From Paludibacteraceae bacterium (GTDB lineage Bacteria > Bacteroidota > Bacteroidia > Bacteroidales > Paludibacteraceae), in NCBI GenBank assembly GCA_024401555.1, contig JAKSKV010000012.1:18281-82280 (forward strand): a DNA stretch of 64,000 nt, read 5' to 3'. How positions within the stretch are numbered: position 1 is the stretch's first letter; the number at the start of each line of letters is the position of its first letter. A program made the translations under genes and the position numbers. Shown piece after piece: positions 1-64,000 of this stretch. The notes beneath the pieces are model-generated. The model was not told where the DNA came from. It searched no databases and was given only the letters and a program-made list of their open reading frames with translations.

Positions 1-1505
1 CGATCGTACCTCGCAACTCGAACCCAAGCATCAAGTTGGATGTGACGGTACCAGCCGGCGGATCGGGCGTCGAGTACGACTGGAAGGGCACCAACGGCGA
101 GAAGGAGAGCACTAACCCGCTCGTCCTCAGCAACGTGGTAGCCGACCACTACTACAACGTTGTGATGAAGGCGGAGGACCACTGCGACGCGAAGGCGACG
201 GTTGACGTCAAGGTAGACGCCAAGCTGACGTTGAAGACCACATTGAAGGATACGATCTGTACGGGCTTGAGCGCCGTACTCGTGATAGACACCACAGGCA
301 CGGGCAAGATGCGCCACGAGGATTGGGAGCGCTCCCTCACTGTCAGCGTGACGAGCGGCGGCGTGACCGAGGACTTGACCTCGTCGATCATCCGCGACGG
401 CGACATGCTCAAGCTGACGGTCTCACCGAAGAACTTGGCCACCTACGAGATCAAGTTCCACTACGGCGAGCAGGATACCGTCGCGACCGAGGTGCTTGAG
501 GTTATCCCGGCCATCAAGGTCACCATACCGGATCCAGTCACCATCTGCGCCGGCGAGACGGCCGACATCGAGTTGACCGACATCACGCCGGACGGAACGA
601 CCGTCCGCTGGGTGGCCGACGAGACCATCGTCTCCGGCGACCTCGATTCACCGGCGATCACGGTTCAACCGGAGTACAGGGGCGGAACGGCGCACCAATA
701 CCAATACGGCTACAAGTTCGTGGCGACGAACAGCTTCTGTAACGGAAGCGAGACGATGACGGCGTACATCTACGTCGACGAGCCTCTCACGGGCGAGATC
801 CTTGGCGACAAGGTGATCTGCGAGACCTTCAATAGCCGCATCGACGCGTCAAGCTACTCCGCGTCGGTCTATAAGTGGAGCGTAGACGACGAGCCAGTCA
901 GCAACAGCGCGTCCATGGTAGTCTCACCGAAGGCGACCACCACCTACAAGCTCTCCATGGAGAGGGGCGTATGTAAGGCGGAAGACGAGTTCGTGTTGAC
1001 GGTGAAGAGCAATCCGGTGATCGTCGCTATGGACTCCGTCGACATCAGGGAGCGCGAGACCATCCTGAAGGACGGCACGGGCGAATCACCGTTCAGCTAC
1101 TGGGTGGACAACACCGAGTCGTTGAAGTCAGAGGATCCTATCCTCCGCGACTTGAGCTTCACGAAGCACATCGCGCACGTTGTTGACGTGAACGGATGCC
1201 GCGGCGAGTTGGAGTTCGAGATCGAGGCTCCGAAGATCTTCATCCCAGAGTACTTCTCTCCAAACGGCGACGGAAGGAACGACGGATGGGTAGTCAAGGA
1301 GTTGGTTGATGTCTATCCGAATGCGTTGGTGACCATCTACGACCGTTTCGGTAAGGTGGTTGCTCAGTTCCCAGGCGCACAAGCCGAGGGATGGGACGGA
1401 ACCTACAACGGCAATCCATTGCCTTCGACCGACTACTGGTATGTGATCGACATCGAGGAGATCGACAGACAGTTCAAGGGTCACTTTACTTTGATTAGAC
1501 AGTAA
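1..1505 (+). CDS. C-terminal part of a large T9SS type B surface protein (5' partial)
   Basis: The frame is open from base 3, so the gene begins before the window; about 500 residues are visible. The body is a series of beta-rich Ig/PKD-like modules in which single cysteines recur (for example TICAGE, KVICET, RGVCKAE), the usual make-up of Bacteroidetes adhesins. The last ~90 residues form a gliding-motility-associated (CHU_C) type B sorting domain: FIPEYFSPNGDGRNDGW, then IYDRFGKVV, GWDGTYNG and the terminal FTLIRQ. The protein is therefore expected to cross the outer membrane through T9SS and stay on the surface or be released. Its bases differ from the next gene: I counted 38 G+C of 60 in 361-420 against 32 of 60 in 4381-4440 in dxs, and codons end strongly in C or G. 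The ligand is unknown. Confidence 0.85.
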   Translation, partial: IVPRNSNPSIKLDVTVPAGGSGVEYDWKGTNGEKESTNPLVLSNVVADHYYNVVMKAEDHCDAKATVDVKVDAKLTLKTTLKDTICTGLSAVLVIDTTGTGKMRHEDWERSLTVSVTSGGVTEDLTSSIIRDGDMLKLTVSPKNLATYEIKFHYGEQDTVATEVLEVIPAIKVTIPDPVTICAGETADIELTDITPDGTTVRWVADETIVSGDLDSPAITVQPEYRGGTAHQYQYGYKFVATNSFCNGSETMTAYIYVDEPLTGEILGDKVICETFNSRIDASSYSASVYKWSVDDEPVSNSASMVVSPKATTTYKLSMERGVCKAEDEFVLTVKSNPVIVAMDSVDIRERETILKDGTGESPFSYWVDNTESLKSEDPILRDLSFTKHIAHVVDVNGCRGELEFEIEAPKIFIPEYFSPNGDGRNDGWVVKELVDVYPNALVTIYDRFGKVVAQFPGAQAEGWDGTYNGNPLPSTDYWYVIDIEEIDRQFKGHFTLIRQ

Positions 1506-1515
1506 TAGAAACGTG

Positions 1516-3162
1516 ATGAAGGAGATGGGTGACGAATCTGCTAAGTTCTTTCATCATTTTCAAAAAAGCATTGAGGGAATAGCGTTGCCTAAGCAGTTCA
1601 CTTTCCCTTTCAGTTATGAACCTCATCAGTTGTCTGTCATGGCAACTGATGAGGTTTTGCGTTACATCACCGCTCAATCCGCATGGCACAAGGAGTTGTC
1701 GTTGGGAAAAATGTTCGGTGTCTTGGTTGCGCGAAACCAACGTGGCGACATTGGTTTTTTCGCCGCCTTTTCTGGACAGATAGCAGGCAGTTATCAGCAT
1801 TCCTATTTTGTTCCTCCTGTTTATGATCTCTCCCAACCGGGTGGTTTTTTTAGGGAGGAGGAGCGTGCCATTTCAACCATTAATCAGGAGGTGGAGTCGA
1901 TCCTTCAATCGGAAACCTATTTGCGATTGTGCCGATCTATAGAGACACAAAAGTCGTTCTGCGAACAATTGACTCTCTCTTGGAAACAACGACTGGAGGA
2001 GGCCAAGGCGAAGCGAGACCACATGAGAAGTGAAGGAGTCTCCACGGAAGAGGAGGCCGCTTTGATTCGTGAAAGTCAGTTCATGAAGGCAGAGTACAAA
2101 AGAGAGCGACAAGCGGAAGAATCGAAACTTGAAACTTTACGTCGTGATTTAGAGGTGTATGAACAGCGAATCGCGGCTTTGAAACAGGAACGAAAGAGTC
2201 GATCCGCTCAGTTGCAGAATAGACTTTTCGACCAATTTGTATTCTACAATGCGGAGGGTGACAAGGATACCTTATGCGGAATATTCCGTCGGGCCACGTT
2301 GCCTGTGCCCCCAAGTGGGGCGGGAGAGTGCGCCGCTCCGAAACTGTTGCAGTACGCCTACCTTCATTGTTATCAACCACTCTGTATGGCCGAGTTTTGG
2401 TGGGGCGAATCTCCTAAATCAATTGTGCGGGTCCATGGCCATTATTACCCGGCATGTAAATCCAAATGTGAACCGATTCTTCAGTTTATGTTGCAAGGAT
2501 TGGATGTGGAGCCCTCTCCGCTTATCAACACCCCCGTATCGTTGGATTTGGAAATCGTGTGGGAGGATGCCTCTTTGTTGATTCTTCGTAAACCTCATGG
2601 GGTACTCTCCGTGCCGGGTAAGAGTTCCGCCCCATCTGTATTATCATTCGTTAGGGAGCGCTATCCGGAGGCGACAGGGCCTATGGTAGTTCATCGCTTG
2701 GATATGGCCACTTCAGGGTTGCTGATGGTTGCAAAGACGAAGGAGGTGCATTGCGCCCTTCAAAAGCAGTTCGAAAACCATACGATAAAAAAAGAGTATG
2801 TGGCCTGGTTGGAGGGTGTGTTGCCCCAAGATGAGGGTGATATTGTTCTGCCGATTTGCCCTGATGTGGAGCATCGTCCTTGCCAAATGGTCAGTGAAAA
2901 GTATGGAAAGTATGCGGAGACGCACTATGAAGTGGTGGAGCGAAGAGGAGATCGGACGAAGGTGTTCTTCTATCCCAAGACAGGCCGTACCCATCAGTTG
3001 CGTCTGCATGCCGCTCATGTCTTAGGACTGAATGCGCCTATTGTAGGAGATGAATTGTATGGTACAAAGTCGGACCGCCTCTATTTGCAAGCTCGAAAAA
3101 TTGAGTTCGTTCATCCTATCACGCACCGTGTGGTAATCGTGGAGATTCCTTGTGAATTCTAA
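1516..3162 (+). CDS. RluA-family RNA pseudouridine synthase with long N-terminal extension
   Basis: The C-terminal ~210 residues are an RluA/RluD-type pseudouridine synthase: the catalytic HRLD motif (about residue 393, HRLDMATSGLLM), VPGKSS before it, and GRTHQLRLH after it. The Asp of HRLD attacks the target uridine in rRNA or tRNA. The first ~330 residues are an extension with a charged helical, probably coiled-coil, segment around residues 140-235. Large RluA proteins of this shape occur in Bacteroidetes and are usually compared with RluA (23S rRNA U746 and tRNA U32), but the substrate here is not shown. ATG 1516 follows a GTG at 1513; a second in-frame ATG at 1525 lies right after AAGGAG, too close to use it as a ribosome site. 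It starts 10 bases after the preceding gene and may share its transcript. Confidence 0.88.
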   Translation: MKEMGDESAKFFHHFQKSIEGIALPKQFTFPFSYEPHQLSVMATDEVLRYITAQSAWHKELSLGKMFGVLVARNQRGDIGFFAAFSGQIAGSYQHSYFVPPVYDLSQPGGFFREEERAISTINQEVESILQSETYLRLCRSIETQKSFCEQLTLSWKQRLEEAKAKRDHMRSEGVSTEEEAALIRESQFMKAEYKRERQAEESKLETLRRDLEVYEQRIAALKQERKSRSAQLQNRLFDQFVFYNAEGDKDTLCGIFRRATLPVPPSGAGECAAPKLLQYAYLHCYQPLCMAEFWWGESPKSIVRVHGHYYPACKSKCEPILQFMLQGLDVEPSPLINTPVSLDLEIVWEDASLLILRKPHGVLSVPGKSSAPSVLSFVRERYPEATGPMVVHRLDMATSGLLMVAKTKEVHCALQKQFENHTIKKEYVAWLEGVLPQDEGDIVLPICPDVEHRPCQMVSEKYGKYAETHYEVVERRGDRTKVFFYPKTGRTHQLRLHAAHVLGLNAPIVGDELYGTKSDRLYLQARKIEFVHPITHRVVIVEIPCEF

Positions 3163-3256
3163 TTCGTCTATTTTATTAGCGTTCAAACGCTCTTTCTTGT
3201 GGCATTTTGTCTCCCCAAGTTGTGTTTTTCCTATGTATATATTGGAATTTTATTCT

Positions 3257-3264
3257 TAATTTTG
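3257..3264 (+). promoter_or_regulatory. Putative -7 element upstream of dxs
   Basis: TAATTTTG matches the Bacteroidetes -7 consensus TAnnTTTG. No well-spaced -33 TTTG was found. It lies about 40 bases before the proposed TTG start of dxs. Confidence 0.45.
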
Positions 3265-3304
3265 TAATTGGCAAAATGTATGAGTTTTTTAATAGTTAGG
3301 TGAT

Positions 3305-5200
3305 TTGGAATCTTTATTAAATAGCATTGAATATCCCTCCGATTTGAAGAAATTGGAAGAGTCTCAGTTGCCTCAATTGTGCGATGAACTGCGTCGTTTC
3401 ATCATTGATGAATTATCTCACAATCCAGGCCACTTGGCATCCAGTCTTGGTGTGGTGGAACTGACGGTGGCGATTCATTATGTATATGATATGCCAACGG
3501 ATAGTTTGGTTTGGGACGTGGGGCATCAAGCCTATGGCCATAAGATTTTGACGGGACGCAGGAAACTTTTCCATACCAATCGCCAGTTCGGAGGAATCAG
3601 TGGATTCCCTAACCCTGCCGAGAGCGAGTATGACTCCTTTGTTGCGGGACATGCCTCCAACTCCATTTCTGCCGCTTTGGGAATATCCATCGCCGATGAC
3701 CGATTGAAGAAGGATGGGGCGCATACGGTCGCAGTGATCGGTGATGCCGCCATGTCGGGCGGTTTGGCTTTTGAGGGGTTGAACAACGCCTCTTTCTATC
3801 CCAATAATCTCTTGGTTGTCCTGAATGACAACCATATGGCGATCGATGATCCTGTAGGTGGTATGAGTGAATATTTGGTTCGCCTAACCACCTCCGAAAC
3901 CTATAACAAGTGGCGCTACCGCCTCTATCGATTGATGAAGAAGACAGGGTGGTTAAGCGATGATCAAAAGGGTAACCATATTCGTCTTCACAACTCATTG
4001 AAGGCAGCCATTGCTAATGAACATAACCTTTTCGAAGTGTTGAATCTCCGGTATTTCGGCCCTGTGGATGGCCACGATGTCATCAATCTGGTAAAGATTC
4101 TCCGTTCGATCAAGGACTATAAAGGTCCGAAGGTGTTGCATATTAAAACGAAAAAAGGAAAAGGTTTCAAACCTGCCGAGGAGGCCGCCTCGATTTGGCA
4201 TGCGCCTGGTAAGTTCAATAAAGAGTCCGGCGAGAGGGTTATACCTCCTATCACCAAGGATACGCCGCCTCTCTTCCAGGATGTCTTTGGACACACTTTG
4301 GTGGATTTGGCGAAGATGAATGATAAGGTTGTGGGTGTAACGCCCGCCATGCCTTCGGGTTGTTCTATGTCTTTCTTGATGCATGAGATGCCTGAACGGG
4401 TGTTTGACGTAGGTATTGCGGAGGGACATGCAGTGACCTTCTCCGCTGGTTTGGCGAAGGGTGGTTTGATGCCTTTCTGTAATATTTATTCCTCTTTTAT
4501 GCAACGTGCGTATGACAATGTCATCCATGATGTCGCATTGCAGAATTTGGATATGGTGATGTGTTTGGATCGTGCGGGTTTGGTGGGGTCGGATGGTGCC
4601 ACTCACCATGGAGCTTTTGACTTGGCCGCATTCCGTTGTGTGCCAAACCTTACCATCGCTTCTCCGATGAATGTGGTGGAACTTAGAAATCTGATGTTTA
4701 CGGCCTCTCAGCCTGGTCATGGACCATTTATGATACGTTATCCAAGAGGAAAGGGTGTCTTGTTGGATTGGCATGGAGAGATGCGGGAGATGCCTGTCGG
4801 TAAGGGTGTCTGTTTGAAAAAGGGAGATTCCTCTTTGGCGATTCTGTCGCTCGGTCCATTGGGCTTTGCCGCAAAAAAAGCTGTGGAGCGTGCGGAGGCA
4901 GAGGGAATGAGTGTTTCTCTCTACAATATGCTTTTCCTCAAACCTTTGGACGAAGCCTTGTTGGATGAGGTGGCATCCCGCTATCAACATGTGATTACGG
5001 TGGAGGATGGTGTGGTCAACGGTGGTTTTGGTTCCGCCGTCTTGGAATATTTCGCCGACCACGAATATTCGGTGAAGGTGAAACGCATCGGCATCCCGAA
5101 TCTCTTCGCGACGCATGGTACGCAGGAGGAGTTGTATCATCTATACGGTATGGATGCTGAGGGCATCTACAATGCGATTACCGCTATTCTCAAAAAATAG
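3305..5200 (+). CDS. dxs: 1-deoxy-D-xylulose-5-phosphate synthase
   Basis: This enzyme condenses pyruvate with glyceraldehyde 3-phosphate using thiamine diphosphate (TPP), the first step of the MEP isoprenoid pathway; DXP also feeds TPP and pyridoxal phosphate synthesis. The 631 residues equal the normal full length. Visible motifs are the Mg/TPP segment [17 protein letters not shown] (about residue 145), the catalytic Glu in GIAEGHA (about 373) and [15 protein letters not shown] (about 420), which holds the substrate-binding His residues. The N-terminus ([22 protein letters not shown]) matches the family best if translation begins at TTG 3305 after TTAGGTGAT; no in-frame ATG sits nearby. A small membrane protein gene follows after 6 bases. 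Confidence 0.96.
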
Positions 5201-5206
5201 TCAGTT

Positions 5207-5977
5207 ATGAATAATCAAAATATCACGAAGATTGCCGCAGCCGCTACTATCCTTTTGCTTTTGGCCTGTGGTATATTCTATTTCTGTTGTCCGGAAACGG
5301 TTGATTACCTTTCGGCTATCAATAAAAACACGGTGGGTGGATATGTCTCATTTAGGGAAAAGTATCCAGAGAGTGGCTATTGGCCAGGCTTGGACCAACG
5401 AAAGTCACAGTTGGAGGATGCTTATTTCTCGTATCGTAGGGAGAAAAATACGCTCGAAGCATACGATGAGTTCCTTTTCGCCTTCCCGCATGATAAATAT
5501 ACGTCGGAAGCGAATCGTTTGCGGGATAGTATCATCCAATGGCAAAGCGATTGGGAGAAGTATGGTAAAAATTCGTTGGATAATGGTTCTATGCCTTATG
5601 AAAAGCATTTCGGAAAACCTCACAAATATCGTAAGGACTCCAACTCGGATATTATCGTCAAGGCGCCTATCTCCTTTGATGTGGTGACTGTCTTGCGTAA
5701 GAATGATGAGCATGGCGAGGTGGTTTCCCACGCCTATATCAAGGCGGATAGCACTTACACCTTTACCGTTGACAATGGTAAGTACCAAGCTTTTTTCTAT
5801 ATTGGAAGGGGTTGGCATCCGGAGAAAAAGATGTCGGATGACTTGGTGGGTGGATTCCTCCAGTTCGAGACCTTCTCGAAGGATGATCCTGTCACTTTAA
5901 TGGATGAGGTATTTGCCTATAAACTCTCGATGAGGCAAAAGAAGAGTAGCTCGTGGTGGGAAATCTTCGGTAGGTAA
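5207..5977 (+). CDS. Membrane-anchored protein of unknown function
   Basis: I do not recognise the family. The 256-residue protein has one hydrophobic N-terminal segment (residues ~8-29, rich in Ala/Leu and ending LLACGIFYFCC) that could be a signal anchor or a lipoprotein signal with Cys 21. Residues ~40-110 look helical with a repeating pattern (YVSFREKYPESGYW, YDEFLFAFPHDKYTSEA) reminiscent of TPR-like assembly proteins. The rest is likely beta-rich. It lies 6 bases after dxs, so it is probably cotranscribed, but nothing suggests a role in isoprenoid synthesis. Its end is 3 bases from the convergent gene at 5981. Confidence 0.7.
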   Translation: MNNQNITKIAAAATILLLLACGIFYFCCPETVDYLSAINKNTVGGYVSFREKYPESGYWPGLDQRKSQLEDAYFSYRREKNTLEAYDEFLFAFPHDKYTSEANRLRDSIIQWQSDWEKYGKNSLDNGSMPYEKHFGKPHKYRKDSNSDIIVKAPISFDVVTVLRKNDEHGEVVSHAYIKADSTYTFTVDNGKYQAFFYIGRGWHPEKKMSDDLVGGFLQFETFSKDDPVTLMDEVFAYKLSMRQKKSSSWWEIFGR

Positions 5978-5980
5978 TAG

Positions 5981-6883
5981 TTATTTAGTAACCTCTGGCA
6001 TCTGTGTTTGCTCGGATTTCCCAGAGGTTTTCTCTTCCCCCTCTTGCTTCTCTTCCTTGGCTCCAAATTGGAAACCCAACTTCACTCCTGTCTTGAATGG
6101 ATGAATCTTCTCTGTCAGATTGCTGCCATAGGCTCCCTGGTAAACCTGTTCCTCCATTAAATGGTTAGACTTCGGTTCTATACTATTGGTGAATCCATAG
6201 TGAAGGTAGAAGCCCAAATAAAACGAACTCGCTCTACCCATGGCCCTGTTGAATCCCAACTCAAACATTGCGCCAATGTTCTTTTTGAGATTGTCTATTG
6301 ATTCTGATTGGTTGCTCCTGTCGGTGCGGAACCCGTGGTTGAGCAAATCCTCATATTCGATGTTGGTGGATTCAAAGTAGCCCGTGGTGGCGAACTCTCC
6401 ACCAGTTGTTTGGTAGTGTCCCTTGATTGGAAGAGAGAATAACGCACCCAATCCCCAGCTAATTCCCCATTTTTCTGAAAAGGCCTTCCTGTATTGGAGT
6501 AGGATGGGCATCTCTACGCATAAAATGTCTTGTCGCTCTTTCCAATTCTTGAATCGGGTGTTGAGCGTATAGGTTAGGTTGTTGTCTTGGTGGAAAAACT
6601 CCTGTGTGTATCCGTGGTTTACAACTATACTTCCATGGTAGGAAGCGGCTTGGATTCCGATTCCTAGTCCCCAGTTCTTCGGAATGAATTGGTAGCGTAT
6701 CTCAAATAGGCCACCGGCTCCCTTCTGACGTTCACCCCCATCTGTCGCATAGAGGTTGGTATGTGCGCCTCCACCGAAGTAGATGCCGATGGAGTGGGGT
6801 GCACCAATGGTATACCCCTGTTCAGAGGCGTGCGTATGGAGCGAGATGCCCAATAGTGCCGCTATTATGATTTTCTTATTCAT
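5981..6883 (-). CDS. Outer-membrane beta-barrel protein, unknown
   Basis: The 300-residue protein begins with a Sec signal peptide (MNKKIIIAALLGISLHTHA) and continues with alternating hydrophobic/aromatic strands and Gly-rich turns (IGIYFGGGAHTN, NWGLGIGIQAASY, WGISWGLGALFSLP, SSFYLGFYLHYGFTN), the pattern of an 8- to 12-stranded outer-membrane barrel of the PorT/OMP_b-brl type. After the last strand (GVKLGFQFG) comes a charged Glu/Lys/Ser-rich tail of ~35 residues that probably sits in the periplasm. It lies 23 bases downstream of the cysteine-repeat gene on the same strand, so the two are likely one operon. Function unknown. Confidence 0.75.
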   Translation of the reverse strand: MNKKIIIAALLGISLHTHASEQGYTIGAPHSIGIYFGGGAHTNLYATDGGERQKGAGGLFEIRYQFIPKNWGLGIGIQAASYHGSIVVNHGYTQEFFHQDNNLTYTLNTRFKNWKERQDILCVEMPILLQYRKAFSEKWGISWGLGALFSLPIKGHYQTTGGEFATTGYFESTNIEYEDLLNHGFRTDRSNQSESIDNLKKNIGAMFELGFNRAMGRASSFYLGFYLHYGFTNSIEPKSNHLMEEQVYQGAYGSNLTEKIHPFKTGVKLGFQFGAKEEKQEGEEKTSGKSEQTQMPEVTK

Positions 6884-6906
6884 GACATTGACATTGAAAG
6901 GGTGGT

Positions 6907-8922
6907 TTACTTTTTAATTACCTTCAAACTCGTGCCGTCCACATTGATGATGTACCTGCCAGGAGCGTAGTGACTGCATTTCAAGGTGTATTGATTGCCG
7001 AAGAAGCTGCCTCTCTCCATAATGGTGCCTGCTTCGTTGACGATGACGAATTGGTGGGAACCCTCTTCGAAATGGTTCAATTGTAGGGTGGCCTCCTCCT
7101 CCATAGGGTTAGGTGTGACCGTGATCTCCGTAAGCGATACTTCTGCCGACTCCCAATCCTCTTTCACGCATGTCCTCATCTCTTGTGGGGTGCCGATGTT
7201 TACTTTGACGTAATAATTACCGGTTAGTCCTCCCTTCTCTTGGAAATAGGGTTTGATGGCGCCCTCTATCATCTCTCCGTTGTGATACCACTGGTAGCTC
7301 TTGAAGTGGTTGCCTCGATTATCCAAGCTTACCACATCCTTGAAAATGGCTACTGTCAATGAGGACGGCAAGTTGACCTTAAAGGAGAACTGGTACGGAA
7401 CGCTCTCTTCGCCTGTCTCGTCTCGGAATATGATTGTGCCGAGATAGATTCCTGCCGCACACGCTTCGGGTACTTCAATGGCGATTTTAGCGTCGTCTGG
7501 TGTGCTGGTCCAATCCCTGTCGGAGAATCCTGCCTCTTGCGCGTTCTCGTTGAAGGTGAGTGCGTATTCGATTGGAGAACCTGAGGCGACAGCGTAGCCG
7601 ATAAAGTATTCCCCACCGGGGCAGAAACCATCTTTGGCTACTCTGAGTGGTTCCCCTTTGTTGTTTTTGGAGAGGGTGATCTTTTCGTGTAACTTATCAA
7701 TGATTTCGTGTCTGGTGAGTCTACACTCTGTGCAAGTATAGACAATTTTCCCTTTGTTGGAGACGGTAGGGTAGATGACATAACTTCCCTCGTCCCATTG
7801 ATGTTCCTTGGCGGGAATTTCGATGGTCATTCTGTAGGTCTCTTGTTTGCATACGGTGCAATAGGTGACCTCGTCGTATTGGCCCTTGCTGTGGCAGCCA
7901 GGTGTGATCATCCTTTCGATGATTGTGTCTCCGCTGATGTGGGGAATGGCAGGGACGGTGATGCTCTCCGCATGGGCATCGCAGCGTGTGCAGTGTCTTG
8001 ATTTGCTTCCCTCATGGGCGCAGGTTGCCGCAAAGTCGGTCGTGTATTCTGCCGCAAAGTTATGTCCAAGCGCCTCTCTCTCTTGTATGATTTGTTTGCC
8101 GCAATGCTCGTGTTGACAAGAGATGACGCTGATCTCTTTTTGTGTGCAAGAGATCTCTTGCTTGACAACCGGCTCTCCCCAGGCGTGTCCGGTGGCGGGA
8201 ACTACGGTGATGTTGATGCGTTCGTCGCAGACGATGCAGTGCTGTGATTTCTTGCCTGATTTCTCACAGGTGGGCTCCAAGTCCATTGTGAACTCAGGGT
8301 TGAAACGGTGTCCGATCTCACGAACGGATTCGTGCTTGCGACCATTACATCCTGGATTCAAGCAGGTGTATTTTTTTATTCCCTTCTCGGTACAGGAGGC
8401 GTTGGTAGTGATGACGCCCTCGTCCCAGTTGTGTCCGGTGGCGGGAATCAACTCTTTAAGGGTAGCTTTGCATCCCGTTGTGCGGCAGTGGTGCTCCAAC
8501 TCTCCGGTGGAGATGCAGTTGGCGTGTTGGAGGGTGTCTCCATCGTCCCATTTATGGCCAGTGGCTGGAATTTCTGTTGTTTCGTCGTGTGCTTCGCAAC
8601 GGGTGCAATGTTTTGATTTTGAACCGGCTTCTGTGCAAGAGGGGTAGGTGTCGGTGATGAATTCCAAGTAGAAGTCGTGTCCGAGCGCTGCGACGCTCTC
8701 CTCTTTGGTGGCTTCGCAGTTATCGTCAAGACAGACGTACAGAAGAATACCCGCTTCGGTGCAATTCGCTTTTTTGACTATGCGACCTTTGCTCCAATTG
8801 TGGGAGGTCTCTATATCTTCTATATTGTTGGCTGGAGTATTCGTCTCCGCATAAGTGGTAGCTGCTATTCCCGATAGCAGAGCCAGCGCGACGGCTGTTG
8901 AAGTAATTGCTGAATTTCCCAT
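6907..8922 (-). CDS. Secreted cysteine-repeat protein with T9SS type A sorting domain
   Basis: The 671-residue protein has a signal peptide (residues 1-25, ...GIAATTYA) and then nine tandem repeats of about 41 residues (roughly residues 38-410). Each repeat typically reads x-W/F-D-E-G...A-x-C-T-E-x-G...C-x-x-C...I-P-A-T-G-H, with a pair of cysteines and a third Cys that could hold zinc or form disulphides. Residues ~420-560 are a beta-rich region with an Ig-like YQWYHNGEMI motif, and the last ~75 residues form a type A (Por_Secre_tail) domain: ITVTPNPMEEEATLQL, then APGRYIINVDGTSLKVIKK. It should therefore be exported by T9SS and anchored to the surface. Similar CTEAG repeats occur in other gut bacteria; their function is not known to me. 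The barrel gene at 5981-6883 follows. Confidence 0.85.
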   Translation of the reverse strand: MGNSAITSTAVALALLSGIAATTYAETNTPANNIEDIETSHNWSKGRIVKKANCTEAGILLYVCLDDNCEATKEESVAALGHDFYLEFITDTYPSCTEAGSKSKHCTRCEAHDETTEIPATGHKWDDGDTLQHANCISTGELEHHCRTTGCKATLKELIPATGHNWDEGVITTNASCTEKGIKKYTCLNPGCNGRKHESVREIGHRFNPEFTMDLEPTCEKSGKKSQHCIVCDERINITVVPATGHAWGEPVVKQEISCTQKEISVISCQHEHCGKQIIQEREALGHNFAAEYTTDFAATCAHEGSKSRHCTRCDAHAESITVPAIPHISGDTIIERMITPGCHSKGQYDEVTYCTVCKQETYRMTIEIPAKEHQWDEGSYVIYPTVSNKGKIVYTCTECRLTRHEIIDKLHEKITLSKNNKGEPLRVAKDGFCPGGEYFIGYAVASGSPIEYALTFNENAQEAGFSDRDWTSTPDDAKIAIEVPEACAAGIYLGTIIFRDETGEESVPYQFSFKVNLPSSLTVAIFKDVVSLDNRGNHFKSYQWYHNGEMIEGAIKPYFQEKGGLTGNYYVKVNIGTPQEMRTCVKEDWESAEVSLTEITVTPNPMEEEATLQLNHFEEGSHQFVIVNEAGTIMERGSFFGNQYTLKCSHYAPGRYIINVDGTSLKVIKK
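7690..8830 (-). repeat. Nine coding tandem repeats of ~123 bases (41 residues)
   Basis: The repeats lie inside the cysteine-repeat gene. They fall into two alternating kinds: one with F-x-x-E-F/Y-T-x-D...GxKSxHCxxC (repeats 2, 5 and 7) and one with W-x-E/D-G...C...C, often with an extra residue between the last cysteines (repeats 1, 3, 4 and 6). Repeats 8 and 9 are more diverged and the ninth lacks the first Cys. Boundaries are approximate. Confidence 0.75.
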
Positions 8923-9134
8923 ACACTCTCCTCCTTTGACATTAATCGTTAAAAAAATGGCCTCCTTGGGCTTTCGTCTATTGAATAACTATAATACTTT
9001 GTTTCCCTGTATTGTTTCAAATCCCTTTATTACGAATATAGTTAATAAATTGTTGAAAACCTATTTGAAAACCTGTTGATAAATTGAGGAAAGTTAAATT
9101 CACACAATGGAATTGTCGGTGCTTTTTAGTTTTA

Positions 9135-9172
9135 AACAAAAAAAAGGCGTACATTAGAAATGTACGCCTTTT
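9135..9172 (-). terminator. Rho-independent terminator of the TSP3-OmpA gene
   Basis: A 13-bp perfect stem (9142-9154 with 9160-9172, core GGCGTACAT) and 5-base loop, followed on the minus strand by a T-rich tract (plus-strand A-run 9138-9145). It lies ~20 bases after the stop of the OmpA gene at 9193. Confidence 0.85.
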
Positions 9173-9192
9173 CGGTTTATCGGGAATTAAAA

Positions 9193-10653
9193 TTATTTCT
9201 CGAATCTTACCTTGAACTCAACACGTCTGTTCTTAGCACGGCCCTTAGCAGTCTTGTTGTCTGCAACTGGTTGGCTTTGACCGAAACCTGCAGAAGTCAA
9301 GCGGCTTGACTCAACACCCTTGTTCTCCAAGTATGCCTTTACAGAAGCTGCACGGTCCTCAGAAAGTTTTTGGTTCTTGTCTGCCTTACCAACATTGTCA
9401 GTGTGACCGTTGATAGAGAGCTTGTATGAAGGGTTCTCCTTCATGATAGCTACAACGTCATCCAAAATCTTGTTAGAAACCTTCTTGATCTTAGCGGAAC
9501 CAGTCTCGAACTCGATACCGTTCAAAGCTCTCTCGAATACCTTCTTAACAGACTCTTTGATCTCTGGGCAACCATTGTTAGCTTTTACGCCTGGCTCCTT
9601 AGGACATACATCCTCGAAGTCGTAAACACCGTCACCGTCAGTATCGATAGGGCAACCCTTCTCGTCAACGAATCCCTTAGCGGCAGAAGGAGTACCAGGA
9701 CATTGATCCAAGTAGTCAGCTACACCGTCACCATCAGAATCCAATGGACAACCCTTCTCGTCAACCATACCTCTTGCCTCAGCTGGAGTGTCTTCACACT
9801 CATCCAAGTAGTCAGCAACACCGTCGCCGTCAGTATCGATAGGACAACCCAAAGAGTCAACTTGAACACCTGCAGGAGTACCAGGACACTTATCCAAGTA
9901 ATCAGGTACACCATCCTTGTCTGTATCAAGTGGACAACCCTTCTCGTCAACTTGAACGCCTGCAGGAGTGTCTGGACATTGATCCAATTTGTTAGGTACA
10001 CCGTCGCCATCCTTATCGTTGTTAGTAGCGAAGCTAAATACGAAACCTAGGTTGTGCAACAAGTGTTGGTCGTTGAACTTACCGCACTCTCTGTTATCAA
10101 CTCTATCCGCGTTGATGAATGGGTAACCGTAAGTTGCGAAGTAACGGATAGCGAATGCCTCAGTTACGCGCAAATCGCAACCAAGACCTCCACCCAATAC
10201 GAAGTTAACGGCCTTGTTGTTCTCTGCTGTTGTCTCGAACTTGATGTTATCTCTATCGTAACCCTTGATTGATCTTACACCCAAAGAGATGAATGCAAAT
10301 GGGTGAAGAAGCTTCTCCTCGTCCTTCACGAACTTGAATTTTCCGTGAACGTCAGCGTAAATCATATTAGATTTGAAAACACCGTCGGTAGGAATGATGT
10401 CACCACCCTTGATACCGTAACGACCCCACAACCCGTGAACTCCAACGTCGAATCTCTCGTTCAAATAACGCTCGAAACTAAGAGATGCAGATCCGAAGAA
10501 GTCGCTTGCTGGGTGGAAGAAATGTGAGCCCCAATCGTTGGCAGCCTCAACTTTACCACCATAAAGACCTACGCTCCATGGCTTGTCTTCTGTTTGTGCA
10601 GCTACTGACAATGATGCCAAAGCAGCGCATACGAATACGAAAAGTTTTTTCAT
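9193..10653 (-). CDS. OmpA-family protein with five thrombospondin type 3 repeats
   Basis: The 486-residue outer-membrane protein has a signal peptide (MKKLFVFVCAALASLSVAAQ), an N-terminal beta-barrel of ~200 residues, five calcium-binding TSP3 repeats of the type DTDGDGVADYLDxCPGTP...VDEKGCP (about residues 218-355), and a C-terminal OmpA domain (about 370-486) with the peptidoglycan-binding signature INGHTDNVGKADKNQKLSEDRAASV. The family links the outer membrane to peptidoglycan; the TSP3 segment acts as a rigid, Ca-dependent spacer. It resembles the OmpA-like porins abundant in Bacteroidales. It ends at a strong terminator and has its own -7 element, so it is probably monocistronic and, judging by family behaviour, highly expressed. 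Confidence 0.92.
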   Translation of the reverse strand: MKKLFVFVCAALASLSVAAQTEDKPWSVGLYGGKVEAANDWGSHFFHPASDFFGSASLSFERYLNERFDVGVHGLWGRYGIKGGDIIPTDGVFKSNMIYADVHGKFKFVKDEEKLLHPFAFISLGVRSIKGYDRDNIKFETTAENNKAVNFVLGGGLGCDLRVTEAFAIRYFATYGYPFINADRVDNRECGKFNDQHLLHNLGFVFSFATNNDKDGDGVPNKLDQCPDTPAGVQVDEKGCPLDTDKDGVPDYLDKCPGTPAGVQVDSLGCPIDTDGDGVADYLDECEDTPAEARGMVDEKGCPLDSDGDGVADYLDQCPGTPSAAKGFVDEKGCPIDTDGDGVYDFEDVCPKEPGVKANNGCPEIKESVKKVFERALNGIEFETGSAKIKKVSNKILDDVVAIMKENPSYKLSINGHTDNVGKADKNQKLSEDRAASVKAYLENKGVESSRLTSAGFGQSQPVADNKTAKGRAKNRRVEFKVRFEK

Positions 10654-10711
10654 TTTAAATGTTTTTATGTTTTGATAATTATTTGCCTACTTTTCTTTTC
10701 ACAACTTTCTG

Positions 10712-10719
10712 CAAATATA
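10712..10719 (-). promoter_or_regulatory. -7 element of the TSP3-OmpA gene
   Basis: Minus-strand TATATTTG, a full match to TAnnTTTG, ~60 bases upstream of the start codon. A -33 TTTG is not evident. Confidence 0.6.
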
Positions 10720-10818
10720 GTCTAATTTATGTAAAAGAAACTAAAAATGGGTAGATTTTTTTGAATGAAATTGTCGGAAAAGTATTTTACGAAATCAAAC
10801 AGAATGTCGGTTAACAAA

Positions 10819-10847
10819 GAAAGGAGAGGCTTTTCGCTTCTCCTTTC
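10819..10847 (-). terminator. Hairpin after the PorP/SprF gene
   Basis: A 9-bp stem (GAAAGGAGA 10819-10827 with TCTCCTTTC 10839-10847) just after the stop at 10857. The following minus-strand bases (TTTGTTAAC) are only weakly T-rich, so termination is likely but not certain. Confidence 0.55.
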
Positions 10848-10856
10848 CTCTCGACA

Positions 10857-11846
10857 TTAATTTCTGTAATATCGTGTGTATTTCTTTTTGCTTCTACCAT
10901 AGTTGGCGAAACAGCCTTTGCCTTTGGTCCTGATTTTGAATTCAAGTCCTAACTCATGCGTGCCGAAACTGCCGTGTCTGAGGTTGGCGAATATGTAATC
11001 GTAGGAGTAGTAGATGCTGAAAGGCCCATAAGAGAAGCCGGCGATGAAACCCACCTCGTCTGGAATTTTGTAGGTGGCTCCCACATAAAAGAGATCGGCT
11101 GGGTGGTTGTCGTACTCATTTACGTAGTAGTAGTACAACGATAATTGGTGTTTCATCACATCTTTTGAGTTGGTCTTCCGGTCACCGTCAAAGTAGTAAA
11201 AGGCGTAAGCGGGAGCCAACCTCCACCACTCGGAGGTCTGGAGGTTATAGTTCATGAACCCGTAGAAAGTTCGGTTCATACTGACATTGTCGGTTCCCTT
11301 CAAAAGGTGCATACCTGCTGCGCCAAACTCGAAGTTCTGGATGAGGATTTCGAAGCCAGCGTCGATGTCGGCTGCGTTTCCATGCTCAAGATCCTCCACG
11401 ATCATCGCGATGTTTTGGTTGTCGTGTTTGTCGTCGTTGACAATTGCATTGGCATCGTAACTTTTGCTGATCATGCCGGCTGCCACACCCATGTTGAGGT
11501 AGGAGTCGTCACCGATTGGGACACAAAAGGCATAGTCCACCTTGGGGTTCACGACTCTTTGATAGCCGATTTTGTCTGCCAATACGTTGACGCCGACTTG
11601 GGAGTGGGCGCCTACGAAAAAGTATTTGGCCGAGAAAAATAGATCTTTGGGCATTCCCTCCAAGTGGGTCCACTGTAATCTTCCTCCGGTTTGTATGGTG
11701 GCGTATTGCAGTTCTGGAATGTATCCGGGGTTGAAGAAACTATATTGCAACTGTTTGTTCGTGAAGAAGGGAACCTCTTGTGCGAACATCGTTGTGGCCA
11801 TGGCCATCATGGCGATGGTATGTATGATTCTCTTTTTCATTTTCAT
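10857..11846 (-). CDS. PorP/SprF-family type IX secretion outer-membrane protein
   Basis: The 329-residue protein has a signal peptide (ending TTMFAQ) and the PorP/SprF start QYSFFNPGYIPELQYATIQTGGRLQW, followed by barrel strands. SprF of Flavobacterium johnsoniae is needed to deliver the giant adhesin SprB and is encoded just downstream of it; family members pair with type B substrates. Here the start codon overlaps the end of the 3840-residue type B protein by 4 bases (ATGA-type coupling), reproducing the sprB-sprF arrangement. I infer that it is the dedicated secretion or anchoring partner of that protein. The tail is rich in Lys/Tyr/Arg. Family assignment is strong, pairing is inferred from position. 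Confidence 0.9.
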   Translation of the reverse strand: MKMKKRIIHTIAMMAMATTMFAQEVPFFTNKQLQYSFFNPGYIPELQYATIQTGGRLQWTHLEGMPKDLFFSAKYFFVGAHSQVGVNVLADKIGYQRVVNPKVDYAFCVPIGDDSYLNMGVAAGMISKSYDANAIVNDDKHDNQNIAMIVEDLEHGNAADIDAGFEILIQNFEFGAAGMHLLKGTDNVSMNRTFYGFMNYNLQTSEWWRLAPAYAFYYFDGDRKTNSKDVMKHQLSLYYYYVNEYDNHPADLFYVGATYKIPDEVGFIAGFSYGPFSIYYSYDYIFANLRHGSFGTHELGLEFKIRTKGKGCFANYGRSKKKYTRYYRN

Positions 11847-14800
11847 GGTCTAACAAGTGTAATAAATCCTGTTTTAATGATTTTCTCGCCCTTTTCGTAG
11901 TAGGTGAGGGCGTAGAAATAGGTGTCTTCCGATGCTGGCATACCCTTGTAGGTGCCGTCCCATCCGCGTCCTTGATAGATCAAAGTGCCGACTCTGTCGA
12001 AGATCTGAAGATCGTAATTCTCCATAAAGACATATTCTCCATCCGCGATCATTGTGTTTGGAACAAAGATGAATGGATCGATCTTCAAGATGGTGTTGGC
12101 GCTCTTCTTGCAACCGTATTCGTGCTCGACGACTAAGTTGACAGGAATATCCCTTCGGCTACGGATGATGGTGTCGTTGTAGGAGTGAGTCACGTAGTTG
12201 CTGCCCACCTCTTTCCAAGAACGACCGTCACCGAAGTTCCAAGTGTAGGTGATCTTCTCGCTTCCGCTTTGAATATTAGATTCCCGCAATTCGATTTCGT
12301 TCACATCGTCGCTTAGTGCGTATTCCGAATCCTCGATTAAATCGAATAGGATGGTAGGATCGTCCAAATATACGACATCGGTTAGGATGGATTCTTCCGT
12401 AGGACATCCGTTTTCATCAATGCCGGATACGAGAAGCTTCTTGCTCTCTTCCGCCACGAAATGGATGGTTCGCTCCTTGACGATGCTATCGCCGAAATTC
12501 CATTGGATATCGGTCAAAGCGCTCTCCACACTGAGTGTGATGATGGAGTCGCGGCAACTGTTCGGATTACCGGTGATGATGATGTTTTTCTTTGGATAGG
12601 CCTCTACCGAGAAACGAACGGTATCTTGACAGCCCAACTCCTTCTCTGTGGCGATTAGCATAAAGTCTGTGTTCCCAGTGATAGGTTCGTCGTATCGCGC
12701 GCCCTCCTTGATTGTTCCGTCGTTGAGGTTGTTCCACTCGAATGATCTGGCGTTTTCGCCGGAAACGGAGAAGTTGGCGAGGCTACCGTAGCAATAGGTG
12801 CTCGCTTGTCGATCCACTTTCAAATTATCCACTTGATGCATCTTCACGGCCAATGTGTGGTGTGCGTGGCAACCTTCATCATTGTGGACCGCAATTTCAT
12901 AAGAACCAGTTTTGCCAAGGTTCTGTTGCAGATTGCTGTAACGGATATCGTCGGTGCGGTTCCAAATGGTATCGACCGTCTCGGCAACTTGATTTTTTAA
13001 GATGACATCCTGGATGGTGACAGGGTTGCCCGCGCAGGTGTCGAAGGTGAGAACTCTTGGCGTGACTGCGTTGCGGAATTCGACAGAGACGGTAGTGTCC
13101 TTTGCGCAATATATATCGTGGAATAGACGACGTCCCTCTACGGTATATTGCTTGATTGCGGATTCTTCCGAGGTGACACTGATCTGATCGCCCTTCTCTC
13201 CGTTGCTCCATTCGTATTGTTCCGCTCCTGATACGCTTAATGTGACGGTTTGGTCGGTGCAGGCGAAACCTGTTCCCTCGATCGACAATTCAATAGGTTG
13301 GTCCACCTCAATCTTAAAGGTGGCGGTATCGCGGCAAACATTTGCGCTATCCGCATAGAATGCGAAGTAGGTGTTGCTCTTCGTCACGTGGTCTGCTGTG
13401 AAATTTTGTCCGTCCGCATTCTTGAATGAGACGGAGTATTTAGGCGTTCCTCCCAAATAACTGCCCTTCGCGAATTGGTTCAAATCGACCGCCTCGCCGA
13501 AACAGATGGCTGTATCCTTGTCGATTGATTCGATGGCAGGGTAGATGGTGATCATTGCGGTGTCGGCCTCACTGACACAACCGCTCAAATCTTGGATCTG
13601 ACGGATGAGGAACATCTTTTGGGTGGCGATGTCCGTGCTGACTGTTGCCGTATTGGTATCTACCTTGGCTGGGTAAACGGAGAGATCCTCCCACAACAAC
13701 CTTACGTGGGTGCTATTCACCTTTCCGACCAATTCGTGATCGCCACTCTTTTGGCAGAAGTTTTGGTCCGCAATGGCAGGGCGAATCGGTTGTTTGTTGA
13801 AATGCAATTGGATCGCGTTCTCCGATTGGCAGGTGACGCCGTTGCTTTCGTATTGGTAACGTACGCGGTAGGTGCCCTCTTGGGTAAGCGCATCCGCTTG
13901 GTCGCTGACATCGGTGGCATTGCCGTTATTCATCAAATCGTAAGCGATGATCGTGATGTCATCGGTGTGCTTGCCTGCCGTAGCTGCGGTGGAGGCGATG
14001 TTGGACAAACTAATACTATTCGGAACGCAAGTAGTGGTGTCCTCAAAGTGGATGTTGATTTGTGGAAGCACATTCACGACCACTTCAGCCGCCTTGTTGG
14101 TACACTGCGTCTCCTTGTTCACTTGCGAAACAAAATAGTGGGTAGTGCCCTCCTCCGTGATAGGAGAGGTCGCCTTGTCTGTTCCGTTGAATAGTGTGTC
14201 GCCAGCCGCATCTCTCCATACCAATGTCAATTTTTCGTTTTCCTGGGCGATGACACTTCTTGCGATGCTTTGAGGTGTGCCGGCTGTGTCTTGGCAAAGG
14301 AAGATGTTGGTGTCTGGGAGGATGGCTGGAATGGTGTTGACGGTGATGTTGAGGTAGATGCTATCCTTGCAGAATAGGGAGCCAACCTTCTTCTCTCCGA
14401 TGATTTGGAATCGCTCGCTTTGTTGTACGCTGGTCGCAAATGGGAACTGCGCTCCATTGCTATGGGTGCCGTTGGCTCTTATCCATAGATAATCATCCGC
14501 GTTCAATGCCTTCAAGTCGTTGATCTCTTCTCCTTGGCAAATGACGGTGGTTCCCTCTGTGGTGATCGCAAGGGAGTCGTGGAAGAGCACTTCCACGGTG
14601 TCTTGTCTAGCGCAGCCAGACTCCGTTTCGCTTGCCTTGACCACATAGCGTCCGGATTGGGCGATGCGTTCAGGTGTGTCGATGGCGTTGAGGCTGTTTG
14701 CTTCGGTTAGGAAGTAGTAGCTGAGCGTTTTCTCCTCGTCGCTGCCGCTGTGGGCGCCCTTTAACTTCTCCGCTAAATCGATGGTGGTGCCGTAGCAACC

Positions 14801-17800
14801 CTCCAACAGACCGATAGGGGAGAATCCGATGCTTTCGCGTATGTCGAAATTGAATTTGATAGGTTCGCTGAAACATTGACTCTTTTTGTCCACCGCACGT
14901 AGGGTGTATGGTGTCTTGCCATAATTTTGAGTGCTGAGGAAAAGCGTGTCGCTGACGGTGGTCTCCGCGGCGGATTTCCATTCGAATGTTTGGTTGACGC
15001 TGTTGGCACCCACTCTTTTAGCGGTCAATTTTACGGTAGGAGAACCTTGGCAAACAATGGTGTCTCCAATCAATTGAGGCGTGCCTGGCTGCTCGAAGAA
15101 TTGGACGGAGATCGTCTTGGCAGCGTCGCATTGGTTGTCGTCCGTGTAGTGGACGGTGTATAGGCCGCTCTCCGCGATGGCGTCGTCGTTGGTGATTTCC
15201 GTGCCATTGAGGGTGGTGTTTACATAAGTTGGGCGAGTTCCACCACTGATAGTAGCCGCTAAACTGCCAGCTAAATCGTAGGTGAACGGTTGACAAATCG
15301 TATCTGGATGATCCAATCCAATGGTGATTTGCGGATTGACGGTGACCACTACGTTACTGCGTTGGCTGACGCAACCCGTGTTCTTATTGATGGTCTCCAC
15401 TTGGTACTTAAATGTAGCCGCATTTCGCTTATCTACCTCGATAGACTCTGTTTCTGAAAGAGGCGTGTCGTTGTCGTCGTACCATTTAATCAAGTATCCT
15501 TGGATCTCATCATTGCTTCTATTCATATTGATGAGTTCATTCTTCTTGGCGGCGGTGTCTTGACACATAGCGATCGCAGTGTCCGCCAATTGGGTTGGTG
15601 CCACATTCACCTTGATGAATTGGCTTACTGTATCGGCACAGAGGGTTCCGCTTAATTTCTCGATCAATACGACAGTGGTGTCGTGGGTGAGGTTCCTGTA
15701 AAGGAATGCGTCTGTGGTATTGACCACTGTTGAACTCTCCTTGAACATCCAAGCGAAGGAGACTGGTCGTTCTTCGCCCGTTGCCTTCAATTCTATGTTT
15801 TCTCCTTCACAAAGGATCGTAGTTCCTTCTATGGCGAAGGTAGGGTTCTTGTGGTAAATTAGTGTCAGTCGGTTGGTGGCGTCGCATCCTGTCACATCAT
15901 CCTCCACGGTGAATAGGTAGTGGCTGGTGTCTTGACTGGTACGACTGATGTTTCTTAATTCATCTTCGCTAATAGGGTAACCATTCTCCGTGGCAGAGAA
16001 CTTGATAGAGGAGTTTGGCGCCTTGTTGAACTTAAATGAGTTGTATGCCAATTCGTAGAGGTCGATGATTTCTCCCTCGCACTTCACGATGGTACCCTCT
16101 TCACCGATAGGTTCCACTTTGATGGTCTCCTTTACTACGGCTATGATGGTGTCGAATCCGCTGGTGCATCCTGAGAGAATGTTTTTGCTGAATGCCGTAT
16201 ATTTGGCTACTGGCGTGTGTCCAGAAATGGCGAGTGTATCGCCGTATGTGGTTGAGTTGTAATCGCCCCAGAAAATCTTGGTGTTTCTCTTGTCATTCTC
16301 TTGCTTAGCCACCAATCGCATCTCTTGGTTAGAGGCGCAGAAGTAGATGGTGTCGATGCCCTCTTCGATGACTGGTGTGGCCGGTTTTCTGTTGATGGTC
16401 ACGTAAACAGAGTCCGCTGATTCGCAGACATTGTCCTTCACGTGGTAAACGTACAACATACTGTCTATTCCTTCTGTATAGGCGATGTTGCTGGCCTCCT
16501 CATCCGTCAAGGCGCTTTCGCTTAGATTTACGATTTTACCGAAGGTGATGTCGCAATTGCCGACATTCGAGATGTTTGTATTGGCGGTGGTGAGGTAGTC
16601 TAATACCTTGCCTCTGAAATCGATAACCTCAGGTTGGCAAACCGCTTTGAGATCCTCCATTTGAAGGTCAAGTCCTTTGTTGACCACGAATGGCACGATG
16701 GTGTCTTTGTAACATCCCGTGATTTTGTTGTATTGTCTGATGGTGTATTTCAAGGCACGACTCTTTCCGTTCACCTCCACCTCGTCGGTGTTGATTGGAT
16801 TAGGAACTGTGTTGCCCTCTTCGTCAATCCATTGGATGGAGAGGTCGTTGCGTGGATTGTCTAGAGATTCCCTGATCTCCGCCTTGATCAAATGTTCTCC
16901 TGAGAATTGGCAGAATGTGTCGCTGGCCACCCCTGCACTGGTTGGTATGGTCTGTACATCCATATAGACATTTAAGGAGTCGTAGCAAGAGAGTTGGTGT
17001 TCCTCGAACTGCTCAGTAGCCTTCAAGTAGAGATACTCCTTGATGTCGGTGTTAAAGTGGCTCGGATCATTGATCAACATATCGTTGGAAGCCCTGAACC
17101 ACTCATACATATAGCCCTTGTCAGGTGTTGGCAAAGCGGTGTCTTGGTATTGGCAAACGACAATGTCCTGGATCTTGTCGATGACAGGTAATCCGTGGAA
17201 GATGACCGTCGCCGTGTCGTGGAACTCGCATCCGCTGACGTAGTCCTTGATTTCGATCGCGTAACGGGTGGTGTCATTCTCGTTGATGGCCTTGTTGGAA
17301 CCCACTTTCTTGACAATAGGGGTAGGGAGGGATACGTTGCCACTCATCCTATATATGTTGAATCGAAGATCGGACTTGCTGTTCTTCTTGTTTTGTCCAA
17401 CCTGCTTCTCCACCATGCCGTAAAGGTCAAGAGAGTCTCTGAAACAGAGATGCTGAGGTGCTATTTTTATGAAATCGATCGGGTAGGAGATGACGGCGTG
17501 GATGGTGTCCAAGTCGCTGACGCAACCCGTCGCCTCATTCTTGGCGAAGGCCATATAGTTGCCCTTGTGCTCGCTGATTGTGAGGGAGTCGCTCGCTTGG
17601 GTGGATTTGTAATCGCCCCAGTAGATGGCGGTTGGATATTTCTCTTCGTTCTTATCCTCAGCGCCGATGCGGATAGGTGCATCGTCTTGGCAGAAGTAGA
17701 TGGTGTCTAAGCCCGATTCGATGACAGGGACAAGCGGTTTCTTGTTGATCGTGATGAATACGGAGTCGCTCGCCGAGCAGACGTTGTCCACATCTGTGAG

Positions 17801-20800
17801 CGTGTAAGTGTATAATACACTGTCGATGTCACTTGTATAGGTAATCTCCTCGGCTTGCTCTTTGGTCAATGCGCTCAGAGAACCGTTGATGATCTTGCCG
17901 TATTTGAATTGAACACCCGTCAAATTCGCCAAATTGGTGGAGGCGATATTCTCGGAGAGGTATTTGTTAACCTGTTGCACGAATGAGATGGTGTCAGGTT
18001 CGCATACCGCCTTGAGGTCTGGCATAGCCAAAACTGGACTCTTTTTTAATGTGACGGTGATGGTGGTATCCCTGAAGCATTGGGTGATGTTATTCCTTTG
18101 TCTTACCGTGTAACTCAGTGCTTGGGAGAGTTCGTTCATTGTGATGGTGTCCATATCGAGTGGATTCTCTACCGATTCCATTGCTGAATTAAACCACAAC
18201 AACGAGAAGTTGGCGGTCTCCTTGTTGTAAGCGTCATCCGAGGTACGGATCTCCGCCTTCACCTCTTTTGAAGAAGTGCTTTGACAAAATACGGTGTCGC
18301 GTACCAATGCGTTGGCTGGTGTAGGGAAGACGGTCACCTTTACTTCGAAAGTGTCTTGACATCCTGTCAACTTGTTTTCTTCTGTAAGTGTGATGGTTTC
18401 ATCTGCAGAGAGGGCGAGGAGGGTAGGAACGCCCTCGATCTTGTCTCCTGCGCTTCTCTTCCATATGTAGTTGAAATCCTGGTTGGTAGGTGTCGGTAAT
18501 GTGATGGCCACATCCTGACAAGCCTCTATCTTCTCCACTACTTTCGCGTCGGGAAGCGCATGGAAGATGATGGTGGCTGTGTCTCTCTTTTCGCATCCGC
18601 TCACTTCATCATAAATATTGATGAGGTAGCGGGTGGTGTCGCTCTCGTGTCTGGATTTGCTTGATTTCACATTTTGTGTGATCTCGATTCCTCTGGAATC
18701 ACCATTCAAGAGATAAACATTGTATTTCAAACCGCTCTTCGCAATTACGTTGTCGTTGTGGCGAAGTAGTCGGTTGACTGTGTCGCGGATGGAAATGCTC
18801 TCCCCGTAACAGAATCGCTTGGTGCCGAAAGGAGTGTACTTGATGGTGTTGGATACCTTTACGGTGATCTCTATCGGATCTCCGGCGCACAAGGTGACAC
18901 TGTCTTGTTGGTAAAATTTGTATAGGGAGCTGATGTCTCCATTCGTAATGACGGTATCGTTAGGTGTCCATACGATTCTCGTGTCGTAGTCGCTTGGGTC
19001 GATTGCCGCTTCGACTCTTTTCCCTAAGTTGACGGTGTCACCGTTAGCGCAGAGATATACGGTTGTGTCTTCGTTCATCTGCGGCAATTTCGGCTTTGGG
19101 TTGATGATGACATCCACCGCCACCTTTTTTCCTTCACATTGTGTCTTTGTATTGGTCAGCGAGACATAATAAAGGTTGTTGTTGTTGACCTTGGTGAATT
19201 TGCCTGCCTCTTTTGCCAACACATAAGCTGAATCCGTGATGGGAATGACATTCTTGTTTTTGTCGAAATAGTTGATGCCTAATGATTCTGTTGCATTAAA
19301 CTGCACGTAATCCTTCACCTGTACGCTGTCTTTCCCTTGACAAAGGATGATGTCCTCCACTTGGGGCATCTCCCTAACGGAGTCGTTGATGACGATCTCA
19401 ACATTTTTCCAAGGGCCTTTGCATCCCAGCACGGTGCTTTGTCGGATACAGTAGTAGGATTTGCTTACCACATCCGTATTGACTGGAATTTGTTGGAATT
19501 TGTTTTTGTGTGCGTCGGACTCCCTCTTGACGGTGGTGTCGCATCTCACGTCGTGACCATCTTTTTCCGACCATTCGAGTTGGTAATTCTCCAATGTCGG
19601 TATCAAAGGCAAGACATTGGACGGGTAGGCTTGTACGCCTTTACAGAAGCCCAAGGTGACAAAGGTGTCGTTCCTGTACTCCAAAGCGCGAGGGTCGTCG
19701 ATGAGCGGCATCTCGCTGATGGCGTTGTCCACCACTACTTTGAAGGCGGCTGGGTGGCTCACGCAGTTGTTGCTATCCTTTCTGGTTACATAGTAGGTGG
19801 TGTTGGATGGCTGGTTGGAGTAGATGCTGATCTCGTCCGGTGCGTAAGGGGTAGGTCCTTTAACCGTGTTGGTCGGTGCATAGTTGACATCCTTGAACCA
19901 TTCCCAAACATAACCGTCTTCAAGCGGATATCGCTCTTTGACGATGAATTGGTCGATGGTCTTCACCTCATCTCCTACGCAATAGAGGACAGAATCTCCC
20001 TCTTTGTCGAATTTGCTTCGTGTCGAATCGAAACAGAGGACATTGATCTTGATGAGAGACGTGTCTCCGAAACATCCATGTATGTTCTTGGCTCTGACGA
20101 TGAATTGTTTCTCTCCGCACTCGTTGAAGTTGGCGAGACTTAACAACCGATCCAACGACATGGAGTCTTTCTCCTCAAATGTCGGGTTGTTGATCAACCC
20201 TTTGTTGGTAGGGAACCAATAGAGAGTGTCCGTGTCAAGTGGTTTGGTGATGTAGTCTAAGATGTCAATGCTTTTTGGCTCCACATATTGACAGAATTTG
20301 ATGCTGTCTTGGGTGACCTTGCCGGCCAATTCGTGTACCTCTACTTCCACTTCGTCTACGTCACTGCTACATCCTAAATAGTAGTATTGCGCACCATAGG
20401 TGAATTTACCCACAGAGTCGATAGGTACGTTGATCTCGGTGACATTCTCCTGAAGGGTACTGTCTCCGATGGTGGCGTCGCGTTTTAGCAACCATCTCAC
20501 GTCGAAACCTTTCCTTCGCATCTCATCCACACCATTGAGATCGGCTATCTTGATCGAGATGGAGTCTCCAATTCTTCCTAAACAGGAGAAGGTGTCCTCT
20601 TGGACGGTAGGTTTTTTAGACGCCTCCACGTTCAAAACCTCGATATAGAGTTTGAAGGTGTCGCCCGCACATCCCGTATTATTTTTCTCCACAAGCGTGA
20701 AGACTTCGACTTTCGCCACGTCGGTGGTCATCTCCGGTACATATTTGTATACGGTGTCATTGAATAATTTGATGTAACTATCGTTGTGGTTGGTCAGTTC

Positions 20801-23365
20801 AATCTTGTAGGTCGGTTTCTTCTTTTTGATGAGGAAGGTATCGATGGTGGCGCCCAAGCAGAACTGCACGGTGTCTTGGTTGAGCACCTCTTTGCCGTTG
20901 TGCGTCATTTTCGGTTCCTTCATGTTCTCCATGTTGATGACGATGTGAATTTCGTCGTTGCACAAGGATTCCTTGTTCCTACCGATGTATGGGGTGGCGT
21001 ATAAAACAGAGACGGTATCGCTCTTGGTTACTTTGATGCAGCTGTCCTGTTCCCATTCTGGGTGAAGACCGAATAGATAATCGATGTGTGATACCTCGAT
21101 TGGATTGCTGATGATCTTGTCCACCCTTGTGAAGACGAAGTCAACCACATAAGCGCTGTCCACTTTACAGATCTTATGCATGTAGTTGAGCAACTCATCT
21201 TTGTTGTAACCATCCAGTTTCGCGGGAGCCTTCTCCCAGAATCGCTTAACATCCAACCAGTTACAAGAGTCGCTGTATAGTATGTTGTTTGCGTTTCGGA
21301 GCTCCCCATGTCTGTTGATGGCAAGTTGGCAAAGATCGATGATGCTATCTCGCTTCACCTTCATCCATCTGGCGCTATCCTCTTTCGCGATGGCTGCCAA
21401 ATCGAAGTTGTGCTCCCTGAGCATGACGCTGTTGATGGTGTCGAATTTGATGCAGTCATCTTCGCAGGCGTCGATTCTAATGGTGTCGGGTATCTCGATG
21501 CATTCGAACTTAAAGTTCATTCCTACTTTGGTAGGTTCGCCGTTGATGCCACCACCACCTCCGCCGCCGCCACCGCCGCCACCGCCAAGATCCATGTCGC
21601 CATCTCCGTTTCCGAAGCCGAATAGGTCGGAACATGGAATCCTTTCTCTTTGCTCGAATTCGGAAGTGGGATTACTATAGGATTTTGCCACCTCTCCGCT
21701 GATGGCGCCTGTGACAGAGACTTGACTCTGCGAAATCACCTCTGAACCACCTCCTGTCAAAGCGCTCTGTGCTGCGTATGAGGCGCTGTCCACACAAGCG
21801 GTGAATGTAATGGTGATGATAGTGGTGTCGTTCAGTGTTTCTGGAATGAGTCCATTATATTGAAGTTTTATGTACTGTTCGGTAGGTGATTCTGCGGAGA
21901 ACGCAGCTCCCTTTCTTTTTATGCAATTTTCTATTTTTGCGGTTTTGCCTGGTGAAGTAAAGAATTCTGGCCTAAACCAACCGTTAATGGTGTCTTGTGT
22001 GTAGGTATAGCTGCTGGTGCTTGTAGTCGGTGTTCCGGAAGCGTTGATACCGAATGCGAATCCCTTCTCATCTCTCAATGCTTCGAAAACGGCGCCTGTC
22101 ATGGAGAAGTTGGAAACTTCTGTGGTGTAATCGGGCAGTTTGATGTCCAATTTGAAGTTGTTGAGGTTCTCGATGTATTTACCAGTGTTGATGTCTATAG
22201 CATATTCTATGCAAGAAGGACTGACGACTCTACCAGTTTGGACAGCCTCTACCTCTGTGGAGGGTACTCCTGTGACTATGAGGACGTCGGTGAGCAGGTG
22301 TTGTTCTACACCTCCTTTGAGTTTGATATGCAACTCCTTTCCGTCCTTGTCCAAAAATTTACCTATCCCTTTGTTGTTTATTTGGTTGTCAAGCTTTTGT
22401 ATGAGTTGGTCATAGCCTTTGGAGTAGGTTGTTGTGTCGTCGGCGACAGTTAGATCAGAGCAACCTGTATGTTGGAATACCACATTATCCATGCTGCTGA
22501 CTACATTTTCTCCCTTGCCATCTATCAATCCGGCGTCTTTGTCGATATACAGGGGTGAGTCATCTTTTTTGGAGGTACCCGCACAAACGACACCAACCAC
22601 AATGTCTCCAGCTCCATTGAATTGTTTGGCCAATTCGACGCTCTCGACTAAGGGATCTCCTGGCTCTCCTCCCAAGCCACCAGGCATGAATGAACTGAGT
22701 GGATAGTAGGCGATGTTCATCTTCTCTTTCCCCTTTTTCTGGTAGATGATGGTCAGTGTCCAACCTCCGAATTTTGTGCTGATCTCTCCTTCAGTGTAGG
22801 AGTCGCAACTGCTTTGTAGATTGGCGACTGTAAAGGTGGTGCTACCTACTTGGTTGTTGTTGATGGCGGTGTTGAAGAATGCGGTTAGATCGGCGTGACA
22901 ATTGTATATTCCTTTGGCATCTGCGAATTTCACATCGTCATTGATGAATGATGCGTTTGCCGTCACATTGGTGTAGGCGCCGCTTCCTCCCAATCTCACT
23001 TTGACACTTTGCCATTGGTTACCTATGCTTGCTCGGTCTTGGTCCAATATTTTTCCGCTCCAGGAGAGGACGGCTTTGAGAATACCATCGCTTGGACAAG
23101 GCATTTCCGGAAGACAAATTGGTGCGTTGTTAGCATTGAAAATGGACGGATTGGATTCGTCTATGTTGATTGGAATAATTTTCTGTGTCGCTTCTGTCTT
23201 GTAATCATAGCCATTCTCCAGGTTGAAATTAACGTTTCCGACCATGATGAAATCAGCCTCTCTTTCGACAACTTTGAAAGGCGCCATTTGAGCATAGACG
23301 GGAAGTACTATGTTGAAAAGCACAGCTATCGCTGTGAACCTGATAATATTCTTAAACTTTGCCAT
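11843..23365 (-). CDS. Giant (3840-residue) SprB-like surface protein, T9SS type B
   Basis: The gene starts with a signal peptide (residues 1-26, ...VLPVYAQ). Residues ~30-480 are a beta-rich N-terminal domain (AVLSWSGKILDQD, FGGWTLTIIYQK). A run of 13 glycines sits at about residues 594-606. The long middle (~700-3650) consists of dozens of ~80-100-residue Ig-like modules, each typically holding one or two Cys and phrases such as CQDTA, SGCxDT, YFWCD-like strands. Near the end is a PKD domain (YTWNFGDG), then the type B sorting domain (FVPNTMIADGEY, IFDRVGTLIYQ, GWDGTYKG, TGFITLVRP). By analogy to SprB it is a surface filament or adhesin exported by T9SS with the adjacent SprF-like protein. 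Bacteroidales are not known to glide, so attachment is more likely than motility. Codons are ordinary for the window. Confidence 0.9.
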   Translation of the reverse strand: MAKFKNIIRFTAIAVLFNIVLPVYAQMAPFKVVEREADFIMVGNVNFNLENGYDYKTEATQKIIPINIDESNPSIFNANNAPICLPEMPCPSDGILKAVLSWSGKILDQDRASIGNQWQSVKVRLGGSGAYTNVTANASFINDDVKFADAKGIYNCHADLTAFFNTAINNNQVGSTTFTVANLQSSCDSYTEGEISTKFGGWTLTIIYQKKGKEKMNIAYYPLSSFMPGGLGGEPGDPLVESVELAKQFNGAGDIVVGVVCAGTSKKDDSPLYIDKDAGLIDGKGENVVSSMDNVVFQHTGCSDLTVADDTTTYSKGYDQLIQKLDNQINNKGIGKFLDKDGKELHIKLKGGVEQHLLTDVLIVTGVPSTEVEAVQTGRVVSPSCIEYAIDINTGKYIENLNNFKLDIKLPDYTTEVSNFSMTGAVFEALRDEKGFAFGINASGTPTTSTSSYTYTQDTINGWFRPEFFTSPGKTAKIENCIKRKGAAFSAESPTEQYIKLQYNGLIPETLNDTTIITITFTACVDSASYAAQSALTGGGSEVISQSQVSVTGAISGEVAKSYSNPTSEFEQRERIPCSDLFGFGNGDGDMDLGGGGGGGGGGGGGINGEPTKVGMNFKFECIEIPDTIRIDACEDDCIKFDTINSVMLREHNFDLAAIAKEDSARWMKVKRDSIIDLCQLAINRHGELRNANNILYSDSCNWLDVKRFWEKAPAKLDGYNKDELLNYMHKICKVDSAYVVDFVFTRVDKIISNPIEVSHIDYLFGLHPEWEQDSCIKVTKSDTVSVLYATPYIGRNKESLCNDEIHIVINMENMKEPKMTHNGKEVLNQDTVQFCLGATIDTFLIKKKKPTYKIELTNHNDSYIKLFNDTVYKYVPEMTTDVAKVEVFTLVEKNNTGCAGDTFKLYIEVLNVEASKKPTVQEDTFSCLGRIGDSISIKIADLNGVDEMRRKGFDVRWLLKRDATIGDSTLQENVTEINVPIDSVGKFTYGAQYYYLGCSSDVDEVEVEVHELAGKVTQDSIKFCQYVEPKSIDILDYITKPLDTDTLYWFPTNKGLINNPTFEEKDSMSLDRLLSLANFNECGEKQFIVRAKNIHGCFGDTSLIKINVLCFDSTRSKFDKEGDSVLYCVGDEVKTIDQFIVKERYPLEDGYVWEWFKDVNYAPTNTVKGPTPYAPDEISIYSNQPSNTTYYVTRKDSNNCVSHPAAFKVVVDNAISEMPLIDDPRALEYRNDTFVTLGFCKGVQAYPSNVLPLIPTLENYQLEWSEKDGHDVRCDTTVKRESDAHKNKFQQIPVNTDVVSKSYYCIRQSTVLGCKGPWKNVEIVINDSVREMPQVEDIILCQGKDSVQVKDYVQFNATESLGINYFDKNKNVIPITDSAYVLAKEAGKFTKVNNNNLYYVSLTNTKTQCEGKKVAVDVIINPKPKLPQMNEDTTVYLCANGDTVNLGKRVEAAIDPSDYDTRIVWTPNDTVITNGDISSLYKFYQQDSVTLCAGDPIEITVKVSNTIKYTPFGTKRFCYGESISIRDTVNRLLRHNDNVIAKSGLKYNVYLLNGDSRGIEITQNVKSSKSRHESDTTRYLINIYDEVSGCEKRDTATIIFHALPDAKVVEKIEACQDVAITLPTPTNQDFNYIWKRSAGDKIEGVPTLLALSADETITLTEENKLTGCQDTFEVKVTVFPTPANALVRDTVFCQSTSSKEVKAEIRTSDDAYNKETANFSLLWFNSAMESVENPLDMDTITMNELSQALSYTVRQRNNITQCFRDTTITVTLKKSPVLAMPDLKAVCEPDTISFVQQVNKYLSENIASTNLANLTGVQFKYGKIINGSLSALTKEQAEEITYTSDIDSVLYTYTLTDVDNVCSASDSVFITINKKPLVPVIESGLDTIYFCQDDAPIRIGAEDKNEEKYPTAIYWGDYKSTQASDSLTISEHKGNYMAFAKNEATGCVSDLDTIHAVISYPIDFIKIAPQHLCFRDSLDLYGMVEKQVGQNKKNSKSDLRFNIYRMSGNVSLPTPIVKKVGSNKAINENDTTRYAIEIKDYVSGCEFHDTATVIFHGLPVIDKIQDIVVCQYQDTALPTPDKGYMYEWFRASNDMLINDPSHFNTDIKEYLYLKATEQFEEHQLSCYDSLNVYMDVQTIPTSAGVASDTFCQFSGEHLIKAEIRESLDNPRNDLSIQWIDEEGNTVPNPINTDEVEVNGKSRALKYTIRQYNKITGCYKDTIVPFVVNKGLDLQMEDLKAVCQPEVIDFRGKVLDYLTTANTNISNVGNCDITFGKIVNLSESALTDEEASNIAYTEGIDSMLYVYHVKDNVCESADSVYVTINRKPATPVIEEGIDTIYFCASNQEMRLVAKQENDKRNTKIFWGDYNSTTYGDTLAISGHTPVAKYTAFSKNILSGCTSGFDTIIAVVKETIKVEPIGEEGTIVKCEGEIIDLYELAYNSFKFNKAPNSSIKFSATENGYPISEDELRNISRTSQDTSHYLFTVEDDVTGCDATNRLTLIYHKNPTFAIEGTTILCEGENIELKATGEERPVSFAWMFKESSTVVNTTDAFLYRNLTHDTTVVLIEKLSGTLCADTVSQFIKVNVAPTQLADTAIAMCQDTAAKKNELINMNRSNDEIQGYLIKWYDDNDTPLSETESIEVDKRNAATFKYQVETINKNTGCVSQRSNVVVTVNPQITIGLDHPDTICQPFTYDLAGSLAATISGGTRPTYVNTTLNGTEITNDDAIAESGLYTVHYTDDNQCDAAKTISVQFFEQPGTPQLIGDTIVCQGSPTVKLTAKRVGANSVNQTFEWKSAAETTVSDTLFLSTQNYGKTPYTLRAVDKKSQCFSEPIKFNFDIRESIGFSPIGLLEGCYGTTIDLAEKLKGAHSGSDEEKTLSYYFLTEANSLNAIDTPERIAQSGRYVVKASETESGCARQDTVEVLFHDSLAITTEGTTVICQGEEINDLKALNADDYLWIRANGTHSNGAQFPFATSVQQSERFQIIGEKKVGSLFCKDSIYLNITVNTIPAILPDTNIFLCQDTAGTPQSIARSVIAQENEKLTLVWRDAAGDTLFNGTDKATSPITEEGTTHYFVSQVNKETQCTNKAAEVVVNVLPQINIHFEDTTTCVPNSISLSNIASTAATAGKHTDDITIIAYDLMNNGNATDVSDQADALTQEGTYRVRYQYESNGVTCQSENAIQLHFNKQPIRPAIADQNFCQKSGDHELVGKVNSTHVRLLWEDLSVYPAKVDTNTATVSTDIATQKMFLIRQIQDLSGCVSEADTAMITIYPAIESIDKDTAICFGEAVDLNQFAKGSYLGGTPKYSVSFKNADGQNFTADHVTKSNTYFAFYADSANVCRDTATFKIEVDQPIELSIEGTGFACTDQTVTLSVSGAEQYEWSNGEKGDQISVTSEESAIKQYTVEGRRLFHDIYCAKDTTVSVEFRNAVTPRVLTFDTCAGNPVTIQDVILKNQVAETVDTIWNRTDDIRYSNLQQNLGKTGSYEIAVHNDEGCHAHHTLAVKMHQVDNLKVDRQASTYCYGSLANFSVSGENARSFEWNNLNDGTIKEGARYDEPITGNTDFMLIATEKELGCQDTVRFSVEAYPKKNIIITGNPNSCRDSIITLSVESALTDIQWNFGDSIVKERTIHFVAEESKKLLVSGIDENGCPTEESILTDVVYLDDPTILFDLIEDSEYALSDDVNEIELRESNIQSGSEKITYTWNFGDGRSWKEVGSNYVTHSYNDTIIRSRRDIPVNLVVEHEYGCKKSANTILKIDPFIFVPNTMIADGEYVFMENYDLQIFDRVGTLIYQGRGWDGTYKGMPASEDTYFYALTYYEKGEKIIKTGFITLVRP
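21548..21586 (-). repeat. Polyglycine tract (13 GGN codons) in the giant protein
   Basis: Thirteen consecutive glycine codons using mixed third bases (GGC, GGT and GGA). It separates the N-terminal domain from the Ig-like array and probably acts as a flexible linker. Changes in multiples of three would keep the frame. Confidence 0.9.
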
Positions 23366-23421
23366 GAGCGGTAAGTGATGGTTTTAAATAATAAAGTGTA
23401 ATATCCCCTACAAAAACTGTG

Positions 23422-23429
23422 CAAAGGTA
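23422..23429 (-). promoter_or_regulatory. -7 element for the giant adhesin/SprF operon
   Basis: Minus-strand TACCTTTG matches TAnnTTTG and lies 57 bases upstream of the ATG at 23365. No clear -33 element. Confidence 0.55.
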
Positions 23430-23601
23430 CTTATTTTTTGTCTTCTTTTTTGTCTTTTGTGTTTAAATTTGGTCGTATGTGGGGATGTTCCGCTTTTGTG
23501 ATAGATTTAGATATTGAAAATTAAAATGTGTTTATAATTGTCAAAAATTTTAAATTAAGGATGTTTGTTATTGAAAGGTGGAAAAAATAGCGTAAAAGGT
23601 G

Positions 23602-23632
23602 TTGCGTAGAAGTGTTTAATGTTGTATCTTTG
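23602..23632 (+). promoter_or_regulatory. Promoter of rplU-rpmA
   Basis: A -33 TTG (23602-23604) and a -7 TATCTTTG (23625-23632) are 20 bases apart, the expected Bacteroidetes spacing. The start would be near 23640, giving a ~70-base leader. Confidence 0.7.
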
Positions 23633-23659
23633 CGCAGTTTTTCCTTCGTGGTATAATAA

Positions 23660-23678
23660 GTGGTCCAAAGGGATCCAC
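23660..23678 (+). promoter_or_regulatory. Small hairpin in the rplU leader
   Basis: GTGGTCC pairs with GGA/CCAC across an AAAG loop (7 bp, one bulged T at 23674). It may be part of a ribosomal-protein leader that senses L21; that is only a suggestion. Confidence 0.3.
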
Positions 23679-23709
23679 CACCGGATGTAATTTTAAATAA
23701 TTTTATACA

Positions 23710-24027
23710 ATGTACGCAATTGTAGAAATTCAAGGACAACAGTTCAAGGTAGAAGAGAACATGAAGTTGTTCGTACACCACATGGCTGAGGCTGAGAGCG
23801 GAAAGCAAGTGGAGTTTGAGAAAGTTTTGTTGGTTGACAACAACGGTACTGTAACAGTAGGTGCTCCAGTTATCTCTGGCGCTAAGGTTGTTGCAGAGGT
23901 TGTTTCTCCTCTTGTAAAGGGTGACAAGGTATTGGTATTCCACAAGAAGAGAAGAAAGGGTTCTCGCAAGTTGAACGGTCATCGTCAACAATTCACTGAG
24001 TTGAAAATTAAAAACGTAGTTGCTTAA
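23710..24027 (+). CDS. rplU: 50S ribosomal protein L21
   Basis: The 105-residue protein has the full bL21 pattern: [14 protein letters not shown] at the start, a central [17 protein letters not shown] and the basic C-terminal [23 protein letters not shown]21 binds 23S rRNA in the large subunit. It is followed by rpmA after 18 bases, the conserved rplU-rpmA pair, with a promoter upstream and a terminator after rpmA. Confidence 0.98.
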
Positions 24028-24045
24028 CTTTAAAAATTCAAGAAA

Positions 24046-24312
24046 ATGGCACACAAAAAAGGTGTTGGTAGTTCCAAGAACGGTCGTGAGTCAGCAAGTA
24101 AGCGACTCGGTGTTAAGATTTTCGGTGGTCAATTCGCAAAGGCTGGTAACATTTTGATTCGTCAACGTGGTACAGTTCACCACCCAGGTGAGAATGTTGG
24201 TATGGGTAAGGATCACACTTTGTTCGCATTGGTTGACGGTGTGGTTGTATTCAGAAAGAAGAAGGACAATCGTTCTTATGTTTCTGTAGACCCAATTGAT
24301 GCTCAAAACTAA
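24046..24312 (+). CDS. rpmA: 50S ribosomal protein L27
   Basis: The 88-residue bL27 begins [16 protein letters not shown] without the cleavable extension found in Firmicutes, so its flexible N-terminus can reach the peptidyl-transferase centre directly. The central [19 protein letters not shown] and [17 protein letters not shown] are diagnostic. Cotranscribed with rplU. Confidence 0.98.
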
Positions 24313-24332
24313 TATTTGAGTTGATAATGAAT

Positions 24333-24368
24333 ATCGGGGGATCGAGCAATCGGTTCCCCGATTTTTTT
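24333..24368 (+). terminator. Terminator of rplU-rpmA
   Basis: A 7-bp stem ATCGGGG (24333-24339) / CCCCGAT (24356-24362), followed by a run of seven T (24362-24368). Confidence 0.8.
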
Positions 24369-24401
24369 AGTGATAGGAAGGAAGTCTCTTGAATTGTTTG
24401 C

Positions 24402-24428
24402 AAAAAAAATACCCGCTGGTGGGCGGGT
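24402..24428 (-). terminator. Terminator after uvrB
   Basis: Stem ACCCGC (24411-24416) / GCGGGT (24423-24428) with minus-strand T-run from plus A-run 24402-24409. It lies 25 bases after the uvrB stop. Confidence 0.8.
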
Positions 24429-24452
24429 GGTGTCATAAAATGGGCGTTTCCC

Positions 24453-26477
24453 CTATTTCCTTTTCAATAACTCTTTTTCTAATTTGACGATTTCGTCTCT
24501 GTATTGTGCTGCCTCCAGGAATTCCAGTCGTTTGGCACACTCCTTCATTTTCTTCTTGGCGATTTCGATGGCTTTCTCAAGGTCGTTCTTTGAGAAGTGT
24601 TGCGGATCCTCCGCTGCGTAACGGTTGGTGGTTTGTCTCTCTTTCTCGTACTCTTTGCTGACAGGTTGGTTGCTTTCTGTGTTGGTGATGCCCAATACCG
24701 CTTTGCTGTTCTTTCCGACTGCTTTTGGGGTGATGTTGTGCTCTTTATTGTATTGTTGTTGTTTCTCCCTCCTTCGATTGGTCTCGTCGATGGTCAGTTG
24801 CATGCTTCTTGTAATCTTGTCTGCATACATGATGACTAGTCCATTCACGTTTCTGGCAGCTCTGCCGGCTGTCTGTGTCAAGGCTCTGTGGGAACGGAGC
24901 ATGCCCTCTTTGTCTGCGTCGAGAATGGCCACCAGAGAGACTTGCGGAAGATCCAGACCTTCTCTCAATAGGTTGACACCTACCAATACGTCGAATAATC
25001 CGTTGCGGAGGTCCTCCATGATTTTCACACGTTCCAACGTCTCCACATCCGAGTGTATGTAGTTGCTTCGTATGCCCATTTTGCATAAGTAGGCCTGTAA
25101 TTCTTCTGCCATACGTTTGGTAAGGGTGGTCACCAAGACACGCTCGTCCTTCTCCGCCCTGATTTGGATTTCTTCGATCAGGTCGTCGATTTGGTTTTGC
25201 GATGGACGAACCTCGATAACAGGGTCGAGTAGTCCTGTCGGACGGATGATTTGCTCGACAAATACGCCTTCCGACTTTTGTAGTTCGTAGTCGGCAGGGG
25301 TGGCGCTCACGTAAATAGCTTGACCGACCATGCTTTCGAATTCCTCGAATTTAAGTGGTCTATTGTCCAATGCGGAAGGCAGACGGAATCCGAAATCCAC
25401 CAAGGTGCGCTTTCTGGATGAGTCTCCTCCGTACATCGCATGGATCTGTGGAATGGTGACGTGGCTCTCGTCGATCACCAAAAGGAAATCTTTCGGGAAG
25501 TAATCCAATAAGCAGAATGGTCTCATACCTGGTTTCCTGCCGTCGAAATAGCGGGAATAGTTCTCTATGCCAGAGCAATGTCCTAACTCTCGAATCATCT
25601 CCATGTCATAGTTCACCCGTTCGTATAACCTCTTCGCCTCGAATACCTTTCCGATGCTTTGAAAATACTCCACTTGCGCCGTCAAGTCATCTCCGATTTC
25701 GATAAGCGCTCTGTTGATGCGCTCGGGGGTGGTGACGAAGAGGTTGGCAGCGTAGATGTTGAACTCTTCGAAAGACTCTATGTGCATGCCGTTCAGAGGG
25801 TCGATTGACTCGATCTCTTCAATCTCGTCTCCCCAAAAGTGGATGCGGATAATGTAGTCCGCATAGGCGAGAAAAACGTCCACAGTATCTCCCTTGACAC
25901 GGAAACGGCCGTGGTCCAGTTCTATCTCATTGCGGATGTAGAGACTCTCCACCAACTTTCTGATCAGCACATTCATACTGATCATTTGCCCTTGTTGGAC
26001 ATGGATCATTGTTTCGTGGAAGTCTTCTGGGTTACCGATGCCGTAGAGGCAGGATACGGAGGAGACGATGACTACGTCGCGTCTGCCTGATAATAGGGCG
26101 GAGGTGGCTGATAATCGAAGTTTTTCCAACTCGTCGTTGATGGCGAGGTCCTTTTCTATGTAGGTGTCGGTGTTGGGTAGGTAGGCTTCCGGTTGGAAGT
26201 AATCATAGTAAGAGACGAAGTATTCAACGGCGTTCTCCGGGAAGAACGCCTTGAATTCTCCGTATAATTGCGCCGCCAATGTTTTGTTATGACTCAATAT
26301 CAAAGTGGGTTTGTTCACCTCTTTGATGACATTGGCGATGGTAAATGTCTTTCCTGATCCTGTTACGCCAAGTAGTGTCTGATGGTCGGTCCCGGATTGG
26401 ACGCCTTTCACCAACTCTTTGATGGCTTGGGGTTGGTCTCCGGTGGGAGCGAATTCAGATACTAACTTGAAATCCAT
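24453..26477 (-). CDS. uvrB: UvrABC excision nuclease subunit B
   Basis: This 674-residue protein is the damage-verifying helicase-like subunit of nucleotide excision repair, working with UvrA and UvrC. Visible motifs: Walker A LGVTGSGKTFTIANV (about residue 38), the DNA-probing beta-hairpin region YYDYFQPEAYLP, DEAD-type LLVIDESHVTIPQ (about 337), the SF2 motifs VGVNLLREGLDLPQVSLVAILDADKEG and QTAGRAARN, and a C-terminal UVR domain (LEKAIEIAKKKMKECAKRLEFLEAAQYRDEI) that binds UvrC. Length is normal. It starts 3 bases after the small PspC gene, so the two are probably cotranscribed. Confidence 0.98.
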   Translation of the reverse strand: MDFKLVSEFAPTGDQPQAIKELVKGVQSGTDHQTLLGVTGSGKTFTIANVIKEVNKPTLILSHNKTLAAQLYGEFKAFFPENAVEYFVSYYDYFQPEAYLPNTDTYIEKDLAINDELEKLRLSATSALLSGRRDVVIVSSVSCLYGIGNPEDFHETMIHVQQGQMISMNVLIRKLVESLYIRNEIELDHGRFRVKGDTVDVFLAYADYIIRIHFWGDEIEEIESIDPLNGMHIESFEEFNIYAANLFVTTPERINRALIEIGDDLTAQVEYFQSIGKVFEAKRLYERVNYDMEMIRELGHCSGIENYSRYFDGRKPGMRPFCLLDYFPKDFLLVIDESHVTIPQIHAMYGGDSSRKRTLVDFGFRLPSALDNRPLKFEEFESMVGQAIYVSATPADYELQKSEGVFVEQIIRPTGLLDPVIEVRPSQNQIDDLIEEIQIRAEKDERVLVTTLTKRMAEELQAYLCKMGIRSNYIHSDVETLERVKIMEDLRNGLFDVLVGVNLLREGLDLPQVSLVAILDADKEGMLRSHRALTQTAGRAARNVNGLVIMYADKITRSMQLTIDETNRRREKQQQYNKEHNITPKAVGKNSKAVLGITNTESNQPVSKEYEKERQTTNRYAAEDPQHFSKNDLEKAIEIAKKKMKECAKRLEFLEAAQYRDEIVKLEKELLKRK

Positions 26478-26480
26478 GGC

Positions 26481-26663
26481 TTAGGAATTTTTCATGATGA
26501 TGTAGCAAATCGCATAGGCGATCAAACCGCCCAATCCTGCGCTGATCAAGGTAATTACCGCATAAGCGATGCGTGCGATTGTTACGTCGATATTCAAATA
26601 TTCAGCGATGCCAGCTACTACACCGCAAACCATTTTGTTGCTTGATAAACTAAGTTTTGCCAT
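26481..26663 (-). CDS. PspC-domain small membrane protein
   Basis: The 60-residue protein is a single PspC domain: a polar start (LSSNKMVCGVVAGIAEYLNIDVTIARIAYAV) and a long hydrophobic segment (VITLISAGLGGLIAYAICYIIM) that spans the membrane. PspC of enterobacteria senses envelope stress together with PspB; stand-alone PspC domains are common in Bacteroidetes and their role is unclear. It lies between pepD and uvrB on the same strand, 3 bases before uvrB. No phage-shock genes are nearby. Confidence 0.88.
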   Translation of the reverse strand: MAKLSLSSNKMVCGVVAGIAEYLNIDVTIARIAYAVITLISAGLGGLIAYAICYIIMKNS

Positions 26664-26702
26664 ATTCGTATTATTTTAAATTATTATGAATTGTTGTCGA
26701 GA

Positions 26703-28145
26703 TTATATATTCTCCAAGATATATACGAGGTGTTTCCAATGCTTTTGAACGGTTGGGATCTCGCAACGCTCCGCTGGAGAGTGGTTTCCTATGATCGTAG
26801 GACCGATGGATATCATATCCATGTTAGGATATTTCTCTATGATTAGTCCGCACTCCAAACCTGCGTGGATGGCGCCTACGTGAGGCTTTTCTCCAAACAA
26901 CTTTTCGTAGGATTCCGCCACCAGTTTCTTGATGTCGGAATTCATGTTGGGTTTCCATCCAGGATATCCGTCGCTGTGGGTGACCTTCGCTCCCGCTAAT
27001 GAGAACACCGCTTCCACGCGGTCTTTTATGTCATGTTTCTTGCTGTTGACGGAACTACGTTGGCTCGTGGCGACTACGATTTTCCCTTCCTTGTTTTTGA
27101 TGGAGGCTAGGTTGGTCGAGGTCTCTGGCAAGTTTTCTAACTCTTTGCTCATCTCGATGACTCCGTGAGGGCAGGCGTATAGCGCATTGATCAAACGGTT
27201 GGATCCATCCTGTTCATAAATCGTATCTGCTGATTCTGTGGATTCCAAATCGATGGTAAGCGCTTTCTCCGTAGGGTACTCCTCTTCCATGGTTTGGATG
27301 AAGTGGTTGAGATCTATTCTGATCGTCTCTTTTTGATTCCAGTCTATGCAGATGGTGGCGTTCGCCTCTCTTGGGATGGCGTTGTGAAGATTGCCTCCCT
27401 CTATGTCGCATAAATAAAGTGGAATTTTCTTTGATTCTTGCCAGAGGAATCTGGACAAGATCTTGATTGCGTTTCCTCTTCCTTTGTTGATGTCGTCGCC
27501 GGAATGTCCTCCTTGTAGGCCTTTGACATATATTTTCAAAAAGAATGCGTTCTTGGGTGCTGCAACTCTCTGAATGTCGAAATAGGCGACGGTGTCAATT
27601 CCTCCCGCACATCCGATGCAGAAACGTCCGTCCTCTTCTGAATCCAGATTGATAAGCTTATTTGATTGAATCCAATTGCTCTTTACATGTTGAGCGCCGG
27701 TCAGACCACGCTCCTCGTCAACGGTGAAGAGGCATTCGATAGGCCCATGTTGGATGGTGTCGGAAGATAATATCGCCAACATAGCCGCTACACCGATACC
27801 GTCGTCCGCACCCAATGTAGTGCCTTCCGCTTTGAGCCAGTCGCCTTCAACGATGGTTTTGATAGGATCGTTGTCGAAGTCGTGCGCTGTGCCCGCATTT
27901 TTTTCGCAAACCATGTCCATATGCGCTTGCAGTACCACGGATGGTGCGTTTTCCCTTCCTTTGGCCGCTTTTTTTCTGATAAGGACATTTCCTACCTCAT
28001 CAGATTCGGTCTGGAATCCGTGCGATTTCCCGAATTCTTGTAAAAACTTACCGATTCGTTCCTCTTTTCCTGATGGATGGGGTATATCGCAAATTTTCTT
28101 GAATTGCGACCATATCTCTTTGGGCTCTAACTCTTCTATCGTCAT
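26703..28145 (-). CDS. pepD: Aminoacyl-histidine dipeptidase (cytosol non-specific dipeptidase), M20
   Basis: The 480-residue cytosolic metallopeptidase splits dipeptides including Xaa-His. The di-zinc M20 motifs are all present: LQAHMDMVCEKN (first His and Asp, about residue 81), TLGADDGIGVAAM (bridging Asp), TVDEERGLTGA (catalytic Glu and ligand Glu), INLDSEEDGRF, and the late ligand His in AIHAGLECGLI. The central lid/dimerisation domain carries GGHSGDDIN. Length matches PepD of Bacteroides and E. coli (~485). It precedes the PspC gene by 39 bases on the same strand. Confidence 0.95.
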   Translation of the reverse strand: MTIEELEPKEIWSQFKKICDIPHPSGKEERIGKFLQEFGKSHGFQTESDEVGNVLIRKKAAKGRENAPSVVLQAHMDMVCEKNAGTAHDFDNDPIKTIVEGDWLKAEGTTLGADDGIGVAAMLAILSSDTIQHGPIECLFTVDEERGLTGAQHVKSNWIQSNKLINLDSEEDGRFCIGCAGGIDTVAYFDIQRVAAPKNAFFLKIYVKGLQGGHSGDDINKGRGNAIKILSRFLWQESKKIPLYLCDIEGGNLHNAIPREANATICIDWNQKETIRIDLNHFIQTMEEEYPTEKALTIDLESTESADTIYEQDGSNRLINALYACPHGVIEMSKELENLPETSTNLASIKNKEGKIVVATSQRSSVNSKKHDIKDRVEAVFSLAGAKVTHSDGYPGWKPNMNSDIKKLVAESYEKLFGEKPHVGAIHAGLECGLIIEKYPNMDMISIGPTIIGNHSPAERCEIPTVQKHWKHLVYILENI

Positions 28146-28242
28146 CGTAACTCTTTTTATTTATTCAGTGTAAAGATAGTTTTTTGTGTGGATGTAGGCA
28201 ATAAAAGAGAGACGAAAGATAGATTGTTTTGTTAAACTAAAT

Positions 28243-28281
28243 AAAAAAATAAGCTTGGAACTTCAGGGAAAAGTTCCAAGC
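28243..28281 (-). terminator. Strong terminator of the small transcript next to pepD
   Basis: An 11-bp perfect stem (28253-28263 with 28271-28281, CTTGGAACTT core), a 7-base loop and a minus-strand run of seven T (plus A 28243-28249). No gene reads into it except the predicted small RNA. Confidence 0.85.
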
Positions 28282-28376
28282 CACATTGCACTGATATTTT
28301 AAACAACCTATAAATAGACGCAGGGGCCTCAGCCGTACTGCGAGTAACTCGAATTCATGCGGATTGCTCCGTCATT
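28244..28376 (-). ncRNA. Predicted ~130-nt sigma-54-dependent small RNA or short-peptide mRNA
   Basis: The element is defined by a canonical -24/-12 promoter just upstream (28385-28400) and a strong terminator at its end. The start is expected near 28374. Shortly after it lies GGAG, eight bases before an ATG (28356-28358) that opens a nine-codon frame, MNSSYSQYG, ending TGA at 28329; an even shorter frame (MTEQSA) overlaps its start. Either a regulatory RNA or a mini-mRNA is possible. I know no named family it matches. Confidence 0.55.
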
Positions 28377-28384
28377 ATACTATA

Positions 28385-28400
28385 TGCAAATACCGTGCCA
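28385..28400 (-). promoter_or_regulatory. Sigma-54 (RpoN) promoter, -24/-12
   Basis: On the minus strand the sequence reads TGGCAC-GGTAT-TTGCA, matching the TGGCAC-N5-TTGCA consensus exactly, with the invariant GG and GC ten bases apart. It faces away from recG, toward the small transcript ending at 28243. Confidence 0.75.
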
Positions 28401-28611
28401 AACTATGCCGTTCTTGCTCTTGAATTGAAAAAAAACTCTGTCCATATTGATGGTAATTATTTTATTAATTTGAATATTAGTGTTTTAATGCTTAAATTTA
28501 TAGTGGTTATGGTAGGATGAAATGTTTGAGGTGGATAATGTGGTGCAGGAGGAACCTTGAACGAAGAACATAGACCTTGGATGGTTCTTTTTCATCTTCT
28601 TACCTTTTTTG

Positions 28612-28619
28612 TATATTTG
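28612..28619 (+). promoter_or_regulatory. -7 element of recG
   Basis: TATATTTG, a full TAnnTTTG match, 33 bases upstream of the recG ATG. The -33 region is T-rich but without TTTG. Confidence 0.6.
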
Positions 28620-28652
28620 TAATATAAAGTCCATTCAATTAATAGACTGAGC

Positions 28653-30764
28653 ATGTCGGATTTTTTAGATAAGGAGATAACCTATTTGCCGGGCGTTGGC
28701 CCCAAAAAGTCGGAGGTCTTGAAGAAGGAACTGAATGTAACTTCTTATGGAGACTTGCTCCGTTGTTATCCTTATCGCTATGTGGATCGGACGAAATTTT
28801 ACCGTATTAAAGAGATTTCTCCCGCCTCCATGTATGTGCAGATTCGCGGTACGATTCTCTCCATGACCACGCAAGGAACCGGAAGAAGCGCACGTGTGGT
28901 GGCCAATTTTTCGGATGGGGAATCGGTTATTGAACTGATTTGGTTCAAAGGCGTGAAGTATGTTATGGAGAGATATAAGCCAGGACATGAGTTTGTGGCT
29001 TTCGGCAAGGTGTCGGAATTCAACGGCCGTTGTAATTTGGTGCATCCTGATATGGAGACGATCAATGAGGCACTTTCCAAACAGACGCTTGGTGGTGTGC
29101 AGGGAATGTACAATACGACCGAGAAGATGAAGAACTCTTCATTGACCACCCGCGCGATGCAAAAGATGGTCGCAGAAATTTTTTCTGCCTTGGGAACACA
29201 ACGATTGGTGGAGACTTTGCCCGATTACTTGATACAGGAGAAACATTTGATGCCTTTTCATGAGGCGATGCTCAATATTCATTTCCCACAATCCCAGGAT
29301 GCGTTGCGTTTGGCGCAATTTAGATTGAAATTCGAGGAACTTTTTTTGATTCAATTGCAGATGTTGCGGCAACGTAATGTCCGTAGGGTTCGTTTTGCAG
29401 GTTTCAAGTTTTCGAAAGTAGGGGAGTTCTTCAACCGTTTTTACAGTGAATTCCTTCCTTTCCAGTTGACTAATGCTCAAAAGAAGGTGTTGAAGGAGAT
29501 TCATGCCGATATGGCAAGTGGAAAGCAGATGAACCGATTGCTTCAAGGCGACGTGGGAAGTGGAAAGACGTTGGTGGCATTGATGACCATGCTGATCGCA
29601 TTGGATAATGGTTACCAAGCGGCAATGATGGCTCCCACAGAGATTTTGGCACAGCAACATTTTGAATCTATTTCGAAGATGTTGAATGGTCTGGATGTGA
29701 AGGTGGCATTATTGACGGGTTCTTCCAAGAAGAAGGAGCGTGAAGTTGTGCTTCAGGGAATCAAGGATGGAACCATCCAGATATTGATTGGAACCCATGC
29801 TTTGTTGGAGGATCCGGTCGTCTTTCAGTCGTTAGGGTGTGTGGTCATTGATGAGCAACACCGTTTTGGTGTGGAACAACGGGCGAGATTGTGGGGGAAG
29901 AGCGAACGTCCACCGCATGTCTTGGTAATGACCGCCACGCCGATTCCTCGTACTTTAGCCATGACGATATATGGTGATTTAGAGGTTTCCGTCATTGATG
30001 AATTGCCTCCTGGCCGTAAACCGATTGGCACTTCTCATCGGTTTGATACTCATCGATCGGTCATATATGACTTCATAAAGTCGGAAATTGCAAAGGGAAG
30101 GCAGGCGTATATTGTCTATCCGTTGATTCAGGAATCAGAGAAATCTGATTGGGCGAATATTGAGGCTGGCTATGAGTCGTTGAAGCAGGTATTCCCTGAA
30201 CCCTATTACCATTTGGGAATGGTTCATGGAAAAATGAAACCGGAGGAAAAAGATGCGCAGATGCGACTTTTCGCTTCGGGTGCAACGCAAATATTGGTGG
30301 CCACCACGGTGATTGAGGTGGGTGTGAACGTTCCTAATGCCTCTGTTATGCTGATTGAGAGCGCTGAACGATTTGGATTGTCTCAGCTTCATCAGTTACG
30401 CGGACGTGTCGGCCGTGGAGCTGATCAGTCATATTGTATTCTTCTTACATCTGTTAAACTATCCAATGATGGTAGGCAGCGAATGGAGGTGATGACACGA
30501 ACCTGTAATGGTTTTGAAATTTCCGAGGTGGATCTGAAGATGCGTGGACCAGGTGATTTGGAGGGTACGCAACAGAGTGGTGTCGCCCTGAATCTGAAGA
30601 TTACGAATTTAGCCACTGATGGTGATATTATCCAGTATGCCCGGGATGCGGCAAATGATGTTTTGGACGCAGACCCTGATTTGTTGTCTCCTGAAAATTA
30701 CTTGTTGAATCGATACCTGGATAGGGTAGCCAAGGAGTCAGTTAATTGGGGGGTAATTAGTTAA
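28653..30764 (+). CDS. recG: ATP-dependent DNA helicase RecG
   Basis: The 703-residue SF2 helicase reverses stalled forks and branch-migrates Holliday junctions. It begins with the wedge/OB part (ITYLPGVGPKKSEVLKKEL; VVANFSDGESVIELIWF), then the motor: Walker A LLQGDVGSGKTLVALM (about residue 292), APTEILAQQHF, DEQH box VVIDEQHRFGVEQR, TATPIPRTLAMT, VIEVGVNVPNASVM and LHQLRGRVGRG. The C-terminal ERFGLSQ and DLEGTQQSG segments are RecG-specific. Length is typical (~690-700). It stands alone on the plus strand. Confidence 0.97.
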   Translation: MSDFLDKEITYLPGVGPKKSEVLKKELNVTSYGDLLRCYPYRYVDRTKFYRIKEISPASMYVQIRGTILSMTTQGTGRSARVVANFSDGESVIELIWFKGVKYVMERYKPGHEFVAFGKVSEFNGRCNLVHPDMETINEALSKQTLGGVQGMYNTTEKMKNSSLTTRAMQKMVAEIFSALGTQRLVETLPDYLIQEKHLMPFHEAMLNIHFPQSQDALRLAQFRLKFEELFLIQLQMLRQRNVRRVRFAGFKFSKVGEFFNRFYSEFLPFQLTNAQKKVLKEIHADMASGKQMNRLLQGDVGSGKTLVALMTMLIALDNGYQAAMMAPTEILAQQHFESISKMLNGLDVKVALLTGSSKKKEREVVLQGIKDGTIQILIGTHALLEDPVVFQSLGCVVIDEQHRFGVEQRARLWGKSERPPHVLVMTATPIPRTLAMTIYGDLEVSVIDELPPGRKPIGTSHRFDTHRSVIYDFIKSEIAKGRQAYIVYPLIQESEKSDWANIEAGYESLKQVFPEPYYHLGMVHGKMKPEEKDAQMRLFASGATQILVATTVIEVGVNVPNASVMLIESAERFGLSQLHQLRGRVGRGADQSYCILLTSVKLSNDGRQRMEVMTRTCNGFEISEVDLKMRGPGDLEGTQQSGVALNLKITNLATDGDIIQYARDAANDVLDADPDLLSPENYLLNRYLDRVAKESVNWGVIS

Positions 30765-30873
30765 TTAAGATTTAAGATTTGTGGGTTGGAATATTTGAAT
30801 ATTCCCTAGTCTAAGTATGAGTTGAAAGGTATCGTTGGATGCCTTTCATTTTTTTTGAGAATACAACGCAAAA

Positions 30874-30902
30874 AAAAGAGCTGCCCTATGGACAGCTCTT
30901 TT
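30874..30902. terminator. Bidirectional terminator between recG and ompA
   Basis: A 10-bp stem AAAAGAGCTG (30874-30883) / CAGCTCTTTT (30893-30902), with A and T runs on both sides. It serves recG on plus and the OmpA gene (stop 30929) on minus. Confidence 0.8.
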
Positions 30903-30928
30903 ATAATTGTTCTAGACTAATCTACTGA

Positions 30929-32146
30929 TTACTTAGAGAACAAGTTAACCTCTACACGACGGTTCTTTGCTCTACCAGCAGCAGTGTTGTTAGAAGCGAT
31001 TGGCTTAGTTGAACCGAATCCCTCTGACTCGATGTTTGCAGCTTGAACGCCCTTGTTAGTCAAGTAGTTCTTAACTGAAGCTGCACGATCTTGAGAAAGT
31101 TGCATGTTAGCAGCAGCCTTACCTACGTTATCGGTGTGACCAGCCAACTTAACTGACCACTCAGGGTGCTTAACGAGCAACTCTGCCAAACCATTCAAGT
31201 AAGGGAAAGAACCCTCCTTGATGATAGCCTTACCAGACTCGAACTCCAAGTTAGACATTGCAGTCTCGATGATCTTAGCCTCCTCAACAGTTGGCTTGTA
31301 AGCAACTTTTGGCTTAGTAGCCTTGATGTGACGATCCAAAGAGTCTTGAACGAACTTGATGTCGTTTTGCAACTTCTTGATTTGAGCGTTTTGATCCTCG
31401 ATCTTTTGCTCCAACTTAGCGTTAGCCTCGTCGCAAGCCTTCTTTTGAGCCTCAAGGAGACCGCTCATATCTGGCATCTCAACTTGTGGGATGTAGTCAG
31501 CCCAAGCGATGTTACGGATGTTGCTCTCGCCAGCGAACTTAACGCGAACACCAAGCAAACCAGTGATAGTAGAACGACCAGCTGCGTAGTTCATGTGCTC
31601 AGCAGTTGTGTGAAGACGGTATTGACCAGCCAAGTAGATACCTACCCACTTGCATACGTTGTACTCCAACTTAGAACCACCCAACATCAAGAACTTAGCG
31701 CCCTTGTTAGCGTCTTCGTTCTCAACTGCGTTCTTGTAGATAGTTGCACCCAAACCTGCAGTTCCGTACCAGTTCAACTTTTGCCATCCTGCAGAACGGT
31801 AAGGAGCGATGATGTTAGAGATGTTGATAGATCCGAAGATGTCAATATCGTGGTTCTTAACATCCAAATCGTTCAAATCTTTCTTGATGAACATGTACTC
31901 CAAGCCCATTCCCCAACGAGGGTTGAATGTTCTCTCTACCAATCCACCGATAGCCAAATCTACCTTTTGATCAGCGCAACGTACATAGTTGATACCACCT
32001 TGTACTGCTACAGACCAGTGGTTGAAAGACTCTGATGCTGCTGCCTCTGCTTGAGCTTGCTCAGAAGTTGCCTCAGCTGCCTCTTGAGCGTTTGCAGATA
32101 CTGCGAAGCTCATTGCTGCCAATACAGCCAAAAAACTTTTTTTCAT
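30929..32146 (-). CDS. OmpA-family outer-membrane protein with coiled-coil linker
   Basis: The 405-residue protein has a signal peptide (ending SAVSANAQ), a Glu/Ala/Ser-rich stretch, a ~200-residue beta-barrel (HWSVAVQGGINYVR to LLGVRVKFAG), a predicted coiled coil (about residues 225-265, KACDEANAKLEQKIEDQNAQIKKLQNDI in heptad-like form) and a C-terminal OmpA domain (about 290-405) with KLAGHTDNVGKAAANMQLSQDRAASV and the closing GRAKNRRVEVNLF. It ties the outer membrane to peptidoglycan. It differs from the other OmpA in this window, which uses TSP3 repeats as linker. Flanked by hairpins on both sides, it is probably monocistronic. Confidence 0.92.
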   Translation of the reverse strand: MKKSFLAVLAAMSFAVSANAQEAAEATSEQAQAEAAASESFNHWSVAVQGGINYVRCADQKVDLAIGGLVERTFNPRWGMGLEYMFIKKDLNDLDVKNHDIDIFGSINISNIIAPYRSAGWQKLNWYGTAGLGATIYKNAVENEDANKGAKFLMLGGSKLEYNVCKWVGIYLAGQYRLHTTAEHMNYAAGRSTITGLLGVRVKFAGESNIRNIAWADYIPQVEMPDMSGLLEAQKKACDEANAKLEQKIEDQNAQIKKLQNDIKFVQDSLDRHIKATKPKVAYKPTVEEAKIIETAMSNLEFESGKAIIKEGSFPYLNGLAELLVKHPEWSVKLAGHTDNVGKAAANMQLSQDRAASVKNYLTNKGVQAANIESEGFGSTKPIASNNTAAGRAKNRRVEVNLFSK

Positions 32147-32194
32147 ACTCTTTATAAAATTAATTGTTTAAAATATCAAAATTTTCCACAAATA

Positions 32195-32231
32195 TCCGAA
32201 TTATTTTTCAAAGTGTGAAAAATAATTCGGA
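32195..32231 (-). terminator. AT-rich hairpin between rpsA and ompA
   Basis: A 16-bp perfect stem (32195-32210 with 32216-32231) and 5-base loop, 10 bases after the rpsA stop. AT-rich, so it may be a terminator or an RNA-stability element. Confidence 0.6.
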
Positions 32232-32241
32232 ATTTTTGTTG

Positions 32242-34041
32242 TTATTTTTTCTCGCTAGCGTCCAATTGGCTCTTCAATGCTGCCAATTCCTCGATGTCAC
32301 CCAAAGTGGCCTTCTCTACAGCGATAACTGGTTGATCAGCCTTCTTTGTTGACTTCTTCTTGCGATTGTCTTTCTTCTCCTCAGTCTCTTCGCCGTTTGC
32401 CTTTTGAGCATCCTCGAAGATTCTGCTGTGAGACAAGATGATTCTCTTTGACTCCTTGTTGAACTCAATTACCTTGAATTGCAACTTCTCGTCAACCTTA
32501 GCTTGAGACTTATCCTCCTTTACCAAGTGCTTAGGAGTAGCGAATCCCTCAACACCGTAAGGCAAAGCGATTACTGCACCCTTGTCCATCATCTCGATGA
32601 TGGTACCCTCGTGGATTGAATCAACGGTGAATATCTTCTCGAATTCGTCCCAAGGATTCTCCTCCAATTGCTTGTGACCCAAGCTCAAACGACGGTTCTC
32701 CTTGTCGATCTCCAATACTTGTACCTCGATGTCTGCACCTGTTTGAGTGAACTCAGATGGGTGCTTGATCTTCTTAGTCCAAGACAAGTCAGAGATGTGG
32801 ATCAAACCATCAACGCCCTCAGCGATCTCAACGAATACGCCGAAGTTAGTGAAGTTGCGAACCTTAGCAGTGTGCTTAGTACCTACTGCATAGTCAGTAT
32901 CGATAGTATCCCATGGATCTGCCTTCAATTGCTTGATACCCAAAGACATCTTTCTCTCCTCGCGGTCCAAAGTCAAGACAACTGCCTCAACCTCGTCACC
33001 TACCTTCATGAAGTCTTGTGCGCTACGCAAGTGTTGTGACCAAGACATCTCTGAAACGTGGATCAAACCTTCAACGCCTGGAGCGATCTCAACGAATGCA
33101 CCGTAGTCAGCCATAACGACTACCTTACCCTTCACCTTGTCACCAACCTTCAAGTTAGCGTCCAAAGCATCCCATGGGTGAGGAGTCAATTGCTTCAAAC
33201 CAAGAGCGATACGCTTCTTGTCATCATCGAAGTCGAGGATAACAACGTTCAACTTTTGATCCAATGCAACTACCTCTTCTGGATGAGTTACGCGACCCCA
33301 AGACAAGTCTGTGATGTGGATCAAACCGTCTACGCCACCCAAGTCGATGAATACACCGTAAGAAGTGATGTTCTTGACAGTTCCTTCCAAAACTTGACCC
33401 TTCTCGAGTTTTGAGATGATGTCCTTCTTTTGTTGCTCCAACTCAGCCTCGATAAGAGCCTTGTGTGATACAACAACATTTTTGAACTCGTGGTTGATTT
33501 TTACTACCTTGAATTCCATTGTCTTGCCAACGAATACATCGTAGTCACGGATTGGCTTAACATCGATTTGTGATCCTGGCAAGAATGCCTCGATGCCGAA
33601 TACATCAACGATCATACCACCCTTAGTGCGGCACTTGATGTAACCCATGATAACTTTATCGTTCTCCAAAGCCTCGTTAACGCAATCCCAAGAACGAGCT
33701 GCGCGTGCTTTCTTGTGAGAAAGGATCAATTGTCCCTTCTTGTCCTCTTGGCTCTCGATGTAAACCTCTACATCGTCACCGATCTTCAAATCTGGGTTGT
33801 AACGGAACTCGTTCATAGAAACGATACCGTCTGACTTGTAACCTACGTTTACAACAACCTCTCTCTTGTTCATAGAGATTACCTTACCGATAACAACGTC
33901 CTTGTCCTTTACTACGTTCAAGGTGTCGTCATACTTGCTGGTAAGTTCCTCGCGGCTAATGCTTGAATCAGCGTCGCCGTTCTCAAAAGCGTCCCAGTCA
34001 AATCCTTCAACTGGCTTTACGTTTTTTGTTAATTCGCTCAT
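32242..34041 (-). CDS. rpsA: 30S ribosomal protein S1
   Basis: The 599-residue protein consists of six S1 (OB-fold) RNA-binding domains from about residue 48 to 555; the repeated signature GTVKNITSYGVFIDLGGVDGLIHITDLSW, GKVVVMADYGAFVEIAPGVEGLIHVSEMSW and VRNFTNFGVFVEIAEGVDGLIHISDLSW is seen in domains 3-5. S1 helps recruit mRNA to the 30S subunit, which matters in Bacteroidetes where Shine-Dalgarno sites are rare. A Lys/Glu-rich tail (EETEEKKDNRKKKSTKK) follows the last domain. A -7-like TAATTTCG lies ~65 bases upstream on the minus strand. Confidence 0.97.
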   Translation of the reverse strand: MSELTKNVKPVEGFDWDAFENGDADSSISREELTSKYDDTLNVVKDKDVVIGKVISMNKREVVVNVGYKSDGIVSMNEFRYNPDLKIGDDVEVYIESQEDKKGQLILSHKKARAARSWDCVNEALENDKVIMGYIKCRTKGGMIVDVFGIEAFLPGSQIDVKPIRDYDVFVGKTMEFKVVKINHEFKNVVVSHKALIEAELEQQKKDIISKLEKGQVLEGTVKNITSYGVFIDLGGVDGLIHITDLSWGRVTHPEEVVALDQKLNVVILDFDDDKKRIALGLKQLTPHPWDALDANLKVGDKVKGKVVVMADYGAFVEIAPGVEGLIHVSEMSWSQHLRSAQDFMKVGDEVEAVVLTLDREERKMSLGIKQLKADPWDTIDTDYAVGTKHTAKVRNFTNFGVFVEIAEGVDGLIHISDLSWTKKIKHPSEFTQTGADIEVQVLEIDKENRRLSLGHKQLEENPWDEFEKIFTVDSIHEGTIIEMMDKGAVIALPYGVEGFATPKHLVKEDKSQAKVDEKLQFKVIEFNKESKRIILSHSRIFEDAQKANGEETEEKKDNRKKKSTKKADQPVIAVEKATLGDIEELAALKSQLDASEKK

Positions 34042-34235
34042 TTTAAATTAGTTAATAAATTTAATTAGTCGTTAGACATTATATTTTGTAAAAATCAGTG
34101 CGAAATTAGTCATTTTTATTTACATATGGAAATATTATTGATAATTTTTTGTGATAAGAAACCTCTCTTTTTGAGATAGATAGATGGATAAAATCGGATT
34201 GGGGAATTGTTGCACAGGTATGGATTGGATTGGAT

Positions 34236-34437
34236 AAAAAAGCCGCACCGAAATTAATTAAACTCCTGTAAAATAGGAATTGAGCGTTTTCCAGTCTTTG
34301 TAATCCACCGTGTCATGATGACAACCCGAAGGTGTGGCCCGCCATTGATTTGGAGGTGTACGCCCGTTATGAGATTTGATTGTTAAGTTTAACCATAATA
34401 GACGGTGCGGCCATTCTTTCTTTGTTTCTATGTTTTT
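34236..34437 (-). ncRNA. Predicted ~200-nt structured RNA, possibly 6S-like
   Basis: On the minus strand, a 9-bp closing helix (CGGTGCGGC at 34403-34411 plus strand with GCCGCACCG at 34242-34250) joins both ends, and the 3' arm runs straight into six T (plus A 34236-34241). A second helix inside (UUAAACU with AGUUUAA) extends the closing stem, leaving a large central open region; the apical part can form small hairpins (ACC-UUCG-GGU and UGUCA-UCA-UGACA). The promoter at 34444-34475 is a full match. Long end-to-end pairing with a central bubble recalls 6S RNA, but I cannot confirm the family from memory. No convincing protein frame is present. Confidence 0.6.
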
Positions 34438-34443
34438 TCAATT

Positions 34444-34475
34444 CAAAGGTAACGCCTTTTTTCTATTTCTGCAAA
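34444..34475 (-). promoter_or_regulatory. Promoter of the structured RNA
   Basis: Minus strand: -33 TTTG (34475-34472) and -7 TACCTTTG (34451-34444), 20 bases apart, both full matches to the Bacteroidetes consensus. Confidence 0.72.
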
Positions 34476-34590
34476 TCTTTTCCCTGCTTCTTTTTATTTA
34501 ATATTTGCTAAATTCGCGGTCGGTTTTGAAGAGTGTTTTGTTCTTCTTCAAGGACTATTTATGGTATAATGTCCGTTATTCTTGAACGTT

Positions 34591-35298
34591 ATGGCTGGCA
34601 CAGTTTATTTGATTCCGAACACATTGGGTGAATGTGATACCCAACATGTCCTTCCTACCTATAATAGGGAAGTGATCCTTTCAATCAAACATTTTATTGT
34701 GGAGGATGTCCGTACTGCCCGTAGATTTCTGAAAAAGGTGGAATCCTCCATTAATATAGATGAACTGACCTTCTATACCCTTAACAACCATACGTCGCCA
34801 GAGGAGATTGGCGGTTATTTGTTGCCTGCGAAGTCGGGGTTTGATATGGGTATCATATCTGAGGCTGGATGTCCCGCCATAGCGGATCCGGGTGCCGATA
34901 TTGTCCGTATGGCGCAAGAGGCGGATGTGAAAGTAGTCCCTTTGGTTGGCCCGTCCTCTATTCTGTTGGGGTTGATGGCCTCCGGGTTTAATGGGCAGAG
35001 TTTCGCCTTTGTGGGGTATCTTCCGATCAAGCCCAATGAGCGAGATCAACGTTTGCGCCAATTGGAAAAGCGTGCGCATGTGGAGAAACAATCTCAGATT
35101 TTTATAGAGACTCCATATCGTAATAATACCATGTTTGAGAATATCCTCTCTGTTTGTCAGGGTGGAACCAAGTTGTGCGTCGCATGTGATATTACCTTGG
35201 AGACGGAGTATATCAAGACGAAGAGTGTCGCTCAATGGAAGTCGTCCAAACAACGTCCTGACCTTAACAAACGTCCTTGTATCTTTATATTGTATTAG
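34591..35298 (+). CDS. RsmI-like SAM-dependent methyltransferase (tetrapyrrole methylase family)
   Basis: The 235-residue protein is related to RsmI, which 2'-O-methylates C1402 of 16S rRNA, and carries the family's GIISEAGCPAIADPGADIV (about residues 85-105) and PLVGPSSILLGLMASGF. The opening differs: RsmI has a GNLPGDITLRA-type start, this protein begins AGTVYLIPNTLGE. It is therefore probably a paralogue commonly annotated only as SAM-dependent methyltransferase; its substrate is not shown. ATG 34591 is preferred over the in-frame TTG at 34582. Its end overlaps the convergent phosphatase gene by 14 bases. Confidence 0.85.
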   Translation: MAGTVYLIPNTLGECDTQHVLPTYNREVILSIKHFIVEDVRTARRFLKKVESSINIDELTFYTLNNHTSPEEIGGYLLPAKSGFDMGIISEAGCPAIADPGADIVRMAQEADVKVVPLVGPSSILLGLMASGFNGQSFAFVGYLPIKPNERDQRLRQLEKRAHVEKQSQIFIETPYRNNTMFENILSVCQGGTKLCVACDITLETEYIKTKSVAQWKSSKQRPDLNKRPCIFILY

Positions 35299-35932
35299 CA
35301 GCCTTATTCGTTTGCTCGTCAAACTCGGCTAAATGGGCAGTGTCGTTCCATGAGACCACATTCCAGACGCCGTCTCTCTTTTCAACGATGGCTACGGCTG
35401 TAGAAAGCGGGTGCACCGCGTAGGCGATGTCGGAAATCTGTTGGTATTTGAGGTAGGTGTAGAGCGTTTTCAGAAGAGCGCCGTGGGTGACCACCAATAT
35501 GTTTTCGCCAGGGTGCTCTGCGGCCACTCTCTCCATGAATTGAGCAGCGCGTATTCTGACCTCTTCGTAGGTTTCGCAAGTTTCCCTTCTATACTTTTCG
35601 GGATGGTTCCAAAAGAGATCAATCTCTTCTGGGTACTCCTTTTTTAGGTCGTCGATCAGAATGCCTTGCCAGTCTCCCATCAGAATCTCCTTCAGCGCAT
35701 CCTCCTTTTGGATAGGGATCTGCCTCTCGCCAAGAATGTTTTTTGTTGTTTCCAAGGCGCGTCTGAGCGGACTGCTGTAAACTTGGTCGAACGGTATCTC
35801 CTGGAGGTGCTTGCCAAGTGCTTTCGCTTGGTTTACGCCGAGTGGGGTGAGGTCGGTTTCGAATTGACCTTGCATGCGGTTCTCTTGGTTCCAGTAGGTC
35901 TGTCCGTGTCTGACGAGGTAAAAACGTGTCAT
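35285..35932 (-). CDS. Histidine phosphatase family protein (phosphoglycerate-mutase-like)
   Basis: The 215-residue protein has the full active-site set of the branch-1 histidine phosphatases: the phosphorylated His in LVRHGQTYWNQENRMQG (residues ~6-22), SSPLRRALET with its Arg, the Glu in EILMGDWQG, and the second His in VVTHGALLKTL. Members include cofactor-dependent phosphoglycerate mutase, alpha-ribazole phosphatase (CobC) and broad phosphatases; the length and the GDWQG element fit the CobC/GpmB-like group, but no cobalamin gene is near. The last 14 bases overlap the end of the opposite methyltransferase gene. Confidence 0.88.
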   Translation of the reverse strand: MTRFYLVRHGQTYWNQENRMQGQFETDLTPLGVNQAKALGKHLQEIPFDQVYSSPLRRALETTKNILGERQIPIQKEDALKEILMGDWQGILIDDLKKEYPEEIDLFWNHPEKYRRETCETYEEVRIRAAQFMERVAAEHPGENILVVTHGALLKTLYTYLKYQQISDIAYAVHPLSTAVAIVEKRDGVWNVVSWNDTAHLAEFDEQTNKAANTI

Positions 35933-35950
35933 TGATGATTTCCTTTGCTG

Positions 35951-35987
35951 TGAAAAAAAAGAAAGGAGTCACACGAGGCAACTCCTT
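35951..35987 (-). terminator. Terminator of the yceD-rpmF operon
   Basis: Stem AAGGAGT (35963-35969) / ACTCCTT (35981-35987) followed on the minus strand by a run of eight T (plus A 35953-35960). Confidence 0.75.
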
Positions 35988-36013
35988 CCGATACGTTTAT
36001 TATACGGCGTCGA

Positions 36014-36199
36014 TTAAACAGCTTCTTGCTTCTCGACAGCTACCATACCACGATAGTATCCGCAAGAACCGCATACTCTGTGATACAAATAAAGTGCGCC
36101 GCAATTTGGACATACTGCCAATGTAGGAGCTACTGCCTTGTAGTGAGTTCTTCTCTTAGCTCCTCTTGATTTACCTTGTCTTCGTTTAGGATGTGCCAT
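36014..36199 (-). CDS. rpmF: 50S ribosomal protein L32
   Basis: The 61-residue bL32 begins MAHPKRRQGKSRGAKRRTHYK and carries an intact zinc ribbon (CPNCGALYLYHRVCGSC, four Cys), the zinc-bound form of L32. It follows the DUF177 gene by 17 bases, the conserved yceD-rpmF order, and is followed by a terminator. Confidence 0.97.
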   Translation of the reverse strand: MAHPKRRQGKSRGAKRRTHYKAVAPTLAVCPNCGALYLYHRVCGSCGYYRGMVAVEKQEAV

Positions 36200-36216
36200 T
36201 TTGTTAATATTTTAAA

Positions 36217-36804
36217 TTAGTTATTGTCTAATAATTTTTTGAGGGCGTTCCAGCGTGGATCGATTTCCCTCTCAGTATTCTCTTCGGATTCTTCGCTAGA
36301 GACGTCACTTGCCAGGCTGTCGTCATCTGAATCCTCTATTTCATTTCTGTCAACTGCCAAATGTTTCCTGAGCGTCTTGACCATCTCTTCGTCACATTCT
36401 CCCGCCTCGTGGATATGGCGGATAGGAATTTGAAGGGCGATGAACTCGTACATATACCAAGAGAGGTCGATTTCTCCTTCCTCCTCTGATACGACCACTA
36501 ATCGGTCGTCCTCTTCGGACTTGTCCTCTCCAAACTTCACAGTCAAACTCTCTTCGCAAGAGATCTCCTGATCCATTTCGCTCAAACATCTGTCGCACAA
36601 TACTTTTACTGTGCCTTCCATACTGAAGTTGATTAGAAAAGAGTGGAGTGTCTTCCTGATGATGATGTCGGCTTGTACCTTGCCGCTGTTCACCTCCGGA
36701 CCATCCACCATTTCGAAGAACTTGTCATCCAAAGCGTAATGGAACTCGTGATCACCGATTTCCAAGTCTTTTAGGGGTACTATGTAAGTATCTTCTATTT
36801 CCAC
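36217..36804 (-). CDS. DUF177 (YceD-family) protein upstream of rpmF
   Basis: The 195-residue acidic protein belongs to the YceD/DUF177 family, recognised by the CDRCL...ISCEESLTVKF segment (about residues 71-90) and by its place just before rpmF. In E. coli and plants YceD homologues support 23S rRNA accumulation, so a role in large-subunit assembly is likely. The C-terminal ~45 residues are Asp/Glu/Ser-rich and probably disordered before a short conserved end (DPRWNALKKLLDN). Confidence 0.9.
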   Translation of the reverse strand: MEIEDTYIVPLKDLEIGDHEFHYALDDKFFEMVDGPEVNSGKVQADIIIRKTLHSFLINFSMEGTVKVLCDRCLSEMDQEISCEESLTVKFGEDKSEEDDRLVVVSEEEGEIDLSWYMYEFIALQIPIRHIHEAGECDEEMVKTLRKHLAVDRNEIEDSDDDSLASDVSSEESEENTEREIDPRWNALKKLLDNN

Positions 36805-36830
36805 TTATGTATGGATTCTAAAAATCTCCG

Positions 36831-36838
36831 CAAAATTA
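36831..36838 (-). promoter_or_regulatory. -7 element of the yceD-rpmF operon
   Basis: Minus-strand TAATTTTG matches TAnnTTTG, ~27 bases upstream of the YceD start. No clear -33. Confidence 0.55.
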
Positions 36839-36925
36839 CAAAATTTACTGATATCTTAAACCTCTCTGAGATTCATTTTTTGAAAAATTGTAATTTTATT
36901 TTATAACGAATTGTTACTTAATGTT

Positions 36926-38104
36926 TTAGCTGTTTGGTAGGATGATTCTAAATGTCGTTCCTACATTGATTTCAGAGTGTTTTACGAATATTTTTCCTTT
37001 GTGGTACTCCTCAACAATGCGTCGGACGAGGGATAATCCTAATCCCCAGCCTCTTTTCTTGGTGGTGAAACCAGGGTTGAATACCGTTTCGAATTTTGAT
37101 TTAGGTATGCCTTTGCCCGTGTCGGTCACGTCGATGATGACCTTCCCGTTGATACGGCTCACCTCCACGTGGATTTTTCCTTCGCCCTCCATGGCGTCGA
37201 TCGCGTTCTTGCATAGGTTTTCGATCACCCATTCGAAAAGAGGTTGGTTGAGTGCCACCGTGATAGGACTCTCCTCGGTATATTGGCAAGTGATGGAGAC
37301 TTTGTTGGAGGTCCTTTTCCGCATGTAAGCCAGTGCGTTGTCCAAAATGTCGTTCAACACGACGGGGGTCAACTCTGCCTTGGATCCGATTTTCGAAAAA
37401 CGTTCCGCAATGGTACGGAGTCGATTCACATCCTTCTCCATTTCGTCCATCATGCTCTTGTCCACGCCTTCGCTTTTGAGTATCTCCACCCAAGCGAGTA
37501 GGGAAGAGATGGGGGTGCCTAATTGGTGCGCTGTCTCTTTGGATAATCCCACCCATACTCTGTTCTGCTCCGATCTTTTCGCACTGGCGAATACGAAGAA
37601 GAGAACGACGAAGAAGGTGACGATGATGCACCATTGTATGTAGGGGTAATACTCTAACTTGTTTAGAATGGTTGATTTGCCATAGTAGAGGAAATGCTGG
37701 GTGTCTTCATCAATTTGGATGGTGATGGCCGTCTCCTCTCTTTTGAATTCTTCCAGTTTCTTGTTAAGGAATTTGGCCACCTCCGCCGAGTCGCTTTTCT
37801 CCTCCGCCTCTTCTGATAATCCAAGGTTCCTGTGCATGATGACGCTGCCGTTGTCGTCCGCGATCAGCACGGGGATTGTTGTGTTTCCCTCTATAACCTC
37901 CATCAAAAAAGAGAGGTCGCTCTCATCGTTTGTGGAGACCAATCTTCGTGTGGCTTCCGCCCAAAGGTTGATTCTCTGTCGCTCTTCTCCTGCCATCTCT
38001 TGGGCGAGGTGGTTGGAGTAGTAAACGGATATTCCCACGATCAAGATGGCGATGGCGGAGAAGATGTATTTGATATTTTTTTGATTGTCTAATCCGAATT
38101 TCAT
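36926..38104 (-). CDS. Membrane sensor histidine kinase
   Basis: The 392-residue protein has two transmembrane segments (about residues 12-30 and 153-173) around a ~120-residue periplasmic sensor region, then a cytoplasmic kinase core: H-box ETAHQLGTPISSLLAWVEIL (phospho-accepting His, about residue 191), N-box ENLCKNAIDAMEGEG, DTGKGIPKSKFETVFNPGFTTK and GWGLGLSLVRRIVEEY. The HQLGTP form is common in Bacteroidetes kinases. It starts 4 bases after rsgA, so frr-rsgA-kinase look like one operon. No response regulator lies next to it, so its partner is unknown. Confidence 0.92.
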   Translation of the reverse strand: MKFGLDNQKNIKYIFSAIAILIVGISVYYSNHLAQEMAGEERQRINLWAEATRRLVSTNDESDLSFLMEVIEGNTTIPVLIADDNGSVIMHRNLGLSEEAEEKSDSAEVAKFLNKKLEEFKREETAITIQIDEDTQHFLYYGKSTILNKLEYYPYIQWCIIVTFFVVLFFVFASAKRSEQNRVWVGLSKETAHQLGTPISSLLAWVEILKSEGVDKSMMDEMEKDVNRLRTIAERFSKIGSKAELTPVVLNDILDNALAYMRKRTSNKVSITCQYTEESPITVALNQPLFEWVIENLCKNAIDAMEGEGKIHVEVSRINGKVIIDVTDTGKGIPKSKFETVFNPGFTTKKRGWGLGLSLVRRIVEEYHKGKIFVKHSEINVGTTFRIILPNS

Positions 38105-38108
38105 CGTA

Positions 38109-39035
38109 TCATCTGTATTTTCCCTCTTCGCAGTCGTCCAAAATGCTCAGATAACTGGTGTAGCGGGATTCGCTGATCGTGTGGTTTTCTATGGCTTGTA
38201 GGACGGCGCAACCGGGTTCGTGGATATGGGTGCAATTGCCGAATTTGCAATTGGCGGATTCCTTGAATATTTCAGGGAAATAGTGTCCGACCTCCTCTTT
38301 CTTGAAATCGATGGTGCCGAACCCTTTGATGCCTGGGGTGTCAATTAGGTAGGAGTTCTCGTTCAGTTCGAACATCTCGGAGAAGGTAGTGGTGTGCATG
38401 CCCTTGTTGTGGACATCCGATATCTCGCCTGTTTTTGTCTCGAATTCCGGTGCGATGGCATTGATGAGGGAGGATTTCCCCACGCCTGAGTTGCCGGAGA
38501 GTAGGGAGGTCTTCCCTTGCAGCATCTCTTTGAGTTTGTCGATGTTTTCGCCTGTTTTGGCGGATACGGCCAAACACTCGTATCCGATGGTTTCATACAG
38601 GTATATCAGCGCCTTCATGTATTCGGTCTCCTCGTCGTCATAGAGGTCCGTCTTGTTGATGATGATCTTGGCGTTTACCTGATAAGCCTCGCTGGTGGCG
38701 AGTGCTCTGTCGATGAAGACGGTGGAGGTTTGTGGATGGTTGATGGTCACGATCAATAGCAGTTGGTCCAAATTGGCTGCGATGATGTGCAACTGCTTGG
38801 AGAGGTTGGTAGGTTTCCTGACGATGTAGTTTTTTCGCTCCTCGATAGCGGTGATCCATCCGGGCCCTTCCGTGGGCATATCGAAAGAAACCCGATCGCC
38901 GACGGCAACCGGGTTTGTGCTTTTGATCCCTTTGATACGGAAGTTTCCTTTGATTTTACATTCAAAGAGTTGGCCGTTGGATTCGCTTTTGACCCAATAG
39001 CCACTTCCTGTATTTTTGACCACGAGACCGATCAT
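38109..39035 (-). CDS. rsgA: Ribosome small subunit-dependent GTPase RsgA
   Basis: The 308-residue circularly permuted GTPase acts in late 30S subunit maturation. Order of parts: N-terminal OB domain (residues ~1-70), G4 IINKTDLY (about 128), G1 [17 protein letters not shown] (about 180), G3 DTPGIKGF (about 228), and the C-terminal zinc finger [16 protein letters not shown]. All motifs are intact. Its ATG overlaps the frr stop (ATGA). Confidence 0.96.
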
Positions 39036-39592
39036 ACTGTCATCACCTCTTTCTCCTTTGCGGCGAGAATCTCATCAACCTTCTTGATATATTTGTCGTG
39101 GATCTTTTGAACTTCAGCCTCTGCGTCCTTCTCAGCGTCTTCCGCCAAACCGTTCTTGATCTCCTTCTTCAAACCGTCGATCGCGTCGCGGCGAGCGTTA
39201 CGGATGCTGATCTTGGCGTCTTCGCCGTCCGCACGGGTCTGCTTTACCAAAGCCTTACGTCTATCCTCTGTCAAAGGTGGAATGCAAAGGCGGATGAGCT
39301 CTCCGTTGTTCTCAGGTGTGATACCTACCTCAGAAGCCATGATGGCCTTCTCGATCTCTGATATCATCTTCTTTTCCCAAGGTTGGATCGCGATGGTGCG
39401 GGCGTCGGGTGTAGTGATTGTGGCAACGCCTGAAAGGGGAACGATGCTTCCGTAGTAATCCAAACGCACACCGTCAAGGATGCGGACATTCGCTTTGCCT
39501 GCTCTGATGCGTGCCAATGAGTCATCCAAGTGGAGCAATGCTTGTTCCATCTTCTCTTCAGCCGCTTTGAAATAATCTTTTACTTCTGCCAT
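39032..39592 (-). CDS. frr: Ribosome recycling factor
   Basis: The 186-residue protein, starting [22 protein letters not shown], splits post-termination ribosomes with EF-G. Diagnostic segments are [38 protein letters not shown] and the [21 protein letters not shown] helix region. ATG 39592 gives the usual RRF length; the in-frame upstream codons would add 14 atypical residues. First gene of an apparent frr-rsgA-kinase operon, with -7 TATTTTTG at 39632-39639. Confidence 0.97.
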
Positions 39593-39631
39593 ACTATTTA
39601 ATATTTTTATTGTCAAAATTTGAATTGAACG

Positions 39632-39639
39632 CAAAAATA
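39632..39639 (-). promoter_or_regulatory. -7 element of the frr operon
   Basis: Minus-strand TATTTTTG, a TAnnTTTG match; a TTG-like -33 lies 17 bases further up, slightly close. Confidence 0.55.
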
Positions 39640-39680
39640 GGAAAAAATCCGTAATTCAAGCGATTTGTGTGCGATTATTG

Positions 39681-40607
39681 TCACTCCTTTATGAGCCGAT
39701 GCCCAATTTCTCCTTCTGCGCCGATCTCTTTGATGAGATAGAATCCCTTGCGTTTATTGTTGGAAGAGACGAATTCAGCTTGGTTGGCGTAAACTCCGAT
39801 TCTTCTCCCTGTTAGGTCGTACACCTCGATTTTGATGGGAGAGGGGATTGCTTCCATTGTGAGGTCGTCGAGGATTGTCTCCTCGTTAGCTCCCTCGTTT
39901 CCGCATTCGTGGAGAGGAAATTGAATGCCTAGATCAATCTCCTTCCCCGCTACATATTCGACGGGATCTGTGATGAGTGTGTCGCCCTCCGAAGAGGTGA
40001 GACGGAAGGTGTAGGGACCTATTTTGCTCTTGTCTTCGTCTATCCCTCCATTCTCCACATAGTAGTTATACATCTCTCTGTGGATAGGGACGAAGGTGCC
40101 GTCTTGTCGTTGGTACTCCACTTGGTTGATGCGGTATTTGATGTCGTAGAAAATGGCTTTGAAGTAGAATTGGCTGGTTCCCTCTTCAAATTTCACTTTG
40201 ATGTTTTTCTCCTCCTCGCAGGGAACGAATTGCCATTTGATTGGCACTCTTCCAGCTTCTAATGTCGCTATTTGCAGGAAGGATAAGGTGCTGAAATCAA
40301 TGTCTCCATGTTTGCATTCCGGACAGCGGTCCACCACCTTTACAGTGATCTCTCCCAAGGGACCGAATACCCTTACGCAGGCGCCACAAGCGTAGCTGCT
40401 GTCGTATTGCGTATGGTTCATGGCACAGTGGAGAAACTCGTCTTCTGGGACGTAGATGCCACAGTTACCTCCGTTAGAACCCGCCACGCCTCCGTATTGG
40501 GTGCCTTCTCCCGTGTACCACGTGGTGTCGCACTCGGCTATCGGAAAGGCCATCGTCATAAAGGTACATAGGGATAATAATAAAAGTGTGCCGATTCTTT
40601 TCTTCAT
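39681..40607 (-). CDS. Bacterial expansin-like protein with T9SS type A sorting domain
   Basis: The 308-residue protein has a signal peptide (residues 1-20), then an expansin double-psi beta-barrel domain (about 24-125) with Cys pairs, the TxYTGEGTQYGGVAGSNGGNCG opening, and the conserved acids in VVDRCPEC (Asp 93) and GDIDFS (Asp 104, corresponding to the key Asp of bacterial EXLX1). Residues ~126-225 fit the second, CBM63-type beta domain (VPIKWQFVPCEE, YYVENGG, YTFRLTSSEG). The last ~50 residues (IKIEVYDLTGRRIGVY ... HRLIKE) form a type A sorting domain. Expansins loosen cellulose-xyloglucan contacts without hydrolysis. It should be displayed on the surface. No polysaccharide-utilisation genes adjoin it. 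Confidence 0.85.
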   Translation of the reverse strand: MKKRIGTLLLLSLCTFMTMAFPIAECDTTWYTGEGTQYGGVAGSNGGNCGIYVPEDEFLHCAMNHTQYDSSYACGACVRVFGPLGEITVKVVDRCPECKHGDIDFSTLSFLQIATLEAGRVPIKWQFVPCEEEKNIKVKFEEGTSQFYFKAIFYDIKYRINQVEYQRQDGTFVPIHREMYNYYVENGGIDEDKSKIGPYTFRLTSSEGDTLITDPVEYVAGKEIDLGIQFPLHECGNEGANEETILDDLTMEAIPSPIKIEVYDLTGRRIGVYANQAEFVSSNNKRKGFYLIKEIGAEGEIGHRLIKE

Positions 40608-40670
40608 GCGCTATTCGATAAAGTGTTATGCGAAGATAGGTATTTTCTTTTTTTTGATGGCAATTTTCGT

Positions 40671-40678
40671 TATATTTG
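40671..40678 (+). promoter_or_regulatory. -7 element upstream of the RES-domain gene
   Basis: TATATTTG, a full TAnnTTTG match, 21 bases before the ATG at 40699; the nearest TTTG (40653) is only 14 bases upstream of it. Confidence 0.5.
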
Positions 40679-40698
40679 TGGGAAAGGATGATTTTGAT

Positions 40699-41538
40699 AT
40701 GCAATTTGAGGAGATAAAAGAGCGGTTGTTGCGGATGGATATGCAATCCTACCCGGTAGAGGAGGTGCGTTTCCTGTTGCGGGAGGCTGGACCCAGCGGC
40801 TTTATGGTTGCCTCCTTGGAGGTGGGGCAGCGTATCGTCCGGGCCCGTGTGGGAACGAATGTGATGAAGGCCACCGACCTTTCTTACCGCCATTCTCCGG
40901 AACTCAATCCTCATTATTGGCGGGCAAGCACACCGGATATGCGTATGTTTTATGGCTGTTTGGTGGCGGATGAAACTTCCGCGTTCCCTTCCGAATATGT
41001 GTCGGCTGTCGAGTGTTCACGGCTCCTTTCGGAGGCGTGTGTGGATGGCGACGAGTTGGTTACTTTCGGTATTTGGAAGGTGGTACGTTCCATCTCTGTG
41101 ATAGAGGTGATTCATCCTAACTACTTCTCCCATGCGGAGGAAAATCCTCTTCTGAAACAGGCGAAGTTTCAATACGAGTCCCTGCTGGCGAGTTGTCCTA
41201 AGCATCTTCGGGAGGAGTTGGACCAACGGGCAGAGTTCTTCTCTTATGTCTTTTCCCGCCCTAATCCTTCGAAGCGTGACTATGAATACCTGATTAGCGC
41301 TCTCTTTTCTGAAATGTCCGTGAAGAAGGGGTACGATGGCGTGCTCTACCCATCGGTCGCCACAGATGGCATGGTGGGACTCAATGTGGCTTTGACGGAT
41401 CGTGTGGCGGACAAATGCGTCTGTTTGGATAGCGTAAGTCGATATAAGATTCATCGAATGGAAGATGGCTCCGTATCCATGGAGTACAAAGATGATGGAT
41501 ATCTAATGCCGAACGGAATGATCCGTTATGGCGTTTAG
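40699..41538 (+). CDS. RES-domain protein (candidate NAD-degrading toxin fold) without antitoxin
   Basis: The 279-residue protein starts at ATG 40699 after GGAAAGGATG. Residues ~46-245 fit the RES domain: Arg in IVRARVG (48/50), Tyr in MFYGCL (85), Glu in SAVECSRLL (105) and Ser in GYDGVLYPSV (219), followed by GLNVAL. The family is named for its conserved Arg, Glu and Ser; characterised Xre-RES members are toxins that break down NAD. The usual RES protein is shorter (~150-230), so this one has an N-terminal extension and an insertion. No Xre/COG5642-type antitoxin lies on either side (an expansin and an AlkD gene do). It may be a domesticated enzyme or an orphan toxin. The assignment rests on motifs only. 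Confidence 0.65.
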   Translation: MQFEEIKERLLRMDMQSYPVEEVRFLLREAGPSGFMVASLEVGQRIVRARVGTNVMKATDLSYRHSPELNPHYWRASTPDMRMFYGCLVADETSAFPSEYVSAVECSRLLSEACVDGDELVTFGIWKVVRSISVIEVIHPNYFSHAEENPLLKQAKFQYESLLASCPKHLREELDQRAEFFSYVFSRPNPSKRDYEYLISALFSEMSVKKGYDGVLYPSVATDGMVGLNVALTDRVADKCVCLDSVSRYKIHRMEDGSVSMEYKDDGYLMPNGMIRYGV

Positions 41539-41559
41539 TAATGGAATGAAAACCCTGAA

Positions 41560-42276
41560 TTATACCTCGCCTCGTAGATAGGCCCTCCGTTCTTCCTCTT
41601 CAAATCGCTCGATGGCGTAGCGCAGTGTCGTGCGGGGCATGGTTTTGTAGCGATCCTTCAAATAATTTTTTAGTCTATCCTCCTTTTGCTTTCCACACTC
41701 TCTTAAAAGCCAGCCGACTGCCTTTTGGATGAGGTCGTGCGGGTGATGTGATAATATGTCCGCTATTTTGAAGGTGTCGTCTATATCGCCATTCCTCACG
41801 AATTTCATAGTGCTGACGATGCCGATGCGTTGCTCCCAAATGGTTTTGCCGTTCTGGGCCAAGTCATAGAGTAGGGTACGGTCTTTGTCGAAAAGCCATG
41901 CACCCAATATTTCGTAGCAGGAGAGATCCACCAAGTCCCAATTGTTGATGTGGGCGGTGTGGGAGAGATAAAAGTCCACGCATTGTTTTTGCTTTTCGGG
42001 CTCTTTTTTTGCGTGCTTAAATATTTGGATAAGGGTGAGCAAAGCGGCCAAGCGGATCTCGTGGAGCGGTGAGGTGACGCATCGCTCCAACTCTTCGAAA
42101 GTGGTGCTGCCCCATACGCTTTTAACGATCGCTCTGGTGACTGGTACTTTGATGCCTAAAAATTGGTCACCTTCGCCATACTCTCCTTTGCCGGTTTTGA
42201 AAAAGCGGGAGAGGTTAGCCACTTGACTTTCGTCGCGGTGCGATAAGATCGCCTCGTATAGTTTCTCTTCTGACAT
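41560..42276 (-). CDS. DNA alkylation repair protein, AlkD-like
   Basis: The 238-residue all-helical HEAT-like protein matches the AlkC/AlkD family: FFKTGKGEYGEGDQFLGIKVPVTR near the start, the HINNWDLVD segment (about residue 112, with the conserved Trp and catalytic-type Asp), WEQRIGIVSTM and AVGWLLRECGKQ. AlkD removes N3- and N7-alkylated bases without flipping them. Length (~235) is normal. It lies 3 bases downstream of the unknown secreted protein gene on the same strand. Confidence 0.9.
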   Translation of the reverse strand: MSEEKLYEAILSHRDESQVANLSRFFKTGKGEYGEGDQFLGIKVPVTRAIVKSVWGSTTFEELERCVTSPLHEIRLAALLTLIQIFKHAKKEPEKQKQCVDFYLSHTAHINNWDLVDLSCYEILGAWLFDKDRTLLYDLAQNGKTIWEQRIGIVSTMKFVRNGDIDDTFKIADILSHHPHDLIQKAVGWLLRECGKQKEDRLKNYLKDRYKTMPRTTLRYAIERFEEEERRAYLRGEV

Positions 42277-42279
42277 ATT

Positions 42280-43347
42280 TTATTTGCTTTTTTTGATGGT
42301 TTTCCCGTAGGTGGCCATCTTAACGCATAGTAAATCTAATCTGTTCTTATTGCCCTTTTCGTTGTAAACCTTTAAAAACTCTTCGTGGAAAAGGATGAAA
42401 GGGCGACCTCCGCATTTGACGTTCCCTTCGTTGTAGGCGCAGAGCCTATTCTCCAACTCCACTTGGTAGAGGTCGTCGTTGCCGTTCTCCTTGCAGTACA
42501 TCAAGAAGAGCGAAGCGCTCATAAATTCCAAAAACTCATTCCCCTTCTGCGTGTATTGACGAAGGAAAGATTGTGCCATCGATTGGAAGAAGGGATATTC
42601 GCTCTTCACGTTCGCGTGGCATCTCCAACTATCGTAAACCATGCCACAGCCCGTTTGTAAAAGCGTGTTGCCACTCTTTTTCGCCAATTGGTAGGTGTGG
42701 ATGGAGGAACGGAAATCAAAAGGGGATACCTTGGCGGTGATGTAGTCGTATTTTTTCTTGGACTTATTGTTGAGCCAGTTGAATTGCGTATTGGTTACTT
42801 TGTCCGCCCAAGTCAGGTATTCCGTGATGTGGGCAGCCAACTCCGCGATGTTGTTGTCGTATTTAATGACAGCTGCGAACTCTTCCAACATTGGGATGGC
42901 CACATTCATCAGCGAATCGCCTTTTGCGCAAACGCTGTGGTAGCGGTTGTCCTTCTCGATGTGTCCGGATTTGTACCGATAGAAGTAGGAGGCGGCGCTG
43001 AGGGTGTTGATATCCTTCTCCACGGTGTTGAGCCAATCCACGATTTTGTAACTTTTGTATTTGCTGACGTTGATCGCGCTGATCGTCGAACTGTATAGGT
43101 TGGAAAAATCCCAAGGCGAGGTGAAGCTTAGAAGATCTTTGGACCCTTTCTTTTGATTTTCGTTCTGGTAGATCCTGATGGAGTTGGCCAACATTAGGAA
43201 TCCGTTCACATTGGAGAATTCCACGTTGGAGAATTTGCTTTTGAAGAAAAGATCCTCCTGCCAGTATTTATCCGTGGAGTTGCTTTGCGAAAAGGCCACA
43301 TGGCAAACGGAAAGAGCCATGCATAACGCTACAATTGTCTTTTTCAT
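42280..43347 (-). CDS. Secreted protein of unknown function
   Basis: I do not recognise the family. The 355-residue protein has a signal peptide (MKKTIVALCMALSVCHVAFSQ) and is then mainly helical, with Lys/Asn/Tyr-rich loops and a few cysteines; the pattern suggests a periplasmic helical-repeat protein. No lipobox, transmembrane segment or sorting domain is visible. The gap to the AlkD gene is 3 bases, so they are probably cotranscribed, but nothing links the functions. A 16-base palindrome lies 46 bases upstream of its start. Confidence 0.6.
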   Translation of the reverse strand: MKKTIVALCMALSVCHVAFSQSNSTDKYWQEDLFFKSKFSNVEFSNVNGFLMLANSIRIYQNENQKKGSKDLLSFTSPWDFSNLYSSTISAINVSKYKSYKIVDWLNTVEKDINTLSAASYFYRYKSGHIEKDNRYHSVCAKGDSLMNVAIPMLEEFAAVIKYDNNIAELAAHITEYLTWADKVTNTQFNWLNNKSKKKYDYITAKVSPFDFRSSIHTYQLAKKSGNTLLQTGCGMVYDSWRCHANVKSEYPFFQSMAQSFLRQYTQKGNEFLEFMSASLFLMYCKENGNDDLYQVELENRLCAYNEGNVKCGGRPFILFHEEFLKVYNEKGNKNRLDLLCVKMATYGKTIKKSK

Positions 43348-43392
43348 TTTCTTGGAGTTTTAATGGTTAATAAAAGGGCTTCCTCGTCGCCC

Positions 43393-43408
43393 TATTCCGC
43401 ACGGAATA
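43393..43408. promoter_or_regulatory. Palindrome TATTCCG-CA-CGGAATA
   Basis: A perfect 7-base inverted repeat around CA, upstream of the minus-strand gene at 43347. Its form suits an operator for a dimeric regulator; no regulator is known. Confidence 0.35.
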
Positions 43409-43567
43409 ACCGCTTGTGGAATCTGATAGGGATATTTAAACGCTAATCAAACAACGCAAATTTCGCTTTTTTTACGATATCTACCAACCTTAAAATTCAT
43501 TTTTCGTCAAAAATTCAGCGTCAAAGCCGTTTTTTTTAGGAAAATTCAAAAAAATAGAATCATTTAT

Positions 43568-43598
43568 TTTGTAAAGTAAAAAATGCGTCTTAATTTTG
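43568..43598 (+). promoter_or_regulatory. Promoter of a small transcript upstream of kdsB
   Basis: -33 TTTG (43568-43571) and -7 TAATTTTG (43591-43598), 19 bases apart, both full matches. Confidence 0.68.
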
Positions 43599-43604
43599 TG
43601 GCGC

Positions 43605-43680
43605 AAACAAAACAGGTAGATTTTTTCATAGTTAAGGTGGGTGCGCCGAAGTCGTGAGATTTTGGCGCACTAATTTTTTT
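43605..43680 (+). ncRNA. Predicted ~75-nt small RNA (or kdsB leader with attenuator)
   Basis: From the predicted start near 43605 the transcript would run into a hairpin GTGCGCC (43641-43647) / GGCGCAC (43664-43670) followed by TAATTTTTTTT. It could end there as a small RNA, or read on into kdsB, making the hairpin an attenuator. No convincing peptide frame. Confidence 0.45.
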
Positions 43681-43682
43681 TA
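43641..43682 (+). terminator. Terminator of the small transcript before kdsB
   Basis: A 7-bp GC-rich stem with a 16-base loop, then eight or more T from 43674. Confidence 0.6.
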
Positions 43683-43721
43683 GAATTTAGAATTAAGAAT
43701 TATGTTTTGTTGTATTTTCGT

Positions 43722-43729
43722 TATCTTTG
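43722..43729 (+). promoter_or_regulatory. -7 element of kdsB
   Basis: TATCTTTG, full TAnnTTTG match, 31 bases before the ATG; no well-spaced -33. Confidence 0.5.
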
Positions 43730-43760
43730 TGGATAGGTGAAATTAATCCCTAAAATTATT

Positions 43761-44528
43761 ATGGATAAAAATAAATTTATTGGCATTATCCCTGCTAGAT
43801 ACGCCTCCACCCGTTTCCCCGGAAAGCCTTTGGTGGAGATTTGTGGAAAGAGTATGATTCGTCGCGTGTATGAGCAAGTTTCCCAGATTTTGGATTGTGT
43901 CTATGTGGCCACGGACGATAATCGGATATATGAGGCAGTTGAGGCTTTTGGCGGAAAGGCCGTTATGACCTCCGACCAACACAAAAGCGGTACCGACCGT
44001 TGCTTTGAAGCTTATAACAAAACGATGTCCGGTAAGGAAATCGTCATTAATATCCAGGGTGATGAGCCCTTTATTCAACCGCAACAGATTCAGGCCTTGT
44101 GCGATTGTTTCGATGATCCGACCGCTCAGATCGCCACTTTGGTGAAACCTTTTACGGTGGAGGATGGTGAGGCCGCTTTGTTCAATCCAAATTCGCCCAA
44201 GGTGGTATTGAATAAAAATAGCGAGGCAATCTATTTTAGTCGTTCTGTCATCCCCTATAAGCGCGGTGCCGAAACGAAGGATTGGTTGTCGCAACACACT
44301 TATTACAAACATATTGGACTCTACGCCTATCGCGCGGACGTTTTGGGTGAAATCACGAAACATCCCCAATCCTCATTGGAACTGACGGAGTCGTTGGAAC
44401 AACTGCGCTGGATTGAGAATGGTTACAAAATCAAGGTGGGCATTACTAAGATGGAGACCATTGGCATCGATACGCCTGAGGATTTGGCGAGAGCGGAGAA
44501 GTTTTTGCGAGAGCATATTGGAAAATGA
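43761..44528 (+). CDS. kdsB: 3-deoxy-manno-octulosonate cytidylyltransferase (CMP-KDO synthetase)
   Basis: The enzyme activates KDO with CTP for lipopolysaccharide core synthesis. The 255-residue protein begins MDKNKFIGIIPARYASTRFPGKPL (nucleotide-binding start of the family) and carries QGDEPFIQPQQI with the metal-binding Asp, SGTDRCFEAY and the C-terminal ESLEQLRWIENGYKIKV and GIDTPEDL. ATG 43761 matches the family start; eight in-frame codons upstream from GTG 43737 are not needed. The M16-like gene starts 23 bases downstream and is likely cotranscribed. Confidence 0.97.
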   Translation: MDKNKFIGIIPARYASTRFPGKPLVEICGKSMIRRVYEQVSQILDCVYVATDDNRIYEAVEAFGGKAVMTSDQHKSGTDRCFEAYNKTMSGKEIVINIQGDEPFIQPQQIQALCDCFDDPTAQIATLVKPFTVEDGEAALFNPNSPKVVLNKNSEAIYFSRSVIPYKRGAETKDWLSQHTYYKHIGLYAYRADVLGEITKHPQSSLELTESLEQLRWIENGYKIKVGITKMETIGIDTPEDLARAEKFLREHIGK

Positions 44529-44551
44529 ATTAGAGAGATACGCTGAACAAT

Positions 44552-45856
44552 ATGGATAGAACCAATGTGGATAGAACCAAATGTCCATTGATTAGCCCCG
44601 TTTCGGGCGTCGATTTCCCGAAAGCCGTTGTCCGTCCGTTGGCCAATGGTGCGATATTGCACGAATTGCCATTTTGCGAGGAGGAGATTGTGAGGGTGGA
44701 CTGCCTATTCAAGGCGGGCTCCGTTCATCAGTCGCACCTGTTGGAGGCGAGCTTCGCTGGGCAATTGTTGAATGAGGGAACTTCCCGTCACTCATCCGCT
44801 GAGGTGGCGGAGATGCTGGATTCTTATGGTGCGATGTTGAACGTAAGTGTCTCTTACGAAAACGCTTGTGTGACGCTTCACTCTTTGAAACGACACTTGG
44901 AGCCGATGCTTCGCCTCCTTTCGGAGATCATCACGGATCCTCTCTATGGAGAGAAGGAGTTCGTCACCTATCTGAACAAAAGGAAACAACAATATTTGAT
45001 CCAGCAAGAGAAGGTGACCACACTCGCATCCCGCAATATGAATGCTGCGTTGTATGGTCCGAAAAGTCTCTATGGTACGGTGGCGCAATTATCCGATTAC
45101 GACCAACTGAATGTAGCGTGGATAAGGGATTTCCATCGTAAACGCTATGTGATGCGAGGATGCGACATCATCCTTTCCGGTAAGGTGGATGATGCGGTCA
45201 GAAGGGTGATGGAGCAGACGTTAGGATCCATCCAAACCACAGATCCGGCTCCGTTGCCGGACAGCATCTACGAGTGGAATGAATTGAACAAGACTTACTG
45301 CTTCCACGAGAAGGCGGAGAGTGTCCAGTCGGCCATTTATATGGGCAGGAAGGTGATGTCGGCGAAGGATCCCCGTTTCCATCAATTCTCAGTCTTGAAT
45401 ACACTTTTGGGTGGTTATTTCGGTAGTCGTCTGATGATGAACATCCGGGAGGAGAAGGGCTACACGTATGGAATCGGTTCCTATCTGTTGACGCAGCCTC
45501 AATCGGGCCGTTTCATCATATCTACCCAAACGGCTACGCAATTTGTGGAGCCGACCCTTGCCGAAATCGAAAAGGAGTTGAAGAAGTTGCGAGAGACGCC
45601 TGTTTCGGAAGATGAGCTGAACGAGGTGCGCAGTTATATGTTGGGAGAGAACGCCAGGGTAGTGGATGGCTCGTTCTCCTTTGTCGATGCCTATATCTCT
45701 TTCTTGGCGTTGGGTGTAGAGGGCAATGAATTTTACAAGGAAAGCAGTCGGTCGATCCTTTCCGTCACATCGAAAGATCTGATGGAGCTGGCTAACCAAT
45801 ATTTTGACAGGAGTCAGTTTTGCGTCTCCGTGGCGGGAAAAAAGGTGGAGGAGTGA
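44552..45856 (+). CDS. M16-family peptidase-like protein lacking the zinc motif
   Basis: The 434-residue protein has the two-lobed M16B fold: an N-terminal half starting at NGAILHELPFCEEEIVRVDCLFKAGSVHQ and a C-terminal half with the GGYFGSRLMMNIREEKGYTYGI segment that closes the active site in the partner subunit. Where active members have HxxEH, this one reads LEASFAGQLLNEGTSRHSS, with neither His nor the Glu. It is therefore an inactive subunit of the kind that pairs with a catalytic one (as in mitochondrial MPP-alpha), whose gene is not in the window. No signal peptide is seen. The start sits inside a 15-base tandem duplication (TGGATAGAACCAA...). Confidence 0.85.
   Translation: MDRTNVDRTKCPLISPVSGVDFPKAVVRPLANGAILHELPFCEEEIVRVDCLFKAGSVHQSHLLEASFAGQLLNEGTSRHSSAEVAEMLDSYGAMLNVSVSYENACVTLHSLKRHLEPMLRLLSEIITDPLYGEKEFVTYLNKRKQQYLIQQEKVTTLASRNMNAALYGPKSLYGTVAQLSDYDQLNVAWIRDFHRKRYVMRGCDIILSGKVDDAVRRVMEQTLGSIQTTDPAPLPDSIYEWNELNKTYCFHEKAESVQSAIYMGRKVMSAKDPRFHQFSVLNTLLGGYFGSRLMMNIREEKGYTYGIGSYLLTQPQSGRFIISTQTATQFVEPTLAEIEKELKKLRETPVSEDELNEVRSYMLGENARVVDGSFSFVDAYISFLALGVEGNEFYKESSRSILSVTSKDLMELANQYFDRSQFCVSVAGKKVEE
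44553..44582 (+). repeat. Tandem 15-base duplication at the M16-like gene start
   Basis: TGGATAGAACCAATG is repeated nearly exactly (second copy with one extra A), giving MDRTNVDRTK at the protein start. Confidence 0.7.
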
Positions 45857-45940
45857 ACCCACAATAGCGGTGTTGGGGCATTTGCTATGGTAAATACATT
45901 TTTTCGTTGAAAATAATAGGCTGGGGTTATCTCTTCTTTA

Positions 45941-45948
45941 TAGTTTTG
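45941..45948 (+). promoter_or_regulatory. -7 element of the PqqD/ATP-grasp operon
   Basis: TAGTTTTG, a TAnnTTTG match, 23 bases before the PqqD-like start. No clear -33. Confidence 0.5.
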
Positions 45949-45971
45949 TAGCCGATGTAATCGTATGTGTT

Positions 45972-46214
45972 ATGGGTTTGACCAGTGGAATGATAATAAA
46001 TGAATCGGGTTATGTTTTTAACACGCTGACGGGTGAGAGTTTCTCCATCAATCAGACGGCTAAGACTGTACTATCTCTGTTGGAGCAGGGACGCTCCAAA
46101 TCGGAGATATATCAGCAACTGTTGGCCGAGTATGAAGTGGATGGCTCCTCCTTGGAGGCCGATTTGGACGATTTCTTTTATTTGCTGCGAAAATTTAGGA
46201 TGTTAGAGGGGTAA
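45972..46214 (+). CDS. PqqD-like protein (RiPP recognition element fold)
   Basis: The 80-residue protein matches the PqqD pattern: a beta-hairpin start (SGMIINESGYVFNTLTGESFSINQTA), a winged-helix body (KTVLSLLEQGRSKSEIYQQLLAEYEV) and an acidic helical end (LEADLDDFFYLLRKFRML). PqqD-type domains (RREs) bind the leader peptides of RiPP precursors and present them to modifying enzymes. Here no radical SAM enzyme or free precursor gene is visible; instead the gene is fused by a TAATG overlap to an ATP-grasp ligase and lies two genes before a decarboxylase with a YxxPxL N-terminus. I infer that it recruits that tail or an unseen peptide. Confidence 0.85.
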   Translation: MGLTSGMIINESGYVFNTLTGESFSINQTAKTVLSLLEQGRSKSEIYQQLLAEYEVDGSSLEADLDDFFYLLRKFRMLEG

Positions 46215-47254
46215 TGAAACAATTGGTGATAGCGATTAGCGGTATGAACGCTACGGACAATCCGGGTCCGGGCGTGGGGGTGGCGAGGAGCCTTCGGGAA
46301 TCGTCGCTTAGCGATCTGCGTATCATCGGTCTCTGCTACGGCTCTATGGAGTCGGGCGCCTATCTCAACGACATTGTTGACGCCTCCTACTTGTTGCCTT
46401 ATCCCAGCGAAGGGGTGCAACCCTTCTTGGAACGGTTGCTTTATATCCACGAGAAAGAGCATGTGGATATTGTTATTCCTAATTTAGACGCAGAACTTTT
46501 TACCTTCATAAAAATCAAGGATCGATTGGCTGAGGCGGGAATCCGTATGTGTTTACCCTCCCTGGAACAATTTGATATCCGACAGAAATCCCGGTTGCCC
46601 AAGTTTGGCGAGGCGGCGGGATTCCATGTGCCTAAATCCGTTATTTGTAACTCGGTGGAGGATCTGCTCTCCCCATTGAATGAGGTGGCCTATCCCGTGA
46701 TGATGAAGGGGAGCTTTTATGAGGCTTACTACGCCAATAATCCCGAACAGGCGATCTCCTACTTTTGGACATTGTTGGGAAAGTGGGGCGCTCCGGTCAT
46801 CTTGCAACAGTATGTGCGGGGCAGTGAGTTCAATGTGATCGGTGTGGGTGACGGCAAGGGAAATCTGCTATCTTGTGTGGCGATGCACAAGCAACTTATC
46901 ACGGATAAGGGAAAGGCTTGGGCGGGTGTTACCATTCAAGATCAAGCGTTGATTGACCAAGCGAACCGTTTTGTTGAGGCGACACAATGGATGGGTGCCT
47001 TTGAATTGGAACTGTTAAGGGGCGAAGACGGTGTGCTTTACCTCATCGAAATAAATCCTCGTATCCCTGCGTGGGTATATTTGGCGACTGCGGCGGGAGA
47101 GAACATTCCCGAACAAGTTGTCCGATTGGCTATGGGCGAGTCTCCTGCGCGTGTGGAGCGATATGAGGTCGGAAAGATGTTTATCCGATACTCTTGGGAT
47201 ATGATTGTCGACCAATCCCGTTTTGGACTATTTTCAGTGAAAGGAGAGATGTGA
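46214..47254 (+). CDS. ATP-grasp ligase (carbamoyl-phosphate-synthase/PylC-like)
   Basis: The 346-residue protein is an ATP-grasp enzyme: an N-terminal pre-ATP domain (LVIAISGMNATDNPGPGVGVARSL ... VDIVIPNLDAELF), the lysine segment YPVMMKGSFYEAYYANN (about residue 160), the QQYVRGSEFNVIGVGDG strand, and the metal-binding LIEINPRIPAWV (about residue 275). Such enzymes use ATP to activate a carboxylate and join it to an amine or thiol. The closest fold memory is CPSase large-subunit-like/PylC-like; substrate unknown. It overlaps the PqqD-like gene (TAATG) and is followed after 2 bases by the decarboxylase, so the three are translated as a block. Confidence 0.88.
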   Translation: MKQLVIAISGMNATDNPGPGVGVARSLRESSLSDLRIIGLCYGSMESGAYLNDIVDASYLLPYPSEGVQPFLERLLYIHEKEHVDIVIPNLDAELFTFIKIKDRLAEAGIRMCLPSLEQFDIRQKSRLPKFGEAAGFHVPKSVICNSVEDLLSPLNEVAYPVMMKGSFYEAYYANNPEQAISYFWTLLGKWGAPVILQQYVRGSEFNVIGVGDGKGNLLSCVAMHKQLITDKGKAWAGVTIQDQALIDQANRFVEATQWMGAFELELLRGEDGVLYLIEINPRIPAWVYLATAAGENIPEQVVRLAMGESPARVERYEVGKMFIRYSWDMIVDQSRFGLFSVKGEM

Positions 47255-47256
47255 TT

Positions 47257-48585
47257 ATGGAAAAGAAACGATATGAACGACCCCTTTTGAAGCGAATTGT
47301 ACCGACAATGCCGGGCAAGACGGGGCAGAATACCAACGCTGTGGCTCAAACCGAGATCGACGGTGTTCCATTGGAGGGGTTGCGGGAGCGTTTCGGCTCA
47401 CCGCTTTTTGTCTTTTCGGAGAGCCGTTTGCGAAAAAATATCAGGGAGGCGAAACAAGCCTTTTCAACCCGTTACCCCGAAGTGCGTTTCGCATGGTCGT
47501 ATAAGACCAATTACCTCAATTCGATATGCTCCTTGTTCCACGAGGAGGGCTCTTGGGCCGAGGTGGTTTCTGGCTTTGAGTATGATAAGGCAATCGAAAA
47601 CGGCGTTGCTTCCAATCGCATCATTTTCAATGGACCCTCGAAAAGCGAGGCTGACCTGTTGAAGGCGATGAGGGGGGATAGTTTGATCCATATAGATAAT
47701 ACGGAGGAACTACGACTGCTTACCAATTTGGCGGTTGCGGAGGGGATTCGTCCTCGTGTCGCGATCCGTGTCAATTTGGATGCGGGTATATATCCGGCTT
47801 GGAGCCGTTTCGGTTTTAATTTGGAATCTGGCCAGGCTTGGGACGCTTTGGAGAAGATTGCCTCTGAGAATCGGTTGTCGTGCGTGGGATTGCATTGCCA
47901 CATCGGCACCTTTATCCAGACGGTGAATGCCTATCGGGTGGAAACAGAGAAGATGGCTGCTCTTGCCTTGGACGCTATGACGAAATTGGGCTTGCCGATC
48001 TCCTATTTGGATTTGGGAGGCGGTTTCGCATCGAAGAACTCTTTGAAATCCTCCTATTTGACGGGGGAGGATCTATGCCCCTCTTTTGATGACTATGCGG
48101 AGGCGATCACCTCGGTGTTGAGGCGTGTGAAATTCCCTGGGGATAAAAAGATGGTTCTTGTCTTTGAGACAGGACGTGCGTTGGTGGACAATGCGGGTTT
48201 TTTGCTTTCGTCGGTGATTACCAACAAGCGTATGGCGGACGGAAGGCTCAACACGGTCATTGATGCGGGTGTGAATTTGCTTTTCACTTCGTTCTGGTAC
48301 AATCATAAGGTGACCACCACCTACGACAATGTGGCGCTGATGGAACCCACCACGCTCTGTGGCCCTCTCTGTATGAATATCGACGTGATTAGGGATAATG
48401 TCTTGTTGCCCCCTTTGAAACGAAATGATTTGGTGCTGATCCACTATGTTGGCGCTTACAATGTGACGCAGTGGATGCAGTTCATCACGATGCGTCCGAA
48501 GGTGGTGATGGTAAAGGAGAATGGTGAGGTGCATTTATTGCGCGATGCGGAGACTTTGGCGGATATTAATCGAATGGAACATTGA
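47257..48585 (+). CDS. PLP-dependent fold III decarboxylase (LysA/ODC-like) with leader-like N-terminus
   Basis: The 442-residue protein is related to diaminopimelate and ornithine decarboxylases: barrel start GSPLFVFSESRLRKNI, PLP lysine in AWSYKTNYLN (about residue 84), HCHIGTF, YLDLGGGFAS, VFETGRALVDNAG and CGPLCMNIDV. The second-domain Cys of GPxC is kept, but the substrate-binding residues after it (CES in LysA, CDS in ODC) are replaced by MNI, so the substrate is probably not diaminopimelate or ornithine. The first ~30 residues are extra: MEKKRYERPLLKRIVPTMPG contains YxxPxL, the hallmark of leader peptides bound by PqqD-type domains. ATG 47257 follows AAGGAGAG and the ligase stop. Confidence 0.85.
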   Translation: MEKKRYERPLLKRIVPTMPGKTGQNTNAVAQTEIDGVPLEGLRERFGSPLFVFSESRLRKNIREAKQAFSTRYPEVRFAWSYKTNYLNSICSLFHEEGSWAEVVSGFEYDKAIENGVASNRIIFNGPSKSEADLLKAMRGDSLIHIDNTEELRLLTNLAVAEGIRPRVAIRVNLDAGIYPAWSRFGFNLESGQAWDALEKIASENRLSCVGLHCHIGTFIQTVNAYRVETEKMAALALDAMTKLGLPISYLDLGGGFASKNSLKSSYLTGEDLCPSFDDYAEAITSVLRRVKFPGDKKMVLVFETGRALVDNAGFLLSSVITNKRMADGRLNTVIDAGVNLLFTSFWYNHKVTTTYDNVALMEPTTLCGPLCMNIDVIRDNVLLPPLKRNDLVLIHYVGAYNVTQWMQFITMRPKVVMVKENGEVHLLRDAETLADINRMEH

Positions 48586-50717
48586 TGGGCGATTGGGCGA
48601 AGATATGGTTACGGAGCATACGGAATAGTTATTCCTCGTTGGTCTTTTCCCGTGATACATGGTTGGGCGTCGCGATGCTCTGCGTGACCTTCCTCTATCC
48701 TCTTTCTGGCCTATGTGGCTTGCTTTGCGCAATAATGGTGAATGGAGCGGCGTCTCTTCTCTCATTGGATAAATTCAAAATGGAGAATGGCCTATATGGC
48801 TTTAATGCGGTGATTTTAGGCCTTGCCATGGGTGCGCTTTTCCCTCCTAACGCTATGCTCCTGTTTCTGTTGGTTGTCGCCTCTTTGATGCTCCTTTTGT
48901 GGATGGTGGGATGGGAGGCTCTCTTCGCCAAAAATCATCTTCCATACCTGGTGTTCCCCTTTTTGTTCACTTTGTGGATCTTGTTGCTGATGATGCAACA
49001 GCGAGAAGGTGCTTCCTTTGTTGATTGTGTCTTAGGCGACCATGTTGGTATTTTAGGTTGGGGGGATTTCTCTTTGTCATCTGTTTCCGACCATACGATT
49101 TGGCTCTCTTTGCCGGAGGTGGTAAGTGAATATTTTATCAGTTTGAGCAGTATTCTCTTTCTCCAAGATGTCTTTGTGGGGCTTGTGATGGCGGTTGTTT
49201 TATTATGCCATTCCCGTATCGCCTTTTTGTTCACTTGGATAACCCACATTGCCGCGTTCCTTCTTTTCAAAGGATTGGGATTGGATTCCTTCCATATCCC
49301 TTATGCCTGCTTCGGATTCAATTTCACCTTGGCGGCCTTGGCGTTGTCTTGTTACTTGGTTCCTTCGAAGCGAGCGATTCTCTATTCGTTATTGCTGATA
49401 CCCGTTCTGATGGTGATGGTTTTCGCCTCCACCAGAGGATTGGCCTATTTTAATTTGCCCGCTTTTTCCTCTGCTTTCTGTTGGGTGACCTTGCTCTTTT
49501 TGGTGGTGGCTCGGCAAGGAAACGGTCGTTATGTGCCCCGTTTGTCTTACCTTCTGGAGCGTACACCGGAGGAGAATCTCTATAACAACCAAACCAACGA
49601 GCGTCGCTTCCTTTGGTATCATTATCACCCATTCTCTTTGCCATTCTATGGCGAGTGGCGTGTCTCTCAAGGGGTGGATGGCGTCTATACGCACCAAGGG
49701 CTTTGGCGAGATGCGCTTGATTTTGTGATAGAGTTGGATGGATCCCAATACAAAGGTCGTGGGGATTCGTTGGGTGATTATTATTGCTATGGCAAACCGG
49801 TCTTGGCTGTTGCTGATGGTGAGGTGGTTTGTGTGGAGAATAGTGTGGAAGATAATCCTGTCGGTGTAAGTAATAAGAGAGAGAATTGGGGAAACTATGT
49901 GGTGATCAAACATTGGGATGGTTGTTATTCCTTGCTAGCGCATTTGAAAAGAGACTCTTTCATCTGTTCGGTGGGGCAGCGGGTGAAGCGGGGCGATGAG
50001 TTGGCGCTGTGCGGAAATTCAGGTCTCTCGCCTTATCCACACTTGCATTTCCAATTCCAAGCCTCTCCTGTGGTTGGGTCGCCCACCATACACTGTCCTT
50101 TTGTGAATTATCTGCGGAAAGAGGATACGATGGGGCATTTTGTGCCTTGCCGATTCCCTTTGGAGGGAGAAACGGTGAAAAACCTCTCTATCCGCATCCG
50201 CGGACGACACTATCAACTCTATGTCGGACAGACCTTGTCCGTCTCTTCCAATCGTTATGGTGAGGAGATTTGGTATGTCGGCGAGGCGTATGGTTATCGT
50301 TTCGTTGAAGATAGAAAGCGTGGTGCGAAGGCTTGGTTTGCCTTGAGCGAAGGTCTCTTTGAATTCCAACGTTATGAGGGATCTGAAGAGTGTGGCTTAT
50401 ACCATTTCTTCCTCTCCAACTACAAAGTTATTACGACGGATGAGGAGGCTTGGTCGTTGTCGGAGGAGATGTCCCCTGCAATCAGAAGAACTGGTTGGGT
50501 GGGTTATCTCTTGGATTTTATCGCACCATTCAAATCTTGTGTGAAGAGTGTTTTTTCTACTCAATGGAGTGCGAAGGAGTGTGTGATGGATGTTCAGATT
50601 GTCACCTCAATCGGGGGGCATGAGCATCGTGTTACAAAATATAGAACAACATTTGAAGGTGAGGAATCTCTTGTCGTGTCTGGTGGTTCGGATTTTTCCA
50701 TGCGGATTGCTTTTTGA
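48585..50717 (+). CDS. Fusion of a urea-transporter domain and an M23 peptidase domain
   Basis: The 710-residue protein opens with a ~300-residue membrane domain of the urea-transporter (UT) family: two homologous halves, each with the xxGFN signature (NGLYGFNAVILGLA, about residue 67; YACFGFNFTLAALALSCY, about 245) and ~10 hydrophobic segments. After a short linker comes an M23 zinc endopeptidase domain (about 350-510) with HQGLWRDALDF (His and Asp ligands), LLAHLKRDS and the HLHFQ pair; the ligands appear intact. A further ~200-residue beta-rich C-terminal part follows. M23 enzymes cut peptidoglycan or similar peptides. ATG 48585 overlaps the decarboxylase stop (TGATG). Confidence 0.85.
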   Translation: MGDWAKIWLRSIRNSYSSLVFSRDTWLGVAMLCVTFLYPLSGLCGLLCAIMVNGAASLLSLDKFKMENGLYGFNAVILGLAMGALFPPNAMLLFLLVVASLMLLLWMVGWEALFAKNHLPYLVFPFLFTLWILLLMMQQREGASFVDCVLGDHVGILGWGDFSLSSVSDHTIWLSLPEVVSEYFISLSSILFLQDVFVGLVMAVVLLCHSRIAFLFTWITHIAAFLLFKGLGLDSFHIPYACFGFNFTLAALALSCYLVPSKRAILYSLLLIPVLMVMVFASTRGLAYFNLPAFSSAFCWVTLLFLVVARQGNGRYVPRLSYLLERTPEENLYNNQTNERRFLWYHYHPFSLPFYGEWRVSQGVDGVYTHQGLWRDALDFVIELDGSQYKGRGDSLGDYYCYGKPVLAVADGEVVCVENSVEDNPVGVSNKRENWGNYVVIKHWDGCYSLLAHLKRDSFICSVGQRVKRGDELALCGNSGLSPYPHLHFQFQASPVVGSPTIHCPFVNYLRKEDTMGHFVPCRFPLEGETVKNLSIRIRGRHYQLYVGQTLSVSSNRYGEEIWYVGEAYGYRFVEDRKRGAKAWFALSEGLFEFQRYEGSEECGLYHFFLSNYKVITTDEEAWSLSEEMSPAIRRTGWVGYLLDFIAPFKSCVKSVFSTQWSAKECVMDVQIVTSIGGHEHRVTKYRTTFEGEESLVVSGGSDFSMRIAF

Positions 50718-50722
50718 CGAGG

Positions 50723-50753
50723 TTGGTCATCTCCTCACTTTTTTTTATTTTTG
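50723..50753 (+). promoter_or_regulatory. Possible internal promoter before the barrel gene
   Basis: -33 TTGG (50723-50726) and -7 TATTTTTG (50746-50753), 20 bases apart; lies over the end of the UT/M23 gene. The start would be only a few bases before the ATG at 50767. Confidence 0.5.
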
Positions 50754-50766
50754 CATAGATAATGCC

Positions 50767-52263
50767 ATGAAAAAGAACTTTGTCCATATCGTGTTGTTGG
50801 TCGTATCGTTCGCCCTTTCGGTGAATGTATGGGGACAATATTGCTTGGATGCGACGGATGGACGTTATGCGAAGTTTGTCTCCGATCGTGGTATAGGTAT
50901 CTCTCTTTATGAGAAGGGGCGTTTTCTCGACGCTGTTCCCTATTTGGAGTCGGCGCATGAACTCTGTCCGACGGATTCTGTTCTGTGCGAGTATCTCTAT
51001 TTCTCTTACAAAAACACATTGCGGAATATGGATGCGAACAGCATCTTCAGTTCCGTTCCCGCCGCTTCCGTCGCCGCCTATGGACTCAAAAGTCATCGGC
51101 CAGTATCCTCTATATATGCGGAGGGAGGAGCCCTTTTTGCTGATAATAAAACATATTGGGATGATTCGTACATTTACTTCGAAAGATATGTGGTTGGAAA
51201 TGGTGGTTTCGCATCTGTGGATCTCTCCAATGAAATAGGGGCGTTCTGTGAATTGTCGCATCATATTGGAGTGACTACCCGAACCAATCCTGTTGAGATG
51301 AAGAGTTCCAATAACACCTACTTCAATCTTCGGTCGAAATATGTGGGCTTTGAGTATGAGGTGAATGCCCAGATTAATCTCTCCTCTCGATGGAAGGTTA
51401 CTCCTTTCGCGAGGGTGGGTGTGGAGACTTACGATTTGATCTCCTTCTCTTTGGATACGGTGGTGAAGAGTGCGAAAGAGGCCAGCGACTGGGGGAGTCT
51501 CAATGAGTGGGATTGGAATAAACCTGCTCCTGAGGGATGGAGCGATCCAAACACTCCGTCGTGGAACAATCAGCCCTGGGGCGGCTATCCAATGTGGCCG
51601 GGTATGTACTATCCCTATCCATTCAATCCCAACTGGGGCAATGTGGATTATCCAACCTATGGTCCAGATTTTTGGACTCATTTAAACCAAATTTCTTATT
51701 CGTACTCCCATAAATCGGAACGTCAAAGCCGATGGGACATAATGGTGGGATGCAGTCTCGCCTACACTTATGGCAAACATGTCGCTAATGCCGATTTTTC
51801 CTATTTTCATGGGGAAAACCTACATGTTTGGCAGGCGGGGCTGTCGTATAAAATCCATCCCATGGGAAATGTGAATCTATACTTGCTACCGAGGATTTCC
51901 TATATTTGCCGAAGGGGTGGTCCCCAGTATGAGAAATTGCCGGGAAGTTTCTTGGCGGAGATTGTATGTGGCGGTAAGATCTATAAAAATTTATGGGGTA
52001 GCGCCTCTTTCCTTTATGGCAACGTCTGTGATTATCACGATAGAGATAGCCATATCTTTTATTCCCTATCTTGCGAAACAAAATTAAGATCATCCGCACA
52101 GTTGATCTATTTGCTGAACAATCATTTGAGTCTTATTCTTACTTACAAATATGTCCGAAAAAAATCGAACTTTTTCTCGGTGGATAAGGATGGTTATTCC
52201 GAATTGAAGCCTTATGGACAAAACGATAATGTGATAGCGGGAGGTGTGCAATGGAATTTTTAG
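50767..52263 (+). CDS. Outer-membrane barrel protein with N-terminal TPR-like part
   Basis: The 498-residue protein starts at ATG 50767 with a signal peptide (MKKNFVHIVLLVVSFALSVNVWGQ). Residues ~30-105 look TPR-like (GISLYEKGRFLDAVPYLESAHELCP). From ~115 on, alternating strands with aromatic edges (YFERYVVGNGGFASVDLS, SYIYFERY, FEYEVNAQINLSSRWKVTPFARVGVETY ... NDNVIAGGVQWNF) and a final Phe mark a barrel that takes the BAM route. Residues ~245-303 are an unusual Trp/Pro/Asn/Tyr-rich loop. It follows the UT/M23 gene and overlaps the next gene by 13 bases, so it belongs to the same locus and could export or sense its product. Confidence 0.78.
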   Translation: MKKNFVHIVLLVVSFALSVNVWGQYCLDATDGRYAKFVSDRGIGISLYEKGRFLDAVPYLESAHELCPTDSVLCEYLYFSYKNTLRNMDANSIFSSVPAASVAAYGLKSHRPVSSIYAEGGALFADNKTYWDDSYIYFERYVVGNGGFASVDLSNEIGAFCELSHHIGVTTRTNPVEMKSSNNTYFNLRSKYVGFEYEVNAQINLSSRWKVTPFARVGVETYDLISFSLDTVVKSAKEASDWGSLNEWDWNKPAPEGWSDPNTPSWNNQPWGGYPMWPGMYYPYPFNPNWGNVDYPTYGPDFWTHLNQISYSYSHKSERQSRWDIMVGCSLAYTYGKHVANADFSYFHGENLHVWQAGLSYKIHPMGNVNLYLLPRISYICRRGGPQYEKLPGSFLAEIVCGGKIYKNLWGSASFLYGNVCDYHDRDSHIFYSLSCETKLRSSAQLIYLLNNHLSLILTYKYVRKKSNFFSVDKDGYSELKPYGQNDNVIAGGVQWNF

Positions 52264-52886
52264 GAAGTCAAAAGAAATATGTGATAACACTGCTTGTCGG
52301 ACTCTTTGTCTCGCTTGGCGCAATGACGGTTTGTGCGGAGCCTAACCACAGCGCTCTCTTTGCGAAAAGTTACGAATATGAGGCGAATAAACAGTATGAT
52401 GAGGCCATCGAGGTCTTGAAGCAGGTGAAGGCTGATATTTATGCGGTGAATCTGCGTTTGGGATGGCTCTATTATCTGAAGGGAAATTATAAGATCTCTT
52501 TGATCTATTACGCAAAGGCGATTCAGTTGAGGCCCACTTCCATAGAACCTCGCTTCGGTTATGTGTTGCCTGCTGCGAAGATGAAGGATTGGGTAAAGGT
52601 CGGCAAACAGTACGATGCGATTCTTAAACTGGATCCTAATAATACCAAGGCCAATTACTACCGAGGCTTGATGTTCTTCAATGTAGGGGATTATGCCAAG
52701 GCCGAACCCTATTTTGACAGGGTGGAGGCGCTTTATCCGTTCGATTATGATATTGTGATCCTTTCCGCATGGAACGCCTATTACAAAAAGGATTTCGCCA
52801 AGGCGAGGTCTTTTTTTAACCAAGCGCTCCTGATCCAGCCTAACAGTGCTTCCGCTGCGGAGGGAATCGGTTTGCTGAAAAGATGA
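52251..52886 (+). CDS. Periplasmic TPR protein
   Basis: The 211-residue protein has an N-terminal signal segment (YVITLLVGLFVSLGAMTVCA, residues ~10-29) and about four TPR units (KSYEYEANKQYDEAIEVLKQ; LGWLYYLKGNYKISLIYYAKAIQL; QYDAILKLDPNNTKANYYRGLMFFNVGDYAKAEPYF; NAYYKKDFAKARSFFNQALL). TPRs build scaffolds for protein contacts. It overlaps the barrel gene by 13 bases and probably works with its periplasmic TPR part. Last gene of the operon; a strong hairpin follows. Confidence 0.85.
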   Translation: MEFLGSQKKYVITLLVGLFVSLGAMTVCAEPNHSALFAKSYEYEANKQYDEAIEVLKQVKADIYAVNLRLGWLYYLKGNYKISLIYYAKAIQLRPTSIEPRFGYVLPAAKMKDWVKVGKQYDAILKLDPNNTKANYYRGLMFFNVGDYAKAEPYFDRVEALYPFDYDIVILSAWNAYYKKDFAKARSFFNQALLIQPNSASAAEGIGLLKR

Positions 52887-52919
52887 TGACTATGAATCGG
52901 TACGAAGAATAAAAATTAA

Positions 52920-52954
52920 AAGGGGGAATCAAAAGCGTGTTTTGATTCCCCCTT
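52920..52954. terminator. Strong hairpin between the PqqD operon and the GH98 gene
   Basis: A 15-bp perfect stem (52920-52934 with 52940-52954, AAGGGGGAATC core). T-rich on the minus strand side, so it best terminates the GH98 gene; it may also stop the convergent operon. Confidence 0.75.
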
Positions 52955-53007
52955 CCCATTGGGGTGCTCTGTTGAGAATTTTTGCTTTAGCGCATATACC
53001 GCAAGGA

Positions 53008-55902
53008 TTATCGTCTTATTGCCTTCTTAACTGATCCATCCTTCATTCGGACAATGTGGACGCCACGGTAATCTTCTTTTATTGATTCTCCTTTAATGCT
53101 GTAACGACCTTCCTCTTCCGGCGTTTGCGCCTTGACCAGCGGAAGACCTGTTGTCTCCAATTCGCCATAAATGGCCTCTATGTTTGTGAGTGTGAAGAAA
53201 TACTTATCTTCCGAATCTTCTGGTATGGCCGTGTTGAGACGGATTTGACCAAAGGTGCATCCTGGATATTGGGTGATGAACTGCGATAGCAATTCGTGGA
53301 GATTGTAGGTCTTGGACAATATAGGTTCCGACGAGGAGGTTCCCGACGCCGCGGATCCGATATACCAGTCGTTATTCACCTTTTTACCCTCCGCATCAAA
53401 GATTTCAAAATCCAGACGATATCCGGTAGTGCTCTCTTCCCCACATTCAATAAGCAAGCCTCCGACATCTTCGACCTTTTTGCCCTTTAGTATATCGGAT
53501 GGGAAATAGGCCCACGTCGTTGTCTTGAAGTAGTGGCGATCGCCGACCGCTTCCGCATTACCCATTCCGTTTAGGGCGATATAGAAAGGAGAGAAGGTTA
53601 CATTGTCAACATACATATCCACTCCGCCGGTATTGGTAAGCGTGAATGTGTTTTCACCCTCTTTGACGCTCGCTTTGTAGGTGGCGTATTTCCATTCCGT
53701 ACCTGTGTTTACAACATCAAGCTTCACATCTACCGCATCTCCAAACGATGAGGTGATGGAACCTTCTCCTTTGGACATGTATTTGATGCGCACTTCATAC
53801 ATGCTTGTTTTGCTGATAGCGCCCGACCAACGGAGTGCGGCCGCTTTGTTGGTTCCCATCATCTGGAATCCCATGGCGGAATGGCCTCTTATGCTTCGTA
53901 GTTGACCTCCGTTCCAGTTGTATTGGTGTGTGACACATGATGCGACATTTTTGTAATCCATGTCCTCGGCCTCGATGATAAGATCGGTCGCGTAGTTAGC
54001 CGGTTGTTTGATGGATGAGGCCTCAAGAGCGGTCGAAGGAAGGTAATCTGTCGAACGGTTCGCTTCGCTTCCTGCGCAGGCGATAGTCAAGTCGCAAGGA
54101 CCGCAGTGAGAGATCGTACAGGTATAGACACCGCCATTCCATGATTCCGTCAAAGTCGCTTTGGCCGATGAGTTGGATGCCTGTCGGCGTTCGGTCAATG
54201 TCGCTTTCGGCTGAGACTTCGCTCCGTAGATGGTGATGACATCAGACTTTACTGAAGTGTCGTCCGTACGGTAGTTGTTGAAGTAGCAGACCATTTGATC
54301 TTTATACTCGTTTATGATGGCGCTGCTGTATTGGGCGAACTTCAAGTCAATCTTCTGGCAAGTGTTGTACTGCAAAGGAACAGTGGCGGAAGCTGTGGTC
54401 TTGCTGTTCATGAACGAGTATGGAAAATAGCATACGAGCGCATTCTTGTTGCGTGCCACAAATAGGTCTCCGGTGCTGACCTCTGGGTAGTTGGCGTTAA
54501 AGAATTGAACTTTTGCGCTTTGGTTCGCCCAAGCTGTTTTATTGTTGATGGCAGAACGTTTGATCTGATTAGGGATCTTCTTTGCCACATTGTCATAAAG
54601 GTCGATGACGATAGGAATGGACTGGTATCGGCCCGTTTTCTTGAAATAGAGGTAGTTGTTGTTGCCGTAACCATTTATCGTGCCGATTCCGCCTTCCGAG
54701 CTTGTGCGGCCATTAGCAGGATCGTCTTGTAGATAAAGTCCATGATAGAGGTCGATAGGTGCGGCGTATGCGTTTACCTTCAAACTTGTGGCGTCTTGAT
54801 TTGCGCTTATATCGTTGATGATACAAATCTTAGTACGTCCGATGACCTCCTCGCGACTTGGGATGTAGATGGTTCCATCTATGACTTTACGCCACATATC
54901 GACCCAAATATTGTCGAAGTTAGCGAATGTTGTCCAATTGCGTCGTGTATATCCGTCGGCAGTTTTGGATGCGCTGAGATTTCTGAAATCTTCTGTCCAG
55001 ATGAGCTCTGGTCCGTCCCATACGCAAGCACCGTTGAGTGCCATTTGTTCGAGGACGGGAGCGACACCGACAGCCCCTGGATAGGATTGGCCTTTGTATG
55101 CTTCGTTAGACTTGGCGAATTCGTCAATCATTCCGTTCCATCCGCAGTTGTCGTAGCGAACGCCGTAGTTCTTGGCCAAGCCTGAAATAAATGGTGCCAA
55201 CGTGACTGATTCATTGTTGAACCAGTTGGCGGAGGTGGTGTACTTATAGAGGAATAGCACCGCTTCCGGAGCCGCTTTGCAGGCGTTGAGGAAATCAGCG
55301 TTCCTTTTCATCATTCCAATTGGGTTCACTGGGTGAGACCAGATGTTTCCGCAGAAAGAAATGGTGAGGAATCCTCCGTATTTTTGATGCATTGGGACAA
55401 GGCGTGCGAAGAACTTGATTCGGTCTGTATCTGTGCTCGAACTTGCGTCATTGTATTCTCCAAATCCCCAGAACTGCTCGGCGTAGTTCCAACCTAAAAA
55501 GTTTTTGTAATCCTTAAAGAATGACTCCATGATAGCAAACGACTCGTCTGCGTGAAAGGCGTCGTCTTGCAAATGGGTGTGACCTCCTGAGGCGGGTTGG
55601 CAGGTAAACCATAAGTTGTTTTTGCAGCAGACCGATGCCCAAGAACGGTAGGTCTGTATGGCATTTTGAGGCATCTTGTAGATTTTCAAATCCTTGTCAT
55701 ACTGGCAAGAGAGCGAGAGATTCATGCAGACGTATGGCTTGATATCCTCTGGTACAAGATCGATGATCTTTTGAGGATCAGCTTCATTCCATACATCGAC
55801 GTGGATCATCCACATAGGGTGCCGATTGTCGATCGGACGTCTGGACTGTGCGAACGTTGTCATACACAACATCAGCATTAATAATGTAATTACCTTTTTC
55901 AT
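53008..55902 (-). CDS. Glycoside hydrolase family 98 protein with carbohydrate-binding domain
   Basis: The 964-residue protein has a signal peptide (MKKVITLLMLMLCMTTFAQS) and the GH98 catalytic domain (about residues 25-330): PMWMIHVDVWNEADPQKIIDLVPEDIKPY, QPASGGHTHL and the acidic residues in GWNYAEQFWGF (about 142), VRYDNCGWNG and GPELIWTEDF that match the GH98 active site. GH98 members include blood-group-antigen endo-galactosidases and endo-xylanases; which applies is not clear. Residues ~330-560 fit the GH98 C-terminal beta domain; ~640-780 is a carbohydrate-binding module (LIIEAEDMDY start). The end (GRYSIKGESIKED...SVKKAIRR) resembles a degenerate type A sorting tail. ATG 55902 gives a clean signal peptide. 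Confidence 0.85.
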   Translation of the reverse strand: MKKVITLLMLMLCMTTFAQSRRPIDNRHPMWMIHVDVWNEADPQKIIDLVPEDIKPYVCMNLSLSCQYDKDLKIYKMPQNAIQTYRSWASVCCKNNLWFTCQPASGGHTHLQDDAFHADESFAIMESFFKDYKNFLGWNYAEQFWGFGEYNDASSSTDTDRIKFFARLVPMHQKYGGFLTISFCGNIWSHPVNPIGMMKRNADFLNACKAAPEAVLFLYKYTTSANWFNNESVTLAPFISGLAKNYGVRYDNCGWNGMIDEFAKSNEAYKGQSYPGAVGVAPVLEQMALNGACVWDGPELIWTEDFRNLSASKTADGYTRRNWTTFANFDNIWVDMWRKVIDGTIYIPSREEVIGRTKICIINDISANQDATSLKVNAYAAPIDLYHGLYLQDDPANGRTSSEGGIGTINGYGNNNYLYFKKTGRYQSIPIVIDLYDNVAKKIPNQIKRSAINNKTAWANQSAKVQFFNANYPEVSTGDLFVARNKNALVCYFPYSFMNSKTTASATVPLQYNTCQKIDLKFAQYSSAIINEYKDQMVCYFNNYRTDDTSVKSDVITIYGAKSQPKATLTERRQASNSSAKATLTESWNGGVYTCTISHCGPCDLTIACAGSEANRSTDYLPSTALEASSIKQPANYATDLIIEAEDMDYKNVASCVTHQYNWNGGQLRSIRGHSAMGFQMMGTNKAAALRWSGAISKTSMYEVRIKYMSKGEGSITSSFGDAVDVKLDVVNTGTEWKYATYKASVKEGENTFTLTNTGGVDMYVDNVTFSPFYIALNGMGNAEAVGDRHYFKTTTWAYFPSDILKGKKVEDVGGLLIECGEESTTGYRLDFEIFDAEGKKVNNDWYIGSAASGTSSSEPILSKTYNLHELLSQFITQYPGCTFGQIRLNTAIPEDSEDKYFFTLTNIEAIYGELETTGLPLVKAQTPEEEGRYSIKGESIKEDYRGVHIVRMKDGSVKKAIRR

Positions 55903-55932
55903 TTCGTTTGATGTTTTTTGGTTTATGTATTT

Positions 55933-55940
55933 CAAAAGTA
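55933..55940 (-). promoter_or_regulatory. -7 element of the GH98 gene
   Basis: Minus-strand TACTTTTG, TAnnTTTG match, ~31 bases upstream of the ATG. Confidence 0.55.
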
Positions 55941-56038
55941 AAAATTAGAACTCCTGTTGAGCTTAGTGGTGTTTTCCGTAGGGTATCGCTTAGGTGTGTT
56001 TTGTGTCATTCAATTCGTTATCCTTGGCGATCGCTTTA

Positions 56039-56067
56039 ATTGGGGCATCCTCAATGGATGCCCCAAT
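56039..56067. terminator. Hairpin after the M48 peptidase gene
   Basis: A 12-bp perfect stem (56039-56050 with 56056-56067, GGGGCATCC core), but no T-run follows on the minus strand, so terminator function is doubtful. Confidence 0.45.
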
Positions 56068-56108
56068 ATCTGAGAAATGCAACTACAGTGACATTTCAAG
56101 AATCATGG

Positions 56109-57320
56109 TTATCTGAGTCCGTCATAGCCAGGACGGAATCCCTCTTGGATGGTCGCCGCGAAGTAGTGGGCGATCTCTTTCTTTGAGTAGCCCAATAGAT
56201 TCTCTCCTATGTTGTAGAGCAGTTCGATCTCCTCCTTCTCGAAACGGTTATCCGCCATGATGATGCTGATGATGTAGAGCAACATCGTGTCACGTAGGGT
56301 AGGGTTGATTTCCAATATTTTGGAGATTGATTCCTCAAACAATTTTGGCACATCCTGTTTGCTTAACTCTTCGATGTAATCGATTGGGAAAATTTGCAAG
56401 GATGATAGGTTGTTGAGAATCTCGTTGGTCTCCGCTTTGTCTATGTCGCCGTCGCATGATGCGACGATAAGTCCAGCGGTCGCAATGAATACGGATAGGT
56501 TGCGGTCCAACTCGGAACTGCGTACTTTCAAAAGAATATTGATCAAGCCTTCCATCTGTTTGGTCAACTCCTTGTCGCTCTTCGCTTTGGAGAAGAGGTG
56601 GATGGCCTCCACACGGATAGGGTTGATCGGATGGCTGTCGCAGCTGAGCCCCTCCTCCTCCTGGAAGTAGGCGAGGCGTTTCTTGTTCTCTTCGATGAAT
56701 GAGTTGAAATCGATGCCCATCTTGGCAAAATCAAGTCCGGACGACATCTTAAAGAAGGCGGAGATGCAGACGTTCAAATTCTCCACGGCCATATAACCGT
56801 AGCGGTCCGCTACCAATTCTGCCAATTGGTTCCAAAGTCTGATTTTATGCATTAAGAGTACGGGGATCGACTCTCCCTCGAATACAAATTGAACCAGGTT
56901 AAGCAATTTGGCGTCTTGACTGATGAGGTGTCCCAACTCATGGCCGATCACGAATTTCAATTCATCGTCGCTCATCAACTGAATCAATGCGGAATTGACA
57001 TTGATGATGTGGGCTTCATTCTCCTCTTGCGCCATGATGGCGAAGGCGTTGACCTCGGAGTTGCCTGTGATGTAGAAGTCCACTTTCTCTTTGAAACCTA
57101 ATTTCGCTTTCACCTCTTCGATGAGGTCATGGAATCTTTTTAGCAGTTTCTCATCTACTTTGATGCTGTGTCCCTCCAAAGAGTCTTTCCAGTAGTTTTG
57201 CTTGGATGGAATGCGTGTGGCTTTGATGACCTCTTGGATCACATCGCCTTGCATGGATTTGTAGATCTGATCGAACAAATCCTTTTCCAATTGAATGGAT
57301 GTATTAAGTTTGTTTGCCAT
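56109..57320 (-). CDS. M48 metallopeptidase with C-terminal TerB-like domain
   Basis: The 403-residue protein has an M48-type zinc site: VIGHELGHLISQD (HExxH, about residue 127) and the downstream Glu in LAELVADRYGY. There is no signal peptide or transmembrane helix, so it is cytoplasmic. Residues ~270-400 are helical with two acidic turns (SCDGDIDKAE, MADNRFEKEE) typical of TerB-like domains that bind divalent metal. Fusions of this kind occur in Bacteroidetes; the function is unknown. It lies 52 bases from the nitroreductase gene on the same strand. Confidence 0.85.
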   Translation of the reverse strand: MANKLNTSIQLEKDLFDQIYKSMQGDVIQEVIKATRIPSKQNYWKDSLEGHSIKVDEKLLKRFHDLIEEVKAKLGFKEKVDFYITGNSEVNAFAIMAQEENEAHIINVNSALIQLMSDDELKFVIGHELGHLISQDAKLLNLVQFVFEGESIPVLLMHKIRLWNQLAELVADRYGYMAVENLNVCISAFFKMSSGLDFAKMGIDFNSFIEENKKRLAYFQEEEGLSCDSHPINPIRVEAIHLFSKAKSDKELTKQMEGLINILLKVRSSELDRNLSVFIATAGLIVASCDGDIDKAETNEILNNLSSLQIFPIDYIEELSKQDVPKLFEESISKILEINPTLRDTMLLYIISIIMADNRFEKEEIELLYNIGENLLGYSKKEIAHYFAATIQEGFRPGYDGLR

Positions 57321-57372
57321 TTTATATCGATTTTGTCTTTCCTAATGATTTTATAGCCGAATGATTTAAGGC

Positions 57373-58008
57373 CTAATGATGAATATAATCCACATATTGG
57401 ATCTTCTCCGCATCTCGTGGCTTTGCCTCTGGGGATTCGTCGGGATAGCCCATGGCGATGCAGAATAGCAAGTTATAGTTCGGACTAAAACGCATCTGCT
57501 TTATTGCCGCGGCGGATCCTTCCGTCTCTTTCATCAACCTTACGGGATGTGCCATACAGCAAGAGCCTATTCCCATGGACCAAGCCGAAAGCATGATGTT
57601 CTCTCCTAATAGACCGCAGTCCACTTGCGACATGTCGTAGGTGGTGTCGGCGGCTATGAAGATGAGGCAGGTGGCGTTGGCGAAGATGTTCTTGGCACCT
57701 GCTTTGAGTGCGTTTGGGTTGCTTTGCGTGACTGTTTCGGAAATCATATTGACCATTTGTGGATCATCCACGACACGTATCTCATACGCTTGGCGGTTGC
57801 GCCCATTGGGTGCGTTGATTCCGCAATTGAGGATGCGGTCGAGGGTATCCCTGCTGATTCGTTGGTCTGTGTATTGACGGATACTTCTTCGGGCGAGCAT
57901 TACTCTCTCCACCACGTCAGAATCTTTGTCAGTGCTTCCGGAACAGCCGGAAATGAATGCCACTAATATGAAAAGCGGGAAGGATAGTAATATGTATTTC
58001 AGTCTCAT
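57373..58008 (-). CDS. Nitroreductase-family lipoprotein
   Basis: The 211-residue protein has a lipoprotein signal (MRLKYILLSFPLFILVAFISGC, lipobox AFISGC) and an otherwise complete nitroreductase fold: LARRSIRQYTDQRISRDTLDRIL (FMN-phosphate-binding RRS-R), NAPNGRNRQAYEIRVV, and GLLGENIMLSAWSMGIGSCCMAHP. The family uses FMN and NAD(P)H. Membrane anchoring outside the cytoplasm is unusual because NAD(P)H is not available there, so the electron donor or function may differ. ATG 58008 is preferred; the upstream in-frame Met would add a basic segment that is also compatible with a signal. Confidence 0.85.
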   Translation of the reverse strand: MRLKYILLSFPLFILVAFISGCSGSTDKDSDVVERVMLARRSIRQYTDQRISRDTLDRILNCGINAPNGRNRQAYEIRVVDDPQMVNMISETVTQSNPNALKAGAKNIFANATCLIFIAADTTYDMSQVDCGLLGENIMLSAWSMGIGSCCMAHPVRLMKETEGSAAAIKQMRFSPNYNLLFCIAMGYPDESPEAKPRDAEKIQYVDYIHH

Positions 58009-58026
58009 TGTCAACAATCTTTTACA

Positions 58027-58034
58027 CAAATATA
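58027..58034 (-). promoter_or_regulatory. -7 element of the nitroreductase gene
   Basis: Minus-strand TATATTTG, full match, ~20 bases before the ATG; a TTG-like -33 is 18 bases further. It overlaps the divergent TolB promoter region. Confidence 0.55.
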
Positions 58035-58059
58035 ACACAATTTATCGAGCGACAAGTGC

Positions 58060-58092
58060 TTTGCTGATTTTAAATTTAATTTTGTATTTTTG
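58060..58092 (+). promoter_or_regulatory. Promoter of the TolB-like gene
   Basis: -33 TTTG (58060-58063) and -7 TATTTTTG (58085-58092), 21 bases apart. Confidence 0.65.
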
Positions 58093-58122
58093 CTATGTAA
58101 TGTTTCTTTAAATCAACTGACA

Positions 58123-58977
58123 ATGAATGAAGTGATTAGCAAACTTGAAATTTATGATTTGGCCACAGGTACGCATCGTGTGGTAAAGGAATTCCCCTAT
58201 TTGATTGAGGCGCCAAACTGGTCTCCAGATGGTAAATGGTTCGTTTTTAACTCCAAAGGTAGATTGTATCGCTTGGCGGTGAATGGCTCGTCGGAGGCGG
58301 AATTGATAGAATCGGGTGTTGCGCAGAAGTGTAATAACGATCATGTCATCTCCTCGGATGGAAAGTATATTGCCGTAAGCCACCATACGGCAGAGGATGG
58401 CAATTCCCGCATCTATGTTTTGCCGTTTGAGGGAGGAGAGGCGAAGTGTGTTACCCCGAATGGACCAAGTTATTTGCACGGATGGAGTCCAGATATGAAG
58501 TCTATGGCCTATTGAGCTTTTCGTGGTGATGCCCATGTGGTTCACACCATGGAGATGACAAGTGGCGTGGAGGTGGCGCATACTTTAGGCGAGGATGGAT
58601 TGAGTGATGGTCCTGAGTATAGTCCGGAGGGAAAATATATTTGGTTCAACTGGGTAAAGACCGGTTTGATGCAGGTGTGGCGTATGCGTGCCGATGGTAG
58701 CGAGCAGACACAGATGACCTTTGATGAGGATCTCAACTCATGGTTCCCTCATGTGTCTCCTGATAACAAGTGGGTGGTCTATGTGGCCTACCACAAGGGC
58801 GATTTGAAGCCTGATGAGCACTTGCCTAATAAAAACGTGGTGCTTCGTATGATGCCTGCCGAAGGCGGTGCGCCTAAGACTATCGTGGAGTTGTTTGGTG
58901 GTCAAGGAACGATCAATGTGAACTCTTGGTCGCCGGATAGCAAACAGTTTGCGTATGTCAGCTACGAGTTGAGGTAG
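58123..58977 (+). pseudogene. TolB-like beta-propeller protein with an in-frame TGA
   Basis: The whole 284-codon frame is intact except for one TGA at 58513-58515. Before it lies a PD40/TolB propeller (LIEAPNWSPDGKWFVFNSKG; HVISSDGKYIAVSHHTAEDGNSRIYVLPFEGGEAKCVTPNGP); after it the same protein continues ([60 protein letters not shown] ... [15 protein letters not shown]). Relatives read LAYC-A/G-R at this point, so the TGA stands where a Cys codon (TGC/TGT) is expected. It may be a nonsense mutation, a sequencing error or a selenocysteine codon. A 7-bp hairpin (58522-58528 with 58545-58551) starts 6 bases after it. No signal peptide is seen. Confidence 0.75.
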
Positions 58978-58979
58978 TT

Positions 58980-59603
58980 TCAGCTCAATTCGTCGTAGAA
59001 TTGGTCGAGGAATCTCTGTAAAAACTGTGTGCGCTGGTGAGCCAAACGTTTTGCGGTGGAGGTGTGCATCAGCGACTCCAGTTTGAGCAGTTTCTCATAA
59101 AAATGGGAGAGGGAAGTGTCAGATGGTTGGTTCCATCCGCACTTTCCTCTCTCTCTTTGTATATTCTCGGAATCGTAGAATAGTCTGCCTTTTGACGCAC
59201 CATATTCGATGGTACGGATAATTCCCATGGCGCCTATGGCGTCGAGGCGATCCGCATCCCGGACAATTTGGGCGTTCAATGTGGACAACGGACGATTCTC
59301 GCCTCCGTTGTAGGATATGTTTTGGATAATAAACAACACCTCTTCCATCTCTTCCTTGCTGTAATCAAGCCCCTTTAGCAGCTCTTCTATTTTGGAGATT
59401 TGACCAGCGATATCAGAAAACAATTTCTTGTCTATGCAATCGTGCAACCATGCGGCGGAGAGGATGATCTTCTCGTCTCCCCCCTCTTCGGCCATGATTT
59501 TGATGGCGTTACGGACCACGCGCTCCGCATGTTGGTGGTTGTGTCCGCTATGGTCTTGCGAAAGTTGTTCGCTGACAAAATGGAGAATAGCGTTGTCTAT
59601 CAT
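58980..59603 (-). CDS. HD-domain phosphohydrolase
   Basis: The 207-residue protein carries the HD signature: His in GHNHQHAERVVRNA (residue ~24), the HD pair in AAWLHDCIDKKL (about residue 53) and the Asp in IVRDADRLDAIGAMG (about 116). It matches the short YedJ/YfbR-like HD group that acts on nucleotides or small phosphates; its substrate is not known. The gene starts 3 bases after the preceding lipoprotein gene on the same strand. Confidence 0.9.
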   Translation of the reverse strand: MIDNAILHFVSEQLSQDHSGHNHQHAERVVRNAIKIMAEEGGDEKIILSAAWLHDCIDKKLFSDIAGQISKIEELLKGLDYSKEEMEEVLFIIQNISYNGGENRPLSTLNAQIVRDADRLDAIGAMGIIRTIEYGASKGRLFYDSENIQRERGKCGWNQPSDTSLSHFYEKLLKLESLMHTSTAKRLAHQRTQFLQRFLDQFYDELS

Positions 59604-59606
59604 ACC

Positions 59607-60083
59607 TTAACGATTACCTCCGCTTCTGCTGGCGCCATTATTGGAACTGCGAGTCGTACTGCTGTTGGATGGTGTCGCATTGCTTTGTGTTGAACGTGAA
59701 GGTGTCACATCCGTTCTTGAACTGCGTGTTGAGCTGTTGCTTGAACTTGGACGTGTTTGTTGCTGTGGCTTTTGTTGGCCACTGTTGCGTACCTCCTTGT
59801 TATGTTCCACGTCGCGAACCGATGGCTTCTGGATCGGAGAAGCAGGCTTGGATGGCTGGTGGTGGGAAGGAGGTGTGGTTTGATGATAATGGGGCGATTG
59901 AGGCCATTTCCTTAGCTGGTCAATCGGATATCTCTTCACTGGACCTGGCGTTCCATATTGGTGAACATGCACGTGTGTAGGGGGAGGTGTTGGTTTTGAT
60001 ACCGTGGCGGTGTGTACCACGCAGGATGTCATCAAGGCCGAAACCGCGCATGCTGTGATTATTCTGATGATTTTATGTTCCAT
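59607..60083 (-). CDS. Small Ser/Pro/His-rich lipoprotein
   Basis: The 158-residue protein begins MEHKIIRIITACAVSALMTSC, a lipoprotein signal with lipobox LMTSC. The rest is low complexity: a Pro/His/Thr-rich part (PTPPPTHVHVHQYG, HYHQTTPPSHHQPSKP) followed by a Ser/Thr/Arg/Asn-rich tail (SSSNSSTRSSRTDV, SSTTRSSNNGASRSGGNR). It is probably disordered and could bind metal through its His pairs. ATG 60083 is chosen because it gives the signal peptide; upstream codons would be an unlikely extension. It lies 3 bases before the HD gene, in one operon. Confidence 0.7.
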   Translation of the reverse strand: MEHKIIRIITACAVSALMTSCVVHTATVSKPTPPPTHVHVHQYGTPGPVKRYPIDQLRKWPQSPHYHQTTPPSHHQPSKPASPIQKPSVRDVEHNKEVRNSGQQKPQQQTRPSSSNSSTRSSRTDVTPSRSTQSNATPSNSSTTRSSNNGASRSGGNR

Positions 60084-60281
60084 ACCTAATGTTTTAAAAG
60101 TTAATAGTGTGAAGATATGAAATTTTAGTGAAATAAGAAATTTTTTTGAAGTGAAAAGATGCACCGTCAATTGTTGATAGGAAAATCAAGTTTCGTGAAG
60201 CGAAATATCTTGTTAAAAAGTTTTATTTTGCGGAATGGTATGTTTATCTTTACTCAAGAAAATCAGTATAAGATTCGTTAT

Positions 60282-60647
60282 ATGTCGGAAATCACAAAGG
60301 AACAATATGAGTTCGCTCTTGAGCGAATAGAGGAGCTTCTTCCTTATGTTGGGAATGATGTTCCTATGAGCGACAAACATATGATTGAGATGGATATCGT
60401 TTCAGATATTGTTTGTCGTTATGAGAAAACCCATTATCCTATCGCAAAACCTACCTTGGGAGAAATTATAGTCGATGCGTTGGAAACACAGGGAATGACG
60501 GCTAAAGAACTTGCTCGTCAGTTGGGAATAAGCGCTCCTCGTATCAGTGCGTTCATTCATGGGAAATCTGAACCCTCACTAAAAATTGCCCGTGAATTAT
60601 GTAAAGTCCTTCATTTGACACCTGCACAGGTCTTGGGCGTAGAATAA
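60282..60647 (+). CDS. HigA-like antitoxin / Xre-family HTH protein
   Basis: The 121-residue protein has the COG5499 HigA layout: an N-terminal helix pair (MSEITKEQYEFALERIEELLP) with a YEKTHYPIAKP loop, then an Xre-type helix-turn-helix (MTAKELARQLGISAPRISAFIHGKSEPSLKIARELCKVL, about residues 73-112). Antitoxins of this group neutralise a HigB RNase encoded immediately upstream. Here the 200 bases upstream hold no toxin gene, so it appears to be alone; it may regulate something else. ATG 60282 matches the family start. A terminator follows. Confidence 0.8.
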   Translation: MSEITKEQYEFALERIEELLPYVGNDVPMSDKHMIEMDIVSDIVCRYEKTHYPIAKPTLGEIIVDALETQGMTAKELARQLGISAPRISAFIHGKSEPSLKIARELCKVLHLTPAQVLGVE

Positions 60648-60666
60648 ATGTTTGGTTAGTATAAAA

Positions 60667-60698
60667 AAACAGCCGCCCCATTTTTGGAGCGGCTGTTT
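60667..60698. terminator. Bidirectional terminator between the HigA-like gene and nuoN
   Basis: A 10-bp stem AAACAGCCGC (60667-60676) / GCGGCTGTTT (60689-60698) with A- and T-rich flanks. Confidence 0.8.
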
Positions 60699-60716
60699 CT
60701 ATAATAGCGTTCTGGT

Positions 60717-62156
60717 TTAGAATCCGCATTGTTGCATTTGGATGTATCCGTAAATGCTACTGATGAGTCCGATACAGATCATGCAGATGGTACAGATGAC
60801 CAAGCCCGCACGGGTCATGTTGTCGCTTTGGAAGTTTGCGATAGGATTCTCTGACTTGTTGATGAACATTGCCTTAACCACCAACAAATAGTAGTAAAGG
60901 GAGATGACGGTGTTCAACAATGCGAGGAATACCAATAGGTACTCTCCTTGGTTAGAGGCTGCCATAAAGATGAAGAATTTGCTGAAGAATCCAGCGAATG
61001 GAGGAATTCCTCCCAAAGAGAACATTGCCAACATCATTACCAAAGCCAACTTTGGATTGGTCTCGTAAAATCCGTTATAGTCCTCTCTGTTCAATTTACC
61101 TGTATGATCCTCAATGCTGGAGATGATACCGAATGCAGCGAGGTTGGTTACCATATAGATCAAAATGTAGTAGGTGAGCGCATCCATACCCATCTTTGTT
61201 CCTGCGATTACACCCAACATGATGTAACCAGCTTGGGAGATGGAAGAGAATGCCATGAATCGCTTCATGTTGGTTTGTCTTACGGCAAATATGTTACCTA
61301 CTGTAATGGTGAAGATGATGATCCACCACATGATGTTTTTCCAAGATTCGGTCGCCTCTCCGCTTCCGGAGAATACTTTGCACATGATGCACATAAAGGC
61401 GAATGCCGCAGCACCCTTGGAGATAACCGAAAGAAATGATGTCACGGCGGTAGGAGCACCTTGGTAGGTGTCCGCAGTCCACAAGTGGAATGGAACAAGA
61501 GACAACTTGAATCCAACACCAGCCATGAAGAATATCATTGCCATGATTTGGAGGGCGCTACCATGGAACATCGCGTAAACGTCGTTGAAGTAAAGCGTGC
61601 CGCAAGAGGCGTAAATCATTGAGGTTCCGAATAGCATTACACCTGACGAGAATGCTGCGGTCAATACATATTTCGCTGCCGCTTCTGCCGACTCTTTCTT
61701 GTTCTTGTTGAATGCGACCAATGCCGCCATAGGAATAGAGGCTGTCTCCAAACCGATGTAGAACATCAAGAAGTTACCCGCTGACATCATCAAGTACATA
61801 CCGAGTAGGGTGGAGAGGATAAGGAAGTAAAACTCGGATGAGTGTTCCTCGTTCTCTGTTGTATTCCAATTGTATGCGAACATGAATACCAAGCAGGTAC
61901 CGACATTCAATATGTTTTTCAACAATACTGCCATCTCTGAGTTGACATACATTCCTCCGAATGCCTCGTCAACGGCGCTTGCGTCGCTCAAATAGGTAAA
62001 GCACAAAACCGTATGTGCCAAGAATAAACCCATAGCGGCGATTTGGCAAATTTTTTTGTTTTTGTCGCCGATAAACAAATCAACCAACAAAACCAACGCC
62101 ATGACCACTACGAGTGATATTTCATGGCTCATTGAGAGAAAATTACTGTAATCCAT
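60717..62156 (-). CDS. nuoN: NADH-quinone oxidoreductase subunit N
   Basis: The 479-residue membrane protein is an antiporter-like proton channel subunit of respiratory complex I. About 14 hydrophobic helices are visible; the conserved region includes LETASIPMAALVAFNKNKKESAEAAAKY (key Glu and Lys), HLWTADTYQGAPTAVTSFLSVISKGAA and FMAFSSISQAGYIMLG. It follows nuoM by 9 bases at the end of the operon, the usual position; a terminator follows. Confidence 0.96.
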   Translation of the reverse strand: MDYSNFLSMSHEISLVVVMALVLLVDLFIGDKNKKICQIAAMGLFLAHTVLCFTYLSDASAVDEAFGGMYVNSEMAVLLKNILNVGTCLVFMFAYNWNTTENEEHSSEFYFLILSTLLGMYLMMSAGNFLMFYIGLETASIPMAALVAFNKNKKESAEAAAKYVLTAAFSSGVMLFGTSMIYASCGTLYFNDVYAMFHGSALQIMAMIFFMAGVGFKLSLVPFHLWTADTYQGAPTAVTSFLSVISKGAAAFAFMCIMCKVFSGSGEATESWKNIMWWIIIFTITVGNIFAVRQTNMKRFMAFSSISQAGYIMLGVIAGTKMGMDALTYYILIYMVTNLAAFGIISSIEDHTGKLNREDYNGFYETNPKLALVMMLAMFSLGGIPPFAGFFSKFFIFMAASNQGEYLLVFLALLNTVISLYYYLLVVKAMFINKSENPIANFQSDNMTRAGLVICTICMICIGLISSIYGYIQMQQCGF

Positions 62157-62165
62157 ATCTCTTCA

Positions 62166-63686
62166 CTATTTGATGAATAAGTTAGCAATTGGTTCGATTC
62201 CTTCGCGGATCATGTTAGACAACCAAAGTGGAGCCAAACCGATTGCCGCGATGCATGCGATTAGTGTGAAGATGGCGATCTTCTCGTAAAGTACCGCATC
62301 TCTCAACCCCTTGTCGTTTTCTGCGACGTGTCCAGTTTGGAGAGGGCCGAATAGAACCTTACCTACCACACGCAAGATGTAAACAGCGGTGATGACGATA
62401 GAGGTACATCCGAAGATGACGAATACTCTGTGGAAGGTGTCAGCGTGTTGGAATGCGCCGACGAAGATAGTCATCTCCGCAACGAAACCACTCAAACCTG
62501 GCAATCCGAGAGATGCCAAACCTGCGATGACGTAACATACGCAAAGAACTGGCATAATCTTCATCAAACCGCTCATCTCACGGATATCACGGGTATGTGT
62601 CATTCCGTAGATAATACCGATCAACGCAAAGAAGAGGGCAGTCATCAAACCGTGTGAAACCATTTGGAGGATTGCACCCGTCATGGCTGTCTGGTTCATC
62701 ATCAACAAGGCGAACAATACCAAACCACAGTGGCTTACGGAAGAGTAGGCGTTGATGTACTTCAAGTCTGTTTGGACGCATGCGCTGAATGCTCCGTACA
62801 CAACACTGATACCGGTAAGGATAATGAAGATCCAACCCAATTCTAATGCTGCGTGAGGCATCAAATACATAGCGACGCGGAAACATCCGTAACCTCCCAA
62901 CTTCATCAATACGCCGGCGTGAAGCATGGATACCGCTGTCGGAGCGGATGCGTGACCGTCAGGAGACCAAGTGTGGAATGGGAACATAGCGCCCAATACA
63001 CCGAATCCGATGAATGTAAGAGGGAAGAAGATCATCTCCCAATCGTGGTTTTCTTGCATTGCCACGTTGGCGGCGATCTCTTGAAGGTTGAATGTAAGTT
63101 GACCACCTTCTGGAACTGAGTTGTAGTAGATTCCGAAAATACCGATCATCAAGAAGGCAGAACCTCCCATCAACATCAAGGTCAACTTCATGGCTGAATA
63201 CTCTTTCTTTCCACTTCCCCATAAACCGATGAGCAAATACATCGGAATCAAGGCAACCTCGTAGAAAAGGAACATGGTGAATAGGTCAACGGAAATAAAG
63301 AATCCGTACACACCGACGCTCAACATCAAGAACCATAAATAATACTCCTTCGCTTTGGTTTCGATGGCGTAAGAGATAATCGCACCGGTTAGAACGATAA
63401 CGGACGAAAGGAGAAGCATCGCAACTGAGATGCCATCCACACCAACGGAGTAGTGGATGTTGAATGCCTCATACCACATAACAGAGTCTGTGAACAAAAA
63501 GGCATCGCTCTCTCCTCCTGCACGCATTTGTAGGAACTGGATGGTAAGGTAGGCGGATGTCGCCACCAAACAAGCTCCTCCTACAGTCATAACTGAACGG
63601 ATCAGTTTCTTGTTTTCTCCGCTGATGCAGAATATTACTGCCATCATGATCAACGGAATGATTACAAATAATGATAATATATTCAT
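62166..63686 (-). CDS. nuoM: NADH-quinone oxidoreductase subunit M
   Basis: The 506-residue complex I antiporter-like subunit carries FYEVALIPMYLLIGLWGSGKKEYSAMKL (conserved Glu), FHTWSPDGHASAPTAVSMLHAGVLMKLGGYG and AYSSVSHCGLVLFAL. It pumps protons in series with NuoL and NuoN. The ATG at 63686 gives the family's MNILSLFVIIPL start. It lies 18 bases after nuoL. The gene reads from nuoL through nuoN as one operon. Confidence 0.97.
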   Translation of the reverse strand: MNILSLFVIIPLIMMAVIFCISGENKKLIRSVMTVGGACLVATSAYLTIQFLQMRAGGESDAFLFTDSVMWYEAFNIHYSVGVDGISVAMLLLSSVIVLTGAIISYAIETKAKEYYLWFLMLSVGVYGFFISVDLFTMFLFYEVALIPMYLLIGLWGSGKKEYSAMKLTLMLMGGSAFLMIGIFGIYYNSVPEGGQLTFNLQEIAANVAMQENHDWEMIFFPLTFIGFGVLGAMFPFHTWSPDGHASAPTAVSMLHAGVLMKLGGYGCFRVAMYLMPHAALELGWIFIILTGISVVYGAFSACVQTDLKYINAYSSVSHCGLVLFALLMMNQTAMTGAILQMVSHGLMTALFFALIGIIYGMTHTRDIREMSGLMKIMPVLCVCYVIAGLASLGLPGLSGFVAEMTIFVGAFQHADTFHRVFVIFGCTSIVITAVYILRVVGKVLFGPLQTGHVAENDKGLRDAVLYEKIAIFTLIACIAAIGLAPLWLSNMIREGIEPIANLFIK

Positions 63687-63704
63687 TGTCGTACTTATTA
63701 TCGA

Positions 63705-64000
63705 TTAGTAACAAATGGAGAACAACACGATGAGAATAACACCCATGATGTAGAACCATGCGTATTGTTGAACGTATCCGCTCTGGATTCCTTTGGTCTC
63801 CTCGGAAGTCTTGTTGGTGATCCAAGCAAGCAGATCCATAAATCCGTCGATGACGTGACGGTCAAACCATGCGATTGGTTCGCAAATACGTTTGAAGATG
63901 ATGTTGTTTGTCACGAACAAATATACCTCGTCGATGTAGAACTTCTTAACAGCCCACTTGTAAGGTCTCTTGAAGTAAGATACTGCCTTGTTTGGTCTGC
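63705..64000 (-). CDS. nuoL: NADH-quinone oxidoreductase subunit L, C-terminal end (5' partial)
   Basis: The frame is open to the window edge; about 97 codons are visible, containing the NuoL end motif KKFYIDEVY and then NNIIFKRICEPIAWFDRHVIDGFMDLL, with a final membrane helix (YAWFYIMGVILIVLFSICY). This is the distal part of the lateral helix subunit of complex I. The rest lies beyond base 64000. Confidence 0.93.
   Translation of the reverse strand, partial: RPNKAVSYFKRPYKWAVKKFYIDEVYLFVTNNIIFKRICEPIAWFDRHVIDGFMDLLAWITNKTSEETKGIQSGYVQQYAWFYIMGVILIVLFSICY

Follow-up and report, generated by a model that had tools for sequence, protein, structure and literature searches.

In the biosynthesis of butirosin the ATP-grasp enzyme BtrJ is paired with the PLP decarboxylase BtrK, a pairing on which our literature search found no paper. 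In borosins, precursor and enzyme form one chain, and some RiPP precursors are encoded away from their enzymes. BtrK falls within the clade of the N-citrylornithine decarboxylase FslC/FigC, as do SbnH, AcsE and MccE (PMC7857480). The recognition motif of lasso leaders is given as [Y/W]xxPx[LVIFA] (PMC13381572). The RRE-Finder paper reports discrete lasso-type RREs found apart from lasso machinery; it regards them as false positives, as relatives that bind DNA, or as members of unknown RiPP classes (PMC7470986).

Here we describe a six-gene operon from a Paludibacteraceae bacterium, located in a window of 64,000 nucleotides (the whole stretch of DNA that was analysed). Judged from its sequences, the operon probably encodes a leader-docked small-molecule pathway, in which the client of the RRE would be a tagged decarboxylase and the product would be handed to an envelope module. 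We found no description of the system in the literature searched.

A six-gene operon conserved across Bacteroidota

Six open reading frames, P0001 to P0006, lie on the plus strand of the window between positions 45972 and 52886:

45972..46214, + strand: PqqD-like discrete RRE protein P0001, 80 aa (PF05402 match; profile match to lasso RREs)
46214..47254, + strand: ATP-grasp ligase P0002, carbamoyl-phosphate-synthase-like group (Pfam, PRK12767 and PDB matches)
47257..48585, + strand: fold-III PLP decarboxylase P0003 (Pfam, NCBIfam and PDB matches)
48585..50717, + strand: fusion of UT-type channel and M23 peptidase, P0004 (Pfam; relatives in class survey)
48612..49511, + strand: UT channel domain of P0004, residues 10-309 (PF03253, E = 1.3e-39)
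49638..50114, + strand: M23 region of P0004, about residues 352-510, limits chosen here (PF01551, E = 4e-16; Pfam match 402-492)
50767..52263, + strand: exported-looking P0005, putative outer-membrane barrel with N-terminal TPR (hydrophobic N-terminus, final Phe; relatives match TPR)
52251..52886, + strand: exported-looking TPR protein P0006 (TPR_2, E = 1e-21)
52918..52956, no strand assigned: strong hairpin in the interval from the operon end to a convergent gene at 53008 (scored on the - strand; the whole scan lay near the shuffle mean)

In gene order the junctions are TAATG, a 2-base gap, TGATG, a 49-base gap and a 13-base overlap. A sequence-only reading of this DNA had placed the same six genes on one strand, with the same overlaps and gaps, and recomputation returned identical junctions. 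It had also claimed one coupled operon and proposed a search for conserved gene order, and both were borne out: among the 80 best of at least 583 ligase relatives found, whichever operon genes were present stood in the same order in 80/80 loci, and all six were present in 53 of the 59 loci with room. Four of the six exceptions lacked the barrel and/or TPR genes, one lacked the UT-M23, barrel and TPR genes, and one, at a contig start, lacked the PqqD gene. In the same 80 loci, PqqD was immediately upstream of the ligase in 76/76 loci with room and the PLP decarboxylase was present in 76/76. UT-M23 was present in 67/68, in keeping with the envelope module previously placed in the operon. The wider gaps of these loci, inspected for ORFs of at least 50 aa, contained no recurrent ORF of that size. 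A general extra gene between the PLP and UT genes was rejected. What fills the wider gaps varies: an IF-2B family gene in places, sigma-like ORFs or other genes elsewhere, and in some no gene at all. When neighbourhoods were seeded from UT-M23, 33 of 39 had the trio of RRE, ligase and decarboxylase genes adjacent, two were cut by contig ends and four lacked the trio; a fortieth locus (L068) had an M23 match only and is outside the 39. The operon is old, conserved and found across Bacteroidota, and its conservation is far above chance. An Algoriphagus strain is among its carriers.

Across 395 Bacteroidia genomes the ligase and UT-M23 occurred together in 73, UT-M23 alone in 10, the ligase alone in 3, and neither in 309. 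A distinct unit for urea uptake or wall remodelling, with no more than the operon in common with the trio, is an unlikely reading of the envelope genes. Some genomes do keep UT-M23 without the trio, and the two are unlinked in at least two genomes (G026 and G151), but the strong co-occurrence, the mostly tight spacing and the loss of most urea-channel residues argue against such a unit. At one locus (L114) the trio is present with no UT-M23 behind it. Independent scattering of the genes, which the sequence-only reading had held to count against a single system, was mostly not seen; the exceptions are G026, G151 and perhaps G042.

Eight of the ten UT-M23 genomes without the trio ligase have another ATP-grasp enzyme, which in the genomes read is found together with an unrelated Orn/Lys/Arg-type decarboxylase. 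Over all 395 genomes this substitute ligase shows no association with UT-M23 (8 with both, 75 with UT-M23 alone, 23 with the substitute alone; p = 0.49), and an association appears solely among non-trio genomes. In the 23 of 31 substitute-ligase genomes that lack UT-M23, the substitute ligase lies in an apparent amine catabolism operon.

The UT and M23 domains both matched within P0004, as the fusion called from sequence alone had implied. Against the narrower NCBIfam urea model TIGR03441, P0004 scored 79 bits (cut-off 274.6). The position of the urea-channel glutamate is occupied by Ala, Ser, Gly or Tyr in 32/32 relatives (Glu in 0/32); the threonine of the first LPxxT motif is kept in 2/32, replaced by Ser in 27/32, and in the window's P0004 replaced by Val; that of the second motif, placed by eye, is kept in 9/32; and the first-repeat glutamine is kept in 24/32 but not in P0004 of the window. 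We take these Glu, Thr and Gln positions to have pore roles. The urea or carbamoyl product that had been suggested is not supported, since these pore residues are mostly not kept across the 32 relatives. In the M23 region, H370, D379, H453, H486 and H488 are invariant in 32/32. The zinc-ligand pattern of His, Asp and HxH is kept (H370, D379, H486 and H488, assigned by eye), with a presumably longer than usual H-D spacing. Because the expected zinc residues are kept throughout, it is plausible that the M23 domain of P0004 is an active wall or peptide hydrolase. Single-sequence searches of viral and genome contigs with the UT-M23 protein found nothing.

P0005 matched no significant Pfam family, and a scan of 22 members of its family returned TPRs for the most part, single weak matches to other families and no convincing barrel family. 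The earlier label of barrel is a prediction, the relatives showing mainly TPRs, and P0005 is a putative outer-membrane barrel. The TPR assignment of P0006 was confirmed.

Ligase and decarboxylase

P0002, read as an ATP-grasp enzyme at the outset, indeed matched ATPgrasp_Ter (1e-10) and PDB entry 2pn1 (E = 2.8e-14), and matched PRK12767 models below their cut-offs; the ligase alignment (27 sequences) has 67 invariant columns. The initial assignment of P0003 as a fold-III PLP decarboxylase was likewise supported by Orn_Arg_deC_N (E = 4.8e-32). Its best PDB match was 7kh2, N-citrylornithine decarboxylase (E = 8.7e-60), and its best NCBIfam model was FslC (229 bits, cut-off 500), with LysA at 223 bits (cut-off 297.9); plain membership of FslC or LysA was rejected, both scores lying under the curated cut-offs. 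P0003 has Cys-Met, like N-citrylornithine decarboxylase, in contrast to the Cys-Glu of the DAP decarboxylase compared, and CMNID is invariant in 33/33 aligned decarboxylases. Strong conservation of the body, with the expected motifs (PLP lysine, Cys-x3-Asp) in place, makes the family look like a working decarboxylase. From a family affinity that lies below curated cut-offs, we infer that the trio makes an amide of a decarboxylated amino acid.

The RRE protein and the decarboxylase tag

Three further features concern the RRE protein and the N-terminus of the decarboxylase:

46161..46163, + strand: codon of RRE Asp64, whose counterpart touches the leader Tyr/Trp in solved RRE complexes (mapped via Q79 of PbaB1, 9x90; co-varies with tag residue 6)
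47257..47358, + strand: leader-like N-terminal tag of decarboxylase P0003, 34 codons (alignment; one strong match per operon genome)
47272..47274, + strand: codon of Tyr6 of the tag, which pairs with RRE position 64 (co-variation)

P0001 matched PF05402 (E = 2.4e-11; 44.2 bits, cut-off 23.4) and scored below the cut-offs of the NCBIfam lasso and PQQ chaperone models. A profile of 28 PqqD sequences matched solved lasso RREs, with TbiB1 the best (5v1u/5v1v, E = 1.5e-12) and TfuB1 (6jx3) at E = 1.9e-8. By these profile matches the P0001 family is closest to lasso leader-binding RREs, in agreement with the RRE-type protein first proposed. A search of the PDB with P0001 alone returned repeat-driven WD40 matches alongside TbiB1. 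RRE residues at leader contacts are conserved across the loci: N27 and Y/F54 in 176/176 each, F68 in 165/176 and L72 in 168/176.

The N-terminus of the decarboxylase carries a conserved tag, [Y/F]ERPxI...KxG, in the alignment; [YF]xxPx[IL] is found in 112/112 decarboxylase N-termini and fits the lasso motif. The TfuA leader, solved with its RRE, begins MEKKKYTAPQL, and P0003 of the window begins MEKKRYERPLL. A phmmer search of the tag peptide against the PDB found no match, so the comparison with leaders rests on the motif and on the eye. A tag profile gave one strong match per genome in 23/23 operon genomes searched, always to the decarboxylase, and no strong match in four genomes with UT-M23 but without the trio. 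The genome of the window gave one match. No second strong tag-like sequence was found in the 27 genomes searched with the profile (next best E = 0.06). At the level of sequence the RRE half of the earlier reading held, and the leader-like segment proved to be the N-terminus of the decarboxylase itself. K21 and G23, just past the binding motif, are kept in 175/175 loci with the tag residue.

Tag residue 6 co-varies with RRE position 64. Tyr6 is paired with Asp or Asn in 146/146 loci and Phe6 with Tyr, Ser, Phe or His in 29/29, a rule that holds in all 175 loci having the tag residue. Included among these are 19 out-of-class loci from 18 genomes: 23 were fetched once the rule had been seen, four were not testable, and 19/19 testable loci obeyed it. 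Of 35,360 column pairs, this one ranked first under two corrected measures and 929th by raw mutual information. On one quick, independent ligase tree, each residue switched five times, all five jointly, and a likelihood test of correlated evolution gave LR 41.7 (p = 1.9e-8). Only these five switches underlie the co-variation; three independent pairs lie on well-supported branches, a number with which a sign test cannot reach significance (p = 0.25; a separate count gave two pairs, p = 0.5). Docking of the tag by the RRE is well supported, and we strongly infer it from sequence and co-variation.

The decarboxylase might instead be a fused RiPP precursor, with the tag as leader and the next segment as a core modified by the ATP-grasp enzyme; the enzyme body would then be a passenger, or would act on its own tag in the way borosins do. 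The usual clients of RREs are precursors, and the invariance of K21 and G23 is stricter than docking alone would seem to need. We nevertheless regard this as distinctly unlikely: the conserved body and intact catalytic motifs look like those of a working decarboxylase, no recurring protease gene was seen within the trio in the loci inspected, and the segment past the motif is not highly variable, unlike many cores.

A structural role for the tag, as an N-terminal arm that might form a dimer contact, with its co-variation stemming from shared ancestry, is very unlikely. Background co-variation is expected of co-inherited genes and the switches are few, but the pair ranks first after background correction, coincides with a contact known from solved complexes and held in the out-of-class loci. 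In addition, among 48 solved relatives listed, none aligns before decarboxylase residue 27, and the arm therefore looks like an addition. An ordinary RiPP RRE with an unlinked precursor, the tag likeness being incidental, is more doubtful still: a precursor may sit apart from its enzymes, and one with a different leader would evade the tag profile, but no separate precursor with a matching leader was found in the 27 genomes or among ORFs of at least 50 aa in the gaps of the 80 loci, and RRE 64 co-varies with the decarboxylase tag.

Proposed pathway and comparison with known systems

In the docked pathway that we favour, the RRE would grip the decarboxylase tag with the groove in which lasso RREs bind the leaders of precursors. 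Docking would most likely keep the decarboxylase beside the ATP-grasp ligase, the genes of ligase and RRE overlapping. Going by the affinity to FslC/FigC, an amino acid may first be coupled by the ligase to a carboxylate; the decarboxylase would then act on the conjugate and remove its alpha-carboxylate, in the manner of FslA/FigC in the making of rhizoferrin, and the product would probably be an amide of a diamine. In the weakest step of the scheme, the product might reach the UT-type channel, in the inner membrane with an M23 domain on the periplasmic side, together with the exported TPR and TPR-barrel proteins, and there be exported or used to modify the envelope.

There is a small chance that the tag is both handle and carrier, with the RRE presenting Lys21-x-Gly23, the ATP-grasp enzyme loading an amino acid on the lysine, the same chain decarboxylating it, and exit through the envelope. 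A self-carrying enzyme would then take the place of an acyl carrier protein, and the operon would represent a new class of leader-guided small-molecule assembly across Bacteroidota.

For the docked pathway, a leader carried by an enzyme encoded in the RRE's own operon appears to point to an unreported use of leader-RRE recognition in the making of small molecules. If true, such recognition can serve as a docking device outside RiPPs, and the operon would offer an answer for one widespread group of RREs without lasso machinery, their client being a leader-wearing enzyme. The two-residue rule (tag 6, RRE 64) is directly testable by binding. The operon also points to a metabolite pathway, conserved in many environmental Bacteroidota and apparently not described before, that includes a fusion of channel and peptidase.

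Among characterised proteins, bacterial urea channels (3me1/3k3f) and M23 endopeptidases share the UT family and the M23 residues with P0004, but in the P0004 family one chain carries both, and the glutamate of the channel has been replaced. By HMM score and by PDB match FslC/FigC come nearest among characterised decarboxylases, with the loop Cys-Met and an amide-forming ligase partner in common; P0003, however, falls short of the FslC cut-off, the ligase is an ATP-grasp enzyme and not an NIS synthetase, and a tag is added. Borosins also place a leader-type sequence and an enzyme on one polypeptide, but there the fused peptide is the substrate, a role that for the tag here is hypothetical. The lasso RREs TbiB1, TfuB1/FusB1 and PbaB1 and the LPP RRE LppB, with YxxP/WxxP leaders, have the same family, leader-contact residues and recognition motif. 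Lasso clusters have a cyclase and a leader protease, and the operon has neither, no match to the asparagine-synthetase-like cyclase or the B2 protease being found among its six proteins; in the lasso and LPP systems the leader is on a precursor peptide, and here it is on the decarboxylase. BtrJ/BtrK resemble the operon in a ligase with a clade-related decarboxylase and in a tethered amino acid; the carrier there is an acyl carrier protein, in contrast to the RRE and on-enzyme tag here.

Organisation and conservation of the operon

The six open reading frames and their junctions were exactly as described in the sequence-only reading, and its family assignments hold for all but the barrel, which stands only as a probable one.

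45972..52886, + strand: operon encoding, in order, a PqqD-like RRE protein, an ATP-grasp ligase and a PLP decarboxylase (the trio), a urea-transporter-type channel fused to an M23 peptidase (UT-M23), a probable barrel and a TPR protein
53008: convergent gene, with a hairpin between it and the operon end

Among the matches listed, the window's nearest relatives were rumen Paludibacteraceae MAGs (ligase 74% identical). Of the 16 genomes available for the window's genus, its own among them, 15 had the ligase; G405 was the one exception at E <= 1e-50.

With UT-M23 as the protein query, 83 of 395 Bacteroidia genomes gave a match at E <= 1e-50. Forty UT-M23 places were read and one, an M23 match only (L068), was set aside; the trio adjoined UT-M23 in 33 of the resulting 39 neighbourhoods, two others being cut by contig ends and four lacking the trio. 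UT-M23 and the ligase occurred together in 73 of the 395 genomes, UT-M23 alone in 10, the ligase alone in 3 and neither in 309 (Fisher p = 2e-64, which overstates independence because the genomes are related). Two ligase-only genomes (G261 and G268) carried UT fragments at contig ends, and in the third (G098) the contig was 3.5 kb long. The trio lay on a different contig from UT-M23, in another gene context, in G026 and G151, and G042 carried a ligase fragment on another contig.

A ligase-profile search of named genomes returned at least 583 relatives, named among the best 80 as Bacteroidales MAGs, Algoriphagus, Cyclobacterium, Mucilaginibacter and others. The set is biased toward close relatives because only these best 80 of at least 583 were kept; within it the genes present follow the same order in 80/80 loci, and all six genes were found in 53 of the 59 loci that extend 6.5 kb or more downstream. 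The barrel and TPR genes were not recognisable in some relatives (L074, L075, L168 and L169). In a phylum sample, the ligase was found in 27 of 296 genomes, 22 of them outside the class.

Additional genes were observed at some loci. Between the decarboxylase and UT-M23 genes, L115 carries an IF-2B family gene (L115:12423-13340, where the family was tested), and ORFs resembling it occupy the same gap in L122, L139, L140 and L145; L094 (12618-13187), L097 (12549-13124), L117 and L121 have an ORF there that is ECF sigma factor-like by eye. Several out-of-class loci have an ORF of ~280 aa on the upstream side of the operon, and the sole one tested (L261:318-1157) contains a type IX secretion sorting domain.

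Leader-like tag on the decarboxylase and its co-variation with the RRE

Alignment of 33 decarboxylases revealed a segment N-terminal to the PLP domain (the tag, [Y/F]ERPxI...KxG), in which P9, K21 and G23 do not vary and Y6, E7, R8 and G17 hardly do; for the 48 solved relatives listed, every alignment begins at residue 27 or later. The tag fits the discrete lasso RRE recognition motif [Y/W]xxPx[L/V/I/F/A] given in the accessible text of PMC13381572 (YxxP likewise in that of PMC12710340), a minority having Phe in place of Tyr. A tag profile searched against 23 operon genomes gave a single strong match in every one, always at the decarboxylase start, with E values from 2e-23 to 9e-13; the next best hit anywhere had E 0.06, and in four genomes that have UT-M23 and lack the trio nothing fell below E 0.29.

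With the PqqD profile, TbiB1, TfuB1 and PbaB1, each of which has a leader-bound structure, were better matches than the PqqD of PQQ. RRE position 64 aligns with PbaB1 Q79; the numbering comes from twelve contact residues given in the accessible text of PMC13381572, all of which fit the chain at a single offset. According to that text, Q79 forms a hydrogen bond with the leader Trp. LppB D70, which was mapped to RRE 64 from the equal lengths of the matches and the distance between D70 and F74, bonds the leader Tyr. In 111 pairs, tag Tyr at residue 6 occurred with D/N at RRE 64 in 85/85 and tag Phe with Y/S/F in 26/26; further class genomes added no Phe-tag case. This column pair ranked 1 of 35,360 by background-corrected and entropy-normalised mutual information, and 929 by raw mutual information. 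Twenty-three out-of-class loci were fetched after the rule had been seen; the 19 with all three genes called (18 genomes) obeyed it in 19/19 cases (16 Tyr-Asp, 2 Phe-Tyr, 1 Phe-His).

In a tree built from the ligases of 171 unique loci, each trait switched five times, five switches being joint, and a dependent model was favoured over an independent one (LR 41.7, p 1.9e-8, on one quick tree; LR 40.6 with 153 loci). Against co-variation weigh the single quick tree, the few switch events and the presence of only 3 independent pairs on well-supported branches (sign test p 0.25).

The most divergent tagged decarboxylase (L271:5087-6430, YTKPVL...NKFA) has Ala at the otherwise invariant Gly23; no RRE ORF was called there and the locus was left out of the pair counts. 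Identical RRE and tag sequences stand near both ends of contig C1 of G503 (L269 and L270), probably because the overlapping ends of a circular chromosome were left uncollapsed.

UT-M23 and a substitute ligase-decarboxylase module

In UT-M23, residues H370, D379, H453, H486 and H488 of the M23 domain were invariant (32/32). The channel domain clearly matches the UT family, but the urea-site Glu is missing in 32/32 and the first LPxxT Thr is kept in only 2/32, while the first-repeat Gln is kept in 24/32; urea is therefore only one candidate solute.

Ten genomes have UT-M23 and lack the ligase of the trio, and 8 of them carry another ATP-grasp; of the other two, G307 has a contig break within the PLP gene and G209 is 68% complete. 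This substitute matches PRK06524 above its cut-off in L158 and, in the loci read, is grouped with a 913-aa Orn/Lys/Arg-type decarboxylase (PF01276; E 4.1e-78 in L158 and 1.9e-77 in L163; assigned by BLAST match to L158 in L204, L205 and L206, and by length and first letters in L059, L161 and L162), with a 145-aa protein as the usual further companion. The substitute genes lie beside UT-M23, divergently, in 6/8 (G041, G100, G115, G314, G374 and, resting on a UT fragment, G168); only the 145-aa gene was seen there in G220, and contigs end between the two in G164.

Across the 395 genomes, the substitute ligase occurred in 31 and in 0/76 trio genomes (p 0.0015). UT-M23 and the substitute were associated among the 319 non-trio genomes (both 8, UT-M23 alone 2, substitute alone 23, neither 286) and not over all 395 (p 0.49); few independent events underlie the pattern, as three families account for all 8 genomes. 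The module supports, without proving, that a ligase plus an amino-acid decarboxylase feeds UT-M23.

Where UT-M23 is absent, the substitute is accompanied in the loci read by an aminotransferase, a carbon-nitrogen hydrolase and an AAT-like protein, joined at some of them by an aldehyde dehydrogenase (Pfam tests cover L195 and L198). One such stand-alone operon, L195:2850-10520, encodes the aminotransferase, hydrolase, Orn/Lys/Arg-type decarboxylase, PRK06524-like ATP-grasp and AAT-like protein; L196, L198 and L200 are similar, and in L198 the aldehyde dehydrogenase adjoins it. These operons look like amine or basic amino acid degradation through an amide intermediate.

Comparison with known systems

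A literature search, with subscription papers mostly outside its reach, returned no account of the operon and no enzyme with a leader-type tag to which a stand-alone RRE binds, which does not establish absence from print for either. The accessible part of the RRE-Finder paper (PMC7470986) reports that some discrete RREs of the lasso type stand apart from lasso machinery, and does not decide what they are; no such system was found in that of a Bacteroidales RiPP survey (PMC10352776).

The ligase is CPS-like (2pn1 and 1a9x matches). The decarboxylase is closest to FslC/FigC on two measures: it scored 229 bits with that HMM and 223 bits with LysA, both below cut-off, and its best PDB match was the N-citrylornithine decarboxylase 7kh2 (E 8.7e-60, versus 2.7e-43 for the best DAP decarboxylase). 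The FigC clade, in the accessible text of PMC7857480, includes decarboxylases that act on citryl and otherwise conjugated amino acids, together with DAP and D-ornithine decarboxylases. By analogy with the FslA/FigC pattern, the simplest reading is that the trio would first ligate a putative substrate and then decarboxylate it.
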